A stretch of 64,000 nt of DNA from Aquabacterium sp. Its GTDB lineage: Bacteria > Pseudomonadota > Gammaproteobacteria > Burkholderiales > Burkholderiaceae_C. Within the stretch, counting starts at the first letter, position 1; each line of letters opens with the position of its first letter. The position numbers and the translations under genes are program-made. The notes beneath the pieces are model-generated. The model was not told where the DNA came from and made no database searches. It saw only the letters and a list, made by a program, of their open reading frames with translations. The DNA is taken from assembly GCF_021768455.1 (NCBI RefSeq), contig NZ_JAIZVX010000001.1, forward strand, positions 1 through 64,000. Direction: 5' to 3'. Shown piece by piece: positions 1 through 64,000 of the stretch.

Positions 1-1
1 C

Positions 2-895
2 CACCAGCAACTGCTGGAGCTGGGCGAAACCTGGCGCGCCGCACAGGGTGGTGGCGCCAGGTTTGCCGTGTTCACCGATGGCAGCCAGGGTGGCGAGGCC
101 GAGCTGGCGCGGCGCATGCGCATCGGGCAGCTGCAAGGGGCCTTGATGTCGGTCGTGGGCCTGCGCGAGATGGAGCCCAGCATCGCCGCCCTGCAGAACC
201 TCCCCCTGCTGTTTCGCAACTGGGACGAGGTCGACCACGTGCGCGAGAAGATGCGCCCCGCCATGGAGAAGCGTTTTCTCGAGCGCGGCTTCGTCATCCT
301 CGGTTGGGGCGATGCCGGCTGGGTGCGCTTTTTCTCCAAAGAACCGGCCCTGCGCCCTGGCGATTTCAAGCGCATGAAGTTCTTCGCCTGGGGGGCCGAG
401 CCCGAGCAGCAGGCCATCATGAAGAGCCTGGGCTACACGCCCGTGCCACTGGAGACCGCCGACGTGCTGCCCTCCTTGCAGACCGGCATGATCAACGTCA
501 TCCCGGCCACACCCTATTTCGCGCTGGCCAGCCAGATCTACGGCACGGCCCCGAACATGCTGGACATCAACTGGGCGCCCATCGTCGGTGCCCTCGTGGT
601 GACCCAGAAGGCCTGGGACGCCATGTCGCCCGCCGGCCAGCAGGCCCTGCGCAGCGCCGGTGAAAAGGCCGGCTTGCAGATGCGCACCCAGGCCCGCAAG
701 GAAGTGGACGAGGCCGTGGCCGCCATGAAGAAGCGTGGGCTCACGGTGAACACACCCAACGCCGAACAGATGCGCGAGTGGACGCAACTGGCCGAGCAGC
801 TCTACCCGCGCATCCGCGGCACCATGGTCCCCGCCGACACCTTCGACGAGGTCTTCCGCCACCTCAAGGCCTACCGCGCCGCGCGGGGGAAGTGA
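2..895 (+). CDS. TRAP transporter substrate-binding protein (DctP family), 5'-truncated by window edge
   Basis: Reading frame open to the window start; translation (GLREMEPSIAALQNLPLLFRNWDEVDHVREKM...LQTGMINVIPATPYFA) is DctP-like; followed directly by a TRAP permease. Confidence 0.8.
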   Translation, partial: HQQLLELGETWRAAQGGGARFAVFTDGSQGGEAELARRMRIGQLQGALMSVVGLREMEPSIAALQNLPLLFRNWDEVDHVREKMRPAMEKRFLERGFVILGWGDAGWVRFFSKEPALRPGDFKRMKFFAWGAEPEQQAIMKSLGYTPVPLETADVLPSLQTGMINVIPATPYFALASQIYGTAPNMLDINWAPIVGALVVTQKAWDAMSPAGQQALRSAGEKAGLQMRTQARKEVDEAVAAMKKRGLTVNTPNAEQMREWTQLAEQLYPRIRGTMVPADTFDEVFRHLKAYRAARGK

Positions 896-897
896 GC

Positions 898-2739
898 GTG
901 ACCGCCCCGCATGACACGGCCCGCGCCACGGGCCTGAGGGCGCTGGCCCGCCTGGACAACGCACCCGCCATGCTGGCCCTGGCGCTGATGACGGTGCTGC
1001 CCCTGATCGAGATGGCGCTGCGGCCCCTGCTCGGCCGCGGGGTGGACAACGCCCCTGTGCTGGTCCAGCACCTGGGCCTGGTGCTGGCCATGTTTGGCGC
1101 CATCGCCGCCGAGCGACGTGGCCACCTCACCAGCCTGGGCAGCGCGCGCACCCAGGCTGCCGTGCGCGGCTTGGCCAAGGGCGGCTCGGCCCTGCTCTGC
1201 GGCACGCTGGCGCTGGCCGGCTGGCAGCTGGTCGATGCCGAACGCCAGGCCGGGCAGCTGCTGGCCTACGGCATGCCGGTGTGGTGGGTGCAACTCAGCC
1301 TGCCGCTGGGCTTTGCGCTGCTGGGCATGCGGCTGGGGGCCGCTGTGGCGCACAGCCCAAGGTGGCGCGCCATCACGGCCCTGCTGCTGCCCCTGGCCGG
1401 CTGGGTGGCTGCCCGCACCTGGCAAGACCACGCCCTGCCACTGGGCCCGGCCCTGCTGGCCATCGTGGCGCTGCTGCTGGCCGGTGCGCCCGTGTTCGCC
1501 GCCCTGGGGGGCCTGGCCCTGGCCCTGTTCTGGAGCGATGGCCTGCCCCTGGCCTCCATCGCCCTTTCGCATTACCAGATCACGGTCAACCCCTCGCTGC
1601 CCGCCCTGCCCTTGTTCACGCTGGCGGGCCTGGTTTTCGCCCGCACCGGCGCGGCCGGCCGCCTGGGCGCCGTGTTCGTGCAGGTGTTTGGCGGCGGTCA
1701 GCGCGGCACGGTGATGGCCACGGCGGTGCTGTGCTCGGCCTTCACCGCGTTCACCGGTGGCAGCGGCGTCACCATCCTGGCGCTGGGAGGGCTGCTGCTG
1801 CCCCTGCTGCGCCAGTCGGGCTACCCCGAACAACGCGGCATCGGCATGGTGACCAGCGCCAGCGCCCTGGGGGTGCTGCTGGCGCCCTCGGTGCCCCTGA
1901 TCATGTACGCGGTCATCGCGCGCGTGCCCATCGAGGCCATGTTCCTGGCGGGGCTGCTGCCAGCCCTGGTGATGGTGGCCAGCCTGCTCCTGCTGGGAGG
2001 CTTTCTGCGCGGAACCGCTGCGGCAAACGACCAGGCCCACACCCCTGACTTGCCTCCCACAACCCGGCCCAGCCTGCGCTGGGCCCTCGCGGCCGCCTGG
2101 ACGGCCAAGTGGGAAATCGCCGCGCCCCTGGTGGCCATCGGCGCCATGGTCAGCGGCCTGGCCACGCCCACCGAAAGCGCCGCACTCACCGCCGCTTACG
2201 CCGTGCTCAGCCAGGGCCTGGTGCACCGCGAACTCGGCTGGCGTGCCTTGGGCCACTGCCTGGCCGAATGCGCACAGGTGATCGGCGGCGTCATGCTCAT
2301 CCTGGGCATGGCCCTGGCGCTCACCAACTTCCTGGTCGATGCCGGCATCCCCGATCAGGCCGTCGAATGGGTGCAGGCCGCCATCCCCAACAGGCACGCG
2401 TTTCTGCTTGCCCTGTGCGCCTTCCTGTTCGTTGCCGCCGCGCTGATGGAGATCTTCGCGGCGATCGCCGTGCTGGTGCCGCTGCTGCTGCCCGTGGCCC
2501 ACAGCTACGGCATCGACCCCCTGCACTTCGGCATCGTCTTCCTGGCCGCCATGGAAGTCGGCTTCCTGTGCCCACCCGCCGGCATGAACCTCTATTTCGC
2601 CTCGGCCATGTTCGGCAAACCGATCCGGTATGTGGCGAAGTCGTTGCTGCCCGCCATGCTGGCGATCTTTGCAGGCACCCTCGTCATCGCCATGTGGCCA
2701 GGGTTGTCGACGTGCTTGCCGGAGTGGTGGCGCCAATGA
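898..2739 (+). CDS. TRAP transporter permease, fused DctQ-DctM type
   Basis: ~613 aa from GTG at 898 (GTG at 892 also possible), strongly hydrophobic; C-terminal DctM-like region (FTAFTGGSGVTILALGGLLLPLL...MEVGFLCPPAGMNLYFASAMF); ORF-track start at 778 lies inside the upstream gene. Confidence 0.85.
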   Translation: MTAPHDTARATGLRALARLDNAPAMLALALMTVLPLIEMALRPLLGRGVDNAPVLVQHLGLVLAMFGAIAAERRGHLTSLGSARTQAAVRGLAKGGSALLCGTLALAGWQLVDAERQAGQLLAYGMPVWWVQLSLPLGFALLGMRLGAAVAHSPRWRAITALLLPLAGWVAARTWQDHALPLGPALLAIVALLLAGAPVFAALGGLALALFWSDGLPLASIALSHYQITVNPSLPALPLFTLAGLVFARTGAAGRLGAVFVQVFGGGQRGTVMATAVLCSAFTAFTGGSGVTILALGGLLLPLLRQSGYPEQRGIGMVTSASALGVLLAPSVPLIMYAVIARVPIEAMFLAGLLPALVMVASLLLLGGFLRGTAAANDQAHTPDLPPTTRPSLRWALAAAWTAKWEIAAPLVAIGAMVSGLATPTESAALTAAYAVLSQGLVHRELGWRALGHCLAECAQVIGGVMLILGMALALTNFLVDAGIPDQAVEWVQAAIPNRHAFLLALCAFLFVAAALMEIFAAIAVLVPLLLPVAHSYGIDPLHFGIVFLAAMEVGFLCPPAGMNLYFASAMFGKPIRYVAKSLLPAMLAIFAGTLVIAMWPGLSTCLPEWWRQ

Positions 2740-2745
2740 AGGGCC

Positions 2746-3534
2746 TCAGGCCTTTTCAAAAACAGGCGGCCGTTTTGCCAGGAATGCCGCCATGCCTTCC
2801 TGTTGATCCGGCGTCCCGAACAGGGCCTGGAACACACGCCGCTCATACTGCACCCCATCGCTGAGGCCGGTTTCGAAGGCGCGGTTGACGGCCTCCTTGG
2901 CCAGCATCACGGCCGGGCCACTGAGCGTGGAGATCAGCGCCCCCATCTGCAAAGCCTCGGGCAAGAGCTGCGCCAGAGGCACCACGCGCGAGACCAGACC
3001 GATGCGCTCTGCCTCGGTCGCATCCATCATGCGGGCGGTGAGCACCATGTCCATCGCCTTGGCCTTGCCCACCGCTCGCGGCAGCCGCTGTGTGCCACCG
3101 GCGCCCGGGATGACGCCCAGCTTGATCTCCGGCTGACCGAAGCGGGCGTTGTCTGCCGCGATGATGGTGTCGCACATCATGGCCAGTTCACAGCCGCCAC
3201 CCAGGGCAAAGCCCGCCACGGCTGCGATCACCGGCTTGCGCACGCGGCGAATGGTTTCCCAGTTCCGCGAGATCAACTCGCTGCGGTAGGCGCTCATGAA
3301 ATCATGGCGCGCCAGCTCGGGGATGTCGGCGCCGGCCGCAAAGGCCTTGTCTTGGCCGGTGAGCACGATGCAGGCCACAGTGGGGTCCTGATCGAAGTCC
3401 AGCAGGGCCTGCCCCAGTTCATCCATCAAGGCGTCGTTGAGCGCGTTCAAGGCCTTGGGTCGGTTCAGGGTGATCAAACCAGTCTGGCGATCGCCCTCGC
3501 CATGCCTGCTCAACAGAATGTGTTCAAAGTTCAT
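2746..3534 (-). CDS. Enoyl-CoA hydratase
   Basis: [47 protein letters not shown] crotonase motifs; true start at MNFEH/MKVH (3534/3546), not at the ORF-track 4353. Confidence 0.9.
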
Positions 3535-3542
3535 GTGGACCT

Positions 3543-4541
3543 TCATTGGTTGACATCGACGATGGCACGCCCCTTGAGGCGCCCTTCCAGCAATTCGGGC
3601 GCAACCCGGATGACATCGCTCAGGCCGATGGTGTGGCTCATGCGCGCCAGGGCCTCGCCATCGATGTGGCGCGCCAGCAGGGCCCAGGCCTCTTCGCGCA
3701 CAGCCTGTGGCACGAACACGCTGTTGATGCCGTAGAGGGTGACGCCGCGCAGGATGAAGGGCATCACGCTGCCGGACAAGTCTGCGCCCTGTGTCAGCCC
3801 GCAGGCTGCGATCGCGCCGTTCCAGCGCGTGGCGGCGCAGGCATTGGCCAGGGTGTGGCTGCCGACCGTGTCGACCACGCCCGCCCATCGCTCGCTTTGC
3901 AGCGCCTTGCCGGGTGATGCGAGCGCCGCACGATCCATGCACTGCACCTTGCCCGCACCTTGAAACGCCATCACCACCTGCGGCCGACCTGTGGCCGCCG
4001 TGACGTCCATGCCCAGCGCCGACAGCAAGGCCACGGCCACCGAGCCCACGCCACCACTGGCCCCGGTGACCAGCACCGGGGCGCCGGCCTTGAGCCCATG
4101 GCGCAGCAGGGCCATCACGCACAGGGCGGCGGTGTAGCCCGCCGTGCCAATGGCCATGGCCTGCGGCAAGGTGTAGGCCTGTGGCAGGCGCTGCAACCAG
4201 CTGGCCGACACGCTTGCCCGCTGCGCCAGGCCGCCCCAGTGGGTCTCCCCCATGCCCCAGCCATTCACCACCACCTGATCGCCTGGCTGCCAGGCAGGGT
4301 CGTCGCTGCGCTCCACCACACCCGCCAGATCGATGCCTGGCACCATGGGCCATTGCCGCACGATGGCACCTCGGCCAGTCACCGCCAAGGCATCCTTGAA
4401 GTTCAGGCTGCTGAAGGCCACGCGGACGATGACCTCACCGGGCGGCAATGCGGCATCGGCCAAGGGCACGATGTCGGCCACGGTTTGGCGGTCGGACTGG
4501 GTGAGCATCAAGGCAAGAAAGGTCATGGCATGCAAGGGCAA
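3543..4541 (-). CDS. acuI: MDR-family quinone/acrylyl-CoA reductase (AcuI/YhdH type)
   Basis: [15 protein letters not shown]...[12 protein letters not shown]...[17 protein letters not shown] typical of AcuI/YhdH. Confidence 0.8.
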
Positions 4542-4568
4542 CAGGTAGCAGGAAGCAGGAGGGGCTGG

Positions 4569-5414
4569 TCAAACGCTGGGCGGCGACCACTTGGACCAAC
4601 GCATGACGATCTGGTGCAGGGCATCCAGGCCATCCGTCAGCGCGGCGGGCCCTGGCTGCAAGATCAGCGGAGATTTGATTTCATGGAGCTCGCCATCGCG
4701 CACCGCCGGCACGTCATGCCAGCCCGGCCGGCGCTCGACCGATTCCGGTCGGAACTTCTTGCCACACCACGAACCGATGATGATGTCGGGCGCGCGCGCC
4801 ACCACCTGCAAGGGATCGGCAATGATGCGGTCCCGCCCCATGCTGGCGCGGGCGCGCTCGGGAAAAATGTCTTGCCCGCCGGCCAGCGTGATCAGCTCGC
4901 TCACCCAGCGTATGGCCGAGATCTGAGGCTCGTCCCACTCTTCAAAGTAAACGCGAGGGCGCCGTGGCAGCTGCGACGCCTGAACCTGAACGCCGCGCAC
5001 CTTCGCCTGCAAGGACTGCGCATAGGCCCGGGCCTTGTCGGGCACCCCCACCAGGGCACCCAGTCGCATCACGTAGCCCAGTATCTCGGCCACCGAGCGG
5101 TGGTTGCTGATCCAGACCTCCACGCCATGCCTGATCAAGGTCTGGGCAATGTCGGCCTGCATGTCTGAAAAGCCGATGACCAGGTCGGGCCGCAGGTCCA
5201 GAATGGGCTCGATCTTGGCGCTGGTGAAGGCCGAGACGCGCGGCTTTTCGTGCCGTGCCTGAGGTGGCCTCACGGTGTACCCGGAGATGCCCACGATGCG
5301 ATCTTGCTCGCCCAGCGCGTACAGCACCTCGGTGGGCTCCTCCGTCAGGCACACGATGCGCTGCGGGATGCGGGGGCTCAGATCGATCACGCGGGCAGCC
5401 TCAGAACAGCTCAT
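4569..5414 (-). CDS. BtuF-like cobalamin/corrinoid-binding (ABC-type helical backbone) protein, apparently without signal peptide
   Basis: PQRIVCLTEEPTEVLYALGEQDRIVGISGYTVRPP...DLRPDLVIGFSDMQADI...DIIIGSWCGKKFRPE. Confidence 0.7.
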   Translation of the reverse strand: MSCSEAARVIDLSPRIPQRIVCLTEEPTEVLYALGEQDRIVGISGYTVRPPQARHEKPRVSAFTSAKIEPILDLRPDLVIGFSDMQADIAQTLIRHGVEVWISNHRSVAEILGYVMRLGALVGVPDKARAYAQSLQAKVRGVQVQASQLPRRPRVYFEEWDEPQISAIRWVSELITLAGGQDIFPERARASMGRDRIIADPLQVVARAPDIIIGSWCGKKFRPESVERRPGWHDVPAVRDGELHEIKSPLILQPGPAALTDGLDALHQIVMRWSKWSPPSV

Positions 5415-7218
5415 CCGACAGCGCCAGCACGGCCTGCGCGCCCCGGGTCACGCCGTGCAGCAGCCCACTCACCTCGGGCATGACGTGGTCCGCGTAGAAG
5501 CGCGCCGTGTGCAGCTTGGACTGCATGAAGGGCAGGTCTGCTGCAGCCTCGCCGTTGGTGCACTGGTCCCTGTCCAGCGCCTGCCTGGCCGCCAGCGCCG
5601 CTCGGGCCATTTGCCAGCCACCGGCCACGATGCCGAACAAGGCGAGGAAGGGCACCGCGCCGGCCAGTGCCTCGCGCACATCCTTGCTGTATTGGTCCAC
5701 GATGTACTGGACGGCCACATCGAGTGCCGCCACGCCTTGCGCCAGGCTGCTGGCGATGGCGGAGAGCTCCGGGTCATCGCCCTCATTCAGAGCCTGCACC
5801 ACGCCACGCATGTCATCGATCACGCGACGCACCGTTGCGCCCTCGTCGCGGGCAACCTTGCGGCCGATGAGGTCGGCGGCCTGGATGCCCGTTGTGCCCT
5901 CGTAGATGGGGGTGATGCGCGCGTCGCGCCAGTGCTGGGCTGCACCGGTCTCTTCGATGAAGCCCATGCCGCCATGGACCTGAACCCCGAGTGAGGTAAC
6001 CTGAACCGCCGTTTCCGTGCTCCAGCCCTTGACGACGGGGATCATCAACTCGACGAAGGCCTGTCGCTGAAGCCGACAAGCCTCGTCGGGGTGCGACTGC
6101 GCCTCGTCCATGGCCAGCGCCACCACGCAGGCCACGGCACGCAAGGCTTCGGTGCGCGACTTCATCTGCAGCAACATGCGCCGCACATCCGGGTGGCGAA
6201 TGATGGCCACCTTGTCTCGGCTGCTGGCGCCTGCCTCGGTGCCCTGCACCCGGTCACGCGCATACGCCAGCGCCCGCTGGTAGGCACGCTCACACAAGCC
6301 GATGCCCTCGATGCCCACCGAAAAGCGCGCGGCGTTCATCATGATGAACATGTAGGCCAGGCCATGATGGGCCTCACCCACCAGCCACCCCGTGGCACCC
6401 TGCTCGTCTCCGAAGGACAGCACCGCCGTCGGGCTGCCGTGGATGCCCAGCTTGTGCTCGATCGACACGCAGCGCACCTCGTTGCGCGCGCCCAGGCTCC
6501 CGTCTGCATTGACCAGGAACTTGGGCACCACAAACAAGGAGATGCCCTTGACGCCCTCAGGCGCGCCGGGCATGCGGGCCAGCACCAGGTGGACGATGTT
6601 GTCCGTCAGGTCGTGGTCGCCATAGGTGATGAAGATCTTTTGCCCGAAGACCCGGTAGGACCCGTCGGGCTGCGGCAACGCACGGGCCCGCACCGCAGCC
6701 AGATCGGAGCCGGCCTGCGGCTCGGTCAGGTTCATGGTGCCGGTCCACTCGCCACTGATCATCTTGGGCAGGTAGATGGCCTTCTGCTGCGGACTGCCGC
6801 AAAGCTCCAGGGCCTCGATGGCACCGCGTGTCAGCATGCCGCACAAGGCAAACGACAGGTTGGCGCCGTTCCACATTTCCTCAACCAGTGCAGACAGCAG
6901 GCGCGGCAAACCCTGACCACCGTGAGCACTGGGACAGGACAGCGCATTCCACCCACCTTCGCTGAACTGGGTGTAGGCCTGCCGCCAGCCCGTGGCCGTG
7001 TGCACCTGGCCATCCAGCCAATGTGCGCCTTCGCGGTCCCCGACCACATTCAGTGGCGACAACACCTCGCTGGCGAACTTGTTGGCTTCTTCAAGGATGG
7101 CATCGGCCACGTCTGCATGGAGGTCTGCCTGACCCGGCAAAGCCATGACCTCGGCCAGCGGGGCCAGGTGGCGCAGCACGAAGCGCATGTCGCGCAAGGG
7201 AGCGATGTAGTCGTTCAT
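5401..7218 (-). CDS. Acyl-CoA dehydrogenase (long ~600 aa, C-terminally extended DmdC-like type)
   Basis: MNLTEPQAGSDLAAVRARA, VQVHGGMGFIEETGAAQHWRDARITPIYEGTTGIQAADL. Confidence 0.88.
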   Translation of the reverse strand: MNDYIAPLRDMRFVLRHLAPLAEVMALPGQADLHADVADAILEEANKFASEVLSPLNVVGDREGAHWLDGQVHTATGWRQAYTQFSEGGWNALSCPSAHGGQGLPRLLSALVEEMWNGANLSFALCGMLTRGAIEALELCGSPQQKAIYLPKMISGEWTGTMNLTEPQAGSDLAAVRARALPQPDGSYRVFGQKIFITYGDHDLTDNIVHLVLARMPGAPEGVKGISLFVVPKFLVNADGSLGARNEVRCVSIEHKLGIHGSPTAVLSFGDEQGATGWLVGEAHHGLAYMFIMMNAARFSVGIEGIGLCERAYQRALAYARDRVQGTEAGASSRDKVAIIRHPDVRRMLLQMKSRTEALRAVACVVALAMDEAQSHPDEACRLQRQAFVELMIPVVKGWSTETAVQVTSLGVQVHGGMGFIEETGAAQHWRDARITPIYEGTTGIQAADLIGRKVARDEGATVRRVIDDMRGVVQALNEGDDPELSAIASSLAQGVAALDVAVQYIVDQYSKDVREALAGAVPFLALFGIVAGGWQMARAALAARQALDRDQCTNGEAAADLPFMQSKLHTARFYADHVMPEVSGLLHGVTRGAQAVLALSDELF

Positions 7219-7247
7219 CTGGATGCGGCTTGAATGAATGAAGGTGC

Positions 7248-8099
7248 TCAGGCGTACGAAAAGAAGCCCTGCCCGCTCTTGCGGCCCAGGTGCCCGGCGG
7301 CCACCATCTCCTTGAGCAGCGGGGCGGCGCGGTATTTGGGGTCACCCAGGCCATCAGACAGCACGTTCATGATGGCCAGCACCGTGTCCAGCCCGATCAG
7401 ATCGGCCAGGGCCAATGGGCCAATCGGGTGGTTGCAGCCCAGCTTCATGCCCTCATCGATGTCGGAGGCCGAAGCCACGCCCTCCTGCAGCACGAAGATG
7501 GCCTCGTTGATCATGGGGATCAGGATGCGGTTGACCACGAAGCCCGGGTTGTTGCGCACCGTGACCGGCGTCTTGCCGATGGCCTGGGCAAAAGCCATGG
7601 CCAGCTCACCGGTCGCGTCCGATGTCTGCATGCCGCGGATCACTTCGACCAGCGCCATCAAAGGCACGGGGTTGAAGAAGTGCAGGCCAATGAGGCGCTC
7701 GGGCCGCTTGAGCACGGCCGCCAACTGCGTGATCGAAATCGACGAGGTGTTGCTGGCAATCACGGTGTCGGGGCCGAGCAGCCCGTCAAGCTGGGTCAGG
7801 ATCCGCAACTTGAGTTCCAGGTTCTCGGTGGCCGCCTCGATGACCAGTTGGGTGCCGGCCAGGTCTTCGTACCGTGTCGAGCCTTGCACGCGGGCCACGG
7901 CGGCGTCACGGTCGGCCTGGCTGAGCTTGTCCTTCTTGACCAGACGGTCCAGGCTGCCAGACAGCGTGCTCAGGCCGCGCTGCACGGCCGCGTCGTGGAT
8001 GTCGATCATCGTGACCCTCAGGCCCGACACGGCGCAGACCTGCGCGATGCCGTTGCCCATGGTCCCTGCCCCGATGACCCCTATGTGTTCGATCTGCAT
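7248..8099 (-). CDS. hbd: 3-hydroxybutyryl-CoA dehydrogenase
   Basis: HIGVIGAGTMGNGIAQVCA Rossmann motif; GLHFFNPVPLMALVEVI; NPGFVVNRILIPMINEA. Confidence 0.92.
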   Translation of the reverse strand: MQIEHIGVIGAGTMGNGIAQVCAVSGLRVTMIDIHDAAVQRGLSTLSGSLDRLVKKDKLSQADRDAAVARVQGSTRYEDLAGTQLVIEAATENLELKLRILTQLDGLLGPDTVIASNTSSISITQLAAVLKRPERLIGLHFFNPVPLMALVEVIRGMQTSDATGELAMAFAQAIGKTPVTVRNNPGFVVNRILIPMINEAIFVLQEGVASASDIDEGMKLGCNHPIGPLALADLIGLDTVLAIMNVLSDGLGDPKYRAAPLLKEMVAAGHLGRKSGQGFFSYA

Positions 8100-8134
8100 G
8101 ACAACTCCGGATGGACTGCTTGTGGGGCCGATCG

Positions 8135-9316
8135 TCAGACGCGCTCAAAGATGGCGGCAATGCCCTGCCCGCCGCCGATGCACATCGTGGCCAGGGCATA
8201 GCGCCCGCCTGTGCGCTGGAGTTCGTAAATGGCCTTGGTCGTGATGATCGCGCCCGTCGCGCCCACCGGATGCCCCAGCGAGATGCCCGAACCATTGGGG
8301 TTGACCTTGGCAGGATCCAGGTCCAGCGCACGCGACACCGCGCAAGCCTGCGCCGCAAACGCCTCGTTGGCCTCGATCACATCCAGATCCGACACGCGCA
8401 GCCCCGCGCGCTGCAGCGCAATCCTCGTGGCCGGCACCGGCCCCAGGCCCATCAGGCGGGGATCCAACCCGGCGTGGCCATGGCTCACCAGCCGCGCCAG
8501 TGGCGTCAGGCCATGCGCTTTCACGGCGGCCTCGCTGGCCAGCACCACGGCGGCCGCGCCATCATTGAGTCCGGAAGCATTGCCAGCCGTCACGCTGCCG
8601 TCCGCCTTGAAGGCCGGCTTCATGGCGCCCAATTGGGCCAGCGTCACGTCGCCGCGCACATGTTCGTCGGTCTGGAACACGACCGTGCCCTTGCGCGAAG
8701 CCATCTCGACGGGCACGATCTGCGTGGCAAAGCGCCCCTCGGCAATGGCCCGCGCGGCACGCTGCTGGCTTTCCAGTGCAAGCGCGTCCTGCATGTCTCG
8801 ACTGATGCCTTCTTGTGCCGCCACGTTCTCGGCGGTGACGCCCATGTGGATGCGGTGGAAGGGGTCGTGCAGAATCCCCAGCATGTAGTCTTGAATCATC
8901 GCATCACCCATCCGAGTACCCCAGCGGGCAGAGGGCATCAGGTAGGCGCTGCGGCTCATGGCTTCGGCACCTGCCCCCACGGCGATGTCGGCGTCCCCCG
9001 CCGAGATGGACTGGGCGGCCAGCAAAATGGCCTGGAGACCAGAGCCGCACAGCCTGTTGACATTGAACGTGGGGGCCTCCTGAGGGATGCCGGCATCCAT
9101 GGCCGCAACACGGGACAGGTAGGCATCACGCGGCTCGGTGGGGATCACATTGCCCATCACGAGATGCCCCACCTGGCTGGCGTCCACATGGCTGCGGCGC
9201 AGGGCTTCCCGCACGGCGATGGTTGCCAACTGACTCAACGGAACATCCTTCAGCGTGCCGCCGAAGGTGCCGATGGCGGTGCGTGCGGCACCAACGAGAT
9301 AGATGCTTTGGCTCAT
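8135..9316 (-). CDS. Acetyl-CoA acetyltransferase (thiolase)
   Basis: NVNRLCGSGLQAI, NEAFAAQA, NPNGSGISLGHPVGATGA, MCIGGGQGIA. Confidence 0.95.
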   Translation of the reverse strand: MSQSIYLVGAARTAIGTFGGTLKDVPLSQLATIAVREALRRSHVDASQVGHLVMGNVIPTEPRDAYLSRVAAMDAGIPQEAPTFNVNRLCGSGLQAILLAAQSISAGDADIAVGAGAEAMSRSAYLMPSARWGTRMGDAMIQDYMLGILHDPFHRIHMGVTAENVAAQEGISRDMQDALALESQQRAARAIAEGRFATQIVPVEMASRKGTVVFQTDEHVRGDVTLAQLGAMKPAFKADGSVTAGNASGLNDGAAAVVLASEAAVKAHGLTPLARLVSHGHAGLDPRLMGLGPVPATRIALQRAGLRVSDLDVIEANEAFAAQACAVSRALDLDPAKVNPNGSGISLGHPVGATGAIITTKAIYELQRTGGRYALATMCIGGGQGIAAIFERV

Positions 9317-9413
9317 GATTCAAAATTTGGGTTGCGGCAGCGGCCAGGAGCCACTGAAGTGGATGGAGGCGCATGCCTGCGACGCGCGCCTGATGAAGGG
9401 GGGCACGCGTCGA

Positions 9414-9980
9414 TCAATCGACACGCGCACGGTTCCAGAGAGGCTCGGCCTGGCTGGCCTGCTGGTTGAGCACACGGGCCATGACAAAAAAGAGATCGGA
9501 CAGCCTGTTGAGGTATTGCCGCGCCGTGTGGCTGATCGACTGGAGTTCGGCGAGGTCCACCAGCACACGCTCGGCCCGGCGACATACCGTACGGCACATG
9601 TGCGCCTGAGCTGCAGCCAGGGTCCCCCCAGGCAACACGAACTCGGTCAGACGGGGCAACGTGGCATTGGCCAAGGTCAGCCAGGCATCCAGTGCCACGA
9701 CACGCTCTTCCTTGAGCAAGCTGTAGCCAGGAATGCTGAGCTCCCCACCCAGGTCCAGCAGGTCCTGCTGGATGCTCCCGAGCAGGTTCCCCATGTCCAG
9801 ATGGCAATCCGGCACGCCCAGGGCCCTCAACAGTCCGACGGCGCTGTTGAGCTCATCGACATCCCCCATGGCCGAAACCCTGGGATCCGACTTGCTGACG
9901 CGGCTGCCATCCCCCAGACCCGTGGTGCCGGCGTCGCCGGTGCGGGTGGCGATGGTGGACAAGCGGTGTCCCATGGTCAA
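9414..9980 (-). CDS. Cob(I)yrinic acid a,c-diamide/ATP:cob(I)alamin adenosyltransferase (PduO type)
   Basis: TRTGDAGTTGLGDGSRVSKSDPRVSAMGDVDELNSAVG; C-terminal CRRAERVLVDL...YLNRLSDLFFVMARVLN. Confidence 0.93.
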   Translation of the reverse strand: MTMGHRLSTIATRTGDAGTTGLGDGSRVSKSDPRVSAMGDVDELNSAVGLLRALGVPDCHLDMGNLLGSIQQDLLDLGGELSIPGYSLLKEERVVALDAWLTLANATLPRLTEFVLPGGTLAAAQAHMCRTVCRRAERVLVDLAELQSISHTARQYLNRLSDLFFVMARVLNQQASQAEPLWNRARVD

Positions 9981-10306
9981 TGCGCACGCTGTGAGGAGAG
10001 CGCAGACACGGCGGCCTGCGACGTGCGGCCTGCCAGCACTTCCGCCTTGTGGTAAAGCGCCAGCAAGGTGGCATCGCGCACGGCGGCTGTGCGACAGTAG
10101 GCCCAGCTCTCATCGGGCACATCGGCACCCGCATGCACAGCCATGGAGAGCCTCACCACCGCCAGGCGCTGATGACCGAAGCCAATGCTGCGCGCCAGCA
10201 ACCACAAGGCCGACTCACGGGCAAGGAAGACCTCCTGAACGGAGGCATCAGGGCGCCCACCCGACGTGTATGTGCGCTTCATTTCACGGACGTTTTCACG
10301 GGACAT
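9977..10306 (-). CDS. Conserved-looking hypothetical protein, 109 aa, between icmF and the adenosyltransferase
   Basis: 4-bp ATGA overlap with downstream adenosyltransferase; 12-bp gap from icmF; no family recognised. Confidence 0.65.
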   Translation of the reverse strand: MSRENVREMKRTYTSGGRPDASVQEVFLARESALWLLARSIGFGHQRLAVVRLSMAVHAGADVPDESWAYCRTAAVRDATLLALYHKAEVLAGRTSQAAVSALSSQRAH

Positions 10307-10318
10307 TGTTGTCTCACC

Positions 10319-13300
10319 TCACATGCTGCGGCGGTACTGACCGCCCACTTCGAACAAGGCGTTCGAAATCTGCCCCAGCGAGCACACGCGCACCGCGTCC
10401 ATCAGCACGTCGAACACATTGCCGTTGTCGATCACGGCCTGCTGCAGACGCTTGAGCATGGCTGGCGCCTCACCGGCGTGTCTCGCGTGGAAGTCTTGAA
10501 GGCGGCGCAGCTGGCTCTGCTTTTCGTCGTCGGTGGAGCGCGCCAGCTCGATGGTCTCCTGCACCGCATCGCCATGCGGGTTGCGGAAGGTGTTCACGCC
10601 GATGATGGGGTACTCGCCCGTGTGCTTGAGCATCTCGTAATGCATGCTCTCTTCCTGGATCTTGCTGCGTTGGTAACCGGTCTCCATGGCGCCCAACACG
10701 CCGCCGCGCTCCGCGATCTTCTCGAACTCGCCCAGCACGGCCTCTTCGACCAGTTCCATCAACTCGTCAACGATGAAAGCACCCTGGTTGGGGTTCTCGT
10801 TCTTGGCCAGGCCCCACTCCCGGTTGATGATCAGCTGGATGGCCATGGCACGGCGCACACTGTCCTCCGTGGGGGTGGTGATGGCCTCGTCAAAGGCGTT
10901 GGTGTGCAGGCTGTTGCAGTTGTCGTAGATGGCGATCAGCGCCTGCAAGGTGGTGCGGATGTCGTTGAACTGAATTTCTTGCGCATGCAGCGAGCGCCCA
11001 CTGGTCTGCACGTGGTATTTGAGCTTTTGACTGCGCTCGTTCGCGCCGTACTTTTCACGCATGGCCACCGCCCAGATGCGGCGGGCAACCCGTCCCAACA
11101 CGGTGTATTCCGGATCCATGCCGTTGCTGAAGAAGAAGCTCAGGTTGGGCGCGAAGTCATCGATGTGCATGCCGCGCGCCAGGTAAGCCTCCACAAAGGT
11201 GAAGCCATTGCTCAGCGTGAAGGCCAGCTGGCTGATCGGGTTGGCACCCGCCTCGGCAATGTGGTAGCCACTGATCGACACCGAGTAGAAGTTGCGCACC
11301 TGGTGCTGCACGAAGTACTGGGCAATGTCGCCCATCACCTTGAGGCTGAACTCGGTCGAGAAAATGCAGGTGTTCTGGCCCTGATCCTCCTTGAGGATGT
11401 CGGCCTGCACGGTGCCGCGCACATTGGCCTTGGCCCAGGCCTTGAGCTCATGCAACTCCTCTCGCGAGGGCGGTCGGCCATGCTTGGCCGTGAACTGATC
11501 GATCTGCTGGTCGATGGCCGTGTTCATGAACATGGCCAGGATGGTCGGCGCCGGCCCATTGATGGTCATGGACACCGACGTGGTCGGGCTGCACAGATCA
11601 AACCCGTCGTACAGCACCTTCATGTCGTCCAGCGTGGCAATGCTCACGCCGGAGTTGCCCACCTTGCCGTAGATGTCCGGGCGCAGATCCGGGTCATTGC
11701 CATAGAGCGTGACCGAATCGAAAGCCGTGGACAAACGCTTGGCGGGCATGCCCTCGCTGACCAGCTTGAACCGGCGGTTGGTGCGAAAGGCATCACCCTC
11801 GCCCGCGAACATGCGCGTCGGGTCTTCGCCTTCGCGCTTGAAGGCAAAGGTGCCCGCGGTGTAGGGAAAGCTGCCTGGCACGTTTTCGAGCAGCAGCCAT
11901 TTGAGCAGCTCGCCGTGGTCTTCGTAGGTGGGCAAGGCCACCTTGCGTATCTTCGTGCCACTCAGGCTGGTCTGCGTGAGCCTGGTGCGGATCTCCTTGT
12001 CGCGAACCTTGACGACCAGCTCGTCACCGGCATACGACTCACGCAGCGCAGGCCAGCCCGCCAGCAGGTCACGTGAGCACGCGTCCAGCTTGGCCTCACG
12101 CTCCTTGGCCAGAGCCACAAGCTTGTAGCCCACAGCCTCAGGCCCGTTGTCGGCAACCTGCGCCTGCAGCAAGCGCTTGGCCGCCATCAATTGCTGAGCC
12201 TCGCGTGCCAGGCGCGCCTGCTCCCGGGCACGGCGTTTGTAGCCGCGCACCGTGTCGGCGATCTCGGCCAGGTAGCGCACGCGTGCGCCCGGCACCACCG
12301 GTGTCTGGTGCGTGCTGTGGCGGGTGTTCACCAAGGGCAGAGCGCCCTCTTGAACGGGCAGCCCCAACTCGGCCAGGCGCGCGCGCAAAGCCTGGTACAG
12401 GGCCGTCACGCCATCGTCGTTGAAGCGGCTGGCCATGGTGCCGAACACCGGCATGGCATCGGGCATCACCGTGAAGGCCTCGCGGTTGCGCTGCACCTGC
12501 TTGGCGACATCGCGCAGGGCATCTTCGGCGCCCTTGCGGTCGAACTTGTTGATGACCACGAACTCGGCAAAGTCCAGCATGTCGATCTTTTCAAGCTGGC
12601 TGGCTGCACCGAACTCCGGCGTCATCACATACATGGGCACATCGACCATGGGCACGATGGCCGCATTGCCCTGGCCAATGCCCGATGTCTCGACGATGAT
12701 CAGATCAAAGCCCGCGACCTTGGTCGCAGCCAGCACATCCGGCAGGGCCGCACTCACCTCGCTGCCGGTGTCACGCGTGGCCAGACTGCGAACGTAGACG
12801 CGCTGCCCCTGTTGCCACGGGCTGATGGCGTTCATGCGGATGCGGTCGCCCAGCAGTGCACCACCGCTCTTGCGGCGTGAGGGGTCGATGCTGATCACGG
12901 CGATCCGCAGGCGGTCGCCTTGATCCAGTCGAATGCGGCGGATCAGCTCGTCCGTCAGGCTGGACTTGCCCGCGCCCCCTGTGCCCGTGATGCCCAGCAC
13001 CGGTGTCTTCACCGCCTGAGCCCGCTCATGCAAGGCCGCCAGCATGTGGGCGTCGGCCTTCTGGTTCTCCAAGGCGGTGATCAACTGCGCCAGCGCACGC
13101 CAGGCTGCTTCACTGTGGCCGGTGATGGCGTCGATGTCAGACGGTGCGTAGGGCGACAAGTCCTTGTCGCAACGCATCACCATCTCGCCGATCATGCCCT
13201 GCAGCCCCATGCGCTGCCCATCTTCCGGGCTGTAGATGCGCGCCACGCCATAGTCGTGCAGCTCGCGAATTTCGGCCGGCACGATCACGCCACCGCCGCC

Positions 13301-13618
13301 GCCGAACACCTGGATGTGCTCGCCGCCACGTTGCCTGAGCAGATCGACCACGTACTTGAAGTACTCGACGTGACCGCCCTGGTAGGAGCTGATGGCAATG
13401 CCTTGGGCATCTTCCTGCAGGGCCGCTGTCACCACCTCATCGACCGAGCGGTTGTGCCCCAGGTGAATGACTTCAGCGCCCATGCTCATCAAGATGCGGC
13501 GCATGATGTTGATGGCCGCATCGTGACCATCGAACAAGGCAGCCGCCGTGACGAATCGGACTTTCTGAGTGGGCCGGTATTCGGCCATCGCTTTGAATTC
13601 TGCGGACAGATCGGTCAT
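10319..13618 (-). CDS. icmF: Fused isobutyryl-CoA mutase IcmF (B12-binding domain + MeaB-like G-protein domain + mutase domain)
   Basis: 1099 aa; N-terminal [33 protein letters not shown]12 domain; [18 protein letters not shown]-loop; [28 protein letters not shown]-type mutase region. Confidence 0.95.
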
Positions 13619-13791
13619 GTGTTGTCTCCTGCCACATGACTGTAGGCAGGCACGCCTTCATGCACCATGGCCTTGCCCGCCAGGCTGGCTGGCAGTTTTG
13701 GACACCCGCACATACGCGAACAAGGGCGAACAAGCAGCGCTAACATCGGCAGGTATCACGCACTCGCCTTCAACGGCTTCAACCCGTCAAG

Positions 13792-14832
13792 ATGGACGAC
13801 CTCAAGGACAAGGACACCGTCTCGGTGTATTTCGTGAATGCGGCGCTGAGCCACCTTGACGAGGCGGCTCGGGCTCATGCGCTCAAGACCTCGGGCATCC
13901 CTTCCGAACTGCTGGGCTCACCTCAGGCTCGCGTCACCGCACCGGCCTTCTCGGCGCTGTGGCGCGCCACGGCGCTCGCGCTCAACGACGAGTTTTTCGG
14001 CCTGGACGGTCGGCCCATGAAGGTCGGCAGTTTTGCCCTGCTCTGCCACGCTGTATTGGCTTGCGACAACCTGGACCAGGCGCTCAAACGCGCGCTGCGA
14101 GGCTTTGCACTGTTTCTCGACGACATCCATGGCGAGCTGCGACTCGATGGCGCCCATGCGGTCATCGACGTACACAACCGCATCCAGGCCCCGCAAGACC
14201 GGCTGTTTGCCGACGAAACCTTCCTGATCCTGGTGCATGGCCTGATGTGCTGGCTGATCGGGCATCGTGTGCCGCTGGCACAGGTGAGCCTGGCCCACGC
14301 CCGCCCCCTCCACGCACGCGAGTACACGCGCATGTACTCGCAGCACCTGGCGTTTGACCAGCAGCTCACCCGCATCAGCTTTGATGCGCAGGTGTTGGGC
14401 CGCCCACTCGTGCAGAACGCGGCGACCCTGCAGCAGTTTCTGAAGTCCGCGCCGCAGTCGGTGTTCCTCAAATACAAGAACGAAGACAGCTGGACAGTGA
14501 AGCTGCGCCGGCGGCTGCGCAGCGCGCTGGGCAGTGAGACCTGGCCCGTTTTCGAAGAACTGGCGGCAGAGTTGGGCACCACCCCCACCACCCTGCGCCG
14601 GCGCCTGGAGGCAGAGGGCAACAGCTTTCAGGACATCAAGGACCAGCTGCGCAGCGACCTGGCCATCAACCTGTTGTGCCACAGTGCCCAGAGCATTGAC
14701 GACATCGGCGCACAGCTCGGCTTTCAGGATGCCAGCGCCTTCCATCGCGCTTTCAAGCGCTGGAACGGGCTCCAACCGGGTGAATACCGCCAGCGCCGCC
14801 TGAGCGCCGCACCACCCTTGAAAGACCGGTGA
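13792..14832 (+). CDS. AraC-family transcriptional regulator
   Basis: C-terminal double HTH (ELGTTPTTLRRRLEAEGNSFQDIKDQLRSDLAINLL...IGAQLGFQDASAFHRAFKRWNGLQPGEYRQ); divergent from icmF. Confidence 0.9.
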   Translation: MDDLKDKDTVSVYFVNAALSHLDEAARAHALKTSGIPSELLGSPQARVTAPAFSALWRATALALNDEFFGLDGRPMKVGSFALLCHAVLACDNLDQALKRALRGFALFLDDIHGELRLDGAHAVIDVHNRIQAPQDRLFADETFLILVHGLMCWLIGHRVPLAQVSLAHARPLHAREYTRMYSQHLAFDQQLTRISFDAQVLGRPLVQNAATLQQFLKSAPQSVFLKYKNEDSWTVKLRRRLRSALGSETWPVFEELAAELGTTPTTLRRRLEAEGNSFQDIKDQLRSDLAINLLCHSAQSIDDIGAQLGFQDASAFHRAFKRWNGLQPGEYRQRRLSAAPPLKDR

Positions 14833-14845
14833 TTGCGACGCCATG

Positions 14846-14870
14846 AAAAAAGGGCGGCTCGATGCCGCCC
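14846..14870 (-). terminator. Rho-independent terminator for the etf operon (minus strand)
   Basis: Minus-strand GGGCGGC-ATCGA-GCCGCCC followed by TTTTTT. Confidence 0.75.
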
Positions 14871-14958
14871 CTGTGAGGCTTGGGCAGGCGGGAGAACACC
14901 TGCCCCACAATCTCCCTTGGCAAGGGGGCCTGATGCCCCCTCATACCCAAGGAAGCTG

Positions 14959-15909
14959 TCACAACGCGCTGACCATCTCTGGCACGGCCTGGAAGAGGTC
15001 GGCTTCCAGGCCATAGTCGGCCACGCTGAAGATCGGGGCTTCCCCATCCTTGTTGATGGCAACGATGACCTTGGAATCCTTCATGCCCGCCAGGTGCTGG
15101 ATGGCCCCTGAGATCCCCACCGCCACATACAACTGAGGCGCGACGATCTTGCCCGTCTGACCGACCTGCCAATCATTGGGAGCATAGCCCGCATCCACTG
15201 CCGCACGCGATGCACCCAGGGCGGCGCCCAAAGCATCGGCCAAAGGCGTCAGGGTCTCATTGAAGCGCTCGCTGGAGCCCAGCGCACGCCCGCCGGAGAC
15301 GATGACCTTGGCCGCGGTGAGCTCGGGTCGATCGTTCTTGGTCACCGCGCGGCCCACAAAGCGCGCACGTCCTGTTTCGGACACGGCCGCCACCTGCTGC
15401 ACCGCCACGGGCGAGGCCCCGACACCAGCAGGGTCAAAGGCCGTGCCACGCACCGTCAAGACCTTGACCGTGTCGGAGCTCTGCACGGTGGCGATGGCGT
15501 TGCCCGCATAGATGGGACGCTCGAATGTATCGGGCGCCAACACCTTGATGACATCGGAGACCTGGCCCACATCCAGTTGCGCGGCCACGCGTGGCGCCAC
15601 GTTCTTGCCCGATGCCGTGGCCGCAAAAAGGACATGGCTGTAGGCAGGGGCCAGCGCCTGCACCTGCGCGGCCAGGGTCTCGGCCAGGCCCTCGGCCAAC
15701 TGGGGCGCGTCGGCCCACAGCACCTGCTGCACGCCCTCGACCGAGGCGGCGGCTTGCGCCACGCCCTGCGCCTGATGGCCGGCCACCAGCACATGCACAT
15801 CGCCGCCAATGGCGCGGGCCGCAGTGACCACATTGAGGGTTGCCGCCTTCAGGCTGACGTTGTCGTGTTCTGCAATGACGAGAATGGTCATGGTGTGTGC
15901 GTCCTTCAA
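14959..15909 (-). CDS. etfA: Electron transfer flavoprotein alpha subunit
   Basis: [93 protein letters not shown]. Confidence 0.96.
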
Positions 15910-16655
15910 ATGACCTTGGCTTCATTTTTGAGCTTGGCAACCAGTGCAGCCACGTCGGCCACCTTGATGCCAGCACTGCGCTGAGGGGGCTCGCTGACCT
16001 TGAGCGTCACGATGCGCGACGCGATGTCCACCCCCAGTTCTGTCGGCTTGAGAACATCGAGTGGCTTCTTCTTGGCCTTCATGATGTTGGGCAGCGTCAC
16101 ATAGCGCGGTTCGTTGAGTCGGAGATCGGTGGTCACCACGGCGGGCAGGCTCAAGCTCAGCGTCTCCAGCCCACCGTCCACTTCTCGGGTCACCATCAGG
16201 CTGCCGCCTTCTGCCTGAACCTTGGAAGCAAAGGTGGCCTGCGGCCAGCCTGCCAGAGAGGCCAGCATCTGGCCTGTCTGGTTGCAGTCGTCGTCAATCG
16301 CCTGCTTGCCCAGAATCACGAGGCCGGGCTGTTCGCGATCGACCAGCGCCTTGAGCACCTTGGCCACCGCCAGCGGCTGCACCTCTTCAGCGCACTCGAC
16401 CAGAATGGCCCGGTCCGCCCCAATGGCCATGGCCGTTCGCAAGGTCTCTTGCGCCTGGGCAGGCCCCACCGAGACGGCCACGATCTCGCTGGCCAAGCCT
16501 GCCTCCTTGAGACGCACGGCCTCCTCCACGGCAATTTCGTCAAAAGGATTCATGCTCATCTTGACATTGGCAAGGTCTACACCGGAGCCATCGCTCTTGA
16601 CGCGCACTTTCACGTTGTAGTCCACCACACGTTTCACGGGTACGAGGATCTTCAT
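15906..16655 (-). CDS. etfB: Electron transfer flavoprotein beta subunit
   Basis: [51 protein letters not shown]; 4-bp overlap with etfA. Confidence 0.96.
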
Positions 16656-16736
16656 AGGAGTCTGGTATTGAATGGAAAAAGACGGTGCGACGTGAGCCCG
16701 GATCAGCCCCCGTCCCACACGAGGACGTCCGCCACC

Positions 16737-17906
16737 TCAGCCCGCAGATTGCCCGCTTCGGTAGTCGGCAAACAGCTTGCGGCCAATGATGTGCTTCATC
16801 ACCTCGATCGAGCCGCCGGCGATCTTGACGATGCGGGCGTCCGCGTAAGCACGGGCGATGGGGTATTCCCACATGTAGCCCCAGCCACCGAACAGCTGAA
16901 GGCATTCGTCCACGACCTTGCAATGCAAATTGCTCAGCCACATCTTGGCCATGGCGGCGTCAACGGCGTCGAGCTCGCCCTTCATGAAGCTGGCGATGCA
17001 GGCGTCGGTGAACTGGCGGCCGATGACCGCCTCCGTCTTGAGCTCGGCCAACTTGAACTGCGTGTTCTGGAAGTCGCCAATCGTCTGGCCGAAGGCCTTG
17101 CGTTCTGCCGTGTAGGCCACGGTGTAGTCCACCACCGTCTCGGCGACGGTGGCCGAGCGGATGGCCTGTGCCAGGCGCTCTTGCGCCAGCTTGGTCATCA
17201 TCAACTCGAAGCCCTTGCCCTCTTCCCCCAGCATGGCCGAGGCGGGCACACGCACGTCGTCAAAGAAGAGCTCCGAGGTGTCTTGCGCCTTCATGCCCAG
17301 CTTGTCGAGGTTCTGCCCGCGGCGGAATCCAGGCAGACTCGTGTCCACCAGAAACAGCGTCACACCTTTGGCGCCGGCACTGCTGTCCGTCTTGGTTGCC
17401 AGCACGATCACGTCGCACATCTGGCCGTTCGAGATGAACACCTTTTGTCCGGAGATCACGAAGTCGTCGCCATCACGGACGGCCCGGGTGCGTATCGCCT
17501 TGAGGTCACTGCCTGCATGCGGCTCCGTCATGCCCAGAGAGCCAATGGCCTCGCCCTTCACCATCTTGGGCAGCCATTGCCGCTTCTGCGCTTCGGTACC
17601 GAAGGACTTGATGTATGTGGCCACCAGATCGCAATGGATCAGGAAGCCCGGCCCCGTGAAGCCGGAACGGGCCATCTCTTCGAACACCACCACATCGAAC
17701 AGGTAATCGGCTTCCAGGCCACCGTAGGCCTCGGGCACCGTGCAGCACAGCATGCCCGCTGCACCGGCCTTGAGCCAGACATCGCGCGGCACGATGCCGT
17801 CTTTCTCCCACTGCGCATGGTGGGGTGCGATTTCGTTGTCGATGAAGCGCCGCACGGTGTTGCGGAAGGCTTCGTGGTCTTCGTTGAACAGGGTTCTTTT
17901 GATCAT
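16737..17906 (-). CDS. Acyl-CoA dehydrogenase
   Basis: LGMTEPHAGSDLKAIRTRA; QTIGDFQNTQFKLAEL; LQLFGGWGYMWEYPIARAYADARI. Confidence 0.92.
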   Translation of the reverse strand: MIKRTLFNEDHEAFRNTVRRFIDNEIAPHHAQWEKDGIVPRDVWLKAGAAGMLCCTVPEAYGGLEADYLFDVVVFEEMARSGFTGPGFLIHCDLVATYIKSFGTEAQKRQWLPKMVKGEAIGSLGMTEPHAGSDLKAIRTRAVRDGDDFVISGQKVFISNGQMCDVIVLATKTDSSAGAKGVTLFLVDTSLPGFRRGQNLDKLGMKAQDTSELFFDDVRVPASAMLGEEGKGFELMMTKLAQERLAQAIRSATVAETVVDYTVAYTAERKAFGQTIGDFQNTQFKLAELKTEAVIGRQFTDACIASFMKGELDAVDAAMAKMWLSNLHCKVVDECLQLFGGWGYMWEYPIARAYADARIVKIAGGSIEVMKHIIGRKLFADYRSGQSAG

Positions 17907-17937
17907 GGTCTCGCCTTGGCTATGCCGACAGGTGGCT

Positions 17938-19104
17938 TCAATACGACTTGGGCTGGTCCAGCACCTTTTCGGCGATGAACGACAGGATGAGTTGCTCGGT
18001 GATCGGCGCGATGCGCGTCACCGCCACCTCGCGGAACAGTCGCTCCACGTGGTATTCCTTCGCGTAGCCGAAGCCCCCGTGGGTGAAGATGGCTTGCTGC
18101 GCACTCTCATAGCCCGCACGCGCGCCGAGGAACTTGGCCGTGTTGGCTTCGGCCCCGCATGGTTGATGCTGGTCGTAGAGCCAGGAAGCCTTCATCGTCA
18201 TGGCCCATGCGGCCTCCAGCGCCATCCAGCGCTCGGCAAGCGGGTGCTGAATGCCCTGGTTCTGACCGATGGGTCGGCCAAACACCACGCGGTCACGCGC
18301 GTATTGCGATGCTCGACGCAAGGCATCGTGTCCGATGCCAATGGCTTCTGACGCAATCAGCACGCGCTCGGGATTGAGGCTGTGGAGGATGTAGTTGAAG
18401 CCCTTGCCCTCCTCGCCCACGCGGTCTGCCTCGGGGATGAACAGCCCGTCAATGAAGATGGCATTGGAGTCGACCGACTTGCGGCCCATCTTGGGGATGC
18501 GTCGCACCTCGATTTTGCTGCGGTCCAGATCGGTGTAGAAGATGGTGATGCCATCGGTGGGCTTCTTGCAGTCTTCCAGCTTGGTCGTGCGCGTCAGCAG
18601 CATGATCTTGTTGGCGACTTGCGCGGTGGAGGTCCAGACCTTCTGACCATGCACCACGTAGCCACCCGGCACCTTCTCCGCAAAGGTCTTGATGGCCGTG
18701 GTGTTGAGTCCGGCATCCGGCTCCGTGAAGCCAAAACAGCATTGGTCCTTGCCCTCGATGAGGCGCGGCAACCAGCGCTGCTTCTGATCGGGCGTGCCCA
18801 CCACCACGATCGGATGTGGACCAAACAGGTTGATGTGCACGGTCGACGCCGCCGCCATGCCGCCACCATGGCTGGCCACCTCGTTCATCATGATGGCGGC
18901 TTCGGTGACCCCCAGCCCCGCGCCGCCATATTCGGTGGGCATCGTGATGCCCAGCCAACCGGCCTCGGCCATGGCCTTGTGGAAGGCAAATGGGAATTCG
19001 CCATCCTCGTCACGAGCCAGCCAGTACTCGTCGTCAAATCTGCGCACCACGGCAGCAACGCCTTCGCGTATGGCGCGGTGGTCTTCTGAAATCGAAAAAT
19101 CCAT
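17938..19104 (-). CDS. Acyl-CoA dehydrogenase
   Basis: GFTEPDAGLNTTAIKT; FGRPIGQNQGIQHPLAERWM; THGGFGYAKEYHVERLFREVAVTRI. Confidence 0.92.
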   Translation of the reverse strand: MDFSISEDHRAIREGVAAVVRRFDDEYWLARDEDGEFPFAFHKAMAEAGWLGITMPTEYGGAGLGVTEAAIMMNEVASHGGGMAAASTVHINLFGPHPIVVVGTPDQKQRWLPRLIEGKDQCCFGFTEPDAGLNTTAIKTFAEKVPGGYVVHGQKVWTSTAQVANKIMLLTRTTKLEDCKKPTDGITIFYTDLDRSKIEVRRIPKMGRKSVDSNAIFIDGLFIPEADRVGEEGKGFNYILHSLNPERVLIASEAIGIGHDALRRASQYARDRVVFGRPIGQNQGIQHPLAERWMALEAAWAMTMKASWLYDQHQPCGAEANTAKFLGARAGYESAQQAIFTHGGFGYAKEYHVERLFREVAVTRIAPITEQLILSFIAEKVLDQPKSY

Positions 19105-19143
19105 CAGTGCTTCTCCGTCTGGGTCTGTTTGAGCAACCTTGGC

Positions 19144-20076
19144 TCAGGCGCGCTGTCCGAGCGTGCGCCGGGCCTGCTTGAGGTGGGGGATGTCATACAT
19201 CGCGCCGTCGATGCTGACCACGCCGGCATCGGGTTGCGCGTCGAACGCGTCCACGATGCGCTGGGCAGCCTGCCGTTCGGCATCGGATGGGGTGAATGCC
19301 GCATTGATCACCTCGACCTGATCCGGGTGAATGGCAATGCGTCCGCCAAAGCCACGCCGGCGCGACAGGCGGCATGCGGCCATCAGGCCATCGGCGTCTC
19401 GGAAATCGGCATAAAGGGTATCGATGGCGGCCACCCCGGACACGCCGGCCACGCACAGGCACATGGATTGCGCCATCGTGTACAGCGGCGAGAGTGCACC
19501 GTCGTCCTCGCGGTTGGAGATGGCACCGATCGCTGTGGACAGGTCTTCGGCCCCCCAGGTGACCCCTGCCAGACGGGGCAGCGGCGTGCTGGCATAGCTG
19601 GTCATGGTCAGCATCGAGGCCGCGGTCTCGGTGGCCACCGGCACGATGCGCACGCTGCCAGGCACCAGGCCGGCTCGCACCTCCAGGGCGTCGAGGTAGT
19701 GGCTCAGCAATTGCACATCGGCCGCGCCACGCACCTTGGGCAGCATGATGCCGCTCAAACCGGGCACCAGAACCGCCGCAAGGTCGTCCAGCGCCAAACC
19801 CGAATCCAGTGGGTTGATCCGAACAAACAGGCGTGCCTTGCTCTGCTCGCCCTGCGATTGCAGGTATTGGGCAGCCGCCTGGCGCGCTGCGGGCTTCTGC
19901 GAAGGGGCCACCGCGTCTTCGAGATCCAGAATCAGGGCGTCTGCCTGGCTGCCCTGAGCCTTGGCCAGCTTGCGTTCACTGTCGGCCGGCACAAACAACA
20001 TCGACCGCATTGGCGTGCAATCCATGCCTGAATCATCTGAAGTCTTGCGTCTTGTCTCCAGCATATGCTGCCTCAT
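19144..20076 (-). CDS. CitE-like CoA-ester lyase (HpcH/HpaI aldolase family)
   Basis: MRSMLFVPADSERKLAKAQGSQADALILDLEDAVAPSQK; GFGGRIAIHPDQVEVINAAFTPS; true start may be an internal ATG. Confidence 0.85.
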   Translation of the reverse strand: MRQHMLETRRKTSDDSGMDCTPMRSMLFVPADSERKLAKAQGSQADALILDLEDAVAPSQKPAARQAAAQYLQSQGEQSKARLFVRINPLDSGLALDDLAAVLVPGLSGIMLPKVRGAADVQLLSHYLDALEVRAGLVPGSVRIVPVATETAASMLTMTSYASTPLPRLAGVTWGAEDLSTAIGAISNREDDGALSPLYTMAQSMCLCVAGVSGVAAIDTLYADFRDADGLMAACRLSRRRGFGGRIAIHPDQVEVINAAFTPSDAERQAAQRIVDAFDAQPDAGVVSIDGAMYDIPHLKQARRTLGQRA

Positions 20077-20096
20077 CTCCCATACACAACATACGT

Positions 20097-20114
20097 ATTG
20101 TATGCATGCGTACG
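20097..20114 (-). promoter_or_regulatory. Shared operator-like motif CGTACGCATGCATACAAT upstream of CitE-like gene
   Basis: Reverse complement of attgtatgcatgcgtacg. Confidence 0.6.
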
Positions 20115-20185
20115 ATCATGATCAAGATGTTTTCCCTAGGTGAAAACAGTGAGGATGGTGGGTGCCCGACAGGCGGGCTGAGGCA

Positions 20186-21439
20186 TCACAGGTTGGATGT
20201 GATGCGTGACCAGGCTGCCTGCAAGGCGCCTTGATGGCTGGGGGCCGCGATGCGAATCAGCGCCTCGGCACGCTGATGAAGGGACAAACCCTTGAGTTCG
20301 GCCACGCCATGTTCGGTGATGACGGTGTCGGCCAGGTGCCTGGACAAGGTGCACAGCCCCTGATCTGGCAGAACGGGCACGATGCGCGACACCGTGCCCC
20401 GGCTTGCGGTTGCGCGCAGGCAAATCATCAGGCGCCCGCCTTCCGACGCCCAGGCGCCCTGGGCAAAGGCGGGCAGCCCGCCTGCGCCGGCCATGAGCCT
20501 TCCTTCCGCCCGCTCGGCGTTGACCTGGCCAAAAAGGTCGACCTCGACCGCCGAGTTCACCGCCACGAAGCGCGGGATGGCGCCGATGGCAGCCACGCTG
20601 TGCGTGTGGCGCACATCCGTGAGCCACAGCGGTTCAAGTTGCGAGGCAAAGTCGTACAGGCCGGCGTCGCCCAGCACAACACCCGCGGTGATCCGGGCGT
20701 CATGGTCGAGGGCACCAGCCTCCCACAGGCGCTGCATGGTGCTGGTGACCATGCCTGCGTGCAGCTTCAGGCGACGGTGCTGGGCCAGTTGGGTGCCCAG
20801 GGCCAGGGGGACGGTGCCGATGCCGAACTGCAGGGTATCGCCATCGCGGATCAGGCCTGCGGCCAGATGGGCAATGCGCAAATCCAGCTCGCCAGCCTCA
20901 GGTTCGCTGTAGCTGAGCAAAGGGCTGTCCGCCTCGCTCCACGCATCCAAGGATGCGATGGGCACGCTGAATGAGCCAGGCGTGCGCGGCATCAAGGGGT
21001 TGAGGTGCGCCACCCGGCGCTTGGCCCTGGCCCACACCAAGGGCAGAAAATCTGCGCTCACGCCCGCGCTGCACATGCCCTTGTCGTCAGGCAGACTGAG
21101 GTGCGCAAAGGCCACGTCAGGCGCGGGGCCATGTTGCATGACCTGGGCCATGCCGATGTAGTCCGTGCACAGCAGGTCGGCGCGCCCTTCCCTCATGCCA
21201 GCGCGCACGTTCGGAGACATGAAGAAGGCAGTTTGCCGAGCCTCAGGGTGCAGGGCAAGGTAGTCGACCGTGTCGATGCCCGGAAACTGCACGCTGGTGA
21301 ACGTCACGCCGCGTGCCACTTCGGGCTGCGCCAACAACGACCCGGCCAGCAAGCCGGACTGCGCGCTGAGGCCGGGCATGAAGACGCGATCGCCGGGGCG
21401 CAGGCTGCGCACCGCATCGGTCAGTGAGGGCACGCTCAT
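20186..21439 (-). CDS. Acetyl-CoA hydrolase/CoA-transferase family protein (4-hydroxybutyrate CoA-transferase-like)
   Basis: LQFGIGTVPLALGTQLAQ; HAGMVTSTMQRLWEAGAL; FVAVNSAVEVDLFGQVNAE; VITEHGVAELKGLSLHQRAEALIRIAAP. Confidence 0.85.
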   Translation of the reverse strand: MSVPSLTDAVRSLRPGDRVFMPGLSAQSGLLAGSLLAQPEVARGVTFTSVQFPGIDTVDYLALHPEARQTAFFMSPNVRAGMREGRADLLCTDYIGMAQVMQHGPAPDVAFAHLSLPDDKGMCSAGVSADFLPLVWARAKRRVAHLNPLMPRTPGSFSVPIASLDAWSEADSPLLSYSEPEAGELDLRIAHLAAGLIRDGDTLQFGIGTVPLALGTQLAQHRRLKLHAGMVTSTMQRLWEAGALDHDARITAGVVLGDAGLYDFASQLEPLWLTDVRHTHSVAAIGAIPRFVAVNSAVEVDLFGQVNAERAEGRLMAGAGGLPAFAQGAWASEGGRLMICLRATASRGTVSRIVPVLPDQGLCTLSRHLADTVITEHGVAELKGLSLHQRAEALIRIAAPSHQGALQAAWSRITSNL

Positions 21440-21867
21440 GCCTCGGCCTCGGCCACTTCCGCCCCGACATGCGGGGGTGCGCTCAGGCTCACCACCGCCT
21501 CACCCGTCACGATATCGACACCCGCTTCGGTACGGGCGCTCACGGTGTAGCGCGCGCATTCACCTTCGATGCCGCCGAGCTGCGCTGTCAACACCAGGCG
21601 CTCGCCCCGGCTGGCCGCACCGACAAACCGCGTTTGAAGGCTGCGCAGCCCGTACGGCCCGAACCGGCCGCTGAACAGCCGTGCCACATAGGCCATGGTC
21701 AACATGCCATGCACCAGCGGGCGCTCAAAGCCTGCAGCGCTTGCCACCGCCTCGTCCAGATGCAGCGGGTTGTGATCACCGGAAGCCGCTGCATACAGGG
21801 CCAGGTCCACCGCAGACACCGGGCCCACCTGCAGCGACAGTTGTTTGGGATAGTCAACGCCGCTCAT
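21436..21867 (-). CDS. MaoC-like (hot-dog) dehydratase
   Basis: YAAASGDHNPLHLDEAVASAAGFERPLVHGMLTMAYVARL MaoC motif. Confidence 0.88.
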   Translation of the reverse strand: MSGVDYPKQLSLQVGPVSAVDLALYAAASGDHNPLHLDEAVASAAGFERPLVHGMLTMAYVARLFSGRFGPYGLRSLQTRFVGAASRGERLVLTAQLGGIEGECARYTVSARTEAGVDIVTGEAVVSLSAPPHVGAEVAEAEA

Positions 21868-22337
21868 TTGGCGCGTGCCTCGCCGGCATCTGGCACCGGT
21901 TCATTTCGCACCAGGATGGTCTGGGTGCTTTCGCAGGCCACCTGGTTGCGCACCTTGTAGCGCGTGCGCACAACGATGAAGCTCAGCGCGCCGCCACGCT
22001 TGTCGTAAAGATCACTGATGGTGCGGCTCATCTCGACCTCATCGCCCACGTAGACAGGCATGAAGTGTTCAAAGCTTTGCTCGGCATGCAGCACCTTGCG
22101 AACGGGTACGTTCAGGTGCTGCAGCAAGGTGGCGCTGCTGCAGTGCTCGCTCTCCATGGCTTTGAGAAAAGTGGGGGGAACCGGGCACGCCGGCAATCCG
22201 GCAGACTGGGCTGCGGCCCGGTCCCAATAGACCGAATCGGCTTCGCCAATCGCCTCGCAAAACAACTTGACGCGCCAGGCCTCTGCACGCGCCTTCGTGG
22301 GCGCGGTGGTGTAGCCAAGGTGGATCTTGTCGATCAT
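21864..22337 (-). CDS. MaoC/FAS1-type hot-dog dehydratase N-domain protein
   Basis: YWDRAAAQSAGLPACPVPPTFLKAM; 4-bp overlaps with both neighbours. Confidence 0.78.
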   Translation of the reverse strand: MIDKIHLGYTTAPTKARAEAWRVKLFCEAIGEADSVYWDRAAAQSAGLPACPVPPTFLKAMESEHCSSATLLQHLNVPVRKVLHAEQSFEHFMPVYVGDEVEMSRTISDLYDKRGGALSFIVVRTRYKVRNQVACESTQTILVRNEPVPDAGEARAK

Positions 22338-23893
22338 GCCAGCGCCTCTTGCACGCGCCCCTGCCATTGAGGCCAGTTGCTGCGCAGTCGATCATCAAAG
22401 CCCGATTGCAATTGTCGGTGGTGGCGCCACAGGTAGGTGACCGGCCCGCCTGTCCAGGCCGGGCTGACACCGGCCGCACAGGCAGCCACATCGAGCGTGG
22501 CTGCATCCGGCGCCGCCCCCGCATCCAGCAGTTGCAAGGCCACCAGTGCCTGCGCATCCAGCGAAATCGCACCTGCAGAGGCCAGGCGTCGCAGAACGCT
22601 GCCCGCATCGCCGCTTCGGTAGGGCAACGCCCCACCCAGTCTGCTGGCCAGCGAGGCCAGGGCGTCGGCCTCGGCCGGTGTGGCCGAAATGATCTCCAGC
22701 ACGCGCCCATATGGCCCCACCGGGCTGAGCACGGCGCGCGCGCCAGCTGGCTCGACCGAGCGGGGTGCATCGCCCAGGCTTTGGACGTGAACGGTGTGGA
22801 AGGCGCCTCGCGAGTCGTTCAACACCAGGGTATCGGGCGCCAGAGAGACGTCTTCCGTGAGGGGCAAGCGGCTCGCGCTCAAAGCCTGAGACCACAGGCT
22901 TTGCATGGGCGACAAGGGCCCCACCACGACGGACTCGATCTTCAAGTCGGCTGGGGCCGCCAGGGCGCGGTCGGCGCGCTGGCGATTGAGGAACAGGCTG
23001 CGCATCATGTTGGCGGCCACCGGGTCACGCATCAGCCGCAGGAATTGCCGCATCTCGATGGCGCTGGCCTGGGGCACAGGGTGCCGCGCACCCAGCAGCA
23101 CGCAGTCGATGATGGTGCGGTAAGCAGGGTAGTCACGCAGGTCGGCATCGCTCACGCCATGCTCGCCCGCCAGACGCCGCACGGTCTCACCATCGTGAAC
23201 AGGCACGTCCATCTGAGCGAGGTGCGGGAACTTCTCGGCGGCATCGAAGGGATGACCCGCGAGCCGGCGCGCCACCTCACGCGCCTTGTCCAGCAACTGG
23301 TCCGCAGGCACGGCCGCTTCATAGAGACCACATGCCACCGCTTCGACCGGTTTGATCGAACGGCCGGTGAGCAGCATCGACAAGCCCTGCTCGAATCCCA
23401 CCAGGCGCGGCAGACGCTGCGTACCGCCAGCCCCCGGCAGCAAGCCCCAGCGCACCTCTGGCAGGCCTTGCACCGCCCGCTCGTCGTCAACGACCACCCG
23501 GGCGCGACAAGCCATGGCCAACTCCAGCCCGCCGCCAAGTGCCAGGCCATTGACGGCAGCCACCCAGGGCTTGCTGGACGCCTCCAGGCGCACGAACAGG
23601 CGGCCCAGGCGGCCGCACAGATCGAACAAGGCGGGCTCGGGCAGCACCTGCGCGCTGTCCGTGAAGCCCTTGACCATGCTCAGATCGGCACCGGCCAGAA
23701 AGGCTTTTTTGCCGGACGTCAGAACCACGGCACGGACAGCCGCTTCGGCATCGACACGGTCCATCAAGGCCTCGATCGCGTCCATCAGACCGGCCGAGAA
23801 CACGTTCATGGACCGGCCCGGCATGTCGATCGTGGCCAGCAACAGGCCATCAGCCTCTAGGCTGAGCTCAATTGGGGATGACAAGGTGCTCAC
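22334..23893 (-). CDS. FadB/FadJ-like protein: N-terminal crotonase domain plus C-terminal degenerate 3-hydroxyacyl-CoA-dehydrogenase-like region
   Basis: [40 protein letters not shown]-terminal LEIISATPAEADALASLASRLGG and AACAAGVSPAWTGGPVTYLWRHH resemble HAD regions but GxGxxG is absent. Confidence 0.82.
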   Translation of the reverse strand: MSTLSSPIELSLEADGLLLATIDMPGRSMNVFSAGLMDAIEALMDRVDAEAAVRAVVLTSGKKAFLAGADLSMVKGFTDSAQVLPEPALFDLCGRLGRLFVRLEASSKPWVAAVNGLALGGGLELAMACRARVVVDDERAVQGLPEVRWGLLPGAGGTQRLPRLVGFEQGLSMLLTGRSIKPVEAVACGLYEAAVPADQLLDKAREVARRLAGHPFDAAEKFPHLAQMDVPVHDGETVRRLAGEHGVSDADLRDYPAYRTIIDCVLLGARHPVPQASAIEMRQFLRLMRDPVAANMMRSLFLNRQRADRALAAPADLKIESVVVGPLSPMQSLWSQALSASRLPLTEDVSLAPDTLVLNDSRGAFHTVHVQSLGDAPRSVEPAGARAVLSPVGPYGRVLEIISATPAEADALASLASRLGGALPYRSGDAGSVLRRLASAGAISLDAQALVALQLLDAGAAPDAATLDVAACAAGVSPAWTGGPVTYLWRHHRQLQSGFDDRLRSNWPQWQGRVQEALA

Positions 23894-23943
23894 TCCTCAG
23901 GTGGCGGGCGGTTCGCCAAGGTGGCTCGGCCGCCCAGTCGGCA

Positions 23944-24741
23944 TCAACCGGCAAACTTCTTGAAGTCCGGCTTGCGCTTTTCGTTGAAGGCGCGCACGCC
24001 TTCCTTGGACTCTTCGCTCTGGTAATAGCCCTTGACGGCGGCCACACCCATGAAGCTGATGCCCCGAATGTTTTCGCTGTCTGCATTGAACGAACGCTTG
24101 GCGATCGCGATGGCGGTCGGGCTCAGTTCATTGATCTCGGCAGCCCAGGCCTCGCACTCGACGTCGAGTTCCTCGTGAGGCACCACCTTGTTGACCAGCC
24201 CCATGTCCAGGGCTTCTGCAGCGGTGTAGCGGCGGCAGAGGAACCAGATCTCGCGGGCCTTCTTCTCGCCCACGATGCGCGCCAGATAGGCCGTACCGAA
24301 GCCGGGGTCCACCGAGCCAACCTTCGGGCCGACCTGGCCGAACTTGGCCTTTTCGGAAGCAATGGTGAGGTCGCAAATGGTGGCAAACACATTGCCGCCG
24401 CCAATGGCAAAGCCTTGCACACGTGCAATCACCACCTTGCGGCAGTCGCGGATGGCCGATTGCAGCTCTTCGATCGGCAGACCGACCATGCCGCGAGGGC
24501 CATACAGGCCATCTTCCGACAGGTGCACCTTCTGGTCGCCGCCTGTGCAAAATGCCTTGTCACCGGCGCCGCCAAAGATCACGGTGTTGACCGACTTCTC
24601 TTCGTCAGCCATGCGGAAGGCCTGGATCAGCTCTTCCACCGTCTGGGTGCGAAAAGCGTTGAACACCTCAGGGCGGTTGATCGTGATGCGAACCGCATTG
24701 GGGCCCACTTCGTACAGAATGTCCTTGAATTCCTGGCTCAT
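23944..24741 (-). CDS. badI: BadI-like 2-ketocyclohexanecarboxyl-CoA hydrolase (ring-cleaving crotonase)
   Basis: GDKAFCTGGDQKVHL, VARVQGFAIGGGNVFATICDLTIASEKAKFGQVGPKVGSVDPGFGTAYLARIVGEKKAREIWFLCRRY: extended match to remembered BadI sequence. Confidence 0.88.
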   Translation of the reverse strand: MSQEFKDILYEVGPNAVRITINRPEVFNAFRTQTVEELIQAFRMADEEKSVNTVIFGGAGDKAFCTGGDQKVHLSEDGLYGPRGMVGLPIEELQSAIRDCRKVVIARVQGFAIGGGNVFATICDLTIASEKAKFGQVGPKVGSVDPGFGTAYLARIVGEKKAREIWFLCRRYTAAEALDMGLVNKVVPHEELDVECEAWAAEINELSPTAIAIAKRSFNADSENIRGISFMGVAAVKGYYQSEESKEGVRAFNEKRKPDFKKFAG

Positions 24742-24788
24742 GATTTCAGTCCTGTCGATGATGTTGATGGGTGCAATGGCCGCTCAGA

Positions 24789-25556
24789 TCAGCCATGCAT
24801 GCTCAGGCCACCCGAAACGCTGATGGTCTGGCCCGTGATGAATGCCGCGTCGTCGCTGGCCAGGAAGGCCACGAGACCGGGGTAGTCGTCAGGCACGCCG
24901 ATGCGGCCCAGCGGCACGCCACGCACCATGGCATCCCGGATCTTCTGGCCGGCTTCGCCCGTGCCTACGAAGGCGTCCATGGCCGGGGTGTCGGTGGGGC
25001 CAGGGCACACGGTGTTGACGGTCACGTTGTTGCGCGCCACTTCACGTGCAAAAGCCTTGGCAAAGGCGATGGTGGCGCCCTTGCAGCCTGAATACACCAC
25101 TTCGCCTGACGAGCCCACACGGCCGGCGTCGGAGGCGATGTTGACGATGCGCCCTGCCTTGCGGGCGTTCATACCCTGCCCCACCACATGGGTCATGTGC
25201 AGCGGGCCGAAGTAGTTGATCGACACCACCTTCTTCCAGAAGGCCTCGTCGGTCTTCAGGAAGGGCATGGGGGTGTCCCAACCGGCGTTGTTCACCAGAA
25301 TGTCGGTGGCGCCGGCTGCCTCTTCAAAGCCCGCCACCGCAGCCTGGACGGCGCTGTAGTCGGTGATGTCGCACACGGCGACCACACCCTTGCCACCAGC
25401 CGCATCGATGGCTGCCACCGTGTCGGCGGCGCCCTGGGGGTTGATGTCGAACACGCCCACAACGGCGCCTTCGCTGGCCAGACGCAAGGCAATCGCCTTG
25501 CCAATGCCGCTGCCGGCGCCCGTCACGATGGCAATCTTGCCTTTCAGTCCTCGCAT
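24789..25556 (-). CDS. badH: BadH-like SDR (2-hydroxycyclohexanecarboxyl-CoA dehydrogenase type)
   Basis: TGAGSGIGKAIA; GRIVNIASDAGRVGSSGEVVYSGCKGATIAFAKAFARE; adjacent to badI as in R. palustris. Confidence 0.8.
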   Translation of the reverse strand: MRGLKGKIAIVTGAGSGIGKAIALRLASEGAVVGVFDINPQGAADTVAAIDAAGGKGVVAVCDITDYSAVQAAVAGFEEAAGATDILVNNAGWDTPMPFLKTDEAFWKKVVSINYFGPLHMTHVVGQGMNARKAGRIVNIASDAGRVGSSGEVVYSGCKGATIAFAKAFAREVARNNVTVNTVCPGPTDTPAMDAFVGTGEAGQKIRDAMVRGVPLGRIGVPDDYPGLVAFLASDDAAFITGQTISVSGGLSMHG

Positions 25557-25608
25557 CAGGAGTCTCCTGTGAATGTAGAAAAAAGGGTAACAAGAACGGT
25601 GGTGCGTG

Positions 25609-26814
25609 TCAGGCACCCTGGCGGCCAATGATGGCGACCGCCGACACGTTTTGATGCGGATGCCCGCCCAGGTTCTGGGTCAGGCCCCGATCGATCCGCT
25701 TGAGTTGCCGCGGCCCGGCGCGACCGTGCAACTGCAGGTAAACCTCGTAGACCATGCGCAATCCCGAGGCCCCGATGGGATGGCCGAAGCATTTGAGTCC
25801 GCCGTCCGGTTGCACCGGCAGCGCCCCTTGCAGATCGAACATGCCATCGAGCACGTCATGGATGACGCGGCCATGCTCGCTGAAGCCCAGGTCTTCCATG
25901 AGCACGGCCTCCGTCACCGAAAAGCAGTCGTGCACCTCGGCCATGTGAATCTGGCTGCGGGGGTCGGTGATGCCGGCGCTGGCATAGGCTCTGGCACCAG
26001 CCGTGCGGGCCGTGGCGATGAAGCTGCCATCCCAGTTGTTGAAGCTCGCCTCTTCGCCATTGCTGACCGACAGCTCCAGCGCCTTGATCGTGAGCACCTC
26101 GCGGTCGGGCTTCAGGCTGCGGGCAATCTCGGGCGTCGTCAGGATGGCGCAGGCGGCGCCGTCGCTCACCCCGGAGCAATCGAACAGCCCCAGCGGTGCG
26201 GCAATGGTCATGGCCTTGAGCACATCCTCTTCGGTGATCTGGTTGCGCAGATGGGCCTTGGGGTTGTGCGCGGCATTGGCATGGCTCTTGATGGAGATGT
26301 GCGCCATGGCACGCTTGAGGTCGGACATGCTGACCCCATGGCGCGCCGCATAGGCCGAGGCCAGTTGGGCAAAGGCGCCCGGTGCGGTGGCATTGGGCAG
26401 CCACAGGTCGTTGTCCACCCCTCGGGTGCGCACCGGAAGGCCGCCGTACCCCGTGTCCTTGAGCTTTTCGGCGCCCAAGGCCAGCACGATGTCGTAAGCG
26501 CCCGATGCCACGGCATAGGTGGCCGCACGCAGCGCCTCGGTGCCGGTGGCACAGGCGTTTTCCACCCGGGTGGCCGCAATGCGCGGCAGGCGCAAGGCCT
26601 GGGCCAGCGGCCCGGCTGTCTTGCCCACATTGTTTTCTTCGAGGCACACGCCCAGCCAGGCGGCCTCGATCTGAGGCAGGCCAATGCCGGCGTCGGCCAT
26701 CGCCTCATTGAAGGCCTCCAGCATGAGGTCTTCTGCACTGCAGTCCCAGCGCTCGCCAAAGCGGGTGCAACCCATGCCGAGAATGGCGACCTTGTCGCGG
26801 ATACCCGTTGCCAT
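25609..26814 (-). CDS. SCP-x/Ltp-type thiolase-fold protein (acetyl-CoA acetyltransferase family)
   Basis: RVENACATGTEALRAATYAVASGAYDIVLALGAEKLKD; AEVHDCFSVTEAVLMEDLGF; CFGHPIGASGLRMVYE. Confidence 0.88.
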   Translation of the reverse strand: MATGIRDKVAILGMGCTRFGERWDCSAEDLMLEAFNEAMADAGIGLPQIEAAWLGVCLEENNVGKTAGPLAQALRLPRIAATRVENACATGTEALRAATYAVASGAYDIVLALGAEKLKDTGYGGLPVRTRGVDNDLWLPNATAPGAFAQLASAYAARHGVSMSDLKRAMAHISIKSHANAAHNPKAHLRNQITEEDVLKAMTIAAPLGLFDCSGVSDGAACAILTTPEIARSLKPDREVLTIKALELSVSNGEEASFNNWDGSFIATARTAGARAYASAGITDPRSQIHMAEVHDCFSVTEAVLMEDLGFSEHGRVIHDVLDGMFDLQGALPVQPDGGLKCFGHPIGASGLRMVYEVYLQLHGRAGPRQLKRIDRGLTQNLGGHPHQNVSAVAIIGRQGA

Positions 26815-26823
26815 CGTCTCTCC

Positions 26824-28269
26824 TTAAGCGGTCTGGCGAACGGGTGTCGCCTTCCAGAAATAGCGGCGGAAGCCGCGCTTGTGATCGAACTCCTTGATGC
26901 GGTAGACCATGCGCACCGGCAGGCCCACCGCCAACTCGTCTGCGCCGGTGTCCGTGAACTCCATCATCACGCGGCCACCGCCATCAAAGTCGATGTGCCC
27001 GAACTGGAAGGGCGGGTGCGGCGTAAAGGCCAGGAAGTCACTGGTGTGAGACAGCACCTTTGCCGACGCATCGGCCAGGCTCACCGGCTCCTGGCTGTCC
27101 TGCGCACGGCATGCAGGGTTGACACACAGACGCGTCGAAGGGAACTGCACCGTGCCGCAATGTCTGCAACGGCCACCCTCGAAGTGCGCCACCCGGGCCT
27201 GCTGCCGCCAGGCGGCGGTCAGCGCGGTCTTGTTGTCCATCTCGGCGCGCATGCCCCACTCCGGCTCGTACTGCCGGGTGAATGACAGGTACTTGAGGTA
27301 ACTGGTTTCTGCCTGCCCGGAGCCGGGCACCGTGCCGGAGCAAGCTTGCGCGGTTCGACGCAGCAGCAGCGCATCACAGCCATTGGCAAAGCTCAACAAC
27401 AGGATCCACTCGCCGTCGCTGGCCAGACGCACGGCCGTGTCCAGCATGGCCAGGGGCTGCGCGCCGCCCAGATCGCCCACCTGCTCTGCCTCGGTGGACA
27501 CCAGTGCCGTGTCGGGAACGCCCAGCTTCCTGGCGACCGCCGCGTTGATTTTCGAAATGGGCGCAGGCATGACGAAGTGCCGGATGTCGGCAGCCGCCAC
27601 ACCGGCCTGAGCCAGACAAGCTTTCGCAGCCTGGAGGGCGATCTTCATGTAACCCTCTTCACGCACCCAGCGCTCTTCCCACTGGTAGTCGTGATCCTGA
27701 CCGCTTTCTCTGAAGTGATCAACGAAATCCGCCTGGATGGAAGACGACGCCACAAAGGTCGCCACCGGGTTGCCCTCGCCCACCAGGGCGGCGGCCGCAC
27801 CATGCCCGGTGATCAACTCCTGCGCACTCGCAGGGCGAGGAACTCGGCACTCCGCCGCCACCAGCAGATGGCGAACCGCCGAGGGCTGCCGCAAGGCTTG
27901 CACCAACTCGATGGTGGCCGCACGTGCGGACGAGGCCACATCGCGCGCCACCGTCTCGCCTGGCAGGCCCAGCGCGGCCGCGGCCACACCGGCGTTGAGG
28001 CGGTCGGCAAACGGGAGGGTCGTGGAGGCCAGGGTCAACTGCCCGGGCAAACCCTCAGCCAGCCCATTGATCAGCAGCCTGGCGGCTTCCACCGTCATGG
28101 TGATGACGTCCTCATCCCAATTGGCCATGGCACGCTGCCCTTTGGCCAGGCTCCTGAGGCCTGGCGCCATCCAGCGGTGCAATGCCACCACCTCGCTGCG
28201 CTCAAGTCGCAGATGTGGCACATAGCGGGCAGTGGCCAGCAAGCCGAAGCGTGTTCCTGTCTGGTTCAT
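26824..28269 (-). CDS. HMG-CoA synthase/KASIII-like protein fused to C-terminal DUF35 Zn-ribbon + OB-fold domain
   Basis: MNQTGTRFGLLATARYVPHLRLERS...; C-terminal CRHCGTVQFPSTRLCVNPAC Zn ribbon and GGGRVMMEFTDTGADELAVGLPVRMVYR OB fold. Confidence 0.85.
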   Translation of the reverse strand: MNQTGTRFGLLATARYVPHLRLERSEVVALHRWMAPGLRSLAKGQRAMANWDEDVITMTVEAARLLINGLAEGLPGQLTLASTTLPFADRLNAGVAAAALGLPGETVARDVASSARAATIELVQALRQPSAVRHLLVAAECRVPRPASAQELITGHGAAAALVGEGNPVATFVASSSIQADFVDHFRESGQDHDYQWEERWVREEGYMKIALQAAKACLAQAGVAAADIRHFVMPAPISKINAAVARKLGVPDTALVSTEAEQVGDLGGAQPLAMLDTAVRLASDGEWILLLSFANGCDALLLRRTAQACSGTVPGSGQAETSYLKYLSFTRQYEPEWGMRAEMDNKTALTAAWRQQARVAHFEGGRCRHCGTVQFPSTRLCVNPACRAQDSQEPVSLADASAKVLSHTSDFLAFTPHPPFQFGHIDFDGGGRVMMEFTDTGADELAVGLPVRMVYRIKEFDHKRGFRRYFWKATPVRQTA

Positions 28270-28407
28270 GGCAGCCGTTTGAATGAATCTTGCAATATTT
28301 GATGATGTGGCTGATGATACACTAGCGAACCGTAATCGCAATGGACTTTGATGTGATTCAGGCCAGGGTTTCCCCTGCCACTGAACGCAGACAGCAGGAG
28401 ACAGCAA

Positions 28408-30396
28408 TTGCAAGCCAATACCGTCAAGCTACGCGAGTGGGTCAATGAACGACAGGGCCTGAGCCTGTCGTCCTACGAAGCGCTGAGGTCGTGGTCGGTG
28501 ACCGAGCCCGACAAGTTCTGGTCCTGCCTGTGGGCCTACTTCGACCTGCACTCACAAGCCCCTTTTGCACACGCCATCGCCGAACCACGCATGCCGGGCG
28601 CCGTGTGGTTCGAAGGCGCCAGGGTGAACTACGTCGAACAGGTGATGCGCCATGCCCAGGACGAACGCCTGGCGGACACACCTGCCGTGATCTTCCGCAA
28701 CGAGCGCATGCAACAGGAGGGCAAGACCATCCAGATTGGCTGGCGCGAACTCGCAAGCCGCGTTGCGCACATCGCCGGCGCCCTGCAGGCCATGGGCGTC
28801 AAGGAGGGAGACCGTGTGGCCGCCTACCTGCCCAACACGCCAGAGGCCTTGATCGCCTTTCTGGCCTGCGCATCCTTGGGTGCCATCTGGAGCGTTTGCG
28901 CGCCGGACATGGGCGTGGGCACCGTGCAAGACCGCTTTCGTCAGATCCAGCCCAGTGTGCTGCTGGCCTGTGATGGCTCGGTTTACGGCGGCAAGGTGGC
29001 CGACCGCCGACCGCTGATCACGTCGCTGCTGCAAACCTTGCCCAGCATTGCGCACCTGGTGCTGGTGCCCGTGCTTCAGGCTTCAGGTGGCCCCGAGGCC
29101 CCTTATGTGCCTGACAACTGGCATGGACAGTTTCACCAATGGGCGGAATGCGAGGCCTGCCCCACGCAAGTGGCACCTCAGGCCGTGGCCTTCCACCACC
29201 CACTCTGGGTGGTCTACAGCAGCGGCACGACGGGCCTGCCCAAGCCCATCGTGCATGGCCATGGCGGCGTGATGCTCGAAATGCTCAAGCTGCATCACTG
29301 CCACCTCAACCTGCTGCCAAGCTGGGAGGCGAACGACCGCCTGCACTGGTACAGCAGCACCGGCTGGGTGATGTGGAACCTGCAGATGTCTGCGCTCCTG
29401 CAAGGCACCACCATCTGTCTGTACGACGGCCACCCGTCCTTCCCGCAGGCAGACACCCTCTGGCGCTTTGCTCATGACCTGAAAGTCACCTTGTTCGGCG
29501 GCGGCGCCGCCTATTACACAGGCTGCATGAAGGCGGGCGTCGACCCCCATGCACTGGGCCTGAGCGAACACATCCGCACGCTCGGCTCGACCGGCTCCCC
29601 CTTGCCGCCCGAAGGCTATGCATGGGGGCACGCCGCCGTCAGGCAGGACGTATGGTGGGCGGTCATCTCGGGCGGCACCGACATCGCCAGCGCCTTCCTG
29701 GGCGGCACACCGGAGCTGCCCACCATCCCCGGCCAGATGCAGGCACGCTGCCTGGGTGCCGACGTGCAAGCCTGGGACGAAAACGGCCAGCCGCTCACCG
29801 ATGCCGTGGGCGAGCTGGTGTGCCTGCAGCCCATGCCCTCCATGCCCGTGAAGTTCTGGGGCGACGAAGGCCACAAACGCTATCTGGACAGCTACTTTGA
29901 TGTCTACCCTGGCGTCTGGCGCCATGGCGACTGGCTGCAAATCACCCCCAGCGGCGGCACCATCATCTACGGCCGCAGCGACGCCACGCTCAACCGCCAC
30001 GGTCACCGCCTGGGCACCAGCGAGGTCTACCGGGTGGTCGAAGCCGAGCCCGAGGTGATCGACAGCCTCGTCGTCGACATCGAGTTCCTCGGCAAGCCCA
30101 GCTACATGCCCCTGTTTGTGGTGCTGAAGCCGGGCCTGGATCTGGACTCGGCATTGGTTCAACGCCTCAAGCAGCGCATCCGCGAAGGCCTGTCGCCCCG
30201 CTTCGTGCCCGACGACATCGTGCAGGTCGAAGCCATCCCTCGCACCCTGACCGGCAAGAAGCAGGAGCTGCCCGTCAAGAAACTGATGCTGGGCCGCGAC
30301 CTGGCCGACGTGGTCAACAAGGACGCCTGCGCCAACCCGCAGGCATTCGACTGGTATGTCGACTTTGCCAAGGCGCGCGCGCGCCAGGCCGGCTGA
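28408..30396 (+). CDS. aacS: Acetoacetyl-CoA synthetase-like acyl-CoA ligase
   Basis: TTG start; PGAVWFEGARVNYVEQV, YSSGTTGLPKPIVHGHGG, STGWVMWNLQMSALLQG, SDATLNRHGHRLGTSEVYRVVE. Confidence 0.85.
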   Translation: MQANTVKLREWVNERQGLSLSSYEALRSWSVTEPDKFWSCLWAYFDLHSQAPFAHAIAEPRMPGAVWFEGARVNYVEQVMRHAQDERLADTPAVIFRNERMQQEGKTIQIGWRELASRVAHIAGALQAMGVKEGDRVAAYLPNTPEALIAFLACASLGAIWSVCAPDMGVGTVQDRFRQIQPSVLLACDGSVYGGKVADRRPLITSLLQTLPSIAHLVLVPVLQASGGPEAPYVPDNWHGQFHQWAECEACPTQVAPQAVAFHHPLWVVYSSGTTGLPKPIVHGHGGVMLEMLKLHHCHLNLLPSWEANDRLHWYSSTGWVMWNLQMSALLQGTTICLYDGHPSFPQADTLWRFAHDLKVTLFGGGAAYYTGCMKAGVDPHALGLSEHIRTLGSTGSPLPPEGYAWGHAAVRQDVWWAVISGGTDIASAFLGGTPELPTIPGQMQARCLGADVQAWDENGQPLTDAVGELVCLQPMPSMPVKFWGDEGHKRYLDSYFDVYPGVWRHGDWLQITPSGGTIIYGRSDATLNRHGHRLGTSEVYRVVEAEPEVIDSLVVDIEFLGKPSYMPLFVVLKPGLDLDSALVQRLKQRIREGLSPRFVPDDIVQVEAIPRTLTGKKQELPVKKLMLGRDLADVVNKDACANPQAFDWYVDFAKARARQAG

Positions 30397-30450
30397 GCCC
30401 CGTTCAGTCAAGCCCTTCCCTATCAACCTCTATCAAGTTGGAGACAGACA

Positions 30451-31365
30451 ATGAGCAAGCATTTGCAAGGCCGCGTGGCCCTGGTGACTGGCGCAGGCCG
30501 CGGTGTGGGTCGGGGCATTGCCCTTGAGCTGGCGCGCCAGGGCGCAGACGTGGTCGTCAATGACCTGGGGGCCTCGCTGGATGGCAAGGCCGAAGCCGAA
30601 CAACCCGGTGCCGCCGTGGTGGCCGAGATTCAAGCCATGGGCGGACGCGCGGTGGTCGACGGCGGCTCCGTGGCCTCGTGGGACGACGCACAGCGCATGG
30701 TCGATCTGGCCATCAAGACCTTCGGCCGCATCGACATCGTCGTCAACAATGCCGGGATTCTGCGTGACGTGATGTTCCACCGCATGGGCGAGGCCGAATT
30801 CGACGACGTGATGGCGGTGCACATCAAGGGCTCGTTCAACGTCAGCCGCGCCGCAGCACCCCACTTCAAGGCCCAGAACAGTGGCGTCTTCGTGCACATG
30901 ACGTCCACCTCGGGCCTGATCGGCAACTTTGGCCAGGCCAACTACAGTGCTGCCAAACTGGGCGTGGTGGCCCTGTCCAAATCGATCGCGCTGGACATGC
31001 AGAAATTCGGGGTGCGCTCCAATGCCGTGGCGCCCTTCGCCTGGACGCGCATGATCGACTCCATCCCGGCCGAAACGCCAGAGCAGAAAAAGCGCGTCGA
31101 GGGGCTCAAGAAACTGGACGCCGACAAGGTCGCGCCCTTTGTGGTGGGCCTGTGCTGCGACGGCGCCAGCCATGTCAGCGGGCAGGTCTTTGGCGTTCGC
31201 AACAACGAGATCTACCTGTTCAGCCAGCCACGCCCCATCCGCAGCGCCCACCGCAGCGAAGGCTGGACGCCCGACAGCGTGCTGGAGCAGGCCATCCCCA
31301 TGCTGCAATCGGACTTCTACGCACTGGATCGGTCCGGCGATGTGTTCACCTGGGACCCGGTCTGA
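30451..31365 (+). CDS. SDR, peroxisomal MFE-2-like 3-hydroxyacyl-CoA dehydrogenase type
   Basis: VTGAGRGVGRGIALELARQGADVVVNDLG; FGRIDIVVNNAGILRDVMFHRMGEAEFDDVMAVHIKGSFNVSRAAAPHFK. Confidence 0.88.
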   Translation: MSKHLQGRVALVTGAGRGVGRGIALELARQGADVVVNDLGASLDGKAEAEQPGAAVVAEIQAMGGRAVVDGGSVASWDDAQRMVDLAIKTFGRIDIVVNNAGILRDVMFHRMGEAEFDDVMAVHIKGSFNVSRAAAPHFKAQNSGVFVHMTSTSGLIGNFGQANYSAAKLGVVALSKSIALDMQKFGVRSNAVAPFAWTRMIDSIPAETPEQKKRVEGLKKLDADKVAPFVVGLCCDGASHVSGQVFGVRNNEIYLFSQPRPIRSAHRSEGWTPDSVLEQAIPMLQSDFYALDRSGDVFTWDPV

Positions 31366-31399
31366 GCCATGCCAAGGGAAAGCCTGGCGCATGTCGGCG

Positions 31400-31437
31400 C
31401 CATGACAGTTAAACTATGTGCATGTAAACAGTCATGG
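31400..31437. promoter_or_regulatory. Inverted repeat upstream of marR, candidate autoregulatory operator
   Basis: CCATGACAGTT...AACAGTCATGG, 10/11 complementary arms. Confidence 0.55.
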
Positions 31438-31467
31438 ACCCGCACTTCTGCAGCGGTCTATACCTCA

Positions 31468-31931
31468 TGTCCGAAGCCAAGCACAGTGTGGACTGGGAGC
31501 TCAAGTTGGGCTTCCTGATCCATGATGTTTCCCGCTTGCGGCGCAGCGCATTCGACCGCTGCCTCAAGCCCCTCAATGTGACCAGGTCCCAGTGGTGGGT
31601 GCTGGCCTACCTGTCGCGCGAAGACGGCATGACCCAGGTCCAACTTGCGGAAGAGCTGGATCTGGGCAAGGTGGCCATCGGGGGCCTGATCGACCGCCTT
31701 GAAAAGACCGGACTCGTGCGACGCGAGGCCGATGCCAACGATCGTCGCGTGAACCGGATCTTCCTGGAGCCCAAGAGCAAACAGCTCATCAGCAAGATGC
31801 GCAAGGTCAGTCACCAGCTCAATGCGACCATCCTCCACGGCATCAAGGATGAGCAACTGAACTCGACCGCTGCCACGCTCGACACCATGAAGAGCAATCT
31901 GCTGAGCTATCTGGCAGACAGCGAAGCCTGA
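31468..31931 (+). CDS. MarR-family transcriptional regulator
   Basis: QWWVLAYLSREDGMTQVQLAEELDLGKVAIGGLIDRLEKTGLVRREADANDRRVNRIFL. Confidence 0.92.
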
Positions 31932-31960
31932 CGACGCGCCAAACAGACCCTCACCAAAGC

Positions 31961-31997
31961 AAAGCGGCCTGCCTCGCCATGAGGTACAGGCCGCTTT
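31961..31997. terminator. Bidirectional Rho-independent terminator-like hairpin between convergent genes
   Basis: AAAGCGGCCTG ... CAGGCCGCTTT perfect 11-bp arms. Confidence 0.75.
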
Positions 31998-32018
31998 CTC
32001 CGTGTGACGAAACTTCGC

Positions 32019-32927
32019 TCAGGATGTGCTGCGCAGCGCCTTTTCCTGCACGGCCTTGCCACGCACCAGCGCCTTGGCTTCGGCCCAATCTTCGGGGGTC
32101 AGTTTGCCCAGCTCCGCAAAGGTGCTGGGTGCTGCCAGGTGATGGCCCCCGTCAATGGCGATGTTGTGCCCGGTCAGGTACTCGCAGCCATCTGCCTGCA
32201 AGAACGTCAACAGATTGCACAGTTCGTGCATGCGGCCAAAACGCCCCATCGGAACCTGCTCCGATGAGGCTGCTCCCACATTGGCCTTGGGAATGGGCGC
32301 CAGCTTTTCCCAGGCACTTTCCGTGGGGAATGGCCCTGGCGCCACGGCGTTGACCCGGATGTTGTGACGCCCCCACTCCACTGCCAGCGACATGGTCATG
32401 GCGTGCAGCGCACTCTTGGACATCACGGACGGCAGCACATAGGCAGAGCCGGTCCACACCCAGGTCACCAGCATGCTCACCACCGAGCCCGGCAGACCTT
32501 GCGCGATCCAGCGACGGCCACAAGCCAGGGTCGAATACAGCGCGCCGTCCATGACGGTGGAGCGCACCGCCTCAAAGCCACGAGGGCTGATGTCAGCCGA
32601 AGGCGAGATGAAGTTGGCCGCGGCGTTGTTGATCAGGCCCGTCAAGGGACCGTCCTGCCAGATGCGCTCGACCATGGCATCGATCTGATCGGCGTCACGG
32701 ACATCGCAAACATGGCCATGGATGTCACCGCCGTGTGCCGCGGTGCAGCGCAGCTCCGCAACGGCTTCTTCCAGCACGGCACCTCGGCGACCGCAGATGT
32801 AGACCACGGCGCCCGAAGCGCTGAAGGCGCGGGCCAGTTCCTTGCCAAGGCCAGTGCCACCACCGGTGATGAGGATGCGCTTGCCCGCCAGGGCGTCTGG
32901 GCGCAAAGGGCTGATGTTTGGACTCAT
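32019..32927 (-). CDS. SDR oxidoreductase (2,4-dienoyl-CoA reductase-like)
   Basis: ITGGGTGLGKELARAFSASGAVVYICGRR; PLTGLINNAAANFISP; RVNAVAPGPFPTE. Confidence 0.85.
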   Translation of the reverse strand: MSPNISPLRPDALAGKRILITGGGTGLGKELARAFSASGAVVYICGRRGAVLEEAVAELRCTAAHGGDIHGHVCDVRDADQIDAMVERIWQDGPLTGLINNAAANFISPSADISPRGFEAVRSTVMDGALYSTLACGRRWIAQGLPGSVVSMLVTWVWTGSAYVLPSVMSKSALHAMTMSLAVEWGRHNIRVNAVAPGPFPTESAWEKLAPIPKANVGAASSEQVPMGRFGRMHELCNLLTFLQADGCEYLTGHNIAIDGGHHLAAPSTFAELGKLTPEDWAEAKALVRGKAVQEKALRSTS

Positions 32928-32947
32928 GTATCTTCCTTTCAAAAGGG

Positions 32948-34387
32948 TCAGCCCATCGCGTAGATGGACTTGAGCTGCTGGTAGGCCGCGATGGATTCAG
33001 GCCCCATCTCGCGTCCCAATCCACTGGCCTTGATGCCGCCAAAAGGCGCATTCAGATCAGGCAGATAGCCGTTGATGCCGATCGTGCCGGTCGCCACGCG
33101 GCGCGCCACACGCAAGGCCCGCTCGCGGTCTCGCGACCACACGGTGCCCCCCAGACCGAAGGCCGAGTCATTGGCGAGCTGGATGGCCTCGTCGTCGCTG
33201 CCATAGGCGATCAGTGACAGCACCGGGCCGAAGATCTCCTCACGCGCAATCGTGGCGCTGTTGCTGACATCGGCAAAGACCGTGGGTTGCACGAACCACC
33301 CTCTGTCTCGCGAAGCAGGACGCCCCCCGCCAGTCACCAGCCGAGCTTCCTGCTTGCCGATCTCGATGTAGCGTTCGACGCGGTTGCGATGCATGGCAGA
33401 GCCCATCGGGCCGATCTGGGTGTTGCGGTCCAGCGCATCGCCCACCACATACGACGAGGCCGTGGCGGCCACTGCGTCCACGACTTCCTTGTAGCGCGCG
33501 TTCGGAACCAGGATGCGCGTGCACGAGAAGCAGGCCTGGCCATTGCTGAGCAAAGAAACCGAAGGCATGCCGCCAATGAAGGCATCCAGATCGGCGTCGT
33601 CCAGCAAGATGGCAGCCGACTTGCCCCCCAACTCCAGGCTGACTGGGCGCAGCAGCTTGCCGCAGGCCTCGGCAATCGCCCGGCCTGCACCGGTCGAGCC
33701 CGTGAAGGCGACCTTGTCGACGCCTGGATGCGACACCAGGTAGGCGCCCAGTTCACGCCCACCCGGCACCCAGTTGACCACGCCTGGTGGCAGCCCGGCC
33801 TCTTCGGCAGCCTGCGCCACGATGAAGCAGTCGAGCACGGTCTCGGGCGAGGGCTTGAGCACGATGCTGCAACCGGCTGCCAGCGCTGGCCCGATCTTCA
33901 TCAGCGACAGGATGACCGGGAAGTTCCAGGGCACGATGGCGCCCACCACCCCAACCGGCTCGCGGCGCACTGTGGTGTTGAAGCCCAGCGGCGACGGACG
34001 GCTTTCTTCTGCGTCCAGCGTGCCGGCCAGGCTGGCATAGTAGCGCAGCACGGCCACGGAATAGCTGCTCTCCAGTTGTTCTGCCGTAGCGATCGGCATG
34101 CCGTTTTGCATGCTGACTGTGCGTGCAAGTTCGCTGCCCCGTTTTTCCAGGGCATCGGCGAAACGCGACAGACACTCACCGCGCTCTGCGCCGCTCATCG
34201 TGCCCCAGGCCGTTTCGGTCAATGCGCGACGGGCCGCACTCACCGCAGCATCGATGTCCTGCTGATCGCCTTCCGGCGCACTGCCAACCACGTCTTCCGT
34301 GCTGGCGCTGATGGCCTCGAACCGCGTGCTGGAATGGGGCTTCACCCATTGGCCGCCGATGAACAAGGCTTGGTGATGTGTGCTCAT
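32948..34387 (-). CDS. Aldehyde dehydrogenase (candidate XylC-like partner of the hydroxylase)
   Basis: VVGAIVPWNFPVILSLMKIGPALAAGCSIVLKPSPET; VAFTGSTGAGRAI; LELGGKSAAILLDDADLD; NGQACFSCTRI. Confidence 0.93.
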   Translation of the reverse strand: MSTHHQALFIGGQWVKPHSSTRFEAISASTEDVVGSAPEGDQQDIDAAVSAARRALTETAWGTMSGAERGECLSRFADALEKRGSELARTVSMQNGMPIATAEQLESSYSVAVLRYYASLAGTLDAEESRPSPLGFNTTVRREPVGVVGAIVPWNFPVILSLMKIGPALAAGCSIVLKPSPETVLDCFIVAQAAEEAGLPPGVVNWVPGGRELGAYLVSHPGVDKVAFTGSTGAGRAIAEACGKLLRPVSLELGGKSAAILLDDADLDAFIGGMPSVSLLSNGQACFSCTRILVPNARYKEVVDAVAATASSYVVGDALDRNTQIGPMGSAMHRNRVERYIEIGKQEARLVTGGGRPASRDRGWFVQPTVFADVSNSATIAREEIFGPVLSLIAYGSDDEAIQLANDSAFGLGGTVWSRDRERALRVARRVATGTIGINGYLPDLNAPFGGIKASGLGREMGPESIAAYQQLKSIYAMG

Positions 34388-34490
34388 GAGGGTCTCCTGA
34401 CGCTGGCGCCCATGCACCAGCAGCGACTGCCGTGTTTTGCGGTCAGGCTGATGTGCTGCCGCAGTGAAAGATCGAGTGCGACGCGAAATT

Positions 34491-34508
34491 GTCGTTCGCA
34501 TGCGTACC
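34491..34508 (-). promoter_or_regulatory. Shared operator-like motif GGTACGCATGCGAACGAC upstream of aldehyde dehydrogenase
   Basis: Reverse complement of gtcgttcgcatgcgtacc. Confidence 0.55.
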
Positions 34509-34566
34509 ATATGCTAACACTACCAATTTGCAGCCACACTGGCAGAAACCCCCGAGCGCTGGTGCG

Positions 34567-37323
34567 TCAGGCGCTGCCCAGCAACTTGAGTGCGCGAGCC
34601 CTGGCCAGCGCCGCAGAGCGACTGCCGACGCCCAGCTTGGCGTAGAGGTTGCGCAGATGCCACTTCACAGTGGGCAGCGACAATGACAGCCGATCGGCCA
34701 TCTGCAAGTTGTTGAGCCCCTGGTCAAGCAGGGCCAGTATCTGCAGCTCGCGCGCCGAAGGCGCCTCAACGTAGGCCACGCCCTCTTCCGTCTGTGGGCG
34801 GCTTGAATCAGCCCCGTCGGCGGTTGCACTGACATGCGCCATCAGACGCCCCCACAAGGCCAGCTCCGAGGGCAAGTTCAGGCCCAGATCCTTGTCCTTG
34901 AGTTGCAAAAGCCACGCGCTCAACCAGTTGATGCGCGCAAGGAAGGGCGACAGCAAACGCCCGGGTGCCGCCATGGCCAAGGCGAGCGACAAGCTGCGTT
35001 GCGCTCTGTTGAAGTGCCGATCGCGCACATGGATTTCCGTTGCGGCGGCCAGCAACTCGACCTGATCACGCATGCGGTGCTGCCCCTGTGCGGTGCGCAG
35101 ACGCTGCTCGATCGCGTTCAGCGCAGCCTCGTGCTGCCCCTGTGCGATCAGGACATCGATCGATGCCATCATCCAGTCGCCTCGCTCCGGCATGCTCCGG
35201 TCGCGGCCCAGCTGACACCGTGCGGCCAGTGCCTCGGCTTCGGCCAGGCGCCCCAGTTGCACGCAGCGGCGCACACGGCTAGCGGTCAGGAATTTCAAGG
35301 CCCGTGCCGGGTAGCTCAAGGCGATGCGCTCCAGCATGGCAGACGCCAGCATCTCGTCGCCCTCACCTTGCCACAGTGCGGCGCAGGCACTCAGACCCTG
35401 CTCGGCGCTCGTCATCACACCCTGCAAGGTCGAACAACTCGTGCTCATCTTGGCCACGCGCCTCGCCCGATCGGTGAAACCCAGATCGCGCAGCGCCCCC
35501 ACATGCACAAAGTCGATGGCGTCCAGAACATGCACGTCCGCGCCGATCAGGTCAACCACCTTGGCTCGCACCGCCTGCAAGAGCTGATCGGCCAGATCGG
35601 GTCGCCCCTGCGTGATTTCCGCACAGGCGCGCACGATGGCGACCCATGCCATGCCCCAAGGGCTGCTGGATCGGTCGATCACCGCCTGCGCCTGCGTGAG
35701 GTGTTGAGCGGCCACCATCAGGTCGCCATGGTCGATTTCAGTCATGGCCAGCAGGGTGATGGCCGTGGCATGACTCAGGGCATCACGAGGGCAGTCCCTT
35801 TCCAGCCAGGCGCTCGCGCACGCCCGCGCCTCGGGCAAGCGATCCAGGTACACATTGATGATGAGGCCCAGGAATTCGGCCCGCGCCTGCTCACGCACAC
35901 CGGCCTGCGCAAGGCCCTGCACGCCAAGGCGGTCCAGTGCCTTGCTCGCGCGTTCGTACTGCATGGTATGGCAGAGCGCCCAGACATACCAGCCATGGGC
36001 TTCGCTCGAGATGTCTCCGCCGATGGCCATCAGACGGTCGGCCCAGGTGATGAAGGGCGCCATCCGATCCTGGTCGCCCACCACCACGGCCGCCACGCGA
36101 TCCAGAAGCTGCTCAGCCAGCACCACCGCCTGCGCATCCAGCGCGATGGGCAGTGCGTTGATGTCGTCACCCTGTTGTGCATGCCAGCTCGCAGCACGCT
36201 CAAGCACTTCACGTCGGCGCTCGCCACTCAGGCGATCCCTGCCTTCCGCCAGCAAGAACTCGCGCAGCAGGGTGTGGAAGCGCAACCACCGCCGATTGCG
36301 GTCCAGTGGAAAGATCAGCACATTGCGCGCCAGCAGATCATCCAGCCACGCCCTGGCCTCTGAGCAACCCGTCATGTGCGCGGCCAACTCGACGCTGAAT
36401 TCGCGAAGCGGCGCGATCTCGAGCATGAACTGCACCTGTTGGTCGTCAAAGCCGACCAGCACTCGCCGCGCCAGCAGGCGGGCGATGTCGATCTGGTCGC
36501 CGCCAAAACGCGCCAGCACCCCATCGAAATCCAGATGGGCGCCCTCCCCCTGCAGCCGCTGCTCCCCAGACATCAGCACCTGCAACAGCCTCAGCGCCGT
36601 GGGCCAGCCTTCTGTTTGCGCCTCGATGCGCTTGAGCAGACGCTCGTCCAGTTGCACCAGGCCGGCCTCGGCAAACAGGCTGGCCACGCCTGACTGGTCC
36701 ATGCGCAGATGAGGCACGCCCAGCTCCAGCGCCGACAACTCGAGCTTGGCGCGCACCATGTCGATGGGCAGTTCACGCGTGCTGGAAACGACGATCTTCA
36801 GATGAGGGCCGCTCTGAAAGATCAGGCGATCCAGAAAGGCCGGCAATTGCGGGTCACGACAATAGCCCAGGTTGTCGATGAACAGCACCACCTCTGACTC
36901 GAGCTGATTGAACTGCTCAAAGATGTCGTCGCGCGCCACGCCGCGGCCAGACAGCGCCTGAAGCATCGACGCCGGCTCGCCCAGGCTGAGCAAGCAGGCA
37001 TGCGACATGGCAATCCGCAACAGGTAAAGAAGCGTCGAGAGGTCCGTGTCGCGGTCATCGAGTGTGACCCACACGCCACGCCGCCCCTCGTTGACCAGCT
37101 GCTGGTGCAGCCGCGTCAGCAATACCGTCTTGCCATAACCCGATGGTGCCGTCACCAGCACCAGCTTGGGCAATGGCTGCAACTGCTGCAGCGCAGCCAG
37201 CGCACGGGTGTCCACGGCATCGAACTTGAAAGTCGGGGGAGCGATGCGCGTCTCGTGCGCGACGACATCCTGCTCGCCAGCCTGAACGGCGCTGACCAAG
37301 CCGGCAAAGGTCTCACCCATCAC
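34567..37323 (-). CDS. Large ATP-binding LuxR-family (MalT/AlkS-like LAL) transcriptional activator
   Basis: 918 aa; LVTAPSGYGKTVLLTRLHQQL P-loop near N-term; C-terminal LuxR HTH PSARELQILALLDQGLNNLQMADRLSLSLPTVKWHLRNLYAKLGVGSRSAALARARAL; divergent from ADH/xylM-like operon. Confidence 0.9.
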   Translation of the reverse strand: MMGETFAGLVSAVQAGEQDVVAHETRIAPPTFKFDAVDTRALAALQQLQPLPKLVLVTAPSGYGKTVLLTRLHQQLVNEGRRGVWVTLDDRDTDLSTLLYLLRIAMSHACLLSLGEPASMLQALSGRGVARDDIFEQFNQLESEVVLFIDNLGYCRDPQLPAFLDRLIFQSGPHLKIVVSSTRELPIDMVRAKLELSALELGVPHLRMDQSGVASLFAEAGLVQLDERLLKRIEAQTEGWPTALRLLQVLMSGEQRLQGEGAHLDFDGVLARFGGDQIDIARLLARRVLVGFDDQQVQFMLEIAPLREFSVELAAHMTGCSEARAWLDDLLARNVLIFPLDRNRRWLRFHTLLREFLLAEGRDRLSGERRREVLERAASWHAQQGDDINALPIALDAQAVVLAEQLLDRVAAVVVGDQDRMAPFITWADRLMAIGGDISSEAHGWYVWALCHTMQYERASKALDRLGVQGLAQAGVREQARAEFLGLIINVYLDRLPEARACASAWLERDCPRDALSHATAITLLAMTEIDHGDLMVAAQHLTQAQAVIDRSSSPWGMAWVAIVRACAEITQGRPDLADQLLQAVRAKVVDLIGADVHVLDAIDFVHVGALRDLGFTDRARRVAKMSTSCSTLQGVMTSAEQGLSACAALWQGEGDEMLASAMLERIALSYPARALKFLTASRVRRCVQLGRLAEAEALAARCQLGRDRSMPERGDWMMASIDVLIAQGQHEAALNAIEQRLRTAQGQHRMRDQVELLAAATEIHVRDRHFNRAQRSLSLALAMAAPGRLLSPFLARINWLSAWLLQLKDKDLGLNLPSELALWGRLMAHVSATADGADSSRPQTEEGVAYVEAPSARELQILALLDQGLNNLQMADRLSLSLPTVKWHLRNLYAKLGVGSRSAALARARALKLLGSA

Positions 37324-37665
37324 ATGAACCCCAAATCATTACCGTGCTTACCATGCACATGCATATCATATTCGACATGCAGGCATCACGTGCCGCAATC
37401 CGGGTGACCAATGCGCGCAGACCGACAAAGAGACGGCCATCTCGATGTCGAGCGCAAGGGTTTACACCCAGTTGAGGTCGCCAGCCGCAACGGGCCCGCT
37501 CCGATGCTAGCGTGCGGCCCACCAAGACTCAAGCGGGATTGCGCGGGGGCCGCGTCATCCGATGCAGGGATAGCCCCTCCTCCACCCCTCCTTAGGGATG
37601 GTGCTTTGCATGGCTGCGCCGGCATCCAATGCAGGACACCACACATCCGCACAAGAAGGAACGCC

Positions 37666-38817
37666 ATGAACGCCCTGGTCGACGGCTCACCGCTTCAACA
37701 CACAGCCTCGGCACGCCGCGCCCGCGCTGCCCTGGCTCGCCGCCCTCAGACGCCCCTGCTCCTGGAAGACATCGACGTGGCCGAGCCCCGCGCCGACGAG
37801 CTGCTGGTCCGCATGGTGGGCAGCGGCATTTGCCACACGGACATCGTCTGCCGCGATGGCTTCCCTGTGCCCATGCCCATCGTGCTGGGGCATGAGGGCG
37901 CTGGTGTGGTCGAGGCGGTTGGCGCAGCCGTCACCGGCTATGCCCCTGGTGACCACGTGGTCATGTCCTTCAACTCGTGTGGCAGCTGCGCCAACTGCGA
38001 GAGCCACGAACCGGCCTACTGCCATCAGTTTCTGGGCCTGAATTTTGGCGGGGCCTTCCAGGATGGTCGCGCCACGCCCTTGAGCCAGAACGGTGAACCG
38101 ATCTTCGGCAATTTCTTCGGGCAGTCATCGTTTGCCTCGCTGGCCATCGTGCGTGCCAGCAATGCGGTGAAGGTAGACAAGAGCCTTCCGCTGGCGATGC
38201 TGGGCCCGCTGGGTTGCGGCATCCAGACCGGCGCCGGCGCTGTCATGAACACCTTCAAGCTCAAGCCCGGGCGTGCCATCGTGGTTTTTGGCGGCGGTGC
38301 GGTCGGCCTGAGCGCCGTGATGGCGGCCAAGGCGCTCAAGGCCAGTGCCGTGATCCTCGTAGAGCCCAACAGCCAGCGCCGCGCCCTGGCATTGGAGCTG
38401 GGCGCCACCGCCACCATCGACCCGCTGGATGGCAGCGACACCCTGGCGGCCATCCGCGCAGCAGGGGGCGGCACGGGCGTGAGCTACGCCCTCGACACCA
38501 CGGGCATTCCGTCGGTGGCCGCCACGGCAACCGAGGTCTTGTTGCCCAACGGACAACTCGGCCTGATCGGCATCCCACCACCGGACGCGCACTTCCCCAT
38601 GTCGATCATGAGCGCCTACGTGAAGGGGATTGGCATCAAGTGCATTGTCGAAGGCGACAGTGACCCGCACACCTTCATTCCCCAATTGATCGCACTCCAT
38701 CAAGACGGGCAACTGCCATTTGATCGCTTGATCAAGACATTCCCCTTCGAGCAGATCAACGAAGCCATCGCCTCATCAGAGAACGGCTCGGTCATCAAGC
38801 CTGTCGTGTTGTTCTGA
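37666..38817 (+). CDS. Zn-dependent alcohol dehydrogenase (aryl/benzyl-alcohol dehydrogenase, XylB-like)
   Basis: GSGICHTDIVCRDGFPVPMPIVLGHEGAGVVEAVG; NSCGSCANCESHEPAYCHQF; VFGGGAVGLSAVMAAK. Confidence 0.9.
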   Translation: MNALVDGSPLQHTASARRARAALARRPQTPLLLEDIDVAEPRADELLVRMVGSGICHTDIVCRDGFPVPMPIVLGHEGAGVVEAVGAAVTGYAPGDHVVMSFNSCGSCANCESHEPAYCHQFLGLNFGGAFQDGRATPLSQNGEPIFGNFFGQSSFASLAIVRASNAVKVDKSLPLAMLGPLGCGIQTGAGAVMNTFKLKPGRAIVVFGGGAVGLSAVMAAKALKASAVILVEPNSQRRALALELGATATIDPLDGSDTLAAIRAAGGGTGVSYALDTTGIPSVAATATEVLLPNGQLGLIGIPPPDAHFPMSIMSAYVKGIGIKCIVEGDSDPHTFIPQLIALHQDGQLPFDRLIKTFPFEQINEAIASSENGSVIKPVVLF

Positions 38818-38846
38818 ACCCGTTTCATCTCGCACTGGAGACCAAT

Positions 38847-39944
38847 ATGTGGGACTACATCAAATACTACCTGGCACCGTTGACGCTGGTGTTGGCCATC
38901 GCCGGCATGCTGCATGGCGGTGCCTTCGTGTGGACCGGCCTGGCCATGCTGCCCCTGCTTGCCGTGATCGACAGCCTGTTGCCCCCTGATCTGGCCAAAC
39001 GCCAGATCAAGAACCGCACGCTGGCCTTCATTCCCATCTGGCTTTGCACGCTGCTTTGCCCGACCCTGTACGTGGTCATGGCCTGGGTCGTCGCGCACCA
39101 GGCGCTGAGCGGCTGGGAGATCACAGGCCTGGTGATGAGTTGCGCCTGGCTGTCGGTCCTGCCTGGCGTGACGGCCTTTCATGAGCTGTACCACGCACGC
39201 GGGCGCATTGGCCGCACGGTCAGCCGCTATGCGCAGGTCTGCTATCTGGATACCACGCGCATGGAGGCTCATGTGGTGAGCCATCACCGTGATGTCGGCA
39301 CCGCCGAAGACGCGGACACCGCCGCCCGAGGCGAGACGCTCTATACCTTCGCCGGGCCTGCAGTGATCGAGTCCACCCTGCTGGCACAGCGCATCGAATC
39401 CGACAACCTGGAGAAGCGCGGCTACGGACGCTGGTCCATCCGCCACCACCTGTGGCGCGCGATCCTGGCTCAGGTCATCTTTCAAAGCATGCTCTTTGCA
39501 ATCGGTGGCTGGCAGGCCGTTGCCATGGCTTTGACTGCGATGGTGATTGCACGCTATTGGATCGAGACCTTCAACTACTTCCAACACTACGGTCAGGTGC
39601 GCGTGAGCGGCACCCCCATCGAGAAGCGCCACGTGTGGAACCACTTTGGCACGCTCTCTCGCCTGGTGGCTTTTGAGATCACCAACCACGCCGACCACCA
39701 TCTGAACTCCTACCTGGCGTTTTACGAGCTGGTGCCGCACCGCGAGTCGGTGCGCATGCCCAGCGTGTTCGTGTGCTTCTTTGCCGCGCTGATCCCGCCA
39801 GTCTGGTTCAACATGATCATCAAGCCGGCCCTGCGCGAATGGGACGCCCACTACGCCACCCCTGAAGAGCGCAAGCTGGCAGCCGAGCAGAACCGAAAGG
39901 CCGGCTGGGAAGACTGGTCTGCGCAGCCCGCAGCCTCGCACTGA
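38847..39944 (+). CDS. xylM: XylM/CymA/AlkB-family membrane di-iron hydroxylase
   Basis: His boxes HELYH, HVVSHH, FNYFQHYG, EITNHADHH; length and C-terminal region (FVCFFAALIPPVWFNMIIKPALREWDAHYATPEERKLA) match remembered XylM. Confidence 0.9.
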   Translation: MWDYIKYYLAPLTLVLAIAGMLHGGAFVWTGLAMLPLLAVIDSLLPPDLAKRQIKNRTLAFIPIWLCTLLCPTLYVVMAWVVAHQALSGWEITGLVMSCAWLSVLPGVTAFHELYHARGRIGRTVSRYAQVCYLDTTRMEAHVVSHHRDVGTAEDADTAARGETLYTFAGPAVIESTLLAQRIESDNLEKRGYGRWSIRHHLWRAILAQVIFQSMLFAIGGWQAVAMALTAMVIARYWIETFNYFQHYGQVRVSGTPIEKRHVWNHFGTLSRLVAFEITNHADHHLNSYLAFYELVPHRESVRMPSVFVCFFAALIPPVWFNMIIKPALREWDAHYATPEERKLAAEQNRKAGWEDWSAQPAASH

Positions 39945-39984
39945 GCGCACCCCACCCGTCGCCCACCTTCTGCGAACCCACGCC

Positions 39985-41052
39985 ATGCGCAAGTTTTTCC
40001 AATCCTTGCTGGGGCGCCCCTCGGCACCCCAGCGACTCCAGGTGCTGCCCCAAGGTGTCACCGTGGACATCGCCCCAGGGCAGACGCTCCTGGAGGCGGC
40101 CCTGACCAACGGCATCGCTTACCCGCACGATTGCACCGTGGGCACCTGTGCCTCGTGCAAATCGCATCTCAAGCAAGGCCGGGTCAGAGAGGCCACGCCC
40201 TTTGGCTACACTCTCTCCAAGCTGGAGCTGGACGCGGGCTTCATCCTGGCTTGCCAGGCGTTTCCGCGCGATGAGCTCACCATCATCGAGGTCAGCCCGC
40301 AGTCCGCCGACATGCCGCCAGCCGAGCGTTTCGTTGGCACCATCACCTCGACCACGCCCCTCACGCACGACATCGTCAAGGTCTGCGTGCGCACGGACCG
40401 CCCCGTTCACTACGTGGCCGGCCAGTACGCCAGCATCACGGCCGAAGGCCTGCCGCGCGCCCGCCACTACTCTTTTGCCGATGCACCGCAGCGCGAAGGG
40501 CGCAAGGAGTTGACCTTCTTCATCCGCAAGGTGCCTGGTGGTGGCTTCACCGAAGCCCTGTTCAAGGGCGAGTTGACAGGCCAACCCCTCATCGTGAATG
40601 CGCCGCACGGGCACTTTCACCTCAGGCCAGGCAATGCGCCCATGGTCTGCGTTGTGGGCGGCAGTGGCCTGGCGCCATTGCTGAGCGTGCTGGAACATGC
40701 CCGCCGCATCCGCATCAAGCGTCCTTGCGTGGTCCTGTTCGGCGCTCGCACACAGGCCGACCTGTACATGGTCGACGCCCTGCAGGCCATTGGCGCCGCA
40801 TGGCTGGACGCCTTCACTTTTGTGCCGGTGCTGTCGCATGAGCCCGCCGACAGCGACTGGACTGGCGCGCGCGGCATGGTCACCGACCACCTGAGCACCG
40901 CCGCATCCGGCATCGACTGGGCCGTGGCCGAAGCCTACATGTGCGGCCCGCCGCCCATGATCGACGCGGCCATCTCTCGCCTGGTCGATGCAGGCATGCC
41001 GCTGGCCTCCATCTTCTACGACAAGTTCACTGACGGAAAGGACGCCCCATGA
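39985..41052 (+). CDS. xylA: XylA-like electron-transfer component: plant-type [2Fe-2S] ferredoxin fused to FAD/NAD(P)H reductase
   Basis: CTVGTCASCKSHLKQGRV...ACQAF ferredoxin Cys motif; ARHYSFADAP FAD site; VVGGSGLAPLLSVLEHA and MCGPPPMIDAAI NAD site. Confidence 0.92.
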   Translation: MRKFFQSLLGRPSAPQRLQVLPQGVTVDIAPGQTLLEAALTNGIAYPHDCTVGTCASCKSHLKQGRVREATPFGYTLSKLELDAGFILACQAFPRDELTIIEVSPQSADMPPAERFVGTITSTTPLTHDIVKVCVRTDRPVHYVAGQYASITAEGLPRARHYSFADAPQREGRKELTFFIRKVPGGGFTEALFKGELTGQPLIVNAPHGHFHLRPGNAPMVCVVGGSGLAPLLSVLEHARRIRIKRPCVVLFGARTQADLYMVDALQAIGAAWLDAFTFVPVLSHEPADSDWTGARGMVTDHLSTAASGIDWAVAEAYMCGPPPMIDAAISRLVDAGMPLASIFYDKFTDGKDAP

Positions 41053-41822
41053 ACGCACCACTTCCACAAACAGCACGAGCCCTCATGGCCGAGGCAGCAG
41101 CTCAAGTCGATCCCAAAGAGTTTGGCTACTGGCGCTTTTGCGCCTGGATGGGCCCGGTCTTCATGGGTGTCTTCATCGTCTTCTGGGGCATGATGGGGCA
41201 CAACATCCCCCCCTGGTCGGGCGACGCGCCTGCGGCCGATGTCGCCAACTGGTTCCGCGCCGAGGCCAACACCATCCGGCTGGGCATGGTCGTGGCCATG
41301 ACCTTCGCGGTCTGCTACGCGGTATGGGGGCTGGCCATTGGCCGCGTCATGGGTCACATCGTGGCCAAGGACAGCATCCTGGTTGACCTTCAGGTCTGGG
41401 GCGCCGGCCTGACCGTGGTGCCGGTGCTGGTGTCGACTTCTTTCTGGCTGACCGGCTCCTATCGACCGGACGCGCTGCCAGACAACATCCTGCAAATGCT
41501 GTATGACATGGCGTGGCTGCTGATCGACCTGGCCTATGCGGTCACGTCGGTGCAGATGTTTGCCCTGGGTGTCGGCATCTTGAAGGACAAGCGCGCCAAC
41601 CCGCTGATCCCCAAATGGTTTGCCTGGTATGGCATCTGGGTCGGCTTCATGTTCGTTGCCGAGTGCCTGATGCCCTTCTTCAAGAGCGGCGCTTTTGCCC
41701 GCCAAGGTGTGCTGAATTTCTGGATCGAATTCATGATCTGGTTCGTGTGGGTGCCCACTCTGAGCTTCTTTGCACTCAGGGCCATCAACCGCATCGAGCG
41801 CGAAAGCAGGATGGCGCCTTGA
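41049..41822 (+). CDS. Polytopic membrane protein, 257 aa, unknown function (paralogue of 42754..43494)
   Basis: 4-bp overlap with xylA-like gene; RFCAWMGPVFMGVFIVFWGMMGHNIPPW, several hydrophobic spans. Confidence 0.8.
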   Translation: MNAPLPQTARALMAEAAAQVDPKEFGYWRFCAWMGPVFMGVFIVFWGMMGHNIPPWSGDAPAADVANWFRAEANTIRLGMVVAMTFAVCYAVWGLAIGRVMGHIVAKDSILVDLQVWGAGLTVVPVLVSTSFWLTGSYRPDALPDNILQMLYDMAWLLIDLAYAVTSVQMFALGVGILKDKRANPLIPKWFAWYGIWVGFMFVAECLMPFFKSGAFARQGVLNFWIEFMIWFVWVPTLSFFALRAINRIERESRMAP

Positions 41823-42433
41823 GCAACGCTCTGCCTGCGGTTGGAACGCCGCGCACCCAGGCCAACGCCAGCGCCCAGGTGCGCACCCTGGTGGGCGACA
41901 GCGGCCTTTGGTTCTTCATCGCTGCGGACACCCTGGCCTTTGGCGTGTTCTTTCTGGTCTTCACGATCGGTCGACATGCGCAGCCAGCCTTGTACGAGAG
42001 CGCAGCTCGCCACCTCCAGGTTGAACTGGGCCTGCTCAACACCGTGATCTTGCTGAGCAGCGGCGCACTGATGGCACAAGCCGTGCTCGCCGCGCGCCGC
42101 CTCGACCGCGCGGCCTTGTGCCGCCACCTCGTTCTGGCCATGCTCGTGGGCAGCGCCTTCGCGGTGAGCAAGGTCTGGGAGTACACCAACAAGATCCAGG
42201 CGGGCATCACCCTGCTGACGAACGAGTTCTACATGTACTACTTCGTGTTCACAGGCGTGCATTTCCTCCACTTTGTGGTGGGCATGGTGGCGCTGATGGT
42301 GGCCCTGTCCAAGGCACGGCAGGACGCCATGGGCCCGGAATTGACCGGCTGGGTCGAGTCCACAGGCGCCTACTGGCACATGGTGGACCTGCTGTGGATC
42401 ATGCTCTTTCCCCTCCTCTACCTGCAGCGATGA
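41819..42433 (+). CDS. Cytochrome c oxidase subunit III-like (NorE-type) membrane protein
   Basis: TTG start overlapping upstream stop (TTGA); VGDSGLWFFIAADTLAFGVFFLVF, NEFYMYYFVFTGVHFLHFVVGMVALM, GAYWHMVDLLWIMLFPLLYLQR. Confidence 0.85.
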   Translation: MSNALPAVGTPRTQANASAQVRTLVGDSGLWFFIAADTLAFGVFFLVFTIGRHAQPALYESAARHLQVELGLLNTVILLSSGALMAQAVLAARRLDRAALCRHLVLAMLVGSAFAVSKVWEYTNKIQAGITLLTNEFYMYYFVFTGVHFLHFVVGMVALMVALSKARQDAMGPELTGWVESTGAYWHMVDLLWIMLFPLLYLQR

Positions 42434-42702
42434 GCCAAGCCACCCACACCCCTGCCGACGTCACCCGCGTCTGGTTGCTGCTGCTGGCCATCACCGGCCT
42501 AACGACTTATCTGGTCGAGTGGGGCTCGGTGAGCCCTGCCGTCACGACGACCGCCGCGTTGTGCGCGGCTTCGTTCAAGGCTCGCCTGGTCATCCTGAAC
42601 TACATGGAATTGCGCGACGCCCCGCTGGCCTGGCGCTCCATTTTCGAGGCATGGAACATCGCCTGTCTGTGCCTGATCCTCGGTGCCTATTGGTGGCGCT
42701 GA
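42430..42702 (+). CDS. Cytochrome c oxidase subunit IV-like (NorF-type) small membrane protein
   Basis: 90 aa; VWLLLLAITGLTTYLVEWG...FKARLVILNYMELRDAPLAWRSIFEAW; 4-bp overlap with COX III-like gene. Confidence 0.8.
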   Translation: MSQATHTPADVTRVWLLLLAITGLTTYLVEWGSVSPAVTTTAALCAASFKARLVILNYMELRDAPLAWRSIFEAWNIACLCLILGAYWWR

Positions 42703-42753
42703 GCCCCTGATGCAAGCGCTTGCCCACCACCTCCATTGAATGGGAACCTTTGA

Positions 42754-43494
42754 ATGCCCAACAACACCCCTCTGTCCATCAAGCAGCGCTATGCCCTTTT
42801 GCGAACCTGCGCATGGGCTGGCCCCATTTTCCTGGCGGGCTATGTCCTGTCCTGGGGCGTGATGGGGATGAACATTCCGCCCTTGCCTGCCGGCATCGAC
42901 GTCAATGCCTTGCATGCGCACTACCTTGAGCACAGTTACCGGCTGCGCGGCGCTTTTGTCTTGAGCGTCTTTTTCATTCCCTTCTACTTCGCGTTCAGCA
43001 GTGCCGTGTCTCGGGTGATGCAACGCATCGAAGGGGCGGATGGGCCCATGGCCATCGTCGAGCAACTCGGCGGGGCCACGACCACCGTGGTGGGCATGGT
43101 GGCTGGCATCTGCTGGCTGACCGCAGCCTACCGCGTGTCCGAGTTCACCCCCGCGCAAGTTCGTGGACTGCATGACTTTGGCTGGCTCTTCTTCGACACA
43201 ACCTACATGGTGACCGGCTTGCAGATGCTGGCCATGTCCAACGTGTTTCTCCGCGACCCGAGGTCCGAGCCCCTGATCCCGCGGTGGCTGTCGTGGTACG
43301 CGATTTTTGTGGTGCTCGCTTTTCTGCCCCTCAGCCTGATGCCCTTTTTCTACGAAGGCGCCTTCACATGGGCTGGCACCTTCTGCTACTGGGTCTCGCT
43401 CGGCTCATGGTTTGTCTGGCTGACCTTGCTGAGCTGGTACATGTTTGTCGCCATCAACCGTCTGGAAGAAGAAGAGCGCACCAGCCAGACGTGA
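42754..43494 (+). CDS. Polytopic membrane protein, 246 aa, unknown function (paralogue of 41049..41822)
   Basis: RTCAWAGPIFLAGYVLSWGVMGMNIPPLP parallels RFCAWMGPVFMGVFIVFWGMMGHNIPPW in the first copy. Confidence 0.8.
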   Translation: MPNNTPLSIKQRYALLRTCAWAGPIFLAGYVLSWGVMGMNIPPLPAGIDVNALHAHYLEHSYRLRGAFVLSVFFIPFYFAFSSAVSRVMQRIEGADGPMAIVEQLGGATTTVVGMVAGICWLTAAYRVSEFTPAQVRGLHDFGWLFFDTTYMVTGLQMLAMSNVFLRDPRSEPLIPRWLSWYAIFVVLAFLPLSLMPFFYEGAFTWAGTFCYWVSLGSWFVWLTLLSWYMFVAINRLEEEERTSQT

Positions 43495-43588
43495 GCACGT
43501 ACACCGTCGCCCAGCTCGCAAGGGTGATGACACCTCCTGCACGCCGCGCCTTCCGCGTTCGCGCATTGACCTCAGAAAGGACAACCGC

Positions 43589-44383
43589 ATGTCTGAAGCA
43601 TTCACCTCACTGAAGCTCACCCGTGATGCCGGCCTGGCCACGCTCACCATGACCCAGGCCCAACGTGGCAACCCGATTGACGGGACCTTCTGCCGCGAGT
43701 TTCGGCAAGCCGCCTTGAGCTTGTGGAACATGCCTGGGCTACGTGCCGTGCTGCTGCGCGCCGAAGGCCCCAACTTCAGCTTTGGCGGCGACATCAAATC
43801 CTTCGCGCCGCTACGCGAGAACCTCGGCGCGCCCATTCGCGAGTGGACGGCCGACCTGCATGCTGGCCTGTCTCGCTTCTGGCAGTTGCCAGTGCCGGTC
43901 GTGGCCGAGGTCCAAGGGTGGGCCATGGGGGGCGCCGTGGGCCTGCTGGCAGGATGCGACGTGGTGGTGGCCGCACAGTCGGCCAAGCTGGGTTCGGCCT
44001 TTGCGCAATTGGGCTTCAGCTGCGACTCGGGCTCCAGCGTGACGCTCAGCGCCCGCATGGGCGCGGCCAGAGCGCGGCGCTTCACCTTGCTGGCCGAGGT
44101 GCTCAAGAGCGAAGAGGCCCTGCAGGCCGGCCTGGTGGACAAGGTCGTGGCCGACGAGGAGCTGGCCGATCACTGCCAGATGCTGGCCACCGGCCTGGCC
44201 CAAGGCCCCTCGGTGGCCTACGGCGAAATCAAGCGCCTTTTCCTGCGCGTGGGTCAGCAATCCATGGAAGCGCAGCTCGAAGACGAGGCCTTGACCCTGG
44301 CTCGCGTGGCGGGCAGCCAGGATGCCCAGGAGGGCATTGCCGCCATGGCCGCACGCCGCAAGCCCAACTTTGTTGGCGCCTGA
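43589..44383 (+). CDS. Crotonase-family enoyl-CoA isomerase/hydratase (PaaG-like active-site arrangement)
   Basis: GPNFSFGGDIKSFA, GWAMGGAVGLLAGCDVVVAA; LGFSCDSGSSVTLSARMG in place of PGAGGTQRL. Confidence 0.85.
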   Translation: MSEAFTSLKLTRDAGLATLTMTQAQRGNPIDGTFCREFRQAALSLWNMPGLRAVLLRAEGPNFSFGGDIKSFAPLRENLGAPIREWTADLHAGLSRFWQLPVPVVAEVQGWAMGGAVGLLAGCDVVVAAQSAKLGSAFAQLGFSCDSGSSVTLSARMGAARARRFTLLAEVLKSEEALQAGLVDKVVADEELADHCQMLATGLAQGPSVAYGEIKRLFLRVGQQSMEAQLEDEALTLARVAGSQDAQEGIAAMAARRKPNFVGA

Positions 44384-44409
44384 GCTACCGGGCAGAACGG
44401 AGCAACACC

Positions 44410-44781
44410 ATGAAACTGAGCTTGAGGCATGGCTTCTTTCTCGTCGTCGGCATTGCCGCGCTGTTCCTGACCTGGCCTCATGCCTTGGAATGGATGCGGC
44501 AGGGCGGCAACATCCTGAACCCCATTCAGTTCTTTGCCGACGCGATCAACGCAGGCGGCACCGCGGCCTTCCTCAGCATCGACATGGCCATCGCCTGGGT
44601 GGTGTTCATGGTGTGGGTGGTGATCGATGCCCAGCGCATCGGGATGGGCATCAAATGGGGCTGGTTCTTTGTGGGCCTGTCCTACATCGGTGTGTCGATG
44701 GCGTTCCCGATCTACCTGGTCACCCGCGAGCGCTTCATTGACGCCCGCAAGCAGGCCGAGGCCCAGCCGGGGCTCAACTGA
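44410..44781 (+). CDS. DUF2834-like small membrane protein
   Basis: 123 aa, ~3-4 hydrophobic spans; FFADAINAGGTAAFLSIDMAIAWVVFMVWVVIDAQRIGMGIKWGWFF. Confidence 0.7.
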   Translation: MKLSLRHGFFLVVGIAALFLTWPHALEWMRQGGNILNPIQFFADAINAGGTAAFLSIDMAIAWVVFMVWVVIDAQRIGMGIKWGWFFVGLSYIGVSMAFPIYLVTRERFIDARKQAEAQPGLN

Positions 44782-44804
44782 ATCGACGCTTAACACACCC
44801 AACA

Positions 44805-44835
44805 AAAAGGGCCAGGGTGATTCCCTGGCCCTTTT
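44805..44835. terminator. Strong bidirectional Rho-independent terminator
   Basis: AAAAGGGCCAGGG-TGATT-CCCTGGCCCTTTT perfect 13-bp arms between convergent operons. Confidence 0.9.
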
Positions 44836-44849
44836 CACGTCAGGCTGGC

Positions 44850-45758
44850 TCAGGCCAGACCACCCCAAGGCAACCGGAAACCGCCCTCGCACAAACCATG
44901 GCCCCGAGTGCCATCGTCGAGCTGGTAGGCCATGATCTGCTCGCACAGCACAAAGTCGTCCTGCGGGAACAGCCAGCGGAAGACTGGGCGCCCCGTCACC
45001 TCCTGGCGCTTGCCGGTTTCATCCTTGAAAGCCCAGTGCAGCGTCTTCACGGTGAAAGGGTCCGCCAACTCGTATTCATTGTGGTCCTCGATGTCCTGCA
45101 CGCGCAGCCAGCGCTGGCCATCGTGGTACATGCGCAGGTAGCCGCTGCGCCCCTGCGTGTCGATGCCCCGGATGCCGCAGAAGGTGCGGCCGTCCTCGAA
45201 GACGGGCCAGGCCAGTCGGTAATGCTTCAAGGACGCCCAGTTGCGCACACCGGCGGCCACATCGCGGAAGCCATGGGCATCGATCTCGATGCGACGGCCC
45301 CGCACGGTCATGTGGCCGCGCACCTTGCAAGGCCCTTCCAGGTGCACATGGGCAATGTCATCCGAAAAATTGCCGCTCTCGCCCGAGCTCATGGCGATGC
45401 TGTCCGCCAAGGTGTGCAAGGTCTCCCAGACCAGGTCCAGAGAGAACTCGCCCTCGTCAAACCGGATGCGGCACTTCTTCAGGGGCTCGATCACCTCCAC
45501 ATGCATGCCGGCGATGTGCATGCCGCCTGCAGGCCGCTCCTTGATGTAGGGCAGTTGCAGATTGGTTCGCGTGAAGATGGGCAGGCCATCCTGAAAGGCA
45601 ATCAGCCAGCTGTTCGATTGCTGGGCATATTCCAGCAGGCCAATGCGGATCAGGCAACCTGCATTGGTTTGAGGGTCATAGGCATTGAAGTAATAGCTCT
45701 GGTTCCATTGGGCTTCGCCTTGGCCCGCCACATGGGCTTCAAATTTCTCGTGGTTCAT
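44850..45758 (-). CDS. CrtC/lipocalin-like protein (DUF7064/7065-type), function unknown
   Basis: 302 aa; HVHLEGPCKVRGHMTVRGRRIEIDAHGFRDVAAGVRNWASLKHYRLAWPVFEDGRTFCGIRG; downstream of APH-type kinase. Confidence 0.6.
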   Translation of the reverse strand: MNHEKFEAHVAGQGEAQWNQSYYFNAYDPQTNAGCLIRIGLLEYAQQSNSWLIAFQDGLPIFTRTNLQLPYIKERPAGGMHIAGMHVEVIEPLKKCRIRFDEGEFSLDLVWETLHTLADSIAMSSGESGNFSDDIAHVHLEGPCKVRGHMTVRGRRIEIDAHGFRDVAAGVRNWASLKHYRLAWPVFEDGRTFCGIRGIDTQGRSGYLRMYHDGQRWLRVQDIEDHNEYELADPFTVKTLHWAFKDETGKRQEVTGRPVFRWLFPQDDFVLCEQIMAYQLDDGTRGHGLCEGGFRLPWGGLA

Positions 45759-45778
45759 GTTTGCTTCCTGTGCAGGCG

Positions 45779-46342
45779 TCATCGCGCCTCGGTGGATGTC
45801 GATGGGTCAAAAACGGCGGCCAGCAACGTGCCGATGTCGGGCAGGTCCTCCGGCCTGGCTTCCCAGCCCTGCGCGACCAGCCAGGCGCGCTCACGCAGCA
45901 ACTGGGCCCGGCTGGTGTCGAGCACAATGCGCTCCAGCGCGGTGGGGATTTCTGCCTTCGCATAAGCCTCCTGCAGGAAGCTGCCACTGACGGCGCGCAA
46001 CTGCCGCACGGCTTCCAGCACCTCCTGGGGCTCGGCCATCGCACGGGCCCGCACCTGGCTGGCCAGCGCCACACCTTGCTTGAGCGCCGCGGCGCTGGCC
46101 TCGCTGGCCGCGTCACCATCGGCCAGAGCAAGCAGTTGTTGGCCCATGTCCAGCAGGCGGGTCAACTCGTCACAGTCGTAGCGGTACTGCAGGGGCAGCT
46201 GCTTGCTCATCAACTGCAGCAGACCCATGCACAAGCGGGCCTGCTCTTGCGCCAGCTGATTCTGGTCGTCAATGGCGGGCAGGATCACATCGCTCATGGC
46301 CTTGAGGATGCTGCGGATCTGGATGTCGGGGCGCATCTGCAT
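45779..46342 (-). CDS. Hypothetical protein, 187 aa (possibly DUF6285-like), linked to phosphotransferase
   Basis: Start taken at MQMRPDIQ; SILKAMSDVILPAIDDQNQLAQEQARLCMGLLQLM; sits between APH and CrtC-like genes. Confidence 0.65.
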   Translation of the reverse strand: MQMRPDIQIRSILKAMSDVILPAIDDQNQLAQEQARLCMGLLQLMSKQLPLQYRYDCDELTRLLDMGQQLLALADGDAASEASAAALKQGVALASQVRARAMAEPQEVLEAVRQLRAVSGSFLQEAYAKAEIPTALERIVLDTSRAQLLRERAWLVAQGWEARPEDLPDIGTLLAAVFDPSTSTEAR

Positions 46343-46343
46343 G

Positions 46344-47576
46344 TCAGGCTCCTTGTTCAATCAGGTTTTGCATGTCGGCCATCAACATGGCGCTGATACC
46401 CATGAGCCAGGTCACCAGCACGTCCTGGTGCGTTTTGCCATTTCGTGCAATGCGGTAGCCCGTGCCCAAGGTCAAGGTCACCATCGAATACGCGTTGTAG
46501 ACCTTGTACCAATGCAGCGCCTTGGGGTTCACCGTCAGACCGCTGGCTTGTTGGTAGGCATCGAAGAAGGCGCCCTCAGGCATCAGGCCGCACACCAGGA
46601 ACTGCCCCTTGTCATCGTTGCTGCCGAAGGCGGGGCTGGTCGTCCAGGCCAGATCCTGGTGGGGGTCACCGATGCGGCCCAGCTCCCAATCCAGCCAGGC
46701 AGATATCCGGCAATCGGCCTCGGTGAACAGGAAGTTGCCCACACGGTAGTCGGAATGCACCACGCAGGGCTTGTCCAGCACCGGCATGTGTCGTCGCAGC
46801 CATGCCGAGACCAGCCGCATCAAAGGCACGTCCTCATCGGCGTCTTCTTCCCAGACGCGCTCCCAGTTGTTGACGCCCCACAAGGCGCATTGCGTGCCCG
46901 GCTCGGGTACGTCGAAGGCCGACAGGTCTGCCTGCCGGTGGTCCATGCGGTGGATCAGGGCCAGATGCTCGACAAACTGCGGGGCCAGCTTGTGGCGAAC
47001 GGCGTCGGGCAGCCTGGTCTGCAAGCCACTGACCCCGCTGGTGGTCTGGCTGGGCTTGGTCACCCCCTCGGCAAAGCCGTAGACCAGTGCCGGGTAGGGC
47101 AGAAACTCTCCGTGGGCGTCGCACCAGAAGACCGGAGGCACCGGCACGACGGCCTGCGCCGCCCGAATCAGCTGGTACTCGCGCAGGCGGCTGGTCTCGA
47201 CGATGGACTCGGAAGGCTCCATGCGCAAGACCATGCGCGTCAGCTGGTGGCCAACACCCGGTTGCGTCCAATCCAGCACGAAGGACATCTGCAATTTGGA
47301 CGCACCGCCAGACAGCCAGCGTGCTTCTGTGATCTCGAAGGCGCCTTTGTGATGGGCGGCGATCAGCGCCTTCACGCCATCGACCAGGGTGTGCAGGGCC
47401 AATGGCGCAAAGCCGGGGCCGGCGCGACGCTCCAGGCGCCTGGTGAGGATGCGGTCGATTTCCCGCTCGGTCGGGTAGCGCTGACGCATGGCAGCGATCC
47501 ACGCTGCGGAAGGTTTGTCTCGGTCTATGACTTGCATGGGCATTCCTTGTTGGGCAAGGCCGTTCGACAGGTGCAT
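46344..47576 (-). CDS. APH-family phosphotransferase (aminoglycoside-phosphotransferase fold)
   Basis: VVHSDYRVGNFLFTEADCRISAWLDWELGRIGDPHQDLAW catalytic loop and DxD-type metal site. Confidence 0.88.
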   Translation of the reverse strand: MHLSNGLAQQGMPMQVIDRDKPSAAWIAAMRQRYPTEREIDRILTRRLERRAGPGFAPLALHTLVDGVKALIAAHHKGAFEITEARWLSGGASKLQMSFVLDWTQPGVGHQLTRMVLRMEPSESIVETSRLREYQLIRAAQAVVPVPPVFWCDAHGEFLPYPALVYGFAEGVTKPSQTTSGVSGLQTRLPDAVRHKLAPQFVEHLALIHRMDHRQADLSAFDVPEPGTQCALWGVNNWERVWEEDADEDVPLMRLVSAWLRRHMPVLDKPCVVHSDYRVGNFLFTEADCRISAWLDWELGRIGDPHQDLAWTTSPAFGSNDDKGQFLVCGLMPEGAFFDAYQQASGLTVNPKALHWYKVYNAYSMVTLTLGTGYRIARNGKTHQDVLVTWLMGISAMLMADMQNLIEQGA

Positions 47577-47597
47577 GCCACCAAAGGTGGTCTGCGC

Positions 47598-48866
47598 TCA
47601 GTGGCCTGCGCGCCGCAAGGCGTCAGGCTGAAAATCCTGGGTGCGCCCTGCCTGACCAAATTGCCAGGGGGCGCTGTAGCCGTTGTCCAGCCCCGTGAGC
47701 ACATAGCTCTTGTTGCTGAAATCGAACCACCACTCGAATCGGTAAGCAGGTACGGGCACCGTGTAGACCTGCATCAGACCGTGTACGCCCGCCCGCCACA
47801 GCTGGCCCTTGGCGTCATAGGCCTCGCTGAGCAACACGGCCCAGCTGTCCTCGTCGAGATAGAAAACGCGGCGCGCGTAGACATGGGTCTGCCCGGCCTT
47901 GAGGGTGGCCTCGACCTGCCACACCCGATGCAGCTCGAAGCGCATCAACTCCGGGGCAGGTGATCCTGGCAAGGCGATGCGTGTGTACGGGATGCGCTTG
48001 TCCGCGATGCGGTAGTTGTTGTAGGGCACGTAAAGCTCACGCTTGCCCACCAGCGTCCAGTCGTAGCGATCAGGTCGGCCGTTGTAGCCATCGTATTGGT
48101 CGACGATGGCCAGGCCGTCCGCGGCGTTCTGCGCGCTGTCATAGGCCAGGTCGGGTGCCCGCCGAACACGCCGCTGACCGGCGTTGTAAACCCAGGCACG
48201 GCGCTCGGCCTGTGTCCTGGGGTCTGGCTCGTGCACGAGGTAGATCGTGCCCACCAGATCGGCCGGGCTCAGGAAGTGCAGCCTGGACACGAACAACCGA
48301 TCGGGCTGATGCTCGTCGAGCAACGCCTCATAGACCTTGTCTTCATGGACCCCAATTTGCTGGGCGTGGCCATTGGCTCGCACAACAAAGGTGTCCACGT
48401 CGCGCCTGACGCCCCCGCCCTGGTCACGCAGCAGGTGGTTGGTGATGGCCTCCAGCCCATTGCGTGGCGTCACAAAGGGCACTGCCGCGGCATTGGCCCG
48501 GAAAGCTGCCGTCCGGTGGCTGGCATACACATGCATGCGAAAGGCCGGCGCCTGCTTGAGCAAGGCCAGCAAGCCAGGGCTCAGACAGGGCTGATGGGTG
48601 GGCGAGGCGGCACTTGCCGCGTCGATCACGTGCAAGGGCTTCTCGTCAGGGAAAGGGTCGACCAGGCCCTGCCCCGCCAGCCATCCCGGTGGAGGCTGAG
48701 ACAGCCCACCGCGCCACGGCGGAATGCTGCCCTGGGCGTTACCCGCGAGCTCGGCGCCCACTGACGTCAGCCCGACGGGCGCCCCCTGCGCAGACATAAC
48801 CCACACAAGGCTCAGCCTGACAGCGCACCCAAGGGCCCCTGTCATCCCGAGTCGGTACGCCGTCAT
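47598..48866 (-). CDS. DUF1329-family protein (copy 2)
   Basis: AWVYNAGQRRVRRAPDLAYDSAQNAADGLAIVDQYDGYNGRPDRYDWTLVGKRELYVPYNNYR; paralogue of 52316..53671. Confidence 0.88.
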   Translation of the reverse strand: MTAYRLGMTGALGCAVRLSLVWVMSAQGAPVGLTSVGAELAGNAQGSIPPWRGGLSQPPPGWLAGQGLVDPFPDEKPLHVIDAASAASPTHQPCLSPGLLALLKQAPAFRMHVYASHRTAAFRANAAAVPFVTPRNGLEAITNHLLRDQGGGVRRDVDTFVVRANGHAQQIGVHEDKVYEALLDEHQPDRLFVSRLHFLSPADLVGTIYLVHEPDPRTQAERRAWVYNAGQRRVRRAPDLAYDSAQNAADGLAIVDQYDGYNGRPDRYDWTLVGKRELYVPYNNYRIADKRIPYTRIALPGSPAPELMRFELHRVWQVEATLKAGQTHVYARRVFYLDEDSWAVLLSEAYDAKGQLWRAGVHGLMQVYTVPVPAYRFEWWFDFSNKSYVLTGLDNGYSAPWQFGQAGRTQDFQPDALRRAGH

Positions 48867-48871
48867 GTCAC

Positions 48872-51304
48872 TCAGCCCTTGGCGGGCAGGCGATCCGGCA
48901 CGATCCAGGCAGCCAGACCGGGCAAGAGGAAGATCGCACCAAACACGTTGACCAGGAACATGAAGGCCAGCAACACGCCCATGTCGGCCTGGAACTTCAG
49001 CGTGGAGAATGTCCAGGTGATCACCGAGATGGTCATCATCGCAGCCGTGAAGATGGATGCCGTGCCGCGCTGCTTGAGCGAGGCCACGAAGGCGTCGCGC
49101 AGGTTCATGCCGCTGTGGGCCATCTCGTGGCGCATGCGCTCGAACAGGTAGATGCCGTAGTCGACCCCCACGCCGACGCTGATGGCGATCACCGGCAAGG
49201 TGTTCACTTTCACGCCGATGGACAGCATGGCCATGATGGCGTTGCAAAGCAGCGTGACTAGCGCCAAAGGCAGGATCACACACAAGGTGATCCGAACCGA
49301 GCGGAAGGTCACCAGGCACAACAGGCTCACCGCGGCGAACAGGGTCAGGTTGACCCACTTGTCGGACTGTTCGACCACCTCATTGGTCGCCGCCATCACG
49401 CCGATGTTGCCCGAGGCCAGACGGAAGGTGATGCCCTGGCCATCGTGTGTCTTCTTGAAGGCCTGGACCTTGTCGACGATGCGGCGAATCGTGGTGGCCT
49501 GGTGGTCGATCGGGAAGACCGAAATGGGGATGGCGTTGCACTGGGTGTTGCGGAACTCATTGCCCAGCCGCGATGCAAACCCGGTGGCCTGCGCGATTTG
49601 CTCGCGCGTTTCCGGCAGCACGCGCCACTTCACCCAGCCTTCTGAAAAGTCCTGCGTGACCTTGCCAATGAACGAGGCCATGCCGCGCACCGCGGCCACG
49701 CCTTCGGTCTGACGCATGTCGGACTCGAAGGCCTCGACCTTGGCCAGCACCTCTCGGTTCAGACAAGGCGAGGCGTCCCCTTCCAGTTCGGCAATCACCT
49801 GCAGCACGTCCAGGCCAATGGCGAAGTGGCTGGTCACCACCTGGACATCCTGGTTGTAGCGGGTGTCGGCGCGCAACTCAGGCACGCCCGTACCCAGGTC
49901 GCCAATCTTGAGGTCACGCACCTCGTACAGACCGAATGCCGTCAGCGCCACGCTCAAGGACAGGGGTAGCATGGCACCGCGGCGCGTGGCCAGAAAGCCC
50001 AGACGCTCCCAGAACCAGTCACCTGCCGTTTCCTTGCCCTCGAGCTTCTTGGCCCTGGATGGCGACAGCTTCATGTAGGACAGCAAGATGGGCAAGAGCA
50101 CCTTGTTGGTGGCGATCATCACCGTCACGCCGATGGTGGCCGTGAGTGCCAGCTCGCGCACGATCTCGATGTCCACGATCGCGATCACGATGAAACCCAC
50201 CGCATTGGCCAGCAAGGCGGTGGCGCCGGGTATGAACAGGTTCACGAAGCAATTGCGCGACGCCGTGATGCCATCCTGGCCCGCCAGTGTCTCCAGCTTC
50301 CAGGCATTGGTCATCTGCACCGCGTGCGACACGCCGATGGCAAAGATCAGGAAAGGCACCAGGATGGACATCGGGTCCAGGCCCATGCCCAACAGCGGGA
50401 GGATGCCCATCAGCCAGACCACGGGAATGGCCGCAGCGAGCAGCACCCAATAGGTCAGCATGGCCGAACCCGAATACCAGTAAAGCATCACCGCCGTGAC
50501 CACAAAGGCCAGGGCAAAGAACTTGATCACACCACTGGCGCCCTGCGCGATGTCGGCACTGGACTTGGCAAAGCCCACGATGTGCACGGACATCTTGCTG
50601 TTCTCGTACCGGGACCGGATGTCTTCGAGCTGGGCACCGACCTGCCGGAGGTCCAGACGCTCGCCGGTCTCGGGGTCGCGGTCCTGCAAGGTGGCCGACA
50701 CGATGGTGGCCGAGCCATCATTCGACACGATGCGCCCCCCCCAATCGGACTTGGCCAGGTTCTGCCGGATGGCCGACAGCTGATCGGGCGCCCCCTTGAA
50801 GTCTGCCGACACGATGGGCCCGCCCTTGAAGCCCTCTTCCACCACCTCGTTCCAGCGCACATTCGGCGTGACCAGCGAGGTCAACGAACTGCGCTCGATG
50901 CCCTTGATGTAGAAGAGCTCGTCGGTGATCTTGCGCACCGCATCGATGCCATCCTTGGAGAACACATCCCCCTGGCGAACCTTGACCGCGATCAGCACCT
51001 TGTCCGCACCACCAAAGTCGCTCTGGTACTTGGTGAAGGTCTGCATGAACTCATGGTGCAGCGGGATCATCTTGGTGAACCCAGCCGTCACATGCAGCCG
51101 CGTGGCGGACAAGCCCAGCAGCACGGTCACCAGAATGCCCAGTGTCAGCCACAGCTTGCGCATGCGAAAGATGCCGTCGGCCACGCGAGCGATCAGGCGC
51201 TCGGAAGGGGCGACCACAGGGTCTGGCTGCACGGCCGATCCTGGCGTAACGGACTCGATCGTGTCCTCGTCGGGGATGGAAAGCATGGTGGTTTTCAACT
51301 TCAA
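48872..51304 (-). CDS. RND/MMPL-family transporter
   Basis: ~810 aa, two hydrophobic blocks (FALAFVVTAVMLYWYSGSAMLTYWVLLAAAIPVVWLMGILPLLGMGLDPMSILVPFLIFAIGVSHAVQM; VGVGVDYGIYLFERMRHE); ATG at 51286 is an alternative to TTG at 51304. Confidence 0.92.
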   Translation of the reverse strand: MKLKTTMLSIPDEDTIESVTPGSAVQPDPVVAPSERLIARVADGIFRMRKLWLTLGILVTVLLGLSATRLHVTAGFTKMIPLHHEFMQTFTKYQSDFGGADKVLIAVKVRQGDVFSKDGIDAVRKITDELFYIKGIERSSLTSLVTPNVRWNEVVEEGFKGGPIVSADFKGAPDQLSAIRQNLAKSDWGGRIVSNDGSATIVSATLQDRDPETGERLDLRQVGAQLEDIRSRYENSKMSVHIVGFAKSSADIAQGASGVIKFFALAFVVTAVMLYWYSGSAMLTYWVLLAAAIPVVWLMGILPLLGMGLDPMSILVPFLIFAIGVSHAVQMTNAWKLETLAGQDGITASRNCFVNLFIPGATALLANAVGFIVIAIVDIEIVRELALTATIGVTVMIATNKVLLPILLSYMKLSPSRAKKLEGKETAGDWFWERLGFLATRRGAMLPLSLSVALTAFGLYEVRDLKIGDLGTGVPELRADTRYNQDVQVVTSHFAIGLDVLQVIAELEGDASPCLNREVLAKVEAFESDMRQTEGVAAVRGMASFIGKVTQDFSEGWVKWRVLPETREQIAQATGFASRLGNEFRNTQCNAIPISVFPIDHQATTIRRIVDKVQAFKKTHDGQGITFRLASGNIGVMAATNEVVEQSDKWVNLTLFAAVSLLCLVTFRSVRITLCVILPLALVTLLCNAIMAMLSIGVKVNTLPVIAISVGVGVDYGIYLFERMRHEMAHSGMNLRDAFVASLKQRGTASIFTAAMMTISVITWTFSTLKFQADMGVLLAFMFLVNVFGAIFLLPGLAAWIVPDRLPAKG

Positions 51305-51317
51305 CTTTCGATGTCAA

Positions 51318-52298
51318 TCAGGGCTTGCTGACTGGTGCGGGGCGCGTGGCAGCACGGTCCTGGCGCCCTGCCACCAGATAGCCCACATAGACCAGGGCAC
51401 CGTCTCTGGCAAAGCTGGCCTGGGCGAGCGGCAAACGAACAGGCACATTGCTGGACGAAAAATTGCGGCCGTTGTCGGCACTGACGGCCATCACGCCATC
51501 GTTGCCAACCAGCACCACTTGGCCATTGGGACCGATGGCGCCGCCGTTGATGGCCACCACGGCGGGAAAGCTCACCTTGCTCCAGGTCTTCCCCTCGTCG
51601 CTGGATCGGAACACATTGCCACGCATGCCGTACACCAGCCAGGCACCGTCAGACAGCGCCAGGGCGCCGAAGAGCGAGCCCTCATAGGGCGAGCTGAGCG
51701 CCGCCCACGTGCTGCCGCCATCACTGGAGACGGCCAAGGTGCCGGACTCGCCCACCAGCAGCAACTTGCCGCCAGCTTCGATCACCTTGGAGATGTGCCG
51801 ATCGAACTCGGGCGAAATGGTGGGCTGGCGCACCCAGGTCAAGCCTCGGTCCGACGACACCAGATAGAGCCCGAATGAGCCGTAGGCCACAAAGCGCCCA
51901 TCGTGGAGTGCCGTGACACCCAGGATGGAGTCGGTTCCGGCATCCTTGACGGCGACCTTCGCCCAGCTCTGTCCGCCATCGGCCGATCGCAGCAAGGAAC
52001 CGCCATGGCCCACCGCCAGACCGACCTCACCCTGGAAGGCCAGTGCCGTCAGCGTGCGATCGGTCAAGGCCTGGCCCATCTGCCAGGTGCGGCCCTGGTC
52101 GAGCGAGGTCACGATGGCCCCCCGCTCGCCCACGGCCACGAGCCTGCCCGCCACGGCTTGGACGTCAAACAGCGCCAACCTGGTCACGTCTACCGACGCG
52201 GCGACCGGCCCCGACACGGAGTGACCGAGCTGATGCCAGCCCCCCAACCCCAGGGCCGAGGCCAGGACCATCGCCTTCATGTACTTGGGCATGTGCAT
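51318..52298 (-). CDS. YCF48/BNR-repeat beta-propeller protein
   Basis: Repeated S.DGG.SW motifs (LLRSADGGQSWAKV, LAVSSDGGSTWAAL, VFRSSDEGKTWSKV, MAVSADNGRNF). Confidence 0.88.
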   Translation of the reverse strand: MHMPKYMKAMVLASALGLGGWHQLGHSVSGPVAASVDVTRLALFDVQAVAGRLVAVGERGAIVTSLDQGRTWQMGQALTDRTLTALAFQGEVGLAVGHGGSLLRSADGGQSWAKVAVKDAGTDSILGVTALHDGRFVAYGSFGLYLVSSDRGLTWVRQPTISPEFDRHISKVIEAGGKLLLVGESGTLAVSSDGGSTWAALSSPYEGSLFGALALSDGAWLVYGMRGNVFRSSDEGKTWSKVSFPAVVAINGGAIGPNGQVVLVGNDGVMAVSADNGRNFSSSNVPVRLPLAQASFARDGALVYVGYLVAGRQDRAATRPAPVSKP

Positions 52299-52315
52299 CG
52301 TGTGCTCCGCGGCGT

Positions 52316-53671
52316 TCAGCGCACGCCCTTGCGACGGATGGCGTCCACCTGGAAGTCGGACCACTTCTTGGGCTCGTTCCAGACCGTGGCTTCCTTGCGT
52401 TCGTTGGTCAGGCCTTCGACGATGTAGCTGCCACTGATCAGGTCATGCTGGATCCACGGGGCCTGGAACATCACGTTCGCGTCGTAGGCTTGAACCAGCG
52501 ACAAGACATGGGTGCGCCACAGGTTGCCGCGGCTGTCGTAGTGGTCGGCCAAGGCGATGGTGTTGCTGTCTTCGTCGATGAAGAAGGTTCGCTTGGCATA
52601 GACATGCGACATGCCGGTCTTCAAGGTGGCCTGAACCTCCCACACGCGGTGCAGCTCGTAGCGCAGCAGATCAGACTTGAGCGAGCCCTTGTCGATCATG
52701 TCCTTGTACTTGAGGCTCTTGTCATTGGCCTTGTAGGCGTTGTAGGGGATGTACATCTCCCGCTTGCCTGCCAGCTTCCATTCGTAGCGGTCCAGTGCGC
52801 CATTGAAGCCCCAGTAGTCGTCTGCGGTGCGCATCCCCTCGTCGCCATCCGAGGCCGCGTCGTAAGCCAGATCGGGCGCCCGGCGCACACGGCGCTGGCC
52901 AGCGTTGTAGATCCAGGCCTGGCGCCCTGCAACCGAATAGTCCACCGGATCGTGCACAAGGTAGATGGTGCCAACCAGCGTCGCTGGTGCGTCATAAGCG
53001 CCATAGAAGGAGAACACATGGTTGGGTTGGCGCTGATCGAAGTTCTGCCCCTGCACCATGTCTTCGCAAAAGCCCACGCGGTAGTAATCGCCGTTGGGAC
53101 GCACCGGCAGCCAGTCCGCGCAACGGTTGTAGCTGCCGAAGAAGTGCGTCAGGTGGTTGTACATGGCCTCCACCCCATTGCTGGGCACGGGAAATGGGGT
53201 GCCAGGCATCGTGTAGTTCTGCAGGGTCAGCCCTTTGAGCATCACCTTGCCGACCATGGCCTTGGTCGCGTCGTACACCGATTGCGGGTTGGCAAAGGTG
53301 CGGTGCGTGCGGTAGACCGGCATCGACAGATGGGGGTATTTCTTCAGCAAGGCCTGCATGCCCGGGGAGACCTTGTCCTTGTACTTTTCAAGGTTCTGAC
53401 CGGTGATCTGGAACAAGGGCTTTTCACCAGCGAAGGGATCGACATACGCCCCACCGGCCTTGTAGCCAGCGGGTGGCTTGGTCAGCCCGCCTGTCCATTC
53501 CGGGATGCTGCCGTCCTTGTTGCCTGCTCGCTCTGCGCCGCTGGGCGTCAGGTCCTTGCCCAGTCGGTCTGCATCCACAGCGGCGTGTGCCAGGGACATC
53601 AAGGACGAGACACACAGGCCCAGAATGGCCGCGCGCTTGCTCGGTGCGAATGTGGGTTGCTTGGTATTCAT
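52316..53671 (-). CDS. DUF1329-family protein (copy 1)
   Basis: N-terminal signal-like peptide; AWIYNAGQRRVRRAPDLAYDAASDGDEGMRTADDYWGFNGALDRYEWKLAGKREMYIPYN. Confidence 0.9.
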   Translation of the reverse strand: MNTKQPTFAPSKRAAILGLCVSSLMSLAHAAVDADRLGKDLTPSGAERAGNKDGSIPEWTGGLTKPPAGYKAGGAYVDPFAGEKPLFQITGQNLEKYKDKVSPGMQALLKKYPHLSMPVYRTHRTFANPQSVYDATKAMVGKVMLKGLTLQNYTMPGTPFPVPSNGVEAMYNHLTHFFGSYNRCADWLPVRPNGDYYRVGFCEDMVQGQNFDQRQPNHVFSFYGAYDAPATLVGTIYLVHDPVDYSVAGRQAWIYNAGQRRVRRAPDLAYDAASDGDEGMRTADDYWGFNGALDRYEWKLAGKREMYIPYNAYKANDKSLKYKDMIDKGSLKSDLLRYELHRVWEVQATLKTGMSHVYAKRTFFIDEDSNTIALADHYDSRGNLWRTHVLSLVQAYDANVMFQAPWIQHDLISGSYIVEGLTNERKEATVWNEPKKWSDFQVDAIRRKGVR

Positions 53672-53687
53672 GTGGATACTCCGTCGA

Positions 53688-55499
53688 TCAGAAGCTCACG
53701 CCAAGCGTCGCGGCAAAGTAATCGCGGTCGCGGTAGGCGTCGTAGGTGGCGTGGTGGTTGTAGGTCACGTAGTTGAGGTCCAGGGTGTACTTCTTGGCGT
53801 ACTCGAAGCGGCTGCCCAGGCCGATGGCGCGGCGCCCCTGGAGGAACTGGCTGTCCACCGAATAGCCGTAGACGTCTTGCGACAGGAAGATGCTGGGCAC
53901 CACCGTCACACCGGTATCCAGGACGTTGTTGTAGGTCAGGTCGAACTTGGCGCGCAGCCCCCAGGAGAAGGGTGTGACGTAGCCATCGTTCTTGCAGCCG
54001 GCCGAGGAAATGTTCAAGGTCCCACAGGTGCTGCCGCCATAGCTGGCACTTGAGCCAGGCCCGAAAATGAAGGCCCGAGTGCCGTAGCGCACCGCTGTGG
54101 GGTCCTTCTTGTAGTTGGGAAGGTCATTCCACTGGAACCCCGCCTCTGCGATCAGGACGTACTGCCCGGCACCCAGCAGGTTGCTGCCGGCCTTCACTCC
54201 ATTGAGTTGGAACTGGGTCTTGTTGGTGCGCCCGTAGCCCAGGAGCAGGCCATTGCCCGCTCTGGCAGTGGCCGCTGCCGATGCGTAGGGGCCGATGCCT
54301 GCCAGGCTCGCATACAGCAAGTCGTTGCCATCCACCTGGGCCGGCACGCCGCGTTGGGTGCTCAACTCCGCGCCCACAGAGATGCCCGCCAGGTTGGTGG
54401 CAGCGCTGATGCCGTACATCTTGATGTCGTTGGCGTAGTCCCAAGACACGGCGAAGGGACTGACCGTTCCGGGAAAGGTGCCGAAGTGCGAACTCAGATT
54501 CGGTGTTCGCGAGTTCAGGCGCTGTGCATACAGGCCAAACTCGGTGTCCAGGGCTTCAGAGTTGAAGCGGTAGGCCAGACCGTACTGGCCAGCATCACGC
54601 CCTTCCTTGCCATCGATGGTTGGCACGTACGCGCCTGCGGCGTAGCCCTGCGCGTTGCTGGTGCCGGGCGCAATGGTCACGGCCGTGCTGCAGGAGTTTT
54701 GTGAGGCTGAAATGGAAGCGGCTGCCGCAGCCCAGTAGTTGCCACAAGCCCCTTCAATCGGCGTGGGCTTCCATTGCAGTTGGTAAAAGGCTTCCAGCGA
54801 GCCATGGCTGCCCAGGCTCTGGTTGGCGAAGATCAGCGGCACCGGCAGGAAAACCTCCTTGAGTTGCACACCCGGCTTGCGGAAGGACGGCAGGTCGATC
54901 GGCGACACCTGGTTGATACCCTGAATGAACAGGCTCTCGCCCCAGTTCACCACCTGATTGCCCAGACGCACCTGCAAGGGCTGGCCAGCGAGTTCGAAGG
55001 TGTCGTACACATAGGCGTCCAGCAGATAGATGCCCTGGAACTTGCTGAGCGGCTCGAAGCCCTTGTCGCTCAGCGGGTCGCGGGATGAGTAGCCATTGTT
55101 CTGGCTGCCGAAACGCACGTTCTGGTTGTTGAGCGTGTAGTCGTACCAGGCCTTGGCCCGCAGCATGGCGCCCAAGTCGCCCTTGTGCACAGCCACTTCG
55201 GAAATCAGCTTGAGCTGCGTTGAAAACGCGTCGCCCTTGTTGTAATTGAGGTTGCCTTCATCAATGGTGTTGTTGCCTGTCCCGTTGGTTTTGCCCACGG
55301 TGGCACCGTCAATCTGACCATAGAGACGGCTGTCCGCATCGCGCGCCCGTATCGCTGTACCCAGCGACAAGGAAGAGGTCCAGCTCCCCGCCCACCCCTC
55401 GCCAAACTCGAAATCCGCTGCCTGGGCCGATGCGGCCAACCCGGCACAAAGCAGCAGGACAGCCTGCCTCGTCAATCGGAACTTGAACTGACTCCTCAT
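53688..55499 (-). CDS. DUF1302-family outer-membrane protein
   Basis: Signal peptide ...LLLCAGLAASAQAADFEFGEGWAGSWTSSLSLGTAIRARDADSRLYGQIDG; C-terminal beta-strand ending in F (YFAATLGVSF). Confidence 0.9.
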   Translation of the reverse strand: MRSQFKFRLTRQAVLLLCAGLAASAQAADFEFGEGWAGSWTSSLSLGTAIRARDADSRLYGQIDGATVGKTNGTGNNTIDEGNLNYNKGDAFSTQLKLISEVAVHKGDLGAMLRAKAWYDYTLNNQNVRFGSQNNGYSSRDPLSDKGFEPLSKFQGIYLLDAYVYDTFELAGQPLQVRLGNQVVNWGESLFIQGINQVSPIDLPSFRKPGVQLKEVFLPVPLIFANQSLGSHGSLEAFYQLQWKPTPIEGACGNYWAAAAASISASQNSCSTAVTIAPGTSNAQGYAAGAYVPTIDGKEGRDAGQYGLAYRFNSEALDTEFGLYAQRLNSRTPNLSSHFGTFPGTVSPFAVSWDYANDIKMYGISAATNLAGISVGAELSTQRGVPAQVDGNDLLYASLAGIGPYASAAATARAGNGLLLGYGRTNKTQFQLNGVKAGSNLLGAGQYVLIAEAGFQWNDLPNYKKDPTAVRYGTRAFIFGPGSSASYGGSTCGTLNISSAGCKNDGYVTPFSWGLRAKFDLTYNNVLDTGVTVVPSIFLSQDVYGYSVDSQFLQGRRAIGLGSRFEYAKKYTLDLNYVTYNHHATYDAYRDRDYFAATLGVSF

Positions 55500-55557
55500 A
55501 TCGCCTCCTGGTCGTCTCCGACTCAAAATTGTTGCCACCTCATGGACACATGTTTTT

Positions 55558-55575
55558 CGTACGCATGCATATGAT
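55558..55575 (+). promoter_or_regulatory. Shared operator-like motif CGTACGCATGCATATGAT upstream of DUF1302 operon
   Basis: Matches sites at 20097-20114, 34491-34508 and 58429-58446. Confidence 0.6.
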
Positions 55576-55782
55576 TCACATGGTCATGTTGTCATCTATT
55601 CAACAATTCATGCTCAGTAGGAACCCGAAGGTTGGAGGTCCTGATGCAAGACAAAGGGCAAACCCCAATGCAGAAGCGCATCAGGGCGCTTGCCTTGACT
55701 TGGTAACGTAGCGTACGATCTTTGCCGAAGCATTCACTGGCTGCGTGGTCGCCGGTGCCACCCCATTCGAGAGGCAATCAAC

Positions 55783-57339
55783 ATGTGGCTCCATGCCAGC
55801 ATTCAGTACTTACCTGATGTCATCCGGTATCACGCCAGGCAGGCGCCGGACAAGGTCGCGCTCATTGACCAGCGCAAGACGTACAGCTACCGGGAGATGG
55901 ACCTTCGGAGCAACCAGGTTGCGAACGGCCTCATCCAGGCCAATGCCAGACCCGGAGACGTCATCGGCTTCCTGGGCAAGAACTCCCTTGCCGTGTTCGA
56001 ATCGCTCTTTGGCGCCGGCAAGGCTGGATGCACGTTCCTGCCACTGAACTGGCGCCTCACCCCCGCCGAGCTGGCACAGGTGATCGACGATGCCCAGCCG
56101 CTGATCATCTTTGCCGAACACGAATGTCTGGCCCAGCTGGAAGCCGCGTGCAAGATCAGCCAGCGAAGCGTCCGCATCGAGCCGTTTGATGTGGCAGCCG
56201 GCCTGACCAGTTTCTGCAGTGGACAAGGCGACATCGATCCAGGGGTCGAGGTGAGCCCTCGCGACGTGGCGCTGCTGATCTACACATCCGGCACCACGGG
56301 CAAGCCCAAAGGCGTGGAGCTGACACACCAAAGCATCAGCCACATGCGGCTTTGCGAGCACCTGGAACCCAGCTATCAATGGCTTGCGTCGGACATCCTG
56401 GTCATGGCCATGCCGAACTTCCATCTGCTGGGACTGTCGGTACCCATACAGGCCCTTTACAGCCAGGCCACGGTGACCTTGATGCCGGCACTGGACGTCG
56501 GCAAACTCCTGCAGATGATCGCGCAGGATCGCCCGACCATGCTCGTTCTGGCGCCTACGGCCATCCAGATGCTGCTGGACCACCCGGACGCCAAGACCAC
56601 AGACTTTTCGTCCATACGTCAGGTGATCTATGCCGGTTCGGCCATCACGGCCCACTTGCTCAAGCGCGCCATCAAGGAAATGCAATGCGAATTCATGCAG
56701 TTCTATGGCGCGACCGAGAGCGGTGGGGCCATCACCATCCTGCGGCCCGATCAGCATGACCTGGTCCACGAAGAGAAGCTCAAGTCCTGCGGCACGCCTC
56801 TGCCGCTGACCGAGGTCAGCATCGTGGATGCCAACGGCCAGCCCTGCCCGGATGGCGAAATCGGTGAACTGCTGGTGCGCACACCAGCGAACTTTCGCGG
56901 CTACCGAAACCAGCCGGAAGCCACCGCTGCTGCGCTGCACGATGGCTGGTATCGCACCGGAGACGCAGGCTACCGTGCCAGTGACGGCCTGCTCTATCTG
57001 GTCGACCGCGTCAAGGACATGATCGTCACGGGCGGCGAGAACGTCTACTCCACAGAAGTCGAGCAGGCTTTGGCCAAGCACCCGGCCGTGGCCATGTCTG
57101 CGGTCGTCGGGCTGCCGGACGCGCACTGGGGCGAGATGGTCTCGGCCGTCGTGGTCCTGAAAGCAGGACACCAGGCCAGTGAAGAAGAACTGGTCAAGCA
57201 CTGCCGCCAGCTGATCGCCGGCTACAAGGTGCCCAAGCGCATTTGCTTCGACAACGCTTTGCCGACCAGCCCGGCCGGCAAGGTTCTCAAGCGCTTGCTG
57301 CGCGACACCTTGCAGAGCAAATTGCAATCTGCAGCCTGA
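55783..57339 (+). CDS. AMP-dependent acyl-CoA synthetase/ligase
   Basis: LIYTSGTTGKPKGVELTH; QFYGATESGG; WYRTGDAGYRASDGLLYLVDRVKDMIVTGGENVYSTEVE. Confidence 0.93.
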   Translation: MWLHASIQYLPDVIRYHARQAPDKVALIDQRKTYSYREMDLRSNQVANGLIQANARPGDVIGFLGKNSLAVFESLFGAGKAGCTFLPLNWRLTPAELAQVIDDAQPLIIFAEHECLAQLEAACKISQRSVRIEPFDVAAGLTSFCSGQGDIDPGVEVSPRDVALLIYTSGTTGKPKGVELTHQSISHMRLCEHLEPSYQWLASDILVMAMPNFHLLGLSVPIQALYSQATVTLMPALDVGKLLQMIAQDRPTMLVLAPTAIQMLLDHPDAKTTDFSSIRQVIYAGSAITAHLLKRAIKEMQCEFMQFYGATESGGAITILRPDQHDLVHEEKLKSCGTPLPLTEVSIVDANGQPCPDGEIGELLVRTPANFRGYRNQPEATAAALHDGWYRTGDAGYRASDGLLYLVDRVKDMIVTGGENVYSTEVEQALAKHPAVAMSAVVGLPDAHWGEMVSAVVVLKAGHQASEEELVKHCRQLIAGYKVPKRICFDNALPTSPAGKVLKRLLRDTLQSKLQSAA

Positions 57340-57346
57340 GCACTCG

Positions 57347-57370
57347 TCGCTTCAACTCAAATTGAAGCGA
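57347..57370. terminator. Possible bidirectional terminator hairpin overlapping a stop codon
   Basis: TCGCTTCAA-CTCAAA-TTGAAGCGA between convergent genes; weak T-tract. Confidence 0.35.
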
Positions 57371-58406
57371 TGCGAATCAGGCGCTTGCCCAGGTTGTCGC
57401 CACGGTACAGGCTGGCAATGGCGTCTGGCGCGTGCTCGATGCCGTCGAGCACGTCCTCCAGGTACCGCAGCTTGCCTTGCCTCACCCAGCCAGCCAGGTC
57501 CACCAAGGCATCGGCAAAGCCATCGCGGTGGTCAAAGATGACGAAGCCTTGCATGCGGGCCCGGTTGATGAGCAGGTGCCGCTCGACCCTGGGGCCCTGA
57601 GGCAGCGGATCCCAATTCGAAATGGATGCGGTGCCACACACGACCACGCGCGCACCAGGGCGCAGATGGCGCATCACCGCATCGCTGATGGGGCCGGCGG
57701 TGTTGTCGAAATAGATGTCCACGCCCCCCCCGCAGGCTTGCGCCAACTGCTCCGCAAACGCCTCCGATTTGTAGTCCAGCGCGTGGTCATAGCCGAAGGT
57801 GTCCAGGCAGAGCTGGCGCTTGCGCTCCCCCCCAGTGATGCCAATGGTGCGGCACCCCATCAGCTTCGCAATCTGCCCCACACAGGAGCCCACCGCGCCA
57901 GCGGCCGTCGACACCACGACCGTCTGCCCTGGCTGCGGCTCGCCGATCTTGAGCAGGCCATGGTGTGCCGTGAGCCCATTGATGCCCAGTACACCCAATG
58001 CGGTTGACATGGGCAGGTCGCGATCGGTGATGACGCGATCGATGGCCGAAGCCGTCACCACGGCGTAGTCCTGCCAGCCAAACAAGCCCGTGACCCAAGT
58101 GCCTTCTGGCCATGCCGGGTCGCTCGACGCATCGACGACGCCAACCGTGAACGAGCGCATGACGCCACCAATGGGCACGGGCTCGCTGTAGTTGCGCACG
58201 GCGCTGACCCAGCCGCGCATCGCCGGCTCGACCGACAAGTAGATGTTGCGAACCCTCACCTGGCCGGGCAGCAGCGCGGGCACGGGCGCCGATGAGAGCG
58301 AGAAGTTGTCAGCCTGAGGAATGCCTTGAGGGCGAGACTTGAGCAGAACCTGACGGTTGATCAATGACACGGTAGCAGCTCCGACATGAAGAAGTTGAAA
58401 CGACAA
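57357..58406 (-). CDS. NADP-dependent medium-chain oxidoreductase (CurA/prostaglandin-reductase type)
   Basis: VRNIYLSVEPAMRGWV; VVVSTAAGAVGSCVGQIAKLMGCRTIGITGG; VDIYFDNTAGPISDAVMRHLRPGARVVVCGTAS; exact start uncertain. Confidence 0.88.
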   Translation of the reverse strand: MSFQLLHVGAATVSLINRQVLLKSRPQGIPQADNFSLSSAPVPALLPGQVRVRNIYLSVEPAMRGWVSAVRNYSEPVPIGGVMRSFTVGVVDASSDPAWPEGTWVTGLFGWQDYAVVTASAIDRVITDRDLPMSTALGVLGINGLTAHHGLLKIGEPQPGQTVVVSTAAGAVGSCVGQIAKLMGCRTIGITGGERKRQLCLDTFGYDHALDYKSEAFAEQLAQACGGGVDIYFDNTAGPISDAVMRHLRPGARVVVCGTASISNWDPLPQGPRVERHLLINRARMQGFVIFDHRDGFADALVDLAGWVRQGKLRYLEDVLDGIEHAPDAIASLYRGDNLGKRLIRIASI

Positions 58407-58428
58407 AGGGTAAAGCCTAGACCATGAT

Positions 58429-58446
58429 GGTACGCATGTGTATGAT
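58429..58446 (+). promoter_or_regulatory. Shared operator-like motif GGTACGCATGTGTATGAT in divergent promoter region
   Basis: GTACGCATG core identical to 55558 and other sites. Confidence 0.6.
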
Positions 58447-58489
58447 CATGTGCATCATCTTTTTGCGAAGTCGTTCAAGGAAATTCCCT

Positions 58490-58942
58490 ATGGCAGGTCA
58501 ATGGTTTGAAGCATTCGAAGTCGGCCAGGTGTTCGCGCATGAAATCCGCCGCACCGTGCTGGAGTCCGACAACATGTGGTTCAGCAACGCCACGTGCAAC
58601 CCCGCAGCCATTCACATCGATGCGGCCTACTGTGAAGGCACCGAGTTTGGCAAGCCGCTCATGAACAGCATCTTTTCGCTGGGTCTGGTCATCGGCCTGT
58701 CCGTGCAGGACACCACGTTGGGCACCACCGTGGCCAATCTGGGCATGACCGACGTGCGCTTCGCCCACCCCGTCTTTGCCGGAGACACCCTGCGCTCTCA
58801 AACCACCGTCATGGAGGTGCGCGCCAGCAAGTCGCGCCCGAATGCCGGCATCGTGACCTTCCTGCATCAAGGCTTCAACCAACGCGGGCAGGAGGTCGTG
58901 ACCTGCACGCGACAGGCCTTGATGCTGCGCCGCCCAACGTGA
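58490..58942 (+). CDS. MaoC-like dehydratase
   Basis: MAGQWFEAFEVGQVFAHEIRRTVLESDNMWFSNATCNPAAIHIDAAYCEGTEFGKPLMNSIFSLGL. Confidence 0.9.
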   Translation: MAGQWFEAFEVGQVFAHEIRRTVLESDNMWFSNATCNPAAIHIDAAYCEGTEFGKPLMNSIFSLGLVIGLSVQDTTLGTTVANLGMTDVRFAHPVFAGDTLRSQTTVMEVRASKSRPNAGIVTFLHQGFNQRGQEVVTCTRQALMLRRPT

Positions 58943-58969
58943 TCCAGCGAACCCACTGATGGAACCAAC

Positions 58970-60121
58970 ATGGTACTGACCGACGACCAACGCGCACTGC
59001 AGGAAACCGCGCGGCGATTCTCTCGCGAGCGCCTGCTGCCCCTCTACCAGAAGCGAGAGCAGGAGGGCGTCCTCGACAGGGCCTTGCTGCGTGAAATGGG
59101 CGAACTTGGCCTCCTGGGCGTGGAGTTGCCCGAGGCTCTAGGTGGTCTGGGTCAGGATGCCGTCACCGCCGGCATCATTGCCGAAGAGATTGCCTATGGC
59201 GACTTCAACATCAGCCTGCTGCCGGTGGGCATGTCGCTCAACGCGGCCATCCTGATCCGCAACGCGCAGCCCGAGCTGATGCAGCATTGGGTGCCACGCA
59301 TGATCCGTGGCGAGGCTGTGGTGGCCATCTGCCTGACCGAGCCGCGAGGCGGCTCGGATGCCGCCAACCTGCAACTGCGCGCTCGAAGGGTTGGCGATCA
59401 CTACGTGCTCAATGGCGAGAAGACGTCCATCACCTTTGCCGACCGGGCCGATGGGTATGTCGTGTTTGCGCGAACCGGCACGCCGGAGTCGGGCGCGCGC
59501 GGCGTGACGGCCTTCTTCGTTCCGGCGGACAGCCCGGGCATCCAGCGCACCTGCTTCAATGATGTGGGCAGCGCCATCGCCGGCCGTGGCTCCGTGTTCT
59601 TTGACGATGTGCGCGTGCCGCTTGATCACCGACTGGGTGACGAGGGCAAAGGCTTCACCCAGGTGATGCAGGGCTTCGACTACAGCCGCGCGCTCATCGG
59701 CCTGCAATGTGTGGGTGCCGCACAGGCATCGCTTGACGAGGCCTTTGCCTATGCCAAGGAGCGCGAAGCATTCGGGCGCCCCATCGGGCAGTTCCAGGGC
59801 GTGACCTTTCCGTTGGTGGAAGGCGAATCGCACATCGCTGCCATTCGCCAGCTGGCCTTTCACACACTGGCCTTGCGTGACGCCGGGCAAGCGCATACGG
59901 CGGAGGCCGCCATGATCAAGTGGATGGGCCCCAAGACGGCCTTCGACGTGATCCACCAGTGCCTGCTGACCTTTGGTCACTACGGGTGGTCAAAGGACCT
60001 GCCGCATCAGCAACGCATGCGCGATGTCATGGGGCTGGAGATTGGCGACGGCACCGCCGGGGTCATGAAGCTGATCATTGCCCGCGAAAAAATCGGCCGC
60101 GCGGCGGTGCAATACCTCTGA
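58970..60121 (+). CDS. Acyl-CoA dehydrogenase (candidate AliB-like cyclohexanecarboxyl-CoA dehydrogenase)
   Basis: CLTEPRGGSDAANLQLRARRVGDHYVLNGEKTSITFADRADGYVVFART; FGRPIGQFQGVTFPLVEGESH. Confidence 0.9.
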   Translation: MVLTDDQRALQETARRFSRERLLPLYQKREQEGVLDRALLREMGELGLLGVELPEALGGLGQDAVTAGIIAEEIAYGDFNISLLPVGMSLNAAILIRNAQPELMQHWVPRMIRGEAVVAICLTEPRGGSDAANLQLRARRVGDHYVLNGEKTSITFADRADGYVVFARTGTPESGARGVTAFFVPADSPGIQRTCFNDVGSAIAGRGSVFFDDVRVPLDHRLGDEGKGFTQVMQGFDYSRALIGLQCVGAAQASLDEAFAYAKEREAFGRPIGQFQGVTFPLVEGESHIAAIRQLAFHTLALRDAGQAHTAEAAMIKWMGPKTAFDVIHQCLLTFGHYGWSKDLPHQQRMRDVMGLEIGDGTAGVMKLIIAREKIGRAAVQYL

Positions 60122-60182
60122 GGCCTGTGGCGGGATGGCTCTCTTCGCCACGGCGCGTCACCACCATTCAGGAGACAAGAAC

Positions 60183-61046
60183 ATGAGCTACCAAAGCGTT
60201 TTCGCCCCCAAGCTGTTTGAAGGCCGCACCGTCATCGTCACGGGTGGCGGCAGTGGCATCGGCCGCTGCACAGCCCATGAGCTCGCCTCACTGGGCGCCA
60301 CGGTGGCCATATGGGGCCGCACCGAAGAAAAGCTGGAAGCGGTGCGGCAGGAAATCGAAGCCGACGGCGGCCGGGTCAGCACACACGTGTGCGACATCCG
60401 CGACGAGCCGCAAGTGATCGCCTGCATCGAGGCGGTGCTGGCGCAGCATGGCCGCATCGACGGCCTGGTCAACAACGCCGGCGGCCAATACCGCACCCCC
60501 ATGGAGACCATTTCAACCAAGGGCTTTGAGGCGGTCGTGCGCAACAACCTCACGGGTGGCTTCATCGTCATGCGGGAGGTCTACACCCGCTGGATGAAAG
60601 ACAACGGCGGCGCCATGGTGAACATCATCGCCGACATCTGGAATGGCTGGCCGGATTTCGCCCACTCTGCTGCGGCACGCGGGGGCATGCTCACCTTGTC
60701 GGAAACCGCCGCCTGCGAATGGGCCGAGTCTGGGGTGCGCGTCAACACGGTCGCCCCGGGTGGCATCGCCTCCAGCGGCTTTGATCGCTACACCCCGGAA
60801 GCCAAGGCCAAGATCCTGGAATTCCCGGCAGGGGTGCCGCTGCAGCGCTATGGCACGGAGTCCGAAATCTCCGCGGCCATCGTCTACCTGCTTTCACCCG
60901 CGGCGGCCTACATCACGGGCTCGTGCATCCGTGTGGATGGCGGCACGCCCAATGCCCGCAACACCTGGAAGCTCAAGGCCCACCAGCGCAATGCGCCGTT
61001 CCAGGGCTTCCACCGTGCCGAACTGCCTGAGCTGCTCAAGCGCTGA
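60183..61046 (+). CDS. SDR oxidoreductase (2,4-dienoyl-CoA reductase-like)
   Basis: VTGGGSGIGRCTAHELASLGATVAIWGRTEEKLEAV; DGLVNNAGGQYRTPMETISTKGFEAVVRNNLTG. Confidence 0.88.
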   Translation: MSYQSVFAPKLFEGRTVIVTGGGSGIGRCTAHELASLGATVAIWGRTEEKLEAVRQEIEADGGRVSTHVCDIRDEPQVIACIEAVLAQHGRIDGLVNNAGGQYRTPMETISTKGFEAVVRNNLTGGFIVMREVYTRWMKDNGGAMVNIIADIWNGWPDFAHSAAARGGMLTLSETAACEWAESGVRVNTVAPGGIASSGFDRYTPEAKAKILEFPAGVPLQRYGTESEISAAIVYLLSPAAAYITGSCIRVDGGTPNARNTWKLKAHQRNAPFQGFHRAELPELLKR

Positions 61047-61052
61047 AGCAGC

Positions 61053-61817
61053 ATGTCCACGCCCTTGACGGCCGAACGCCGCATCGCACTGCAAGGTGCC
61101 ATCAACTGCCGTGACCTGGGTGGACTCTGCACCCCTGATGGCCGGCGTGTGCGCCGGGGCATGCTGTTTCGTGCCGACTCGTTGGCCGATCTGTCCGACA
61201 GCGACCAGGCGCTGTTGAAGGGCTTGCGACTGCGCCATGTATTTGACCTTCGCCACGAAGATGAGCGTCGCCTGCGCCCCAATCGGCTGCCCGACGATGC
61301 CGCGCTGCAGGTGCACGAAATCGGCTTTTATCCCCAGGGTGCACATTCCTTGATGGCGCGGGTGAGGCAGCGCGCCATCGGCAAGGACGAGGCCTGGCAG
61401 ACGATGTTCGACATGTACCGCCTGATGCCCATTCACCAGGCACCGCATTTCAGTCGGCTGTTGATGCAACTGAGTGGCCCACATGGGCTGCCCGCGCTGA
61501 TTCATTGCACCAGCGGCAAGGACCGCACGGGCGTTGCCACGGCCATGGTGCTGTCGGCGTTGGGCGTGTCTCACCAGGAGATCCTGAGCGATTACCTGCT
61601 GACCAACCGCCATCGGCGCGACCTGAGCTTCATGCTGGGCACCGATGTGGACCCCGAAGTGCTCGATGTGGTCAAGGCGGCCGACGCCCGCTTCCTGCAA
61701 GCGGCCCTGGATGTCATGGCCAGCGATGCAGGCGGCACGCAAGGCTTTCTGCGCAACAGGCTTGGCTTGACGCAGGCCACCCAACAGCGTCTGCAAGATC
61801 AACTGCTGGAGGCCTGA
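61053..61817 (+). CDS. Protein-tyrosine-phosphatase-fold (CX5R) phosphatase
   Basis: INCRDLGGLCTPDGRRVRRGMLFRADSLADL; catalytic HCTSGKDRTGVATAMVLSALGVS. Confidence 0.9.
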   Translation: MSTPLTAERRIALQGAINCRDLGGLCTPDGRRVRRGMLFRADSLADLSDSDQALLKGLRLRHVFDLRHEDERRLRPNRLPDDAALQVHEIGFYPQGAHSLMARVRQRAIGKDEAWQTMFDMYRLMPIHQAPHFSRLLMQLSGPHGLPALIHCTSGKDRTGVATAMVLSALGVSHQEILSDYLLTNRHRRDLSFMLGTDVDPEVLDVVKAADARFLQAALDVMASDAGGTQGFLRNRLGLTQATQQRLQDQLLEA

Positions 61818-61833
61818 CGGCCCCCTCCCCACC

Positions 61834-62196
61834 ATGCTCACCCCGATGACCCTTGTTCAAATCGCTTTCTCCATGTTGGCCGCCGGCGCTTGTGGTGGCC
61901 TGCTCTTCACCCTGCTCATCGCCTTGAAGGTCCGATACCCTCGATGGTTTGGCGCTGCCCACGGGCTGATCGGCCTGTCTGCATTGGGCGTCCTGGGCTA
62001 TGCCTTGTCACACGTGGCAAGGCCCATTCCCGACACGGCCTTGTGGGCAGTCGGGCTGTTGGGCTCGGCCGGGTGTGGTGGCCTGGTGCTGTTTCGCCTC
62101 ATGAAGCCCAAGGGCTCACGCTTGGGGCTGGCGCTGCTGCACGGCAGCCTTGCTTTGGCTGGCGTGTACCTCCTCTATCGATTCACCGCTGCGTGA
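61834..62196 (+). CDS. Small membrane protein, 120 aa, unknown
   Basis: ~4 hydrophobic spans; same-strand, short gap from phosphatase. Confidence 0.6.
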   Translation: MLTPMTLVQIAFSMLAAGACGGLLFTLLIALKVRYPRWFGAAHGLIGLSALGVLGYALSHVARPIPDTALWAVGLLGSAGCGGLVLFRLMKPKGSRLGLALLHGSLALAGVYLLYRFTAA

Positions 62197-62406
62197 CCGC
62201 GACTTGTCGTCAGTGAAAGTACCCATGCGCACCATCTGAAAGGATGGCGACCTGCCATACCCCTTCTTTGCATGATGTCTTCTACAGCGACAACGCCGTG
62301 CGCTCCGGGAGCGTCCGCCGGTCGATCGCCCACATTCGCCGCCAGCCGACCTGATTCTCATCACCATCGTCCAGCAGCGCGGCCATCTGAAAACAGGAGA
62401 CTCATC

Positions 62407-64000
62407 TTGGCCTTGACCAGAAACCTTGATGCGCGGGAAGTACTCAATCAGATCGTCAACGATCCCAGGTACCCCGATGTCATGCACGTGCCGCTCATCT
62501 CACCCCAGCAGATCGTGCTGGCCGTGAGCGCGCTGGGCATCTTTGGCTTGGCCACCTACGGTGCCCTCGCGGGCTTCATCCCGGTGTGGGTGGCCATGCT
62601 GCTCAACCTCGTGGCGGTCTACCTGTCGTTCACGCCCTTGCACGATGCGTCGCATCGCGCCGTGTCCAGCAGCCCCTTCCTCAACGATGCCATCGGCATC
62701 ATCACGGGGCAACTGCTTCTGCCGGCCGTCAACATGACGGTCTTTCGGGCCATCCACATGGACCATCACCGCTACACGGGGCAAGAAGGCCGTGACCCGG
62801 ACACCGCCTTCGTGATGCCGCCCAAGCCCTTTGGCCTGTTCTATCTGATGTTCGCCGACGTCCATTGGGTGCTCTGGTATCTGAAACATGGGCGGCACAT
62901 CTGGTCACGCAAGGTGGCCATCTACCTCGCGCTCTTGCTCGTGACCATGGTGGCCGTTCACGTCGCCTTCCTCGTCTCGCCCTGGTGGAAGGCCTTCCTG
63001 CTTCTTTACGTGATCCCGCAGCGCGTGGGCCTGGGCGTGGTGGCGTACACGTTCGCGCACATCCAGCATCCTGAAGGGCTCACCTGGGACAAGGCCCCCT
63101 TCCAGTCCACCATGTACATGCGCGGCCACTCGCCCTTGCGCCGTCTCTTGTTCGGGCAGGAGGAACACATCATCCATCACGTCGTGCCGCACATTCCATG
63201 GTTCAAGTACAAGCGTGTGTGGGACCTGGCCAATGGCGTGCTGAAGCGGCAAGAGATCCCCTCACGCAGCTGGTTCGCCGGCCCTGGCGAGATTGCCGTG
63301 CCCGGGCCCGACGCTCAGCAGCCGATTCCTGTGAGGGTGACGGCCGTTCACGACGAGGTACCAGGCATCCGTGCCATTGCGCTCCGGACGATCGATGGCC
63401 GCGACCTCCCGGCCGATGCGGGCGCGCATGTCGATGTGCACCTGCAGGCCCAGGGCATGGTCCGCCAATACTCCGTGGTGAGCGCCGGGAACGGGCAGAT
63501 CACGTTGGCAGTGAAGCGCGAAGACCATGGCCGCGGTGGCTCGGTGGCGATGCACGCACTGCGCGTGGGAGACACGCTGGCAATCAGCAAACCGCGCAAC
63601 AACTTTGTCCTCTATGAAAGCGCCCCGCGGTTTCTGCTGGTGGCTGGGGGCATCGGCATCACCGCCTTGCTGCCAATGGCTCGACGCCTGAAGTCCCTCG
63701 GCAAGCCCTTTGCCCTGCATGTCTGTGCACGTGACCAGGCTGCAGTGCCCTTCATGGACGAGTTGCTGCGATGTGGTGCCCACATCCATGTCGACACGCT
63801 ACCAGGGCGTTCCTCGCTGGACCCCGACGCACTGCTCGCCGAGCATGACGGTGCGACCATGCTCTACCTGTGCGGCCCCCAGGGCTTCATGGCATCGATG
63901 CGCGCTGCAGCCGCTCGCCAGGGTTGGGCACCTGCACAGATTCGCGTCGAGAACTTCGGCACCTTGCGACAATCTGGCGAAGAAGATCGGCCTTTCACGG
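62407..64000 (+). CDS. Fused membrane fatty-acid-desaturase/hydroxylase domain + flavin/NAD reductase (3' end beyond window)
   Basis: Open frame from TTG 62407 to window end, absent from ORF track because no stop; HDASH, HMDHH, EEHIIHH His boxes followed by RQYSVVSAGNGQITLAVKRE, VAGGIGITALLPMARRL, LYLCGPQGFMASM reductase motifs. Confidence 0.85.
   Translation, partial: MALTRNLDAREVLNQIVNDPRYPDVMHVPLISPQQIVLAVSALGIFGLATYGALAGFIPVWVAMLLNLVAVYLSFTPLHDASHRAVSSSPFLNDAIGIITGQLLLPAVNMTVFRAIHMDHHRYTGQEGRDPDTAFVMPPKPFGLFYLMFADVHWVLWYLKHGRHIWSRKVAIYLALLLVTMVAVHVAFLVSPWWKAFLLLYVIPQRVGLGVVAYTFAHIQHPEGLTWDKAPFQSTMYMRGHSPLRRLLFGQEEHIIHHVVPHIPWFKYKRVWDLANGVLKRQEIPSRSWFAGPGEIAVPGPDAQQPIPVRVTAVHDEVPGIRAIALRTIDGRDLPADAGAHVDVHLQAQGMVRQYSVVSAGNGQITLAVKREDHGRGGSVAMHALRVGDTLAISKPRNNFVLYESAPRFLLVAGGIGITALLPMARRLKSLGKPFALHVCARDQAAVPFMDELLRCGAHIHVDTLPGRSSLDPDALLAEHDGATMLYLCGPQGFMASMRAAAARQGWAPAQIRVENFGTLRQSGEEDRPFT

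Follow-up and report, generated by a model that had tools for sequence, protein, structure and literature searches.

Organisation of the locus

Annotation pipelines label two genes of the locus described here as cytochrome oxidase subunits, though no oxidase adjoins them; instead, they lie in one operon with a XylM-like membrane hydroxylase. What these genes do in such a place, and with which partners, was examined in the first 64,000 nucleotides of contig NZ_JAIZVX010000001.1 of Aquabacterium sp. (hereafter, the window). The genes belong to a set that recurs in bacteria with catabolic clusters, frequently with several copies in one genome.

Nine genes (ADH–XylM–XylA–MP1–COX3–COX4–MP2–crotonase–DUF2834) run in one direction on the + strand, in the order given by the initial annotation (Table 1). 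The 4-bp overlaps that it had listed were all present, namely XylA/MP1 at 41049-41052 (ATGA), MP1/COX3 at 41819-41822 (TTGA, with TTG as the COX3 start codon) and COX3/COX4 at 42430-42433 (ATGA). The strong terminator proposed for the operon end was likewise recovered as a hairpin of -26.9 kcal/mol (z = -5.4), which a terminator consensus scan missed owing to its short run of only four T residues.

Table 1. Features of the operon and its flanks in the window
Feature	Position	Strand	Remarks
MalT/LuxR-type (LAL) regulator	34567..37323	-	Divergent from operon
Zinc alcohol dehydrogenase (ADH)	37666..38817	+	Pfam ADH_N and ADH_zinc_N
XylM-like membrane hydroxylase	38847..39944	+	FA_desaturase, 64.7 bits; His motifs; subclade distinct from TOL XylM
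XylA-like 2Fe-2S/FAD/NAD reductase	39985..41052	+	
MP1	41049..41822	+	Helical membrane protein of the trio
NorE-type COX3-like protein	41819..42433	+	204 aa; TTG start
COX4_pro/NorF-like small membrane protein	42430..42702	+	90 aa
MP2	42754..43494	+	Divergent second MP paralogue; accessory
Crotonase/enoyl-CoA hydratase family	43589..44383	+	
DUF2834 membrane protein	44410..44781	+	
Strong hairpin terminator	44805..44835	.	Between convergent genes

Orphan status and kinship of the COX3 and COX4 proteins

The initial annotation had seen neither subunit I/II nor NorBC at the locus, and no CoxA- or CoxB-like ORF was found in the window. The DNA read around all loci with the MP-COX3-COX4 trio (see below) contained none of CoxA, CoxB, CcoN, NorB, NorC, NorQ and NorD, while known nor and cox control loci were detected. 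The possibility that relatives carry norB/norC or coxA/coxB beside the cassette was thus not borne out at any trio locus tested. On contig C271, the Aquabacterium genome (4.3 Mb in 316 contigs, assembly rated 90% complete) carries a single canonical coxA/coxB/COX3 set, and contig C98 encodes one cbb3-type subunit I that is only 23% identical to NorB; no NorB above this identity was found in the assembly. Because the canonical set lies elsewhere and this assembly of 90% completeness yielded no NorB, the COX3/COX4 pair at 41819-42702 is regarded as an orphan. Genomes with several orphan COX3 copies also occur.

Both proteins exceeded the Pfam cut-offs (COX3, PF00510, 60.7 bits; COX4_pro, PF03626, 50.6 bits). 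The NorE-like label given to COX3 was supported by the COX3 protein tree, from which, and not from COX4/NorF, membership of the NorE clade is read. In this tree, the trio proteins and the NorE proteins of nor clusters were united in one large set distinct from aa3 subunit III; the NorE rows were nested among the trio proteins (starred branch of 53 rows, support 95/97), and Thiothrix NorE paired with an Azoarcus trio protein (99/97). The aa3 rows fell on one side of a branch with support of 95/73, and the trio proteins did not cluster with CtaE/CoxIII; one trio row (L018) and a fragmentary row from the Aquabacterium genome lay near the aa3 branch. Given many unresolved forks and some long branches, the tree does not settle the exact origin of NorE.

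The COX3 protein has the subunit III fold, with TM values of 0.82-0.88 to the Corynebacterium subunit III, and matches subunit III of both quinol and cytochrome c oxidases. It also has H-x-x-H and W-H-x-V-D motifs similar to those of the aa3/bo3 oxidases, and its invariant histidines are only those common to most ordinary subunit III rows. Unlike aa3/bo3 subunits III/IV, trio COX3 is separate in the tree, has no subunit I or II nearby and is partnered by an MP instead. The arrangement is closer to that of NorE/NorF (e.g., Sinorhizobium meliloti pSymA and Azospirillum lipoferum 4B), in which a COX3-like gene is likewise followed by a COX4_pro-like gene, neither being catalytic. However, norEF sit with norCBQD or norQD and without an MP, whereas the trio has an MP and no nor genes, and the linkage to norCB or norQD typical of NorE/NorF was not found. 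On a Thiothrix fructosivorans plasmid (L220), a NorE/NorF-like pair is accompanied by NorQ, NorD and hemerythrin, but the 10 kb read there contained no NorCB.

Membrane proteins MP1 and MP2

MP1 produced only a sub-threshold match to DUF4386 (PF14329; 22.0 bits against a curated cut-off of 27.6) and is therefore not assigned to that family; MP2 matched neither DUF4386 nor any other Pfam family. As the initial annotation had suggested, the two are homologous (35% identity, E 5.6e-46), although a recent duplication of MP1 as the origin of MP2 was rejected on the MP tree. The MP1 model is a helical protein (mean pLDDT 95.4) for which a fold search against the PDB gave no match (best E 0.11, TM at most 0.40), including no channel, pump or carrier fold. 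Fold searches against viral libraries and an Rfam search returned nothing informative. A remote relationship of MP to COX3, NnrU or NnrS was rejected, with hhalign probabilities of 0.5, 0.7 and 0.1%, respectively.

Conservation in MP falls mainly on Gly, Pro, Trp and Phe residues, together with one Asp and one Gln. No His or Cys is conserved in the MP alignment (no such column exceeded 41%), making a heme or copper protein less likely. MP is the most divergent component of the trio (mean pairwise divergence: MP 0.66, COX4 0.65 and COX3 0.57) and also the most often duplicated, extra copies being common among the loci. Two adjacent MP genes precede COX3-COX4 in six loci (L203-L207 and L209), and two Mycobacterium loci (L073 and L080) have four and five MP genes with no COX3 or COX4 nearby.

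Recurrence and gene neighbourhoods of the trio

A scan of one genome per species yielded 69 loci; since the alignment of all MPs was too diverse, five related MPs served as queries, and the list is biased towards MP1-like members. A tblastn search of plasmids with MP1 returned 19 records, and in most of those opened, MP was followed by COX3 and COX4. From both searches combined, 63 loci contained the MP-COX3-COX4 trio, spread over Alpha-, Beta- and Gammaproteobacteria, Myxococcota and Actinomycetota, and this order was kept in 58 of the 62 cases counted. About 20 loci had an MP without COX3. Of 231 genomes in a mycobacterial family, at least 35 had a NorE-type COX3, only the best candidates having been scored. 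MP was rare within the window's own family. Protein distances were correlated in Mantel tests (MP-COX3, r 0.83; MP-COX4, r 0.78; COX3-COX4, r 0.90; each p = 0.001, uncorrected for shared ancestry), and the MP tree broadly mirrored the COX3 tree.

Recurrence across phyla excludes a chance grouping, and the conserved unit is the trio MP-COX3-COX4. MP2, the crotonase and DUF2834 lie outside this core because the nearest relatives (L026 and L027) consist only of ADH-XylM-XylA-MP-COX3-COX4. A literature search of limited extent found no description of such a module; the trio is thus apparently a widespread, so far undescribed gene module of catabolic clusters.

Labels of neighbouring genes, including oxygenases, are matches to a small reference set. 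By these labels, the trio is accompanied by acyl-CoA dehydrogenases, thiolases, CoA ligases and SDRs and by uptake systems (TonB receptors, MMPL with DUF1302/DUF1329, and MCE), and the oxygenases at trio loci vary (XylM, P450, Rieske, Baeyer-Villiger-type or none recognised). A glycerol-3-phosphate-dehydrogenase-like gene accompanies the trio in both mycobacteria and Gammaproteobacteria (L009, L043, L046, L048, L052, L055, L057-L061 and L179), these copies being 55-93% identical to that of Mycobacterium paragordonae. On a plasmid of Azoarcus sp. KH32C (L015), COX3-COX4 and an MP lie beside 2-hydroxyacyl-CoA dehydratase/activase genes, a context of anaerobic type.

Association with the XylM-like hydroxylase

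The XylM-like protein carries the His motifs HELYH, HVVSHH, NYFQH and NHADHH of the eight-His type and has a 2Fe-2S/FAD/NAD reductase adjacent, as does the membrane His-motif hydroxylase of the TOL-plasmid XylM/XylA system. It is 38.5% identical to TOL-type XylM, and no MP homologue was found on TOL-type plasmids. By comparison, it is 48-76% identical to a subclade that is present in most proteobacterial trio genomes and, at E <= 1e-60, was absent from a sample of 398 other Pseudomonadota genomes. Only this subclade, not TOL-type XylM, is linked to the trio.

The association was quantified in two families, both chosen for an already known trio member, with p values that ignore genome relatedness. 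In the family of genome G980 (58 genomes), NorE-type COX3 of at least 200 bits was found in 17 of 19 XylM-positive against 11 of 39 XylM-negative genomes (p = 1e-5). At a cut of 250 bits, chosen after seeing the data, the counts became 16/19 and 0/39, so that p ranged from 1e-5 to 1e-11 depending on the score cut-off. The genes lay within 20 kb of each other in 10 of the 19, with about one expected by chance. Among 301 genomes of Sphingomonadaceae, where scoring covered only about the ten best COX3 candidates of each genome, COX3 was present in six of seven XylM-positive genomes but only 6 of the other 294 (p = 6e-9). MP and XylM distances were also correlated over 11 loci (r 0.90).

The expectation that the cassette recurs with XylM-family genes was therefore only partly realised: it holds in Proteobacteria, in two families and with linkage, but not in Actinobacteria. 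The XylM subclade is missing from every mycobacterial trio genome and from several proteobacterial ones. Conversely, two XylM-positive genomes (G1018 and G1009) have no high-scoring orphan COX3, and a Sphingopyxis plasmid carries a XylM-subclade gene without a trio in 41 kb. Hence, the initial proposal of a complex between the hydroxylase and all four extra membrane proteins is too far-reaching, MP2 also being outside the core, and the trio as an obligate XylM subunit was rejected on the occurrence of each without the other.

Possible function of the trio

The best reading of these results is that MP1, the NorE-type COX3 and the COX4-like protein constitute a mobile module of three genes, in which an orphan relative of NorE/NorF is joined by a helical partner absent from NorEF clusters. 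Our leading, still tentative proposal, with slightly less than even chances, is that the trio handles a hydrophobic substrate or product at the membrane during catabolism. MP, COX3 and COX4 would form one inner-membrane complex without redox cofactors, managing such compounds by partition, transfer or export, and would thereby feed membrane enzymes, for example the XylM-like hydroxylase at loci that have it, or keep them functional. COX3 and COX4 would provide the common core of the complex, and MP might set its specificity, being more divergent and more often duplicated than the other two. This proposal is favoured by the recurrence of the trio as a unit in catabolic clusters with uptake systems, acyl-CoA enzymes and varied oxygenases. 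However, MP1 matched no channel, pump or carrier fold, which counts against transport, the tight link to one XylM subclade also fits a hydroxylase-specific role, and the MP-only loci indicate that MP can in some cases do without COX3/COX4.

A hydroxylase-specific accessory or maturation module, which would bind the XylM-like protein and stabilise it or help to load or protect its diiron centre, is conceivable but somewhat doubtful. The co-occurrence with one XylM subclade in two families, the close linkage, the translational overlap of MP1 with XylA, the synteny common to L026 and L027 and the MP-XylM distance correlation all agree with it. It accounts poorly for trio genomes without the subclade, in mycobacteria and several proteobacteria, for the Azoarcus trio beside dehydratase genes and for the XylM genes of G1018, G1009 and the Sphingopyxis plasmid. 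In addition, NorE and NorF had no effect on the expression of a heterologous NO reductase (cNOR) (PMC9976466), which makes a maturation role less likely. Protection of the membrane or its enzymes from reactive by-products or solvent stress during catabolism would suit a trio that accompanies many unrelated pathways and has NorE relatives in nitric-oxide clusters; we consider it unlikely, as no stress-response genes or redox centres tie the trio to such a role and the trio sits in catabolic operons.

The fold shared with subunit III of quinol and cytochrome c oxidases could instead indicate a respiratory-type link through which the oxygenase would receive quinol electrons or O2. This is quite improbable, given that MP has no conserved redox ligands, that NADH electrons already come from XylA and that some trio loci have no recognised oxygenase. 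That COX3 and COX4 serve as normal subunits in a terminal oxidase or NO reductase with subunit I elsewhere in the genome agrees with their Pfam names but is largely refuted and deserves very little credence: the canonical set includes a COX3 of its own, single genomes hold several orphan copies, NorE-type proteins separate from aa3 in the tree and the genome contains no NorB above 23% identity. Membership in a normal oxidase was accordingly rejected on the tree, the gene context and the canonical set.

Returning to the handling of hydrophobic compounds, a wider interpretation, possible but rather speculative, is that the trio forms a cofactor-free membrane complex of a new kind that handles hydrophobic catabolic substrates and that NorE/NorF of denitrifiers are a recruited offshoot of this larger orphan family, not a piece of a respiratory oxidase. 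A defined role for the trio would account for a hidden component of hydrocarbon catabolism and provide a handle on the role of NorE/NorF, and the trio may be a missing part for the heterologous expression of XylM-type hydroxylases.

Genes flanking the conserved core

A homologue of the LAL regulator, 45-48% identical, occupies the same place in L026 and L027. Downstream of the operon, the window (47598-55538) encodes DUF1329, MMPL, BNR/YCF48-like, a second DUF1329 and DUF1302 proteins, a typical uptake cluster for hydrophobic compounds; in L026 and L027, the same set lies directly 3' of COX4. The crotonase elsewhere often adjoins an AMP-ligase. DUF2834 (Pfam, 72.4 bits) occurs beside the same XylM subclade in distant genomes, namely in the window, in L098 (21107-21454) and in L029, and its association may thus be with XylM and not with the trio.
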